Shown here: in pieces, positions 1 to 25,796 of the stretch
Numbering within the stretch: position 1 is the stretch's first letter
How the letters are laid out: every line of letters starts with the position of its first letter
Source: a virus
Reading direction: 5' to 3' (one strand)
Virus record (IMG/VR): IMGVR_UViG_3300005617_000114
Location: 1 to 25,796 of that record
DNA: 25,796 bases
Translations under genes and position numbers: made by a program
The notes under the pieces: model-generated
What the model saw: the letters and a program-made list of their open reading frames with translations, nothing else
Databases searched by the model: none
Told to the model about the DNA's origin: nothing

Positions 1-195
1 TGTTCCGTTGGCGCGGTTGATGTTGATGATGACGCGGGTAACGCCCGGCGTTCCGACGAAATCGCCTTTCGCCGAGACGTTTTTCAAAATGACGTTGCGA
101 CCAGAGGCGGCGGGATTCGTGAGCGAGGCAATGACGGACCCGCTGGCCGTGGTAGCGAGGTCCATGATACCTGTCGAAATCGCGTAGGAGTTCAA
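1..195 (-). CDS. Unknown protein, 5' part only (runs off the window), likely virion gene
   Basis: Only the first 65 codons are in the window and no stop is reached. The start is taken as TTG at 195 because a strong Shine-Dalgarno stretch (GGGAGGGG) lies 4 bases upstream and promoter P1 places the transcript start near 213. The reading is NSYAISTGIMDLATTASG followed by a beta-strand-like sequence with repeated short hydrophobic and Thr/Ser/Asn residues. No family is recognised. It is the first gene of the P1 transcript and follows the portal and lysis genes, so a head or decoration protein is possible, but this is inferred from position only. Confidence 0.6.
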   Translation of the reverse strand, partial: MNSYAISTGIMDLATTASGSVIASLTNPAASGRNVILKNVSAKGDFVGTPGVTRVIININRANGT

Positions 196-219
196 GGTTC
201 CCCTCCCAGGGTCAAGCCC

Positions 220-288
220 AGTTTAGGGCCTGTCAAAACATTCGTCAAGTCTCGGTGCGTTTTTATCAAACGTATACACTGTATTACG
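220..288 (-). promoter_or_regulatory. Promoter P1 with upstream 18-bp operator
   Basis: Read on the minus strand, a TTGACG -35 box (243-248) is followed after 17 bp by a TAAACT -10 box (220-225). The predicted transcript start is near 213, 18 bases before the TTG start at 195. The repeated near-palindrome CGTAATACAGTGTATACG lies at 271-288, 22 bp upstream of the -35 box and centred near -66. The stretch between operator and -35 resembles the one in P2, including TTGATAAAAAC versus TAGATAAAAAT, so operator, spacer and -35 appear to be copied as one module of about 48 bp. Confidence 0.75.
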
Positions 289-292
289 CTAT

Positions 293-682
293 TCAGCGGT
301 GAACTAGGAGCGTTATGGCGGCGCCTGCCAAGAAAGCCGCGATGCCCACCTTGATCTCCAGGCCGAACGCCTCGGATAACTTGGCGTTTTGTGCATCGAT
401 CACGGCTTGCTTGTCATTCAGGGCCTTTTCCGCCTTCGCCGAGGAGTCGTCCGATAGCGTCTTGATCGCCTTGAACTCGTCCTGAAAGACGAGCAGAAGC
501 ATCCTTGCTTGACTGCTCACTGGCTCGGGCGCGTTGAGCAAGGGTTTCGATGCTTGGTCCAGCTTTTCCTCGAAGGTTTGCGAGTCCTGGCACCAGGAAA
601 ACGAGGGCGCCCCACAGAGGAGGACAAAGCCACAGAGCAAGAGCGGCAATCGCCGCCCCCGCCAGAAGGAAGAAGGCGACAC
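293..682 (-). CDS. Putative spanin-like lysis protein (signal sequence plus C-terminal membrane segment)
   Basis: 129 aa from a GTG start. The N-terminus has basic residues (RGRR) followed by a hydrophobic, Cys-containing run (LPLLLCGFVLLCGAPSFSWC), like a signal peptide or a poor lipobox. The middle, residues about 35-100, is charged and predicted helical or coiled-coil. The C-terminus (GIAAFLAGAAITLLV) is one membrane segment. An N-terminal export signal, periplasmic helix and C-terminal anchor is the layout of unimolecular spanins such as T1 gp11 (131 aa), which join inner and outer membranes at lysis. The lipobox does not fit the consensus, so the class is uncertain. High GC at third codon positions supports this frame over the overlapping one. 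It is the last gene of the lysis cassette. Confidence 0.6.
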   Translation of the reverse strand: MSPSSFWRGRRLPLLLCGFVLLCGAPSFSWCQDSQTFEEKLDQASKPLLNAPEPVSSQARMLLLVFQDEFKAIKTLSDDSSAKAEKALNDKQAVIDAQNAKLSEAFGLEIKVGIAAFLAGAAITLLVHR

Positions 683-689
683 GCTTCAC
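414..689 (-). CDS. Possible embedded overlapping lysis gene (91 aa, two hydrophobic segments)
   Basis: This frame starts with GTG at 689, overlapping the TGA stop of the upstream holin candidate (bases GTGA), the same coupling used throughout the window. It lies almost wholly inside the 293-682 gene in another frame. It encodes MKRVAFFLLAGAAIAALAL and a second hydrophobic stretch (WGALVFLVPGLANL), then a charged helix. Overlapping frames are common for two-component spanins (Rz/Rz1). Against it, third-position GC is lower than in the other frame and there is no lipobox. Either it is a true overlapping membrane protein, or the good start and hydrophobicity are by-products of the other gene. 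Confidence 0.35.
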   Translation of the reverse strand: MKRVAFFLLAGAAIAALALWLCPPLWGALVFLVPGLANLRGKAGPSIETLAQRARASEQSSKDASARLSGRVQGDQDAIGRLLGEGGKGPE

Positions 690-964
690 GACCCGCTCTT
701 GTCGTTTGGAGGCGTCGGGTTGTTCACGTCGCCGACGATGGCGCCGCCGAGCAAGCTGATGCCGGTGCCGAGTACGATAGTCAGGATGCCGGAGTCCGGA
801 ACGCCGAAGCGACCGAAGGCATAGAGCAGGCCCCCGATGAGGAACGCGGTTCCGAGGATGCGTTTCTCGTCCCAGTCTCCGTTCTTGTCCTGGAAGGGAT
901 CGCTGATGATCTTCCAGGCTCCGGCGAAGAACGCCTTGATTTTGATCCAGATGGCTTTGAACAT
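686..964 (-). CDS. Putative two-membrane-segment holin
   Basis: 92 aa. The ATG at 964 is chosen because AAAGGAG lies 6 bases upstream; a longer reading from 991 has no such site. An N-terminal amphipathic, Lys- and Phe/Trp-rich helix (residues 1-20) is followed by a polar stretch (SDPFQDKNGDWDEK) and two membrane segments (about 36-54 and 60-78). The tail (NNPTPPNDKSGS) is short and polar. Small size, two membrane helices and a place between a cell-wall enzyme and a spanin-like gene suggest a class II holin. No sequence family is recognised, so the call rests on architecture and neighbours. Confidence 0.55.
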   Translation of the reverse strand: MFKAIWIKIKAFFAGAWKIISDPFQDKNGDWDEKRILGTAFLIGGLLYAFGRFGVPDSGILTIVLGTGISLLGGAIVGDVNNPTPPNDKSGS

Positions 965-996
965 GAAAAACTCCTTTGCCCAAACGGGCATGAAAA

Positions 997-1500
997 CTAG
1001 GCGATAACCTCGAATGGAACCGTTCGGCCCGCGTCAAGTTCCACTTTCACAGCGGCGGCCAGGGTTTCGAGGTCGGAACGATTGAGCACGCGAAGACAGC
1101 CGAGCGTCGTCGACGTGCCCTTGGCATAATGGATGCCGAAGCCGGCGTCTCGGACCATCTCACCTGTTGGTTCGCCGTAGTCGCCCGCTGGCGTGACGGA
1201 CCATTCGGGCGTCAGGTGCCATGCATCGGTCGCCAGGAAGAATGGCGCGAGGTAATCGCTGGTGCGAGGCAGGACGGCAGTCACGCGCCAGTGGCCGGAA
1301 GGAAATCCGCTCGGCTGATAGGGTTTAGGCTCCCATCCGGCGCCCGGTGTCGTCATCACGACGTCCTCGGGATTCTGGAGCGAGCGGCGGCCATTGTCGG
1401 CGTTGCGGACGGCGTTGGAGACTTGGATGCGGCGAACCACATTGCCCGCATCGTCCAGCCAGTAAAGGTCGGGCTCACCGACGTGCCAGAGGAGTTTCAC
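997..1500 (-). CDS. L,D-transpeptidase-like (YkuD-type) cell-wall enzyme, probable endolysin
   Basis: 167 aa from GTG at 1500, which overlaps the upstream stop as GTGA. Near the C-terminus is H124-x3-G128-x5-LGC135LR137, matching the HxxxG...S/GC[IVL]R active-site signature of YkuD L,D-transpeptidases, in which Cys is the nucleophile and His its partner. The enzyme would act on meso-diaminopimelate peptide cross-links in peptidoglycan. The N-terminal 100 residues are Trp- and Pro-rich (WHVGEPDLYWLDDAGN) and not recognised. There is no signal peptide, so release would need the neighbouring holin candidates. An endolysin is the simplest reading; another Cys-type peptidoglycan peptidase family with the same motif is possible. 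Confidence 0.55.
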   Translation of the reverse strand: MKLLWHVGEPDLYWLDDAGNVVRRIQVSNAVRNADNGRRSLQNPEDVVMTTPGAGWEPKPYQPSGFPSGHWRVTAVLPRTSDYLAPFFLATDAWHLTPEWSVTPAGDYGEPTGEMVRDAGFGIHYAKGTSTTLGCLRVLNRSDLETLAAAVKVELDAGRTVPFEVIA

Positions 1501-1889
1501 TGTCCGGCCCCCATGATGAGCGCAACAATGATAGGGCCTAGGACGGCGCAGGCGATGGCGACCCATGTCGTGATGCTGAACTGCTTGCGCTGGCTCACGG
1601 CTCCCACAGCGGCATCTACCGCGAGCTCTTTCTTGTCGCGCAGAGACTCCTCGACAGTCGAGACCTTGGCGTTGGCGTCGATGCGCTCCTCGAGCCTACC
1701 AACGTCGGCGCGGATTTGGGCGATCTCGCCAACGCGAAGGCGGTCAAGGCTGTAAAGCTCATTGATCTGCTTGGCGTTGCGCTCCGCGGCGTCAGCGTGG
1801 CCGTTCAGCTTTTCGATGAACAGTTCCTTGAGGCTGTCTACCGCTTCGGTGACAATTTCCTTGATGTCCTTGCGGTCCTTCTCGGTCAT
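1497..1889 (-). CDS. Coiled-coil protein with C-terminal membrane anchor (XhlA-like holin accessory)
   Basis: 130 aa, ATG at 1889 overlapping the portal stop (ATGA). Residues 1-85 are charged and heptad-rich (MTEKDRKDIKEIVTEAVDSL, ERNAKQINELYSLDRL, IRADVGRLEERID), predicting a long coiled coil. Residues about 105-127 (FSITTWVAIACAVLGPIIVALIM) form one membrane segment. The order coiled coil then terminal membrane helix resembles the hemolysin XhlA/holin-associated group found beside endolysins, and an L,D-transpeptidase-like gene follows immediately. A membrane tether for a virion part is the main alternative. Confidence 0.5.
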   Translation of the reverse strand: MTEKDRKDIKEIVTEAVDSLKELFIEKLNGHADAAERNAKQINELYSLDRLRVGEIAQIRADVGRLEERIDANAKVSTVEESLRDKKELAVDAAVGAVSQRKQFSITTWVAIACAVLGPIIVALIMGAGQ

Positions 1890-3658
1890 CCTGCGGCTCC
1901 TGCGTCGTTGGAATCGTCAAAATTAGGGTCATATTCAGGGCTTTTCGGGTCGTTTTTGGGGTTTAAAGGCAGAGAATTGGACGGCTTTTCGGGTCCGCCA
2001 AAGGGCAATTCGCCCTGAGTTGGGGTACCGGGAGCGGCATTTGTGCCTCCGGGAGTGACCAAAAGGGGCGCCCGAGCCTCGGCCAGGTCCTCATTTTCGA
2101 CCTTCTGGCGGCCTGTATTCTCGGTAAAATCGGAGCCATTATACCGCATCGCCTCGCGTTCGCCGGTCGTATGGCCCATTTCCAGGCGCAATTGGACGGC
2201 CGAAGCCTCTTTCATCGGATCGATGGACGGCATGGACGAGCCCAAAAGCGAGTGGTTCAACCATGCCTGAGTGAGAAGCGGTGACTTTCCGAAGCCAGGG
2301 GCCTTGATGCGCCTCGCTGTCACCTCTTCGGTCAGCCACTGCGTGAACTCGGGGCCAATGGACTGAGTGTCAATGGTCTCGCGCCACATTTCGATTTTCA
2401 CCCACGTCTGGAGCATGGCGGCGCGGGCGGCGGTGTAGGCGGTATTGAACTTGAGCTGGAGCATCTCGACCGAGAGGCCCTTGGCCGACGCGACGCCTGT
2501 CATGATCTGGTCAATGAACGCAGTGACGTTGAGGTTAGGGCGCTTCGTGTCGAAGGACTCCAGCGCCTCGCCGGCCTTGAGTGCCGGGAACATGATGCCG
2601 GGGCGTAGGAACTGCGTGTTTCCAGACTGGTCGACGCGCATCGGGGCGTTCGGTTGGGGAGTCGTGGACGTCGGCTTTCCGATTCCACCAGGGGCCGCGC
2701 CAGTCGGGGCCTTGTCGCTGGGACGCTTCCATACGGCGAAGAGTGCGTTGAGTACCAATGCCTCAAGCTCGGCGATTTTGCCGTCGGTGATCTTGGTCAG
2801 TTCGTGGAGCACGTTCGCCAGGAGCGGGACACCGCGGACTTGGCCGGGTTTGTCGGTGATCTTCGGGTGAGCGACGAATCGGCGCTTGCCATCATCCGAC
2901 CAGAAGGGAATGCGCACCGTTACCGTGGGCCGAAACGGATCTTCCGCGACGAAAATGGCGACCTCTCGCCCATCGGTGGTCAGTTCGATGCCCTGGCTTA
3001 CGCAATTTCCGCGCGCTTTGGCCGCTGTCAACTCGGCATTTCCGGGCTGGCAAATCTGGTCAGCGAGATAGAACTGGAAATATAGCGGGCTCATCCGGTT
3101 TGGATCGTCGGAGTACCGGAAGACTTTGAAGACTTCGCCGTCCCAGAATAGGGATTCAGCCTCGAAAGCCTGGAGGTTGTAGCCGCTTCTGGTGCCGGTT
3201 GCATCGGGTTCGGTGGAGTTCAGATACAGATTGTGCCGGACTTCGATGTCGCGCTTGATTTTGTGGCGGCGTTCGGTGGTAGCCTCGTCCTCGGCGTCAG
3301 CTTTGGGCTCGATCAACTCCCAGATGGGGGCGGACTGAATCGAAAGGCCGGTTCCGATGATGTTGTCGACCAGCCGGCCGATAATGCCCTCGGCTTCGGT
3401 GGATTCCCACTTTGCAGTGCGGCTTCGGTTGCGGAGAGCCTGATAGTCCAGTCCGATGATCGTCGAATAGGGATAGCCCAGACCCCCGGGCGACTTCGCT
3501 CCGCCGAAGAATGATGGGCCGAAGCCGGAGCCGCCTCCGCCATCGGGGCCGTAGAAGTCGCGGCTAGTGATTCCCTTCTCGCGTCGGGGCTGTTCGGGCG
3601 ACTGCGGGCCGCTCGTGAGGCTTGACCATGCGGCTCGGAGTCGGTCGCCCAGGGTCAT
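1886..3658 (-). CDS. Portal protein, lambda type (Phage_portal_2)
   Basis: 590 aa, slightly longer than lambda gpB (533 aa). It forms the dodecameric ring at one capsid vertex through which DNA enters and leaves and to which terminase docks. Diagnostic blocks are visible: PLLANVLHELTKITDGKIAE with ELEALVLNALFAVWK after it; FDTKRPNLNVTAFIDQI; and GLSVEMLQLKF with TAYTAARAAMLQTWVK, matching the family's GVSYELLSGDYSxxNYSSARAALLE region. The ATG at 3658 overlaps the gpW-like stop (ATGA), the normal lambda order of W then B. The C-terminus is rich in Pro, Asn and Gly and probably disordered. No fused or adjacent ClpP-type protease is seen; lysis genes follow instead. Confidence 0.92.
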   Translation of the reverse strand: MTLGDRLRAAWSSLTSGPQSPEQPRREKGITSRDFYGPDGGGGSGFGPSFFGGAKSPGGLGYPYSTIIGLDYQALRNRSRTAKWESTEAEGIIGRLVDNIIGTGLSIQSAPIWELIEPKADAEDEATTERRHKIKRDIEVRHNLYLNSTEPDATGTRSGYNLQAFEAESLFWDGEVFKVFRYSDDPNRMSPLYFQFYLADQICQPGNAELTAAKARGNCVSQGIELTTDGREVAIFVAEDPFRPTVTVRIPFWSDDGKRRFVAHPKITDKPGQVRGVPLLANVLHELTKITDGKIAELEALVLNALFAVWKRPSDKAPTGAAPGGIGKPTSTTPQPNAPMRVDQSGNTQFLRPGIMFPALKAGEALESFDTKRPNLNVTAFIDQIMTGVASAKGLSVEMLQLKFNTAYTAARAAMLQTWVKIEMWRETIDTQSIGPEFTQWLTEEVTARRIKAPGFGKSPLLTQAWLNHSLLGSSMPSIDPMKEASAVQLRLEMGHTTGEREAMRYNGSDFTENTGRQKVENEDLAEARAPLLVTPGGTNAAPGTPTQGELPFGGPEKPSNSLPLNPKNDPKSPEYDPNFDDSNDAGAAG

Positions 3659-3882
3659 CCATGCCTCTGAAAACTGCCGGTGATGAGGGTGTCGGTATCC
3701 GAGCATGATGCCAGGTCAGACTCAAGATCGGAAATCAGAAAATTGATCTTGTCGAGGTCGGGGCGCGTGACAGTCTGCCGGCCCTGGCCGGTGTCGAGCG
3801 AATAGGACTGGCCGAGCAACGCGGCGCGACGAGCGGCGTAGGCCGCGTCGAGGTCAGCTTGTACGGTCGCGCAGTTGGCCAC
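3655..3882 (-). CDS. gpW-like head-tail connector
   Basis: 75 aa from GTG at 3882, with GGGAGGG upstream. The longer reading from 3924 is impossible if P2 is used, because its start would lie upstream of the -10 box. The sequence (VANCATVQADLDAAYAARRA, then DKINFLISDLESDLASC) has the two-helix pattern and length of the lambda gpW family (68 aa), which joins the portal to the connector and tail. Its place directly before a lambda-type portal supports the call. The C-terminal ten residues are extra compared with gpW. Confidence 0.7.
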   Translation of the reverse strand: MANCATVQADLDAAYAARRAALLGQSYSLDTGQGRQTVTRPDLDKINFLISDLESDLASCSDTDTLITGSFQRHG

Positions 3883-3903
3883 GGTTCGCCCTCCCTTTCG
3901 CGT

Positions 3904-3973
3904 AGAATAAAACGCCTCGGGCAATTCGTCAAGTCACGCGCTATTTTTATCTAATCGTGTACGTTGTATTACG
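3904..3973 (-). promoter_or_regulatory. Promoter P2 with upstream 18-bp operator
   Basis: Minus strand: TTGACG -35 (3927-3932), 17 bp, TATTCT -10 (3904-3909), predicted start near 3897 and a 15-base leader to the GTG of the gpW-like gene. The operator copy CGTAATACAACGTACACG lies at 3956-3973, 23 bp upstream of the -35 box and centred near -67. It is more diverged than the P1 copy, but its position is the same to one base. P2 separates the terminase genes from the gpW/portal/lysis genes. Confidence 0.75.
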
Positions 3974-5912
3974 CTGTCGCGGGTTCGGCCATGCTCTCGC
4001 GCCACCAGGACCAGAAGGTCTCCCAGCGCACGGGCTCGTCGACCTCTTCCATGTAGATACCTTTCATGACGTAGAGAGCGCCCATGGCATAGAGACGACA
4101 GTCAAGAGCCTCGTTTCGTCGCCCGCGACCCTTGATCGGTTGCCACTTTTTCTTAGGACGGCCGAAGTTGTCGCGGTAGGTGACCTCTTCCTCGGCGGTT
4201 AGCTGCTTGAAATACTTCTCGCCGTGCGCGTCATCAAGCGGGAAATGGCAGTAGCCCAGCGGGACGAGCCCTTGCTCAGGACGGCTTTTACTCACCATGC
4301 GGTAAAACTGCGTCTTGAGTTGGTTCGTTTGCAGGCTCACTTTCTTGATGGCGTGCGTGGCGATGGGTCGGAGCGTGAAAAGCTGACGCTGGGCGTTCTG
4401 CAGCTCGGCGCCCTCGACGGGGAGCACTATTCCCTCGCCGAGGAAGCCCTCACAGAAGCCGTAGACCATGTCACCGTTATAGCTTGAGTCTATGAGCACG
4501 GCGTGGACAAGATGTCCCGATGGCTCTGAGTAGATCAGGTCACGAAGCCCCGTCCACGCCGAGGATTCGGGGTCTTCGGTGTCGCCCTTGAGGACGTGAT
4601 ACCCCAGCGACCAGGACTCAAGGCCCTCGCCCCAGGCGACGACCTCGGCCTCGATGCGATCCTTTTGGATGTCTGCGCCGATGGTAGTGCAGAGCGCGCC
4701 GATGGGATAGACGCCAGGGGTAAACTCTTCCTGGCCTTCGCGGCGGACCATGATCTTTTCATATTCGATGGCCCGGCCCACCTCATACCACGTCTCCCCG
4801 AAGACGGTATTGACGATGGTCTGGCGCTTGGTCACATCATCGCCGACGTCAAGCCATTCCTGGACGATGGACTCCCAGGAACGGAACCCGACGGGGCTGT
4901 AGAAGCTGGGGAGGTGGTAGCTCCGTAGACCATGGCGCCGCGGCTCTGCAGTCGGACGCCATTCGGCGATGCCGCCTTGGCGCTTGGTCCGCATGAAGTT
5001 GACCTTGTCCTCATTTTTCCAATGGCCCCCACATTTCTCGCACTCGTAGTGCACCGAGTCCTGGACGAGTCGGCCCGTGTCGTCGGTGGCATATTTGATG
5101 CCTTCCCACTTGAGGTACTGCATCGCTCCGCAGTGTTTGCATGGCACGAAGTAGCGGCGCTGGTCGCCTGCCAGAAACAAGGGTTCGATGATCGAAGAGG
5201 ACCGGAGCAACGGCGTCCCACCGTAGAGGATCTTTCGCGTCTCTTCATATTCGTCGGAACGGCGGAGGATGTTCGCAAGGGTCGAGCCTTCGCTTTTGGT
5301 CTTACCGCCTGGGGTACCGACTTCGTTTTTCCAAGCGTCGATTTCGTCCAGTAGCAGGCGGGAGAAGCCATTGCCGCGGAGTTTCGGGCCGACGTTCGGG
5401 CCGATGGCTCGGATGCGTCCGCCGGCGAACTCTATGAGGCTGTTCGTCTCGCCCGTAGCGCGGGCCCGTGCGGAAACCGTCGGGGCGAAAACCTTCGAGC
5501 TAAGGCCGGATTCTTGGATCATTGGCCGGATGCGCGTCTTCATGACCTCTTCGGCGGCCTCTTTGTCGGCTCCGACATAGAGCGTCGGATGAGGGGCGAC
5601 GTCGATAGAGTAGCCAATGAAGTTCTCGAGCACGCCCACCGTGAAGCCGACGCGGGCCCCCTTCATGACCGCGATCTCTTGGACGGGGCTCGTCTCGCTG
5701 AGGCAGTCGGCGATTTCTTCAAGGTAAGGCGTCACAGCCCAGTCGAAGAGTCCGTCTTGCGGGGAGAGCCCCTTCGGGATGACGCGGGTCTTCTCGGCCC
5801 ACTCTACCATGCTGACGTGGGTGATCTCGGTTTTGATCGTGGCCTGTAGGGTGTCGGCGATCCAGTCGCGTTGATCGGATAGTTCGGCTTCGGCAAAGAG
5901 ACTAGCGGGCAT
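3969..5912 (-). CDS. Terminase large subunit, GpA family
   Basis: 647 aa, matching lambda gpA (641 aa) in length. It is the packaging motor and nuclease that cuts concatemeric DNA and drives it through the portal by ATP hydrolysis. The ATPase part has a Walker A-like loop MKGARVGFTVG (83-93; gpA-type with Arg after Ala) and Walker B LLLDEID (186-192). Two Cys pairs (CKHC 258-261 and CEKC 291-294) may bind zinc. The C-terminal RNase H-like nuclease shows IGADIQKDRIE (411-421, Asp414) and LIDSSYNGD (473-481). It overlaps the small subunit by 11 bases. The stop lies at the edge of the operator in P2. Confidence 0.95.
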   Translation of the reverse strand: MPASLFAEAELSDQRDWIADTLQATIKTEITHVSMVEWAEKTRVIPKGLSPQDGLFDWAVTPYLEEIADCLSETSPVQEIAVMKGARVGFTVGVLENFIGYSIDVAPHPTLYVGADKEAAEEVMKTRIRPMIQESGLSSKVFAPTVSARARATGETNSLIEFAGGRIRAIGPNVGPKLRGNGFSRLLLDEIDAWKNEVGTPGGKTKSEGSTLANILRRSDEYEETRKILYGGTPLLRSSSIIEPLFLAGDQRRYFVPCKHCGAMQYLKWEGIKYATDDTGRLVQDSVHYECEKCGGHWKNEDKVNFMRTKRQGGIAEWRPTAEPRRHGLRSYHLPSFYSPVGFRSWESIVQEWLDVGDDVTKRQTIVNTVFGETWYEVGRAIEYEKIMVRREGQEEFTPGVYPIGALCTTIGADIQKDRIEAEVVAWGEGLESWSLGYHVLKGDTEDPESSAWTGLRDLIYSEPSGHLVHAVLIDSSYNGDMVYGFCEGFLGEGIVLPVEGAELQNAQRQLFTLRPIATHAIKKVSLQTNQLKTQFYRMVSKSRPEQGLVPLGYCHFPLDDAHGEKYFKQLTAEEEVTYRDNFGRPKKKWQPIKGRGRRNEALDCRLYAMGALYVMKGIYMEEVDEPVRWETFWSWWRESMAEPATA

Positions 5913-6582
5913 TGGCCACGCCTTCGAGCGCCCGGGTCACGGCGACGTTGAGCGCTTTCTCGAGTTCGAGTTCGCCGGCTGACCTGTCGGCGCCTGATTT
6001 CGCCATCGACCAGAGACGCGCGATGACTCGCCGCGGTACGCGCATTACGTTCTGAGAGAGCGATTGGTTCCAATTCTCGGCCGTGCGGCGGAACTCCTCT
6101 TTGCTGATGACGTTCTTTTTTGCCTGCGCGAGCTTGAACTCGTGGAGCAGGGTCATCGCCTTTTTGAGCGCGATGTCGGCCTTAAACTTTTCGATGGGTA
6201 GGTTCGCCGCCTCGCCGAGGTCGGACTTGAAACGCTCAGTCATCGCGGCCAGGTTCTTGCGCTCGGTTGGGCTCAGGTCAGCGAGGTCGACGCCTTCGAC
6301 GGTTGCCAGCTTTTTCGCCTGGCGCTTGGCGACTGCCTTTTGGAACTCTGCGCGTTCGGCTTTCTCACTTGGGTCTTCGACCCTCGTCTTTGTGGCCTTC
6401 GGCTTCGGCGCTGGCGTCGGCTTTGCGCCGTCCTTGTGCTGGGCAAGGTAGAGCGCGTTCGTCGGGTGGCCGGTGTCGATCTTGCCGTCTTCACGCTTGA
6501 CGATCTTGAGCGCGGGGGCTTTAGATACGGCGACCTTGGAGACGCCGGCCATGCGGGAGAACTCGGCGGCGGAGACGATCAC
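5902..6582 (-). CDS. Terminase small subunit, Nu1-like
   Basis: 226 aa, GTG at 6582. The N-terminus (VSAAEFSRMAGVSKVAVSKA, residues about 3-22) is a helix-turn-helix of the Nu1/MerR-like winged type that in lambda binds the cosB repeats. A Pro/Lys linker (residues 50-70) leads to an Arg/Lys-rich helical region (ERAEFQKAVAKRQAKKL) and a C-terminal part expected to bind the large subunit. Lambda Nu1 is 181 aa, so this protein is somewhat longer. It directly precedes the large subunit. It may recognise the repeat array in the 568-bp non-coding region upstream. Confidence 0.8.
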   Translation of the reverse strand: MIVSAAEFSRMAGVSKVAVSKAPALKIVKREDGKIDTGHPTNALYLAQHKDGAKPTPAPKPKATKTRVEDPSEKAERAEFQKAVAKRQAKKLATVEGVDLADLSPTERKNLAAMTERFKSDLGEAANLPIEKFKADIALKKAMTLLHEFKLAQAKKNVISKEEFRRTAENWNQSLSQNVMRVPRRVIARLWSMAKSGADRSAGELELEKALNVAVTRALEGVANAR

Positions 6583-6585
6583 CGA

Positions 6586-6858
6586 CTATGCCCTGTCCTC
6601 GGCGCGAGCCACCGCCATCAACCATTCTCGCGGCGGTGACGAACCATTTGCCGAAAGGAACTGTTCGCAAGCGGCGCGAAGGGCGGCGAGCAATTCGGGC
6701 GCGGCCACCATGAGATGGGTCTGCGCCGCCGCACGATCCCAACCCTCCGACGTTTTCTGGGTGACGTCTACGGTCACGTCAGCGAACGGAGTTCCATCCG
6801 AATCGAAAATCAAAAATCCGCCGCTTTCTTTCTTCCACGGAGCCTTCAGGTCAACCAT
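6586..6858 (-). CDS. Small phage protein of unknown function (MVAAPELLAAL type)
   Basis: 90 aa. ATG at 6858 is preferred over GTG at 6867: AGGTAGG is 7 bases upstream, and the longer form would overlap its own ribosome site. The core THLMVAAPELLAALRAACEQ is a motif seen in many small phage proteins of unknown role. The N-terminal half (GGFLIFDSDGTPFADVTV) looks like beta strands. It is the first gene after P6 and ends 4 bases before the terminase small subunit, so it is made with the packaging genes. Confidence 0.75.
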   Translation of the reverse strand: MVDLKAPWKKESGGFLIFDSDGTPFADVTVDVTQKTSEGWDRAAAQTHLMVAAPELLAALRAACEQFLSANGSSPPREWLMAVARAEDRA

Positions 6859-6877
6859 GATGAGCACCTACCTATGC

Positions 6878-6917
6878 GTTAACCCTACCCCACCCATTAA
6901 CCGGCGTCAAGTTAACC
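6878..6917 (-). promoter_or_regulatory. Promoter P6 with three GTTAACC-type sites
   Basis: Minus strand: TTGACG -35 (6905-6910), 17 bp, TAGGGT -10 (6882-6887); predicted start near 6875, 17 bases before ATG 6858. Three copies of (G/A)TTAACC on the plus strand start at 6878, 6896 and 6911. They sit at the -10, in the spacer and just upstream of the -35 box, where a bound protein would block RNA polymerase. The 18-bp operator of the other promoters is absent. P6 drives the terminase genes. Confidence 0.65.
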
Positions 6918-7097
6918 CGGTCAAAAACTTTTGTCAGTGCGCGAGTTTCGAAAAGTCGATGCTTACCCGCCAACGTGACAAGGTCAGGAAGAACCTACGA
7001 TTTTTCGCGGCGTTTTGCCGTGTACCAGGCTGTCCCATGTGTACCAGAGCGACCACGTTGATGATAGGTCTATGCGCTAAAAAGACTTACGAACGTT

Positions 7098-7234
7098 TGT
7101 ACCGCTGTACCAGATGTACCACGCAGATGAGAGTCTTATACACGCGAGGAGAGCGGTGATCTTTGCCATGGATGACATAGCGTCTATGTACACATGAGAC
7201 ACATAATGTCTGGTACAGCTGGTACAGCGGTACA
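7098..7234. repeat. 24-bp inverted repeat, arms 7098-7121 and 7211-7234
   Basis: The arm at 7098-7121 is three TGTACC copies in a row. The reverse complement of 7211-7234 matches it at 23 of 24 positions, differing at one base between the second and third copies. The 89-bp centre holds the two small hairpins and a TGTACA. The conservation of spacer bases (GC between copies 1 and 2, AG-T between 2 and 3) shows that the arms derive from one another and not from chance repeats of a hexamer. Confidence 0.85.
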
Positions 7235-7320
7235 TTACTACTATTACTACTATCTAATTTATTATATTACATATACATATATAGCCACTTATCTTTGTAC
7301 CACTCATTTTTTATTTATTA
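7231..7320. other. AT-rich segment, 80% A+T
   Basis: Counting bases gives 18 G/C in 90, in a genome that is otherwise GC-rich. It contains runs such as TTTATTATATTACATATAC and ATTTTTTATTTATTA. It lies between the third cluster of GGTACA sites and the terminal palindrome. Such a stretch could be a DNA-unwinding element of an origin or a bendable segment of a packaging site. No matching -35 box was found for the TATAAT-like strings inside it. Confidence 0.7.
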
Positions 7321-7321
7321 G

Positions 7322-7335
7322 TTGTACCGGTACAA
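7322..7335. repeat. Perfect 14-bp palindrome TTGTACCGGTACAA
   Basis: Two TGTACC sites meet head to head with no spacer, giving a perfect twofold-symmetric site. It is the only place in the array where sites abut in this way. It could be a high-affinity dimer operator, or a symmetric nick site like lambda cosN; the sequence alone does not decide. Confidence 0.7.
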
Positions 7336-7385
7336 ATGTGGTTTTAGCGCTCTTTTGGCGTCCTAACCTCTGGCCGATGGGCATG

Positions 7386-7407
7386 AAAAAGCCCCCTTGC
7401 GGGGGCT
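7386..7407 (-). terminator. Rho-independent terminator after the RNA ligase operon
   Basis: Minus strand: AGCCCCC-GCAA-GGGGGCT hairpin (7390-7407) followed by TTTTT (7386-7390). It lies 20 bases after the RNA ligase stop and closes the long transcript from P3. Confidence 0.9.
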
Positions 7408-7426
7408 GGTGTTGGACGGGATAGGG

Positions 7427-7957
7427 CTACTGCTTAGACTTCGGAACTTCGTCTTTTTCCAGGGTCTTCTTGAATCCGACCCCAGCCGCAAGGTGGAACA
7501 CCACGACGCCTTCGGGATTCATGAACCCAGGAGCCGCGACGCTTCCATTCTTGCGAAGCCCTTCGATGGCACCTTCGACGGCCATGGTCAGGAACTCGCC
7601 GCGGTACAGCACGGGAACAACGTGGCAACACGCAGGGCGTTCAAGCTCCCACCGCGACACGTTGAACAGGCTGAATCGCTTCTCGCCGATGGGATACTTG
7701 CGTTGGATTCCCTGCCCCCACCACTCGCCAAAGTGCCGACCAGGGCCGAGGGTCAAAAGCTCTTCCTTGTGGTCCATGGCCCACCGGGCGAACCCATAGT
7801 TGTCATCCTCCGGCGTGATCCAACGGGCACGACTCCCGACAAGAAACTCTCCATCTTCACCGATGAAAATCTGGGCGTTCGTTCCGTCCAGTTTTTCAGT
7901 GATGATGCACTCCCTCGATAGTCTTGCCATCTTCGGGAACTCTGCGAACTCGTTCAT
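7427..7957 (-). CDS. ATP-dependent RNA ligase (nucleotidyltransferase family)
   Basis: 176 aa. The covalent nucleotidyltransferase motifs appear in order: motif I EKLDGTN (21-27), with Lys22 the likely AMP-accepting lysine; SR at 42-43 (motif Ia); FGEWWGQGI (77-84, motif III/IIIa); EGVVV (149-153, motif IV); and GFKKT (161-165, motif V). This fits the PF09414 RNA ligase family (T4 Rnl2 and relatives), which seals 3'-OH/5'-phosphate RNA breaks, for example in cleaved tRNA. It is shorter than Rnl2 (334 aa) and has no C-terminal domain, so it is a catalytic core only. RBS GGAGGGG precedes the ATG. It is the last gene before the terminator, in the same transcript as the tRNA-like elements. Confidence 0.85.
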   Translation of the reverse strand: MNEFAEFPKMARLSRECIITEKLDGTNAQIFIGEDGEFLVGSRARWITPEDDNYGFARWAMDHKEELLTLGPGRHFGEWWGQGIQRKYPIGEKRFSLFNVSRWELERPACCHVVPVLYRGEFLTMAVEGAIEGLRKNGSVAAPGFMNPEGVVVFHLAAGVGFKKTLEKDEVPKSKQ

Positions 7958-7976
7958 ACTATCGCCCCTCCTCGGG

Positions 7977-8156
7977 CTACTCTCCAGGATGGCCTATGTG
8001 CCAACCCGTATAATAACGACATCTGTACGCCCGCAGTTTGCGCGGCGCGTCTAGACCGTCCTTGCGCATCGTCTTGATCGTCTCCCAGGCTGATTTCTGG
8101 GTCCGGTAGCGGATCTTGTCGACGCACGAGCGGCGCTGTAGCGGCGGGGTGCTCAT
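7977..8156 (-). CDS. Small basic phage protein (YRCRYYTGWHIGH type)
   Basis: 59 aa. ATG at 8156 overlaps the upstream stop (ATGA); two longer readings in this area have unnatural sequences. The pattern C-x-D-K-x-R-Y-R-T-x4-A-W then Y-R-C-R-Y-Y-T-G-W-H-I-G-H resembles small phage proteins that usually end YRCPxCGxWHLGH, but the second Cys of the expected CxxC is Tyr here, so zinc binding by that site seems lost. Function unknown. Confidence 0.7.
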   Translation of the reverse strand: MSTPPLQRRSCVDKIRYRTQKSAWETIKTMRKDGLDAPRKLRAYRCRYYTGWHIGHPGE

Positions 8157-8332
8157 CTGCGTCTGCGAGGCGCGTAGTCTGTCTCCTCGTCGTACCTGAT
8201 GACCGGCTGGCAATCGCTTCGGCTCTCTTCTTCAACCGCTTCGCGCAGTCTGTCCAAAAACGCCCGCTCAAGCTCATTGACTTCAATCTCGACGGTGGTG
8301 ACGTCGTCGCACCCGTACAGCTTAACCTTCAT
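8153..8332 (-). CDS. Small acidic protein of unknown function
   Basis: 59 aa, MKVKLYGCDDVTTVEIEVNE at the start, then a charged helix (LERAFLDRLREAVEEESRS) and a basic tail of four Arg. ATG at 8332 has GAAGGAG 7 bases upstream. Overlaps both neighbours by a few bases. No family recognised. Confidence 0.65.
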   Translation of the reverse strand: MKVKLYGCDDVTTVEIEVNELERAFLDRLREAVEEESRSDCQPVIRYDEETDYAPRRRR

Positions 8333-8543
8333 GACACGCTCCTTCGCCCTTCTCGGGCTCTTTGTTCTTGTCTGCGAGCACTGCGGCACCACTTCGCCAT
8401 GTGACGAAGATCGTGCCCAGCGGCGTGGTCTTCTGCACCGTGTAGCGCCCCTCGTCGGCGTAGACCACCGCCAGCGCGGACAGCAGGTCGGAGACGCGGC
8501 GGGCACACGTACGCTTAGTCGGATGGCGTTTTGGCCTAGTCAT
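8322..8543 (-). CDS. Small basic protein of unknown function
   Basis: 73 aa. ATG at 8543 overlaps the stop of the upstream CxxC protein by 8 bases (ATGACTAG), so it is likely translated by coupling; a longer reading from 8606 only covers that other gene. The N-terminus is basic (MTRPKRHPTKRTCARRVSDL) followed by a short helix and strands (GRYTVQKTTPLGTIFVTWR). It could be a small nucleic-acid-binding protein, by charge only. Confidence 0.55.
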   Translation of the reverse strand: MTRPKRHPTKRTCARRVSDLLSALAVVYADEGRYTVQKTTPLGTIFVTWRSGAAVLADKNKEPEKGEGACHEG

Positions 8544-8685
8544 CGTTGTTCCAGATGGCGATTTCGACCGTTTCGGATGATCCGCATTCGTCGCACCCAG
8601 TTTCAACGTTGACCCTCACAGGCCCTCCGGTTTCCTGGAGTTCCTTGACCTGATCCTTGGTCAGCCACACATTATGAGTCGTCAC
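8536..8685 (-). CDS. 49-aa protein with one CxxC pair
   Basis: GTG at 8685 overlaps the upstream TGA (GTGA). Reads MTTHNVWLTKDQVKELQETG, then GPVRVNVETGCDECGSSETV and a short acidic tail. The CDEC pair could be half of a zinc site in a dimer. Regular codon use and exact coupling on both ends support a real gene despite its size. No family recognised. Confidence 0.6.
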   Translation of the reverse strand: MTTHNVWLTKDQVKELQETGGPVRVNVETGCDECGSSETVEIAIWNNDD

Positions 8686-9053
8686 TGCTTCGCCTCCCCA
8701 TGCTCCGGCAGTAGCGCCTCGACGCCTTGGCCGAGGGGCTGGGGCACCGGATCCCCGATTGGTCTGATGATGTTGTGGATGGCCTGGAAATGGCCTTCCG
8801 CAGGGTTCTCCAGCGGCACTGTGTCGAGGTAGACGTACACGTTTCGGATCTTCTGGCGCATCTTACGCACCTCCGCCACGACTTGCTCCACGGTGCTACC
8901 GGGCGGCATGTTGAGGGCGGAGAGGATCTTGGGGAGGGTGGGGTCGGTTGGCATTTCGTTCAGTTCTGGATTACACTTTGAACATCCGTAGCCTCGTATT
9001 TTCTGTCCCCTAAGACCGCCACACTTCGAACAAACGTCATGATCACCGCCCAT
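8682..9053 (-). CDS. Zinc-ribbon-like protein of unknown function
   Basis: 123 aa. Two Cys pairs at the N-terminus (CSKC 8-11 and CSKC 24-27, about 12 residues apart) form a probable zinc knuckle. A helical segment follows (STVEQVVAEVRKMRQKIRNV), then a Pro-rich tail. ATG at 9053 lies inside the end of the upstream gene, which it overlaps by 11 bases. Possible DNA- or RNA-binding accessory protein. Confidence 0.65.
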   Translation of the reverse strand: MGGDHDVCSKCGGLRGQKIRGYGCSKCNPELNEMPTDPTLPKILSALNMPPGSTVEQVVAEVRKMRQKIRNVYVYLDTVPLENPAEGHFQAIHNIIRPIGDPVPQPLGQGVEALLPEHGEAKQ

Positions 9054-9399
9054 GGGACACCTCCCCGCTCACGCGGTTCACTTCGGCGATGATGGCGGCG
9101 GCCATGAGTGTCGAGTCACGGGCGACGAGCTCAAAGACCGCCTTGCGCTTCTCTTCGGTCGTGCGGTTCAACTCGCCCCGGATGGTGCCGGTTTCCCACG
9201 CTTCCTTCCACGGCGAGGCGACCATCCTCGACGCCAGCTCCAGCAACTCGGTGCGGCGGTCGGCAGGATATCCGCCCTTTTCGGCCTCGGCGGCGCACGT
9301 CAGTTTGTAGATGTCGTGGACGGATGTTTTTTCGCCGTTGGGATCTTTGAGCCACCGCTCGTAAACGGCGTCGAGTTCCAGGTCATTCAGTCGTGCCAT
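9043..9399 (-). CDS. Protein of unknown function, mostly helical
   Basis: 118 aa. ATG at 9399 follows GAGGAG. The sequence (MARLNDLELDAVYERWLKDP ... TRDST-like tail with LVARDSTLMAAAIIAEVNRV) is helical and charged, with no signal peptide or known motif. A longer reading to 9747 crosses two other genes and is rejected. It lies in the string of small genes upstream of the RNA ligase. Confidence 0.65.
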   Translation of the reverse strand: MARLNDLELDAVYERWLKDPNGEKTSVHDIYKLTCAAEAEKGGYPADRRTELLELASRMVASPWKEAWETGTIRGELNRTTEEKRKAVFELVARDSTLMAAAIIAEVNRVSGEVSHGR

Positions 9400-9613
9400 C
9401 TGTCTTCTCCTCGGCCTTCTGGCCATGGGGCATTCCTGCCCGCTGTACGTCGGCCATGCTGATACGCTGGCCGTTCTGCTCCTTGACGTGCACCCTTGCG
9501 ATGGCGCGGCACTTCTGCATGTGGAGCTTGAGCCCCGCTTTGGTGCAAGGGACGCCCTTGTGTTTGCACAGGGCGCGATACTCGGCTTTGAGCTGGGCGG
9601 TGTTGAGACGCAT
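9383..9613 (-). CDS. Small protein of unknown function
   Basis: 76 aa, basic, starting MRLNTAQLKAEYRALCKHKG. The ATG at 9613 is directly next to the upstream TAG, indicating coupled translation. Two Cys near residues 16 and 23 and one at 35, with His at 18 and 31, could bind metal. No family recognised. Confidence 0.6.
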   Translation of the reverse strand: MRLNTAQLKAEYRALCKHKGVPCTKAGLKLHMQKCRAIARVHVKEQNGQRISMADVQRAGMPHGQKAEEKTDGTTE

Positions 9614-9853
9614 CTAGCGCCGGGCCCGCTTCTGCCAGCCCTTGAGTTTGGTGCGCTTGGGGATGCCAGGACGGCCCGCGTGAGGATTGGTGCAGACGCC
9701 CTTACTGATCCTCGGCCAGTTGTCGGAATCAACGGGATAGGGGCCAACTCCCCGGCCTTGAATGCGGGCCCGCTCGCGCTTGGTCAATCTGGCCGGTTTG
9801 GGATTGCCGGACTTGAAGCCGTCTTCAACGAGAGGGCTGGTGTAGTAGTTCAT
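9614..9853 (-). CDS. Small basic protein of unknown function
   Basis: 79 aa, very basic towards the C-terminus (RPGIPKRTKLKGWQKRARR). ATG at 9853 has AAGGAGG 9 bases upstream. It is the first protein gene after the tRNA-like cluster in the P3 transcript. The charge suggests nucleic-acid binding, but no motif is recognised. Confidence 0.6.
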   Translation of the reverse strand: MNYYTSPLVEDGFKSGNPKPARLTKRERARIQGRGVGPYPVDSDNWPRISKGVCTNPHAGRPGIPKRTKLKGWQKRARR

Positions 9854-10055
9854 ATCGCAGGGCCTCCTTGACCCGATGGAAGCCCCTTACGGGGGCGAGT
9901 CGCGTAGTTGAATTGTTCCGTGATTACCCGGCAAGGATTTGCACCGCCGCAGTCTACAAGGCCCACGATTGCCCGTCCACCTTTGACGCTAACAGGTGGC
10001 TTCCCCAAGGCACATCCGGATTTTTCCGGGACTTTTCGCCAGCGTCGGGGATAGA
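9854..10055 (-). other. Non-coding stretch with weak tRNA-like and hairpin signals
   Basis: No gene in about 200 bases. Minus strand carries a hairpin CCACCT...AGGTGG (9977-9999), a segment ending in GGTGCAAATCC (about 9936-9946) that resembles a mutated T-arm, and upstream of it CTTGTAGACTG, resembling an anticodon loop with GTA. No pairing acceptor stem could be found, so it is not called a tRNA. A GC-rich hairpin at 9890-9905 has no T-run and is a weak terminator at most. Confidence 0.4.
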
Positions 10056-10111
10056 TGATGGTTGGGGGAGTCGAACGCCCCTGGCTCAGTCGAGCCACGC
10101 CATGAACCATC
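10056..10111 (-). other. Short tRNA-like element lacking a D arm
   Basis: Minus strand, 56 nt. GATGGTT (10105-10111) pairs perfectly with AACCATC (10057-10063). The T-arm has loop TTCGACT closed by GGGCG/CCCCC with one mismatch. Between them is one hairpin TGGCTC-GACT-GAGCCA. A normal tRNA is 73 nt; the missing 17 nt equal one D arm. No CCA is encoded. Either a decayed tRNA or a tRNA mimic. Confidence 0.45.
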
Positions 10112-10149
10112 CTAACATGGAGCCGACCACCTCCTTATAGGTCGGAGTT

Positions 10150-10263
10150 TTGGACCGGGTGGAATCGAACCACCGAACAGCTTTTCCGGTTTCACCGTGC
10201 GTAGTGCCACTGTCACTCCACCGTTGCGCATCACCGTGCCTTAACCTACTCGGCCACGATCCA
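10150..10263 (-). tRNA. tRNA-like gene with class II ends and an oversized middle
   Basis: Minus strand, 114 nt. Acceptor TGGATCG (10257-10263) pairs with CGGTCCA (10151-10157). The D arm GCC-GAGTAGGTTAA-GGC is typical of Leu/Ser tRNAs, and the T arm GGTGG-TTCGATT-CCACC (10158-10174) is perfect. CGGT (10233-10236) can pair with ACCG (10187-10190) as the anticodon stem, followed by a 12-nt variable arm GAA-AAGCTG-TTC. But 42 nt lie within that stem where 9 are normal, so the amino acid cannot be assigned. If the loop begins ATGCGC, position 33 is T and the anticodon would read GCG. The 9-mer GCACGGTGA occurs at both sides of the insertion (10231-10239, 10192-10200). Function as a tRNA is uncertain. 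Confidence 0.55.
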
Positions 10264-10267
10264 ATCA

Positions 10268-10293
10268 CGGCGGAGTTCACTGACCGTCCGCCG
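10268..10293 (-). other. Hairpin upstream of the tRNA-like element
   Basis: CGGCGGA (10268-10274) and TCCGCCG (10287-10293) form a perfect 7-bp stem with a 12-base loop, 5 bases before the 5' end of the tRNA-like element on the minus strand. There is no T-run, so it is not a standard terminator. It may mark RNA processing between the small gene and the tRNA-like cluster. Confidence 0.4.
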
Positions 10294-10327
10294 ACGGCAA
10301 GCCCGAACGCGGGCCACGTCTCCCAGC

Positions 10328-10534
10328 TTAGAAGCCGGCCCGGACCTCGGCGATCCGCTTGACCTTGGCCTCGTCATAGACCTTGCCCGCCTTGAGGTGG
10401 CCAGTCTGTTCGGCTTCGACACCAGCCACCCCGAAGAACTTCAGGATGGCGCGGGCATCGCTCTTGACGCCCTCGGTGACTTGGCCCTCATCGGCCAGTC
10501 CCAGGATGTACGCGACTTCGTTGATCTTGACCAT
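10328..10534 (-). CDS. Small protein of unknown function, first gene of P3
   Basis: 68 aa. MVKINEVAYILGLADEGQVT looks like the start of a helix-turn-helix-like region, then a helical part (KSDARAILKFFGVAG) and a charged C-terminus. GAGGAG lies 8 bases before the ATG. It stands alone between P3 and the tRNA-like elements. It could be a small DNA-binding regulator, but the helix-turn-helix is not clear enough to claim. Confidence 0.65.
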   Translation of the reverse strand: MVKINEVAYILGLADEGQVTEGVKSDARAILKFFGVAGVEAEQTGHLKAGKVYDEAKVKRIAEVRAGF

Positions 10535-10561
10535 ATCAGGGTCTCCTCAGCCCCTTGTGAT

Positions 10562-10590
10562 AGCCTAGCGTAATACAGCGTATACGTCAA
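10562..10590 (-). promoter_or_regulatory. Promoter P3 with operator inside the spacer
   Basis: Minus strand: TTGACG -35 (10585-10590), 17 bp, TAGGCT -10 (10562-10567), predicted start near 10555, about 21 bases before ATG 10534. The 18-bp operator occupies 10569-10586, filling the spacer and overlapping the -35 box. Compared with the other four copies it is inverted (CGTATACGCTGTATTACG on the minus strand). Protein bound here would block polymerase, or twist the spacer as MerR proteins do. Confidence 0.75.
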
Positions 10591-10597
10591 GCGGAAA

Positions 10598-11512
10598 CTA
10601 GAAAAGTTCCTCGGCGCCGGGTTGAGCTGCTTCGGTGCTGGGCTGGTCGCCGGATTCGCCAGCAGTTTCTGACTCGGGTTCTGCCTCCGTCTCATCGACG
10701 CGCTCAGCCGGCTTCATGGTCGCAGCGGCGCGTTCCATGCGGCTTTCCATGCGCCTCGCGGGGTCGCGCTCTATCGCAGGCTCAGGTTCATAGTCCAGAG
10801 CATCAAGGATGTTCTGCGCATTGCCCTCGGATTCGCCGAAGGCCCATTTGAGGATCTGCTTCACGGCGGTCTTCTCATCCATTTGGGCACGGTCTTTCTT
10901 GTAGGCTGGACTATTCAGGTTGCCGTGCCCCTCTTCGATTTTGCGGACGTCGACCATGGTGATATATCGAACCTCATCAGGGCGACCGTCCTTATAGCGC
11001 AGTTCCATGGCATACCACGCAATCGCGCCACGATCTGATAATGGGTCGATGCCGCCTTCTGGGTAGATCAGTTTTCCCTTGGCCTGATCGACGCGCGTAC
11101 CGTCGTTCTGGTGCACCGTGATGAGCTGTGGAACTTGAGACAGGACGCCTCCAGGTCCATAGACTGCGGCATGAGCATAGCCGAACTGCGACACGTCAAG
11201 GCGCACTGTTGACCCATTGTCGGACGGAGTGAAATACGCTTGCGGCCGGATTCCGCCGAAGGTGATACCGGCAGTCGCGGCCTTCTTGAGCGCCTTGAGC
11301 ACGCTGTCCATGCCGCTCTTTGTGAGGCAGACCTTGGCCGTGTCAGGCTTGGCCATGAGTTCCATCTTGGCGCGTTCAAGCCAGTTCTTGTCGAGCTGGA
11401 CATTGCGGGCGGCGACACTCATGATTTCGGACGCCTTATACTTCACCATCGAGGCGAAGTTGACCTCTGGCTTCGTCGTCAGCTCCATGGTCTCGGGTTT
11501 GTTGTCAGACAT
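10598..11512 (-). CDS. recT: RecT-family single-strand annealing protein
   Basis: 304 aa. It anneals complementary single strands left by the partner exonuclease during phage recombination. The conserved core is visible: MDSVLKALKKAATAGITFGG followed by PQAYFTP (about 68-95), AWYAMELRYKDG, and KKDRAQMDEKTAVKQILKWA (about 204-223), matching the RecT motif around MxxKTxxRxxxK. The last 70 residues are acidic and Glu/Pro-rich, ending EELF, a shape often used to contact host single-strand-binding protein. RBS AAGGAG precedes the ATG. It is the last gene of the P4 operon. Confidence 0.92.
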   Translation of the reverse strand: MSDNKPETMELTTKPEVNFASMVKYKASEIMSVAARNVQLDKNWLERAKMELMAKPDTAKVCLTKSGMDSVLKALKKAATAGITFGGIRPQAYFTPSDNGSTVRLDVSQFGYAHAAVYGPGGVLSQVPQLITVHQNDGTRVDQAKGKLIYPEGGIDPLSDRGAIAWYAMELRYKDGRPDEVRYITMVDVRKIEEGHGNLNSPAYKKDRAQMDEKTAVKQILKWAFGESEGNAQNILDALDYEPEPAIERDPARRMESRMERAAATMKPAERVDETEAEPESETAGESGDQPSTEAAQPGAEELF

Positions 11513-11669
11513 GGGTGGACTCCTTAAAAGTTATGACTCTAACGATGATAAACTCGGTATGCGGATTCTTCATGGCTTCCACGAGTGCCGCATCTGCGGT
11601 CTCATAGGTAAAGTCAGAAATCCTCCATCCTTCTGAACCGTAGTTCCAGAAAATAGTATATGGCTTCAT
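11505..11669 (-). CDS. 54-aa protein between exonuclease and RecT
   Basis: Reads MKPYTIFWNYGSEGWRISDF, then TYETADAALVEAMKNPHTEF and a hydrophobic strand IIVRVITF. GGAGGG stands 8 bases before the ATG at 11669, and the stop overlaps the RecT start by 8 bases. The compact alpha-beta pattern and good ribosome site support a real gene. Possibly a small regulator or adaptor of the recombination pair; no family recognised. Confidence 0.65.
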   Translation of the reverse strand: MKPYTIFWNYGSEGWRISDFTYETADAALVEAMKNPHTEFIIVRVITFKESTHV

Positions 11670-11696
11670 CTATCCGGCCCTCCTTCGGCCTTCTTT

Positions 11697-12941
11697 TCAG
11701 TAATCAACCACGCGGTACGGCTTGCTCGTCTTGTAGGCACCCAGGGCGCGGAGTTCGGCGTCGAGCGCCATGACGCGGCGGTCCTCGTCAGTCTCAGCCA
11801 CCGCGGCGAGGTCTGCCGGATCCACGGCCTTCCCCGCCGCCATTTTCTTTTCCAGCGATGCTCGGGACTTTTTCTTCTGCTCAATGAGCGCCAGTGGCTC
11901 GCTCAGGCTCAAGCTGTCCTTCGTCTGGTCCCTGAACTTCGCCAGCGTCTTGCCCTCACTGTCGTTTAGCACGCGGTTCATGGTCTTCTTGATGACCGTG
12001 GTCTTCACGCCGTCCTTGTCCTCGACGACCTCCTTCACGTCCCCGGCCAAGATCCCCAGGCCCATCTTGATGTCGTCGAGCTTGTCCTCGAGCACCTTGA
12101 CGCGCTCTTTCAGCTCGCGCCCCTCGGCGATCATGGCACGGGCGGAGGTCTCGGCCTCGCCGGATACCATGGCCGTAAGGTCTTCGATCTCAGGGTACAG
12201 GCTAACCACGTCGCCCCAGGTGGTCGGGGTGGGCTCGGTGCCGGTCGTGACAAGGTTCCAAAACTTCTCGGCCAGCGCGAGAGACTGCTCGACGTGCCGC
12301 GGGTCGTAGATGATGGGGCCGTACTCCCGATAGTCCGCCGTGTCGATGAGCACCACGACCCAGGCCTCGGTCACTCCGTAGGTGTAGAGCTGCCACTGGA
12401 CCTGCATAAACACCTTGTCGGGGATGCCGAACTGGCTCCGGTCGTCGGGGTCGTAGCCCTCGAAGACCTGCCCCTCGCGACGCTTGGCGGAGTACAGGCC
12501 GGAGGTCTTGGCCTCGACCAGGACGGGATACGGCGACGCCTCGACAGGCAGGGCCTCAAGCTCGTGGCCCCAGTCGACCAAGAGGTCCGCATGACTCATG
12601 CAGTAGGGCCGATCCGTGTGGATGGCCTCAGTCTTGACCTTGAACGGCCCCGATGACTTTTCGCGGATGGCACCAGACAGGAAATCCTTCGCCGCGTCCT
12701 CGCCGTATCGGCCCTCAACCCACTTCTGCAGGACCAGCACCTCAAGGCGCTTGCCCCAGTCGGTGCGGTCGTTGCCCTCGAAACCCTCGGCAAGGCCCAT
12801 CTTCTCCCGCCAGAGAGTGAGAGGGGTCTGGCCACATCGTTTGTTCAGGCCGGCCAGGGTGGGGATATCGGAGGCGCCGACGCCCTTTTTTCTCGCGGCG
12901 TGAAAATCCGCCTCGGACTTGATTTTGTGGTAGGGGTTCAC
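11697..12941 (-). CDS. YqaJ-type exonuclease (viral recombinase)
   Basis: 414 aa, GTG at 12941 overlapping the upstream stop (GTGA). The PD-(D/E)XK signature of the YqaJ/lambda Exo group is present: KGVGASDIPTLAGLNKRCGQ with TPLTLWREKMG (about 19-50), WGKRLEVLVLQKW (62-74), HADLLVDWG (about 117-125), VEAKTS (142-147) and KVFMQVQWQLYTYGV (about 174-188). Asp119, Glu143 and Lys145 are the expected metal/catalytic residues. It degrades one strand of DNA ends to give substrate for RecT. Residues 250-400 are a long charged helical extension, beyond the usual catalytic domain. Confidence 0.88.
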   Translation of the reverse strand: MNPYHKIKSEADFHAARKKGVGASDIPTLAGLNKRCGQTPLTLWREKMGLAEGFEGNDRTDWGKRLEVLVLQKWVEGRYGEDAAKDFLSGAIREKSSGPFKVKTEAIHTDRPYCMSHADLLVDWGHELEALPVEASPYPVLVEAKTSGLYSAKRREGQVFEGYDPDDRSQFGIPDKVFMQVQWQLYTYGVTEAWVVVLIDTADYREYGPIIYDPRHVEQSLALAEKFWNLVTTGTEPTPTTWGDVVSLYPEIEDLTAMVSGEAETSARAMIAEGRELKERVKVLEDKLDDIKMGLGILAGDVKEVVEDKDGVKTTVIKKTMNRVLNDSEGKTLAKFRDQTKDSLSLSEPLALIEQKKKSRASLEKKMAAGKAVDPADLAAVAETDEDRRVMALDAELRALGAYKTSKPYRVVDY

Positions 12942-13237
12942 AGTACCTCCGTCAGGATGCGCCAGGACTTGAGGCTCAGTCCGTCGAAAGTTACCTCGAC
13001 AGGCTTTCCGATGAGCCCCGCGACGGTTTGGACTTTCGCGGCCCGCAGGAGTTCAATGATCTTGTCGCCGAAATGGTCCCATCTGCCAGTCTCTTGAACT
13101 TCACGAGGGAACACCCCGAGAAAGTCTCCACAGACCATCGACCCCGAAGTGAATCCTATTGTCAGGCCGAACATGACATCTTGATAGCCTCCGAATCCAA
13201 CCTCGGCGCGGTCGATCTTGGCCAGTACCTTTTCCAT
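12938..13237 (-). CDS. Conserved phage protein of unknown function
   Basis: 99 aa, with AGGAGGG upstream of the ATG. The pattern AEVGFGGYQDVMFGLTIGF at the start, a central WDHFGDKIIELLRAAKVQTV and the ending KPVEVTFDGLSLKSWRILTE are recognised from uncharacterised proteins near recombination genes in many phages. No catalytic motif is known. Sits between helicase and exonuclease, coupled to the exonuclease. Confidence 0.75.
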   Translation of the reverse strand: MEKVLAKIDRAEVGFGGYQDVMFGLTIGFTSGSMVCGDFLGVFPREVQETGRWDHFGDKIIELLRAAKVQTVAGLIGKPVEVTFDGLSLKSWRILTEVL

Positions 13238-13240
13238 GGG

Positions 13241-14794
13241 CTATGCCCTCCTCTTCTGCTTCAATTCCCACATCTTCTCCGTCCACCCCGGCTTATAGCC
13301 GACGACCTCGGCCAGGGCTTCAACTTTTCTGCGCCGTGTCTCCACGTCATCTTTCCCTTCCATGATCTGGAACGCCTTCGCCATCAGCATTTTCGCCTTC
13401 ATCCCCTGCTCGGCCGCCATGGCTCGGGCGACAAATGCCGCCATGTCTGAGGCGTCATTCTGGTCTAGGCCCGCCTCCACCAGATCGCCCTCGACGATGC
13501 GAAGCTCCTCCTGCTTTTTCATCAGGTCCGCCGCCTGGAATGAGTGACCGCACGCAGGACACGACCGAGGCCGACCGGGCCAGACGCCGTAGCACTTCGG
13601 GCAGGTCGTCGTCGCAGGCGGTAGCTCGCCCTTGAGCCGCTTGGGGCTATCTAGGCTCCACTGCCGGTCGGCGAGAGGGTGGCCGTGCAGGGCGAAGTTC
13701 CCCGCATGGTCGAGGATGATCGAGCGCGGCTTGCCACTCATGGCGATAGCCTGTAGCCGGCCCTCGCGGGTCGAGAGGTCGCGGTCAGGGGCGTAGACCG
13801 GGCGCCCTATTCTCCCGTCCCATTGAAGCTCGAGTGTCAGCGACATGGTTTTCCTGAGCTTGATCAATCCAGTTGCTACTGGTATGTCCACGCCCTCACC
13901 GATCAAATCTTTGAAAAGTAAAAGTTGCCACTTCCCATTAGCCAGACCTTGGATCGCGTCATCTCGGTCCGAATCCGACATCTCGCCGTCAACTTCGCGG
14001 GCTCGGTATCCAGCCTGCCTAAACTGATCGGCATAGAGCTCTGCCTCGGCCAGGGAATTGCAAGCCACCAGCGTCGGAGCACCATCAAGTCGTTTTCGAT
14101 AATGGGAAATCACGTCGCCTACGATGCGCTTTTGGCTCATGACCTTTTCTTGCTCTTTGGTATCGAAGTCGCCTTGAACAATATGGAAAGTCTCGTGTAG
14201 TTCCTCGGGGACGGTGTAGACGGTTGGGAAAGTTAAATAGCCTTCCTCGGTGGCTTCACGCGGGTTCATGCCGTAGACGATATGATCCCAGCATACCCGA
14301 AGCCCGCGACCGTCCAGCCTAGCGGGGGTAGCTGTTACCCCCATGCGTGGCACTGACCCATAGTAAAAAATGACCTTACCCCAGGAGTTTTCTCTTTGCC
14401 CGTGGTGAGCCTCGTCGCTGATAATAAAGTCGGGACGCCAAATCTGGTCTAGCCGGTTCACTAAAGTCTGGACGCTGGCCACCTGGATCAAGTCTCCAGT
14501 CATAGGTTTTCCGGACACAATCTGACCACATGGCACGCCCATGCGATAGAGGCTTTTTACGGTCTGATCCAAAATCTCGCGGCGGTGGACGAGAATCAAT
14601 GTCCTCTTGCCCCAGGAACGGAGCTTCTCAGCCACCGCGCAGAACATGGCCGTCTTGCCGGTGCCGGTCGCAGAGACCACCAGGGGCGCGAGGATCTCGG
14701 GGCGGGCTCGCTCCGGGTCCTTGATGTGCATCAAGATGTCAAGGATGGCCTTGTCGTTCAGCACGCGCTTCTGATAGGGGCGGAGTTCGATCAT
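13241..14794 (-). CDS. DEAH-box superfamily II helicase
   Basis: 517 aa. Motifs are in order: LRPYQ (4-8); motif I ATGTGKT (42-48); Ia LVHRRE (68-73); II DEAHH (127-131); III VTATPAR (153-159); V GEGVDIP (299-305); VI QWDGRIGRP (324-332). The C-terminus has a zinc ribbon (CPKC 398-401, CPAC 412-415). This resembles phage helicases of the SSL2/type III restriction-like group found in replication and recombination modules. It would unwind DNA using ATP. Its start overlaps the upstream stop (TAATG). Confidence 0.9.
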   Translation of the reverse strand: MIELRPYQKRVLNDKAILDILMHIKDPERARPEILAPLVVSATGTGKTAMFCAVAEKLRSWGKRTLILVHRREILDQTVKSLYRMGVPCGQIVSGKPMTGDLIQVASVQTLVNRLDQIWRPDFIISDEAHHGQRENSWGKVIFYYGSVPRMGVTATPARLDGRGLRVCWDHIVYGMNPREATEEGYLTFPTVYTVPEELHETFHIVQGDFDTKEQEKVMSQKRIVGDVISHYRKRLDGAPTLVACNSLAEAELYADQFRQAGYRAREVDGEMSDSDRDDAIQGLANGKWQLLLFKDLIGEGVDIPVATGLIKLRKTMSLTLELQWDGRIGRPVYAPDRDLSTREGRLQAIAMSGKPRSIILDHAGNFALHGHPLADRQWSLDSPKRLKGELPPATTTCPKCYGVWPGRPRSCPACGHSFQAADLMKKQEELRIVEGDLVEAGLDQNDASDMAAFVARAMAAEQGMKAKMLMAKAFQIMEGKDDVETRRRKVEALAEVVGYKPGWTEKMWELKQKRRA

Positions 14795-15339
14795 TAGGGC
14801 GCGAGCCTCTTGAACTCGATGACGCGCACGACGGGGTTTTCATCCCATCTTCCTGGGCCGTTTATGGACTCCCAGAGCTTACGGTAGGCGTCGAAATATC
14901 TGGTCATCCTATCGCCAGCGCCCTCGTGGTAGTGGACATCTTCTAGCCATATACCTTCGGCCTTGACATCGCCAAGAGTTATATTATGCAACCGTTCCTC
15001 GCGTAGGCCGGTGATTTCCAGGGTGATGCGAGATTGCTTTCGGAACATGAAAAGGGATGGACGCCAGATAGTTTCACTATCGTCAACATCTTGCATGTCA
15101 GCACGGAAAATCAAATGGTCGTCACCGATGGCTTGAGAAATATAGAGCTTCCCCGGCCATCCATCTGGCTCGTCTGTTTCTTCGACCTTTCCTATGCACC
15201 AAGTTTCCTTGACCCAAATCCGATCTCCTACGTCCCATCTTTTATTGAGATCTAGGCGCCTCGTCTGCGTCTTTGGGTCGATCTTTCTCAGCAATGCTCG
15301 GACCATCTCGGCCCGGAACATCAAGCCGTGCTCTCTCAT
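14794..15339 (-). CDS. ASCH-domain-like phage protein
   Basis: 181 aa. The sequence follows a phage pattern often annotated ASCH: FRAEMVRALLRKIDPKTQTR (residues 8-27), VGDRIWVKETW (37-47), FRADMQDVDD, WRPSLFMFRKQSRITLEITG with LREERLHNIT after it, and WESINGPGRWDENPVVRVIE near the end. ASCH domains have a PUA-like fold and may bind RNA or modified nucleobases, but the role in phages is not settled. RBS AAGGTAGGGTAG precedes the ATG. A 15-bp palindrome lies in the short gap upstream. Confidence 0.75.
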   Translation of the reverse strand: MREHGLMFRAEMVRALLRKIDPKTQTRRLDLNKRWDVGDRIWVKETWCIGKVEETDEPDGWPGKLYISQAIGDDHLIFRADMQDVDDSETIWRPSLFMFRKQSRITLEITGLREERLHNITLGDVKAEGIWLEDVHYHEGAGDRMTRYFDAYRKLWESINGPGRWDENPVVRVIEFKRLAP

Positions 15340-15362
15340 GTGTCTACCCTACCTTTTGACTC

Positions 15363-15377
15363 TGCACCAATGGTGCA
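15363..15377. repeat. 15-bp palindrome TGCACCAATGGTGCA
   Basis: Perfect 7-bp arms around one base, directly after a stop codon (15379-15381) and 24 bases before the ASCH gene start. It is in one of the few intergenic gaps of the P4 operon. No T-run follows on the minus strand, so it is an operator-like or mRNA-hairpin signal and not a terminator. Confidence 0.5.
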
Positions 15378-15378
15378 T

Positions 15379-15735
15379 TCATTTCCGCACCGCCAGCATA
15401 TCCCGATCCGCCGCGACGGCCTTGTGGATGAAATACCGACCGGAGAACAGCCTACCAGTCCCGATGAATGACGCCTTGAATGGGCCGATGGCCTCGATGG
15501 CGTCTGTCATGCCCGATAGCCATCGCTCGCCGGTCTGGTAATCATGGATGAGCAAGTCCATCGGCGCGGCGCGCTTCTTGTACTTCTTCGGCGCCTGCCT
15601 CCGCTGGGGCGCAGGCCGCATCCGAGTGTCATTGATGCGCAGGCCCAGCGGACAGTCGGCCATGGTGAACCGCGGACGGTCCTCGGGCTCGGTGACGATG
15701 TGTTCAAAGGACTTTCCGTCCCACCAGAAGCTCAT
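15379..15735 (-). CDS. Protein of unknown function
   Basis: 118 aa, ATG at 15735 overlapping the upstream stop (ATGA). Starts MSFWWDGKSFEHIVTEPEDR; a basic Pro/Arg/Lys linker (RMRPAPQRRQAPKKYKKRAA) is followed by a beta-like domain (MDLLIHDYQTGERWLSGMTD). No family recognised. Co-transcribed with recombination genes from P4. Confidence 0.65.
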   Translation of the reverse strand: MSFWWDGKSFEHIVTEPEDRPRFTMADCPLGLRINDTRMRPAPQRRQAPKKYKKRAAPMDLLIHDYQTGERWLSGMTDAIEAIGPFKASFIGTGRLFSGRYFIHKAVAADRDMLAVRK

Positions 15736-15983
15736 GGGTTGTCCCTCCATCGGATTCCACAGGCCGGGCATATGTGCTCATAGAGGGCGCGGCCGCTCCA
15801 GCCGATTTTCCAAAACTTGACTTGCGCGGCATGGGCTGCTTGTTCGGGCGTCTTCGTCGCCGGCCACGCGGGGCCGCAGAGTTCGATGTGACGGCGCATT
15901 GCTTCGACGTCCTGCGGATGATGCTGGACGACGAGCGGATGCGTGATGATGAAGCGGATGGGCTTGGCGGGGGCATCGCTCAT
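15732..15983 (-). CDS. Small protein with C-terminal CxxC
   Basis: 83 aa, ATG at 15983 overlapping the upstream stop (ATGA). His-rich N-terminal part (IITHPLVVQHHPQDVEAMRR) and a C-terminal ICPACGIRW. Cys/His content suggests a zinc site. No family recognised. Confidence 0.65.
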   Translation of the reverse strand: MSDAPAKPIRFIITHPLVVQHHPQDVEAMRRHIELCGPAWPATKTPEQAAHAAQVKFWKIGWSGRALYEHICPACGIRWRDNP

Positions 15984-16498
15984 GATAGGGCCTCGCCACA
16001 GTTCGGGCACTTTTCGGGAGTTCCAGGAGTGACACAGAAGCACGACGGGCACATGACGTTAGGTTCGGATTCGGTGTCATCATCCGTCAGGCCCATTTCG
16101 TCAAGCCACTCGTCATGGTCCCCGTGATCTCGGATGATCGATGCCATCTCCTTCACCATGGCGCGGGCTTCGTCGCGTTCGCGGAGTAGTGCCGTGTTTT
16201 CGTTCCCCTTGGCCATGACGTCGTCGCTCATGATGTCCATGTCGTCTCGTATCATCTTGAGTCGACGCGAAATCGGTAGGCCGTTCTCGAGGTCGCCGAG
16301 TTCCATCCCCCGGCAAGCGTTCACGGCGGCAACGATGCGGCGGGCTCGGATCTCCGATCTATCGTCCCCGATACCGATACCGAGCGTTCCCTCATCGTAG
16401 GCGATGATCCTTCCTTCGGCGTCCACGATCCATTCGCAGTGTTCCTCGATCCTGATGGGCTCGACCATCTTCTGGCTGTCGTCGTCTTCGGTACTCAT
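15980..16498 (-). CDS. Phage protein with ARRIVAAVNAC motif and zinc ribbon
   Basis: 172 aa. Residues 53-65 (ARRIVAAVNACRG) followed by LENGLPISRR form a motif seen in many uncharacterised phage proteins. A charged helix (residues about 85-125) leads to a C-terminal zinc ribbon with CPSC and CPNC pairs about 16 residues apart. Acidic overall. The function is unknown; the ribbon may bind nucleic acid or protein. Coupled to both neighbours. Confidence 0.7.
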   Translation of the reverse strand: MSTEDDDSQKMVEPIRIEEHCEWIVDAEGRIIAYDEGTLGIGIGDDRSEIRARRIVAAVNACRGMELGDLENGLPISRRLKMIRDDMDIMSDDVMAKGNENTALLRERDEARAMVKEMASIIRDHGDHDEWLDEMGLTDDDTESEPNVMCPSCFCVTPGTPEKCPNCGEALS

Positions 16499-16995
16499 CC
16501 AAGCACCCTCCGCAAATATTCCACAGTCTCGGCAGGCAACGCCCGCCCATGCGCCAGCTCAAGGTACCGCCCGGGCCCGCAGTTGTAGGCCGCGACGCCG
16601 CCCCAAACGCCGAACCTGCTGACCAGCGCCGCGAGGTAGGCACACCCGAGCTTTGCCGAGTGCACCGGGTTGCGCCAATCGAAGTTCGATGGGCACCAGC
16701 CGAGGTAACGGACCACGAGGTCATCTTGCCATTGGACGCTGATCTGCATCAGACCGCGGGCGATGACTTTGCAGTCGCGCCGGCTCTGGGCGCCTGGCCG
16801 AAGACTCGACTCCGCCCACGCCACCGAGAAGACGAGCACCGGGTCAAGGTGGAACTCGCGCGCCGCGTCGAGGAGGGCCGTGATGACGCGCATGAGCTTC
16901 GGCTCGGGCTCCGGCGGGTAGACGACGCGCGGCACTGGGTCGGCGCCAACGTGCGCGGCTAGGGCGAACGCGAGGATGAAGGTGGCTCGGATCAC
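16495..16995 (-). CDS. Secreted lytic transglycosylase (SLT fold)
   Basis: 166 aa, GTG at 16995. A signal peptide is clear (IRATFILAFALAAHVGA, cleavage near residue 18). The SLT domain has catalytic AWAESSLRP (Glu62), GLMQIS (81-86) and AAYNCGPG (135-142). The enzyme cleaves the MurNAc-GlcNAc bond with 1,6-anhydro product in the periplasm. Cys75, Cys101, Cys118 and Cys139 could form disulfides, fitting an exported protein. Being in the P4 recombination operon and not with the lysis genes, it may be a virion-entry or early wall-remodelling enzyme, or a secreted lysis enzyme. Confidence 0.9.
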   Translation of the reverse strand: MIRATFILAFALAAHVGADPVPRVVYPPEPEPKLMRVITALLDAAREFHLDPVLVFSVAWAESSLRPGAQSRRDCKVIARGLMQISVQWQDDLVVRYLGWCPSNFDWRNPVHSAKLGCAYLAALVSRFGVWGGVAAYNCGPGRYLELAHGRALPAETVEYLRRVLG

Positions 16996-17123
16996 ACTGC
17001 CCCCGGCGGCAGATCGTCATCATCATCGTCTCGGCGCTTGGTCGTCGGGTCCAAGAGGATCGCGATGAGAAGGCCCACGAGGACGATCAACGCCCCCGTG
17101 ATGTACCAGAGTTCGGTGGTCAT
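16992..17123 (-). CDS. 43-aa single-pass membrane protein
   Basis: Reads MTTELWYITGALIVLVGLLI at the start, giving one membrane helix (residues 7-24), then a basic-acidic tail with six Asp in a row. The ATG at 17123 overlaps the upstream stop (ATGA) and the stop overlaps the transglycosylase start. Immediate pairing with an exported wall enzyme suggests a joint role at the membrane, for example a holin-like or inhibitor role, but this is inference. Confidence 0.7.
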   Translation of the reverse strand: MTTELWYITGALIVLVGLLIAILLDPTTKRRDDDDDDLPPGAV

Positions 17124-17458
17124 GCTTGCTCCTTGCGCCGTTGCATCATCTCCCAGAACTCGGCCAGCGCCTCCGTGCTCAGGTTGGGTTTGTCGAAGCC
17201 GCCGACGCGCACCCACCGCTCAAGATCGGCGGACAGGTCGTCCCACAGCTTGGCCTTGTCGGGGGTGTGCTTGACCCGTGACAGCCGACCAGGGTGGACG
17301 AGCAAGCGCCCGGCGTGAGTACTGATCATCGCGCCGGATTCGCTCAGGTTAAAGAGCGTGACCGGTGCGCCTTCAAATAGGACCGTAGTGGCGATGTCAG
17401 CCTGTCCGATGGGCGTCTCCGCCACCAGCTTCCGCAGTTCGTCGGCTTGGTCAGGCAT
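17120..17458 (-). CDS. Protein of unknown function
   Basis: 112 aa. N-terminal half has strands (IATTVLFEGAPVTLFNLSES), the C-terminal half is helical and Trp-containing (KLWDDLSADLERWVRVGGFD). ATG at 17458 overlaps the upstream stop by 8 bases. No motif recognised. Confidence 0.65.
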   Translation of the reverse strand: MPDQADELRKLVAETPIGQADIATTVLFEGAPVTLFNLSESGAMISTHAGRLLVHPGRLSRVKHTPDKAKLWDDLSADLERWVRVGGFDKPNLSTEALAEFWEMMQRRKEQA

Positions 17459-17582
17459 AGTAGACCTTCTCGAGCACCCACCACAGCCACCGAGTCTGAT
17501 GGGCAGTCACGCGACGCGGGAAAATCTGCTTCCACCATTTTCTACCAGCATAAAAATGCCAGACGACTTTGTATGTCTTCAT
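17451..17582 (-). CDS. 43-aa aromatic, basic protein, first gene of P4
   Basis: Reads MKTYKVVWHFYAGRKWWKQI, then FPRRVTAHQTRWLWWVLEKV. It has six Trp and many Lys/Arg in 43 residues. GGAGGA is 4 bases before the ATG at 17582, and the P4 transcript starts about 14 bases upstream, so the signals for expression are better than for most genes here. No family recognised; possibly membrane-associated or a small inhibitor. Confidence 0.7.
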   Translation of the reverse strand: MKTYKVVWHFYAGRKWWKQIFPRRVTAHQTRWLWWVLEKVYYA

Positions 17583-17595
17583 TTCTTCCTCCAAT

Positions 17596-17631
17596 CGTAT
17601 ACACTGTATTACAGCTACTACAACTTGTCAA
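17596..17631 (-). promoter_or_regulatory. Promoter P4 with operator over the -10 box
   Basis: Minus strand: consensus TTGACA -35 (17626-17631), 17 bp, TACAGT -10 (17603-17608), predicted start near 17596. The operator copy TGTAATACAGTGTATACG (17596-17613) contains the -10 box, so occupancy would exclude polymerase. The -35 box lies inside the last codons of the VRR-NUC gene. Confidence 0.8.
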
Positions 17632-18055
17632 TACCTTTCTTCCGCACCGTCTTGGGCTCCGGCCACGGCACCAATACAGGCCCCTCCGCCGTCTCGCGGG
17701 CAACGTATCCTAGGCCCCCCGCCTTGACAACTTGGTCGAGGAAGTTCCGCTGATCTGGCGTCAGCGTCGGATAGGCGAGGCTCTTCTCCTCGACGGCGGT
17801 GAAGACGGCGAGGGTCTGGCCGACCATGGATGGAGTGACCGTGACGGGGGTCCAGCCGATTTTGTCGGAGGAGCCAACGCAGAGGCCGAACGACACCCGC
17901 GACGGGTGGGCAATGTAGATCCCGTGCGAGTTCTCCGGCTTCCATGCCACGACGCCAGCACCGGCCCAGGCTTTGCCCACGTTGTTCCTGAACAGCCTCG
18001 CGCCGAGCTTGGTCAGCATCGTGTTGACCCAGGCTGATAGGGTGGCGCTACTCAT
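17618..18055 (-). CDS. VRR-NUC domain nuclease
   Basis: 145 aa. The phage VRR-NUC pattern is clear: LFRNNVGKAW (21-30), SFGLCVGSSDKIGW (55-68, Asp64), TVTPSMVGQTLAVFTAVEEK (72-91, Glu89/Glu90 and Lys91) and LTPDQRNFLDQVVKAGG (98-114). This is a PD-(D/E)XK fold that in phages and FAN1 acts on branched DNA. It could resolve replication or recombination intermediates. The family usually has E-x-K; here E-E-K-S keeps the pair. Last gene of the P5 operon. Confidence 0.88.
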   Translation of the reverse strand: MSSATLSAWVNTMLTKLGARLFRNNVGKAWAGAGVVAWKPENSHGIYIAHPSRVSFGLCVGSSDKIGWTPVTVTPSMVGQTLAVFTAVEEKSLAYPTLTPDQRNFLDQVVKAGGLGYVARETAEGPVLVPWPEPKTVRKKGIDKL

Positions 18056-18252
18056 CGGTACGGCGTGAACGAGATGAGTCTCTCGTTACGCTCCACCCTA
18101 ACAAGTTCAAAGTAGGTCGCGGGATACGTCGCCGACTTGTCTTCGTAGGCTTTCTTCGCCAGACGTTCGTAGGGCTCATCAAAGGTTTTGATGACCTCGA
18201 TCCGGTTCGAGACGGTCGACTTGACCATCTCACGAAGTTCAAACGTCACCAT
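18052..18252 (-). CDS. Small protein of unknown function
   Basis: 66 aa, MVTFELREMVKSTVSNRIEV at the start, a helical middle (EPYERLAKKAYEDKS) and a strand-rich end (FELVRVERNERLISFTPYR). ATG at 18252 has GGGAG 7 bases upstream; the stop overlaps the nuclease start (ATGA). No family recognised. Confidence 0.65.
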   Translation of the reverse strand: MVTFELREMVKSTVSNRIEVIKTFDEPYERLAKKAYEDKSATYPATYFELVRVERNERLISFTPYR

Positions 18253-18664
18253 GGATCAACTCCCTGACCCATTGCCAGACTCGCCACCACCACGGGGCGC
18301 GGAGTCCTCGGGCGGCGTCGAAGTCGATGACGGGGCCAGTCCCCACGCCTTGCGGAATCCCTCCAATATGTCCCAGCACTTCCGCATTTCTTGGGCGGAC
18401 ACCGGAGGTAGACCCTCGTTCTCCCGCCTCGTCTTCACATAGCTCGAAAACTCGTCGAACGCTTCTTTCTCGGTCGGCACTCTCAACACGATGCTCTCCT
18501 TCGGGCTCCCGCCCATCAAACAAACTCCACTGCTCTGGTCCGCGCTCGGGTCGTCGATGCGCCCTGCACGTCGGGCCGATGCCCATGGCGACCGACTCCG
18601 GGTCAGTCAGCGGGCGGTGACAGATGCGGCAGACCGGCGACGCCACGTCAGAACGGGATATCAT
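18239..18664 (-). CDS. DUF6011-like small Cys protein with unusual C-terminal extension
   Basis: 141 aa if read to its stop. Residues 12-33 (VCRICHRPLTDPESVAMGIG, then PTCR) match the phage pattern CxxCxRPLTDPxSxxxGxGPxC of DUF6011-like proteins, a probable zinc site of unknown role. EQWSLFD (about 43-49) looks like the usual end of this family, but no stop follows. The next 60 codons have poor codon pattern where the overlapping gene is strong, then a Trp-rich end (WWWRVWQWVRELI) has good pattern again. The ATG at 18664 overlaps the primase stop by 17 bases. Confidence 0.6.
   Translation of the reverse strand: MISRSDVASPVCRICHRPLTDPESVAMGIGPTCRAHRRPERGPEQWSLFDGREPEGEHRVESADRERSVRRVFELCEDEAGERGSTSGVRPRNAEVLGHIGGIPQGVGTGPVIDFDAARGLRAPWWWRVWQWVRELIHGDV
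18256..18516 (-). CDS. Small helical protein overlapping the DUF6011-like frame
   Basis: 86 aa. Core TEKEAFDEFSSYVKTRRENE, then GLPPVSAQEMRKCWDILEGF, reads like a natural helical protein. Third-position GC is high, in contrast to the overlapping frame over the same bases. GGAG lies about 9 bases before the ATG at 18516, and the stop is 3 bases before the next gene's start. The last 28 residues are low-complexity (Ser/Pro/Gly), and in that part the other frame has the better codon pattern. Confidence 0.65.
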   Translation of the reverse strand: MGGSPKESIVLRVPTEKEAFDEFSSYVKTRRENEGLPPVSAQEMRKCWDILEGFRKAWGLAPSSTSTPPEDSAPRGGGESGNGSGS

Positions 18665-21317
18665 CCTCGCCCCCCAAATCCAGCGCCGGCTCGTCCTGCC
18701 CTTCGACGCCCAAATACCGATCCCTGAACCCTTCCCAGTCGAGGTCATGGCACCGCGGCTTACCGGCCGCCATGCGGATTTGCCGGGTTGGGCCTTCGAC
18801 TGTGAACGCGCACCGCTTGACCTGGTCGCCGTAAGCGTCGCCCCACGGCGTGTCGCGGAACTTGTCAGCGAGCACGGCTAGGTTCGTCGCGATGGACAGA
18901 AGCCAGGGCTTTGACGGCCCCTTGCGCCGTAGCGTGATGCCGTGGCGTTCTAGGAGCCGAAGAGCTGGCGAGTCAGTGTCCGTGGACTCCGAGACGCGCG
19001 TCAGCAGCTCGGCCACGGTGCGCGTGTGGCCCTCGTCATCGCGCAGTCCAAGCCCTACGAGGTGATGCATGAATGTGTCCTCGTCGCCCTGAACTACCTT
19101 CGACTCCTGCGACAGCTCGACGATCCATTTGTCCAGCCATGGGCCTGCGGTGCGTATCGACGCGCCAGACCGCGCGGCCCACGCGGTCGCCAACATCGGC
19201 GCGAGCTGGTCGGCGGCGCGCTTCGAACGGAACGCAGGCAGGTAGGTCTCCTTGAGGTACTCGATGTCCGAAATGATCCGCGGCAGAGCGCGGAAAATAC
19301 GGCGCGTGAACCGGCTCGGGTCATCGAGTAGGTCCGACAGCAGCGCGACGGTTTTGGCGATCTTTGCAGGCTCGTCCTTGCTCTTGGCCAACTCCAGCCG
19401 CGTGATGCGCGAGCTCACCGAGTCGTCTTCGACCGGTATCACCTTCGACGAGAAGGCGAACATGGACCGGATGCGGAAGGACTTCGTACCGCCGCCCGAC
19501 TGGCTGATGTTGATGTTTCCCGATCCATCGTCGGAAGCGTTACGGGCGAGTTCAAGGATAGACGCGATCTTCTCGCGCGCCGTCTTCGTCTTCGGCTCCA
19601 TCTCGGCCATGACTGCAGGCCTGGCGTCCTGGTCCAGCGCCCAGCGGATACCGGCCTCAGTGTCCTTGCCCGAGCCGATGTACGCGAAGGGCCCGGCGAG
19701 CCGGACGACGATGTTTTCGAATACCCACGATTTGCCGGAGCCTTTCTGCCCCGTCAGCCAGACGTGAGGTCGCCAGGTCAGCACTCCGCCGAAGGGTGAA
19801 AGCAGACACCAGCCCATGAGGAGAATGGCCGCGCTGTCCTCGGTGAACTCAAGCGCGCGGAAAAGCTCTTCGAGCTGTTCGCCGTCCTCGTCGGTGGACG
19901 CGGGTCCCGCCATCTCGCCGAAGGCGACGAGTGACGGGATATACCAGTAGTTCGAGCGGTATTCGCCGTACTCGTAGGCCGTGCCGTCGATTGTCACGAT
20001 GCGGTGCCCGTCGTTGAGCACGATGCCCGTATGGTCGCGCCAGACTCCTGCGCCGCGGATGCGCTTCGGGTCGAAGAATCCCGTCTTGTGCTGTAGGGTT
20101 AGCAGGAAGTCTTGCGCTGGTGCCACCTTGATACTGCCCTGGTCAGTGACCAGCATTCTCAGTCCCCAAAAGCTCAAAGACGCCAGCTCGCCGAGCTTCG
20201 AGGCGTTGAACGATCCCATGGGAATAGAAAACACGGTGCGTGTTTCGTTGGGCAGGAAGTAATACGCGGCCTTGTCATACCCGAGGCAGAGAAACGGCAG
20301 GCCATCGTCGGGCCGCGCATCCGGCTTCGATGATCCGACCGGCGGCGATCCAATGGCGACCAGGGGGCACGATGCGATGAAGTCCGGTAGAGCTATGGCC
20401 TGCGCCGAGGCGTCGGCGATGTCCCAGCCCTTCTCCTGACCCCGGATGTCCAGTAGCTTCGCGCCGGGGAGGCGCTTGACGATGGCGATACCAGCCTTGA
20501 GCCCTGGCTCGTCTGCGTCCGGCCAGATAACCAGATCTCCACGGGCCGCGAAGCGTTCGAGTGGCGCCCAATCCGTCTTGCTCGTCGCTAGAGCTCCGCC
20601 TGCCCACGTGGTCAGGATGTAGCCCGGTACCTCGACCTTCGCGCACTTCTCGCCTTCGACGATGAGCACCTTTGTACCCTGCGCGGCCTTCGTGATGATG
20701 TCCAGGAACAGCACGGGCCGGCCAGAGTCAAGCGCCTGGCCTTCGTGCCAGCGCCCATCTTCTCCGAAGAAATAAGGCACGATGTCTTTTGACCCGTCTG
20801 GCTTTTGGAAGCGCGAGACGCAAAAGACGATACCGGACTCGGCATTGCGGTAGGTGTAGCCCGCCGTGGCGTTGCCATGCGTCCGTTGCGCGTAGTCGCC
20901 CTTGACGGTTTGCCGCATCAGATCGAGCGCCGACTCCGGGGCTGGTATCACGGCCTTGGGACGCTTCGCCTTAGCGGGCTTGTCGAGGTGGCTCTTGCTC
21001 GGCGCTCCACCTGCAGGCGCGTCGACGGTACCGCCGAGGGCGCGGACGATCATCTCGGCGGCGGCTACCTTGGTCGGAGCTTTTCCAGACTCGACGATGA
21101 GGCCGATGAGGTCGCCCTTATCGCCGGACGCGAAATCCGACCAGAGGCCGGTGAGCCCATTGATGGAGAACGATCCAGCGGACCCGTCACCCCTGAGCGG
21201 GTTGCGGGTCCAGAACTCGTCGCCGTCCCATCGGGCATCGGGAGCAGAGAATAACGACTCTACAAGCTCGGGCGTTGCACGGCCCCGGGCCTGATCGAAA
21301 ACGGGATTTTTAGGCAT
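18648..21317 (-). CDS. TOPRIM primase-helicase
   Basis: 889 aa. N-terminal part (residues 1-95; WTRNPLRGDGSAGSFSIN, LWSDFASGDKGDLIGLI) resembles the primase recognition domain without its zinc cysteines. A TOPRIM part follows, with KVLIVEGEKCAK (216-227, Glu221) and DLVIWPDADEPG (261-272, DxD). Residues about 500-650 form a AAA/SF3-like helicase with Walker A TGQKGSGKSW (522-531), Walker B AVMAEMEP (568-575) and a basic SSRITRLEL (635-643). The protein would prime and unwind phage DNA at the fork. It is the main replication gene here; a separate initiator is not seen. Confidence 0.85.
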   Translation of the reverse strand: MPKNPVFDQARGRATPELVESLFSAPDARWDGDEFWTRNPLRGDGSAGSFSINGLTGLWSDFASGDKGDLIGLIVESGKAPTKVAAAEMIVRALGGTVDAPAGGAPSKSHLDKPAKAKRPKAVIPAPESALDLMRQTVKGDYAQRTHGNATAGYTYRNAESGIVFCVSRFQKPDGSKDIVPYFFGEDGRWHEGQALDSGRPVLFLDIITKAAQGTKVLIVEGEKCAKVEVPGYILTTWAGGALATSKTDWAPLERFAARGDLVIWPDADEPGLKAGIAIVKRLPGAKLLDIRGQEKGWDIADASAQAIALPDFIASCPLVAIGSPPVGSSKPDARPDDGLPFLCLGYDKAAYYFLPNETRTVFSIPMGSFNASKLGELASLSFWGLRMLVTDQGSIKVAPAQDFLLTLQHKTGFFDPKRIRGAGVWRDHTGIVLNDGHRIVTIDGTAYEYGEYRSNYWYIPSLVAFGEMAGPASTDEDGEQLEELFRALEFTEDSAAILLMGWCLLSPFGGVLTWRPHVWLTGQKGSGKSWVFENIVVRLAGPFAYIGSGKDTEAGIRWALDQDARPAVMAEMEPKTKTAREKIASILELARNASDDGSGNINISQSGGGTKSFRIRSMFAFSSKVIPVEDDSVSSRITRLELAKSKDEPAKIAKTVALLSDLLDDPSRFTRRIFRALPRIISDIEYLKETYLPAFRSKRAADQLAPMLATAWAARSGASIRTAGPWLDKWIVELSQESKVVQGDEDTFMHHLVGLGLRDDEGHTRTVAELLTRVSESTDTDSPALRLLERHGITLRRKGPSKPWLLSIATNLAVLADKFRDTPWGDAYGDQVKRCAFTVEGPTRQIRMAAGKPRCHDLDWEGFRDRYLGVEGQDEPALDLGGEDDIPF

Positions 21318-21330
21318 GGGGTGTCCTATG

Positions 21331-21531
21331 TTACGACGTGACGCCGGGGTTCTTGATTTTCCACTCGCGCCATTTTCCTATGATCTTTTCGATTCCTCTG
21401 ATGTAAACCGCGCCGTACTTTCCGGCCAGCCTCGCGCCCATGGCGAAACTGTCTGTATCGGCGAGGTCGGCTTTAACCATGCCCGTGAACACGTCCCAGG
21501 CTCTCGCCTTCTCTTCGTTGGTCATTTCCAT
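21331..21531 (-). CDS. Small protein of unknown function
   Basis: 66 aa, MEMTNEEKARAWDVFTGMVK, all helical, ending with basic KKxxGKWREWKIK-like residues. AGGA is 7 bases before the ATG. It follows the displaced end of the methyltransferase after 12 bases. No family recognised. Confidence 0.6.
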   Translation of the reverse strand: MEMTNEEKARAWDVFTGMVKADLADTDSFAMGARLAGKYGAVYIRGIEKIIGKWREWKIKNPGVTS

Positions 21532-21543
21532 GTTGGTGTCCTG

Positions 21544-21669
21544 TCAGGTGTCGAGTGTGAGCGTGAGGTTCTCGGGCTCCTCTCGGGTCTTCGGGTCAAA
21601 CAAATGCAGTTGCGAGGCGTGAGTCTTGTACCGCTTCACTGCGGCGGCGTAGTAGTCGGCGTCGAGTTC
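21544..21669 (-). pseudogene. Displaced C-terminus of the methyltransferase (-1 frame)
   Basis: Read from 21669 in the -1 frame relative to the gene upstream, the sequence is ELDADYYAAAVKRYKTHASQ, then LHLFDPKTREEPENLTLTLD T and a stop at 21544-21546. It completes the family's usual ending after GFDLTG. Codon pattern is good throughout, and the stop lies 12 bases before the next start. The simplest cause is loss of one G in the GG at 21669-21670. Confidence 0.8.
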
Positions 21670-22211
21670 CATCCTGTGAGATCAAAGCCGAGGTCGTGGG
21701 CGGCGATGGCGATGGAGCCGGAGCCGCCGTGGGTGTCGAGGATCTTCCATCCTGGCTTGGCGTAGCGGGTCAGGAGCCACTTGTACAGGGCGACGGGTTT
21801 TTGATTTACGTGGATTCGAGGCTCTGCCGCCGTACCTTGAGGGGCGCAGTCAAAGACCTTCGATGTGGTTCCAAGACCTTCGGAAATGGCCGCGATTTCT
21901 GCCGCCGACATCGTGAAGTCTTCGCTGATCGTGGTCTTACGCCAGACGACAAAGCCTTTGAACGGCGGCAACTGAAAATTATTCGCGCCCCAGACGATCC
22001 ATTCTTTTGATACTCTGCGAAGTTCTCGGAAGTATTCTTCCGTAGGCTTGCCTGAGAAAGACCCCATGCCTCCGTTGGCTCGCATATCCTTGGTGGGTTG
22101 GTTCTCGGCAAGATCGCGGTATTCGGGATCAACAATCGCCAGATCAAACGCCCCGTCAGGCTGGCCGCGCATTAACTCCATGCAGTCGGCGTGGAGCATG
22201 GTGATGCTCAC
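21636..22211 (-). CDS. DNA methyltransferase (N6-adenine/N4-cytosine type), frameshifted near its end
   Basis: 191 aa in the unbroken frame; GTG at 22211 overlaps the upstream stop. MLHADCMELMRGQPDGAFDL with AIVDPEY (motif IV region, about 25-31) comes first and motif I-like LDTHGGSGSIAIAAHDLGF (about 158-176) comes last, a beta-class order. Motif IV is DPEY and not DPPY. IHVNQKPVALYKWLL (about 132-146) is the conserved Q-K-P motif. After Trp181 the frame runs into STPTTTPPQ and stops, while the natural ending continues in the -1 frame. It might protect phage DNA from restriction. The active site precedes the break, so a truncated protein could still keep most motifs. Confidence 0.8.
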   Translation of the reverse strand: MSITMLHADCMELMRGQPDGAFDLAIVDPEYRDLAENQPTKDMRANGGMGSFSGKPTEEYFRELRRVSKEWIVWGANNFQLPPFKGFVVWRKTTISEDFTMSAAEIAAISEGLGTTSKVFDCAPQGTAAEPRIHVNQKPVALYKWLLTRYAKPGWKILDTHGGSGSIAIAAHDLGFDLTGWNSTPTTTPPQ

Positions 22212-22507
22212 GGTAGCCTCCAGGCTTCGGCGTAGACTGGAATGCCGAGTTCCATCGCAAGGTTGACTTCGATCTTCGCGCCTCGGCTCAGTTGCCATCC
22301 GTTCAGCACCAGGACGGCGTCGACGTGCAGAAGAGCCTCGAGGTCAACCTTCATGTACTCGGCCCACGTCTTGCCGTGGTCGTGCGGCAAGTCTTGAGGG
22401 TTAACCGGTTCGTGTCCCATCTGCCTCAAGCCGCTGGTGGCGACCTCGAACTCTTCTCGGTTGCCGTTTTCGTAGCCCGTGATGGGGCCGCTGATGTAGA
22501 CCCTCAC
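22208..22507 (-). CDS. DUF4406 protein (nucleoside deoxyribosyltransferase-like fold)
   Basis: 99 aa, GTG at 22507 overlapping the upstream stop. Signature MRVYISGPITG (1-11), a central DLPHDHGKTWAEYMKVDLEA and LNGWQLSRGAKIEVNLAMEL near the end match DUF4406, related to nucleoside 2-deoxyribosyltransferases. The Ser-Arg-Gly-Ala and following Glu would form the nucleotide site. It may act on nucleotides during replication; the activity of phage members is not established. Confidence 0.85.
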   Translation of the reverse strand: MRVYISGPITGYENGNREEFEVATSGLRQMGHEPVNPQDLPHDHGKTWAEYMKVDLEALLHVDAVLVLNGWQLSRGAKIEVNLAMELGIPVYAEAWRLP

Positions 22508-22896
22508 AGGGACGCCTCCAGACTCTGCCCGTCAGGCGTCCAGCCATGGCGCTTGTTGCCCCGCGTCTTCTGAGCCTGCATCATCAGGACCATGGTCAAA
22601 AGCGCGACACCGTTGGCCGGGCGCTTCTCGCGGTCAGCCTTGGCGGCAAGAGACTCCTCGGTCAGTTCACGGCGGCACTGGGCACTGGTGGCGACCCAGC
22701 CGAGGGGGGAGGGGCCACGAGTCGTGAGGTAGGGCCACCATGTAGTCGGGTTGTACCAGCGGAAGCGCTTGACGGCGGCCCACGACGCGAACCACTCGAA
22801 GCCGAACCATGTGCCGTACCCGTAGGCTTCACCTCTCGTGGTATCGATCACCTTCCAGTACTCGGTGTGGCCGTTCTGGGCCAGCGCGACCCTCAC
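22504..22896 (-). CDS. Trp-rich protein of unknown function
   Basis: 130 aa, GTG at 22896 overlapping the upstream stop (GTGA). The N-terminal half is rich in Trp, Phe and Tyr (GYGTWFGFEWFASWAAVKRF, then RWYNPTTWWPYL) with ten Trp in total. The C-terminal half is charged and helical. No membrane segment or motif is clear. Confidence 0.6.
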   Translation of the reverse strand: MRVALAQNGHTEYWKVIDTTRGEAYGYGTWFGFEWFASWAAVKRFRWYNPTTWWPYLTTRGPSPLGWVATSAQCRRELTEESLAAKADREKRPANGVALLTMVLMMQAQKTRGNKRHGWTPDGQSLEASL

Positions 22897-23165
22897 GCCT
22901 TCACCTCGGCGGGCTCGCGGTCCACGGGCTCAAGCCGTGCCGTCAGGTCGCGGATTACTGCCCCCTGCGTCGCCAGCACCTTCCGCGTCGCGTCGTCGGG
23001 GGTCATCCTCTGCGGGTCTTCGCCCAGGACCATTAGGCCCAGGGTCAGCGCCTTATTGATGACGTAGGACTGGTCACGGTCCATGACCGGCATGAGCTTC
23101 GTGACCTGAAAGTAGCTGTCCCGCAAGATGCGGGTGGAAATTAGGAACTTGGCTTTGGTACTCAC
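22893..23165 (-). CDS. Possible ribbon-helix-helix regulator
   Basis: 90 aa, GTG at 23165. A short strand (SYFQVTKLMPV) followed by MDRDQSYVINKALTLGLMVL resembles the strand-helix-helix of Arc/MetJ-type regulators, which bind DNA as dimers at palindromes. The C-terminal part (TRKVLATQGAVIRDLTARLE) is a helix. It is the second gene after P5 and so a candidate for the protein that binds the shared operator. The match is weak; other small helical proteins could look the same. Confidence 0.5.
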   Translation of the reverse strand: MSTKAKFLISTRILRDSYFQVTKLMPVMDRDQSYVINKALTLGLMVLGEDPQRMTPDDATRKVLATQGAVIRDLTARLEPVDREPAEVKA

Positions 23166-23551
23166 TCCGTCACCTCTTCGAGGTCGACCGACTCGGAGTA
23201 GTACCCATTCGATTCACCGTACCAGCGGATGTCGACGTAGCCCTTCGCCGTGGCCAACTTGTAGAAAGTCCACGTGAACGAATCCTGGTACTTGGGAGCC
23301 TTCACGCCCTCGGGGTTCGTGTCGCTCGTCGATTCTTCCGCGATGAGGAGCGGCTCCCCGATCAGGTCGGCGAAATCTCCAGCCACGTCGTCGATATAGA
23401 CCGACTCGCAACAATCCTGACCGTGGTACATCTTGAAGACCTTGCCGTCGTCGCACCGGAAGAGGATCTGGTCCTTCGCGATCTCGTCGTATTCAACGGC
23501 GGTCAACGTCTTGCCCAAAAGGGCCTTGAACTCAACTTGGTTTCCCCACAT
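23162..23551 (-). CDS. DUF7448-like phage protein
   Basis: 129 aa. The ATG at 23551 has AGGAGGT 5 bases upstream and lies 13 bases after the predicted P5 start; longer readings begin upstream of the promoter and are excluded. LLGKTLTAVEYDEIAKDQIL, then FRCDDGKVFKMYHGQDCCES and VYIDDVAGDFADLIGEPLLI match the phage DUF7448 pattern with its QDCCE core. The function is unknown. First gene of the P5 operon. Confidence 0.8.
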   Translation of the reverse strand: MWGNQVEFKALLGKTLTAVEYDEIAKDQILFRCDDGKVFKMYHGQDCCESVYIDDVAGDFADLIGEPLLIAEESTSDTNPEGVKAPKYQDSFTWTFYKLATAKGYVDIRWYGESNGYYSESVDLEEVTE

Positions 23552-23570
23552 GGAAGACCTCCTGACAGAT

Positions 23571-23599
23571 AGCGTAAACGCTGTATTACGTTTCGTCAA
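23571..23599 (-). promoter_or_regulatory. Promoter P5 with operator in the spacer
   Basis: Minus strand: TTGACG -35 (23594-23599), 17 bp, TACGCT -10 (23571-23576), predicted start near 23564. The operator CGTAATACAGCGTTTACG (23573-23590) fills the spacer and overlaps the -10 box. P5 drives the replication operon. Confidence 0.75.
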
Positions 23600-23618
23600 G
23601 GGGCTTTCGTTTTGAAGT

Positions 23619-23635
23619 GTCAAGGATTCCTTGAC
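23619..23635. repeat. 17-bp palindrome GTCAAGGATTCCTTGAC upstream of P5
   Basis: Perfect 8-bp arms around one base, 20 bp upstream of the P5 -35 box. The half-site contains TTGAC, so it may derive from duplicated -35 elements or be a second operator. No paired -10 box is seen at 17 bp for either arm. Confidence 0.6.
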
Positions 23636-23650
23636 GGTTGGGGCTCGGGC

Positions 23651-23697
23651 AAAAAAAGACCGCCGACAACCGTGGGGACGGTGCAATGTCGGCGGTC
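23651..23697 (-). terminator. Strong rho-independent terminator
   Basis: Minus strand: GACCGCCGACA/TGTCGGCGGTC 11-bp stem (arms 23687-23697 and 23658-23668) with an inner ACCGT-CCCC-ACGGT hairpin, followed by seven T (23651-23657). It lies 46 bases after the stop of the gpZ-like gene and insulates P5. Confidence 0.93.
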
Positions 23698-23743
23698 AGT
23701 GTCGGGCTTCTCACCCGGCTCGAGGAGGTCCGAGGTAAGCGTA

Positions 23744-24388
23744 CTACTTGGCACCGAGCTTGGCAAGCCTAGTGCTCAACTCTTTCCCCCAAGCCGCGCT
23801 CATGACCTCGGGCCGCCCGAACTTGGCGACGGACGCCGAGTGCCAGTGAGTCGCCTTGAGGTGGATCGGCCGCGTCTTCAACCGTACCTTGACGAGTTTC
23901 TTCCCCTGGCGCGTAAACAGCGTGGGCTTCGTCAGCGAACCGCCAGACAGCCAGAAGAACTTGGCACCCTTGGGCGTCATCTTGCCGTTACGACGTCGAC
24001 CCACTGCGCCCATCTGTCCGAGGCGGTATCGCGCCGTGACGGGGCGTTGCCACGATCCGCGGCGGCTGGCTAAGGACGGCATGGATAACGCGGGCTTCCC
24101 TGCTCGGGTCATAGCTTCGCCGCCCTCGTCTTGCTCTGGTAGATACGGAGACTTCGAGCCGGTGATGGCGTCGATTTTCTCCGGGTCTTTCTTCGGGCTG
24201 GCCTTGTAGAAGATCATTGAGCCGAGCGTGAACTTGTTGCGGAGCGTGAAGTCGTGCCGGATGTTCGCCATGCTCTGGCTGTGCGCGGCGTGAGCGACGC
24301 GGGTCATCGCGGCGGCAGTGGCCTCGCTGAACTCCGGGCCAGCTATAGCCCGGAGTTTTTTGGCAAGAGCGCGGACGTCGTCAGGCAT
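23744..24388 (-). CDS. Putative minor tail protein, lambda gpZ-like
   Basis: 214 aa (lambda gpZ 192 aa). The N-terminal pattern FSEATAAAMTRVAHAAHSQS followed by IRHDFTLRNKF resembles the gpZ family's AxxxAxNRVAxxAxxQ...R..KVRRK. The rest is basic and strand-rich (KLVKVRLKTRPIHLKATHWH). gpZ-like proteins join tail and head or complete the tail tip. No other tail gene is in the window to confirm. Directly adjacent to the upstream stop; followed by the strong terminator. Confidence 0.45.
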   Translation of the reverse strand: MPDDVRALAKKLRAIAGPEFSEATAAAMTRVAHAAHSQSMANIRHDFTLRNKFTLGSMIFYKASPKKDPEKIDAITGSKSPYLPEQDEGGEAMTRAGKPALSMPSLASRRGSWQRPVTARYRLGQMGAVGRRRNGKMTPKGAKFFWLSGGSLTKPTLFTRQGKKLVKVRLKTRPIHLKATHWHSASVAKFGRPEVMSAAWGKELSTRLAKLGAK

Positions 24389-24580
24389 CTACCAGACCTT
24401 CGTCTTGGATGCGATGCGCTCGTCGATCAGGGCCGAGATTTCTGCCTCGGTCTTGCCGAGCTTGCGCCACATACCTAGCAGCGAGCGCCGACGCTGGGTC
24501 ATCACGTGGCGCGGAATAGGACCGGCCCTACGCATACCGGTATATTCACTTCGGCCGCGTCCATCGTCACCCATGGTCAC
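24389..24580 (-). CDS. Small basic protein of unknown function
   Basis: 63 aa from GTG at 24580 (overlap GTGA); an ATG two codons later is possible. Arg-rich (RAGPIPRHVMTQRRRSLLGM) with a short C-terminal helix (KTEAEISALIDERIASKTK). No family recognised. Sits between a lipoprotein and the gpZ-like gene. Confidence 0.6.
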   Translation of the reverse strand: MTMGDDGRGRSEYTGMRRAGPIPRHVMTQRRRSLLGMWRKLGKTEAEISALIDERIASKTKVW

Positions 24581-25350
24581 TGCACCGGCGGCGTATAGAG
24601 CGTATGGTCGGCGTGGAGCGTCCAGCCTGGATTGGCGACGACCTCATGGTTGATCTGATAGACGCGCAGGGGATAATAGACCTCGGGGCTTGGGTAGTCG
24701 CCGATATCTTCCTGATAAAACTGCCGGTCGGACCGGTATCCGCAGTGATCTTCGTAGACGATGTGGCCAGTTTCGTCGATACCGTAGATGGCGAAGTACG
24801 CGTAGGGGTCGGCGGGAGGTTCGATCACGGGGGGCGGTGGAACGTGGTCAATAAACAATAGTTGGCCCTGGGCGTCCTGGCGCCATCCGTCGGCGTTATC
24901 GACCAACAGAGAGCGGGCGATGCCGGTCTGAGCCATGTTGACGTGATAGTCGGTAGGGCGGACGATGAAGACATCAACCGGAGGAGCATCCGCCAAGTCT
25001 GGAGCCTCATCGTAGTAGACCCTGAGAAAGTCGTCCATGGTCTGCGCATTGTACTCGGTTACGGCGTCGAGGAGTTCGGAATCCGATACCGTGCGGCTGA
25101 TGGACCTACCGACCGACTTCGCTACGGTCTGAATGGGTACATTCTGCCAAAGCGAGTTCTTGACGTAAATCACGTGGCCGGTCGGTGCCGGCGTCGCCTT
25201 CGGATCGTCTCCCGACTTCACGGTGACAGGCGATGCGCACCCGCTCAGGGCCATGAATAGGAGAATGCCGAAGACAACCATGCCTGCTATAGTGAGCCAA
25301 GTAGCATGGTGTTTCGACCACGCTTTCAAGTTCGATATGAGTTTACGCAC
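24577..25350 (-). CDS. Predicted lipoprotein of unknown function
   Basis: 257 aa from GTG at 25350, with AAGGAGG upstream. A hydrophobic segment (WLTIAGMVVFGILLFMALSG) ends in a consensus lipobox LSGC at about residue 36, so the mature protein would start at Cys and be membrane-anchored. The mature part has many Tyr, Asp and Pro (PPPPVIEPPADPYAYFAIYG) and looks beta-rich. Its role is unknown; position upstream of the gpZ-like gene suggests a structural, lysis or superinfection-exclusion role. Confidence 0.75.
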   Translation of the reverse strand: MRKLISNLKAWSKHHATWLTIAGMVVFGILLFMALSGCASPVTVKSGDDPKATPAPTGHVIYVKNSLWQNVPIQTVAKSVGRSISRTVSDSELLDAVTEYNAQTMDDFLRVYYDEAPDLADAPPVDVFIVRPTDYHVNMAQTGIARSLLVDNADGWRQDAQGQLLFIDHVPPPPVIEPPADPYAYFAIYGIDETGHIVYEDHCGYRSDRQFYQEDIGDYPSPEVYYPLRVYQINHEVVANPGWTLHADHTLYTPPVQ

Positions 25351-25796
25351 TATTTTTCGCCTCCTTGGCGCGTTGAGCGGACTCTGCGTCACGCTGTTCG
25401 ATGAGCGGCGCAAGAATGGCCTGTTTTTCTTTGAGATTTTCCTCGGCGCGGTAGAGCCGTGCCTTCTGCTGGTCGACCTCGGTCTGAGCGGCCACGGCTT
25501 GACGGCGATCATCGTAGCTCACCTTGGCCTCAGAGTTCGGCGCGCCGGACATGAGCGTTTTCTTCTCCCACTCGGCGTGCTCGGCCACAGCAGCGGGGCG
25601 GTCAGGGGCCGTTGAGAAGACGCGGGCGATGATCTCGTCGGCACGTTTCTGCGCGGCGTCGACGCCGTCCTGAGCATCGCGGACGGCAAGCTCTGCCGCC
25701 TCGACGGCATGCTGGGCAACCGCCCACGCGGGGAGTTCACGGGCCTCCTGGCTGTCGTCGACCTCGGGGGCGGTGAGGACGCTCAAGGTCTTGGTC
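25343..25796 (-). CDS. Coiled-coil protein, possibly truncated by the window edge
   Basis: The frame is open to the edge (TKTLSVLTAPEV...), so the true start may lie outside. A TTG at 25786 is the first candidate inside, giving 147 aa. Residues 20-147 are Ala/Glu/Gln-rich heptads (VEAAELAVRDAQDGVDAAQK, QQKARLYRAEENLKEKQAIL), a long coiled coil. It overlaps the lipoprotein start by 8 bases. A tail or scaffolding protein fits the composition, but no family is recognised. Confidence 0.65.
   Translation of the reverse strand, partial: TKTLSVLTAPEVDDSQEARELPAWAVAQHAVEAAELAVRDAQDGVDAAQKRADEIIARVFSTAPDRPAAVAEHAEWEKKTLMSGAPNSEAKVSYDDRRQAVAAQTEVDQQKARLYRAEENLKEKQAILAPLIEQRDAESAQRAKEAKNSA

What the first reader, a model, noticed from the sequence alone, without database searches (positions are those of the whole stretch)
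7021..7335. Dense TGTACC/GGTACA array beside terminase genes: candidate cos/pac site or origin
About a dozen hexamer sites in 315 bp, in triplets spaced 8-10 bp, with an 80% AT stretch (7231-7320). In lambda-like phages with GpA terminase, cos lies just upstream of the small-subunit gene and holds repeats bound by Nu1. The array is 440-750 bp upstream of the Nu1-like gene. Iterons plus an AT-rich stretch also fit a replication origin. Both roles could share the site.
Basis: partly seen in the sequence, partly recalled or inferred. Interest (0 to 1): 0.82.

Follow-up and report, generated by a model that had tools for sequence, protein, structure and literature searches.

The report
Split-iteron phage replication origin
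The repeat array is most likely the place where this phage starts copying its DNA, built on a plan known from phage satellites (two facing sets of short repeats) that turns out to be shared by hundreds of ordinary phage sequences, so it gives a simple way to predict their replication origins.

Summary
The array is real: 11 exact TGTACC/GGTACA hexamers lie in 7021-7334. Its core is a triplet (starts 8 and 9 bp apart) and an inverted copy 91 bp away, next to an 80% AT tract that begins with a TAG/TAA-type trinucleotide run.

Exact-pattern scans found the inverted paired layout in 117 IMG/VR stretches, against 2 for a scrambled hexamer of the same composition. The closest relative (G001/L016) has the same triplets at the same spacing.

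The layout matches P4 ori/crr and PICI origins. In tailed phages it tends to sit just 3' of a primase-helicase gene: 0-1 kb 3' in 47 of the 59 TGTTAC-array loci where such a gene was found (random positions 15%). In phi105 it lies 5.3 kb from the annotated cos.

In BPP-1 and its near relative G018 the hexamer differs, and their otherwise ~90% identical primases diverge to 52% in a 29-residue C-terminal stretch. TerS diverged too, so this is not exclusive evidence.

Verdict: replication origin of the P4/PICI plan, probably bound by the window's primase-helicase (18651-21317). Cos/pac is disfavoured but not excluded for this phage: the array is near terS and 11 kb from the primase. No binding or replication data exist.

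The parts
7021..7045 (+). outer iterons: TGTACC at 7021-7026 and 7040-7045
   Evidence: exact matches
7098..7120 (+). iteron triplet A: TGTACC-N2-TGTACC-N3-TGTACC (starts 8 and 9 bp apart)
   Evidence: same triplet in G001/L016
7121..7211 (.). 91-bp spacer between the two inverted triplets (54% AT)
   Evidence: triplet starts are 114 bp apart both here and in L016
7212..7234 (-). iteron triplet B, inverted copy of triplet A
7236..7252 (-). trinucleotide run (TACTACTATTACTACTA on +; TAG/TAA units on - running into triplet B), trio-like
   Evidence: such runs lie at the arrays of many phages with this primase type and hardly ever with other primase types
7231..7320 (.). 80% AT tract, proposed DNA-unwinding element
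7296..7301 (+). iteron inside the AT-rich tract
7323..7334 (.). palindromic double iteron TGTACCGGTACA; G001 has the same 12-mer at the matching outer position
18651..21317 (-). 889-aa primase-helicase, proposed initiator that binds the iterons with its C-terminal region
   Evidence: PHROG DNA primase families; TOPRIM/CHC2 zinc-ribbon matches in the family and a conserved P-loop; 64-65% identical to the G001 protein
5902..6582 (-). terminase small subunit, the binder in the rival cos/pac reading
   Evidence: phrog_57; about 30% identical to the G001 counterpart
3969..5912 (-). gpA-type terminase large subunit
   Evidence: PF05876/PF20454

Best explanation
The array is the phage's replication origin, built on the split-iteron plan of P4 and PICIs. 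Proposed steps: (1) the phage primase-helicase (18651-21317) binds the TGTACC iterons with its C-terminal region [inferred]; (2) monomers assemble on the two inverted triplets and the outer sites [inferred]; (3) the AT-rich tract that starts with the trinucleotide run (7231-7320) melts and the P-loop helicase domain is loaded [inferred]; (4) the TOPRIM-type primase part primes DNA synthesis [inferred from the family]. Shown here: the array, its inverted architecture, its recurrence in many phages, its preference for the 3' flank of primase-helicase genes, and a change of hexamer that goes with a change of the primase C-terminus in one phage pair.
For: Same triplets and spacing in the closest relative G001/L016, whose primase is 64-65% identical overall and 80% in residues 823-862 while TerS is about 30% identical. 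Inverted paired TGTACC arrays in 117 IMG/VR stretches against 2 for a scrambled hexamer. Long contigs as a rule have one array. P4 crr/ori repeats are 9-11 bp apart in both orientations, crr just 3' of the alpha gene; the E. coli CFT073 PICI has TGTCTACC-type repeats on both sides of a core 3' of its primase gene; PICI origins are described as two iteron sets flanking an AT-rich region and one was functionally tested (PMC6092414). Comparable arrays were found de novo in BPP-1, 4316, BcepC6B, phi105, Smarc4 and vB_KppS-Ant (strict detector) and, with a looser detector, in S-H1, KLER1-1, MQ-4 and PY223; lambda has none. A TGTTAC scan suggested by phi105 gave at least 120 stretches; HMMs found a primase-helicase in 59 of these loci and the array was 0-1 kb 3' of it in 47, against 14.7% for random positions. 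Window-type primases occur with TGTTAC triplets at the same 8/9 spacing, e.g. L358, 108 bp 3' of the gene. G018 versus BPP-1: TGTACC versus TGCCTC at the same place, primases about 90% identical but 15/29 in residues 817-845.
Against: No binding, replication or coverage data. In the window the array is 11 kb from the primase and next to terS. GC skew switches here with the wrong sign for a simple bidirectional origin. TerS of G018 and BPP-1 also differ (42%, N-terminal part unaligned), so that co-variation does not single out the primase. G021 has arrays but no D5/DUF927-type hit; it has another primase family. Within the 116 TGTACC loci tested only 11 held a recognised primase-helicase, 6 of them with the array 0-1 kb 3' of it; in the large marine group it is about 10 kb away. 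No Pfam domain marks a DNA-binding C-terminus in the window protein, and the AlphaFold model failed (pLDDT 33).
Confidence: 0.82

Rival explanations
1. The array is a cos or pac packaging site: TerS binds the iterons and the gpA-type terminase cuts nearby, in the manner of lambda cosB or the P1 pac hexamer clusters (these analogies are from my own knowledge).
For: It lies 439-753 bp upstream of terS, the usual cos position. Other phages with a large (gpA-sized) TerL also have arrays upstream of or near terS (KLER1-1, PY223; possibly L026). TerS differs between G018 and BPP-1 just as the iterons do. Some contigs end within 100 bp of an array (seen; not tested against a null).
Against: phi105: array 5.3 kb from the annotated cos. 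G030: array next to the primase, TerL 11 kb away. The same plan serves P4 and PICI origins. Arrays go with several TerL families. Window and G001 share the triplets exactly although TerS is only about 30% identical.
Confidence: 0.12
2. The array is an operator of a phage transcription regulator that controls the late operon or the early/late switch.
For: It heads the terminase operon; in the marine group it lies between divergent early and late blocks.
Against: As a rule one array per contig rather than several operators; more than ten sites plus an AT-rich tract exceed a usual operator; the position follows the 3' end of primase-helicase genes in the TGTTAC set; no gene shared by the window/G001 pair and the other array-bearing contigs was found by blastp (a limited test).
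Confidence: 0.05
3. attP or a partition site: arm-type integrase sites or ParB-like sites.
For: Repeated sites in both orientations around a core occur in attP (P4 attP arm repeats).
Against: P4 annotates its attP arm repeats separately from its ori/crr repeats. No integrase was identified among the window proteins scanned (not all ORFs were scanned). BPP-1 attP is annotated at position 1-27, far from its array at 26.6 kb.
Confidence: 0.01

Closest known systems
Phage P4 ori/crr with alpha protein
   Same: Short repeats 9-11 bp apart in both orientations; crr directly 3' of the alpha gene; a winged-helix domain of alpha binds the origin repeats (stated in PMC4234260, citing Yeo 2002).
   Different: P4 repeat is TGTTCACC, not TGTACC; P4 splits ori and crr; P4 is a satellite; no significant similarity of the window primase C-terminus to alpha was shown.
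PICI/SaPI replication origins (EcCICFT073)
   Same: Two iteron sets flanking an AT-rich region, 3' of the primase/replicase gene (PMC6092414; sequence read).
   Different: Iteron TGTCTACC; satellite; in the window the array is 11 kb from the primase and the AT-rich tract lies beside triplet B rather than in the 91-bp spacer.
Bordetella phage BPP-1/BIP-1 replication module
   Same: Inverted pairs of 9-bp-spaced hexamers around a ~75-bp spacer, near the primase 3' end and upstream of terS.
   Different: Iteron TGCCTC. PMC4234260 searched BIP-1 for repeats, found none that looked like an origin, and proposed a stem-loop instead.
lambda ori and lambda cosB
   Same: Repeated protein-binding sites; lambda cos is just upstream of the terminase small-subunit gene (cosB from my own knowledge).
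   Different: Lambda ori iterons are annotated inside gene O as 18-bp sites; lambda has no hit with the strict detector.

Membership tests
P4/PICI-type split-iteron origin | two sets of short iterons in opposite orientation separated by tens of bp | tested here: met
P4/PICI-type split-iteron origin | AT-rich melting region between the iteron sets | tested here: inconclusive
   the 80% AT tract lies between triplet B and the outer sites 7296/7323-7334; the 91-bp spacer between the triplets is only 54% AT
P4/PICI-type split-iteron origin | origin immediately 3' of the primase/rep gene (PICI description; P4 ori itself is not) | tested here: not met
   11 kb away in the window and in G001; met in relatives with window-type primase (L358, L318, L256, S-H1, KLER1-1). 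This lowers strict membership of the PICI type, not the claim that it works like one.
P4/PICI-type split-iteron origin | element encodes its own primase-helicase type replication protein | tested here: met
   PHROG DNA primase hits, TOPRIM/CHC2 in the family, P-loop in the alignment
P4/PICI-type split-iteron origin | initiator binds the iterons through a C-terminal winged helix | not testable with these tools
   no Pfam hit; AlphaFold model pLDDT 33; only indirect support from G018/BPP-1
P4/PICI-type split-iteron origin | drives autonomous replication | not testable with these tools
   needs an experiment
cos/pac site | virion DNA ends or packaging initiation at the site | not testable with these tools
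   no reads available
cos/pac site | in a phage with annotated ends, the corresponding element coincides with the ends | tested here: not met
   phi105: array 33902-34014, annotated cos at 1-7/39312-39318
cos/pac site | position upstream of terS | tested here: met
   439-753 bp upstream
DnaA-trio-like element | trinucleotide (TAG/TAA) repeats next to initiator-binding sites in the unwinding region | tested here: inconclusive
   sequence resemblance in window, G001, KLER1-1, MQ-4, PY223 and the L250 group; function and single-strand binding untested

The most novel reading that the evidence does not exclude
The trinucleotide run beside triplet B is a functional trio-like element: a phage primase-helicase initiator would open its origin with the same logic of double-strand binding sites plus trinucleotide repeats that DnaA uses at bacterial oriC, reached independently.
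Probability: 0.3. Interest if true: 0.75.

Novelty: new variant of a known kind. Interest (0 to 1): 0.62.

Why it matters
Replication origins of most tailed phages are unknown. PMC6092414 called the two-iteron-set origin unique to PICIs among known bacterial replicons, and PMC4234260 found no origin-like iterons in BIP-1. The sequence signature here (inverted pairs of 8-11-bp-spaced hexamers, often just 3' of a primase-helicase gene) locates candidate origins in hundreds of phage contigs and names the protein to test. Pairs such as BPP-1 and G018 look like natural specificity swaps between iteron and initiator C-terminus.

Tried and rejected
AlphaFold of the window primase-helicase half failed (pLDDT 33) and no fold search was run on it. 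HHalign between primases of different array-bearing phages showed similarity only among D5-type proteins and no universal domain. GC skew: extremum near the array in many contigs but confounded by divergent gene blocks, and of the wrong sign in window and G001. TerL relatives of the window (L024-L030) lack TGTACC arrays, but L026 may have a GTTAC array near terS and most of the others hold little sequence upstream, so this does not separate TerS from primase. L028's CGCACGAA repeats form a one-orientation direct-repeat run, a different layout. Of the 14 genome contigs matches several look like chance or simple repeats. No relevant paper was found for the hexamer itself. The MQ-4 and PY223 matches come only from the looser detector, whose top count (7) is just above the shuffled best (4-5).

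Full report
Observation. The 559-bp intergenic gap 6868-7426 holds 11 exact TGTACC/GGTACA sites between 7021 and 7334. The window has 19 in all, against 4.3 expected, and shuffling the gap itself gives a mean of 0.27 and a maximum of 4. The core is triplet A (7098-7120, +) and its inverted copy triplet B (7212-7234, -), with starts 8 and 9 bp apart and a 91-bp spacer. An 80% AT tract (7231-7320) follows triplet B and starts with TACTACTATTACTACTA (7236-7252); further sites are at 7296 and in a palindrome TGTACCGGTACA at 7323-7334. The window is an IMG/VR virus record of 25,796 bp. Its identified genes are on the - strand: gpA-type TerL, phrog_57 TerS, RNA ligase, RecT, YqaJ exonuclease, a helicase and a primase.

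Recurrence. A triplet pattern scan found 20 viral stretches. The inverted paired pattern TGTACC-N3-TGTACC-N60-90-GGTACA-N3-GGTACA found 117, while a scrambled hexamer of the same composition found 2. The central gap is 75 bp in 79 of 127 pattern matches. In 69 ungapped-aligned members of the large marine group, TGTACC sites not fixed by the search pattern are conserved at 0.82 against 0.61 for other positions; these contigs are related, so this is not a set of independent cases. Long contigs generally have one array; G026 has two and G014 a second small cluster. The closest relative, G001/L016, has the same triplets with starts 114 bp apart, the outer palindrome and TAG/ATT runs. Window and G001 primases are 64-65% identical (80% in residues 823-862) and TerS about 30%.

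What it resembles. P4 crr and ori carry TGTTCACC/GGTGAACA repeats 9-11 bp apart in both orientations, crr directly 3' of the alpha gene. The E. coli CFT073 PICI has TGTCTACC-type repeats on both sides of a core 3' of its primase gene. PMC6092414 describes PICI origins as two iteron sets flanking an AT-rich region and tests one functionally. PMC4234260 states that P4 alpha binds its origin repeats with a winged-helix domain and that a repeat search in BIP-1 found no origin-like iterons.

Generality in tailed phages. A strict detector (paired 6-mers 8-11 bp apart, inverted, 40-130 bp gap) expects 0.1 clusters in 382 kb of shuffled sequence. It finds the window and G001 arrays, BPP-1 (TGCCTC type, 26607-26705), 4316 (32338-32434) and BcepC6B (record junction). 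With somewhat wider limits it also finds phi105 (TGTTAC, 33902-34014), Smarc4 and vB_KppS-Ant, and nothing in lambda. S-H1 and KLER1-1 have arrays just 3' of the primase by a looser detector; MQ-4 and PY223 are weaker, loose-detector cases. P4 itself is not caught by the strict detector.

Test of a prediction. phi105 suggested TGTTAC as another iteron. HMMs built from ten primase-helicase groups found such a gene in 59 of these loci; in 47 the array lies 0-1 kb 3' of it, against 14.7% for random positions. In the 116 TGTACC loci only 11 contained a recognised primase-helicase, 6 with the array 0-1 kb 3'; the marine group keeps it about 10 kb away, outside most loci. One of the two scrambled-hexamer hits also sits 1 bp 3' of a primase-helicase gene. 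Window-type primases occur with TGTTAC arrays that have the window's 8/9-bp triplet spacing: L358 (108 bp 3' of the gene), and L250, L276, L305 and L357, where the array is roughly 8-11 kb away.

Packaging versus replication. In phi105 the annotated cos is at the record ends and the array 5.3 kb away, beside the primase. In G030 the array is beside a DUF927 primase and TerL is 11 kb away. Arrays accompany several TerL families. G018 and BPP-1 form a natural comparison: same place, TGTACC versus TGCCTC, primases about 90% identical except 15/29 in residues 817-845. The 29-residue stretch was chosen after seeing the alignment; in fixed 50-residue bins the last full bin has 35/50 against 41-48 elsewhere. 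TerS is also divergent in that pair (42%), so the comparison supports but does not prove the primase as binder. For the window itself the array is 11 kb from the primase and 0.4-0.75 kb from terS, so cos/pac remains possible until ends are mapped.

Trinucleotide run. In 7 of 14 phages or loci with window-type primase the strongest period-3 run lies within 150 bp of the array (0.34 expected); in 51 loci with other primase types this happens once (2.95 expected). In the window the run ranks second of two at the threshold used; in PY223 seventh. L250, L276, L305 and L357 are close relatives and not independent. The resemblance to DnaA-trios rests on my own knowledge; function is untested.

GC skew. 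Cumulative skew peaks at about 6.6-6.9 kb in the window, but with the sign opposite to a simple bidirectional origin; in the divergent marine contigs the minimum is often at the array but gene orientation explains it equally well.

Conclusion. The array is most likely a split-iteron replication origin, about 0.82, with cos/pac at 0.12. The binding protein, melting site and loading order are inferred. The kind is known from P4 and PICIs; its spread through tailed phages with a shared hexamer, its separation from the primase gene and the trinucleotide run make it a variant.

Noticed in passing
window 267-287, 3952-3972, 10566-10587, 17592-17612, 23569-23589: A ~21-bp repeat (near GTAATACAGTGTATACG on one strand) recurs five times across the window; position and look suggest a phage promoter or operator set.
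   Followed up: no
G026 (locus L179) 2277-2467 and 14232-14378: An 18.5-kb contig with two TGTACC arrays, reminiscent of P4 having ori and crr.
   Followed up: no
G021 (loci L168-L170): A 45.2-kb contig whose ends overlap by 183 bp (one mismatch seen), so probably a complete circular genome; the overlap lies in its TGTACC array; no D5/DUF927 hit, a different primase family.
   Followed up: partly
L036 6288-6523 (Komagataeibacter swingsii contig NZ_NKUB01000011.1); L035 and L044 (Bacteroidales MAGs); L037: TGTACC arrays in contigs of bacterial genomes; neighbours not identified as phage here.
   Followed up: no
NC_005887 (BcepC6B) record start: The GenBank record of BcepC6B begins inside its iteron array.
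   Followed up: no
L236 (KLER1-1) 80-135: Separate GGTTGAA/TTCAACC palindromes between the record start and terS, distinct from the TGCTAA array; possible packaging-site repeats.
   Followed up: no
array-bearing IMG/VR contigs, e.g. L087, L072, L096, L121, L115, L013, L014: Several contigs end within about 100 bp of an array, at different offsets; could be assembly breaks at repeats or a packaging signal; not tested against a null.
   Followed up: no
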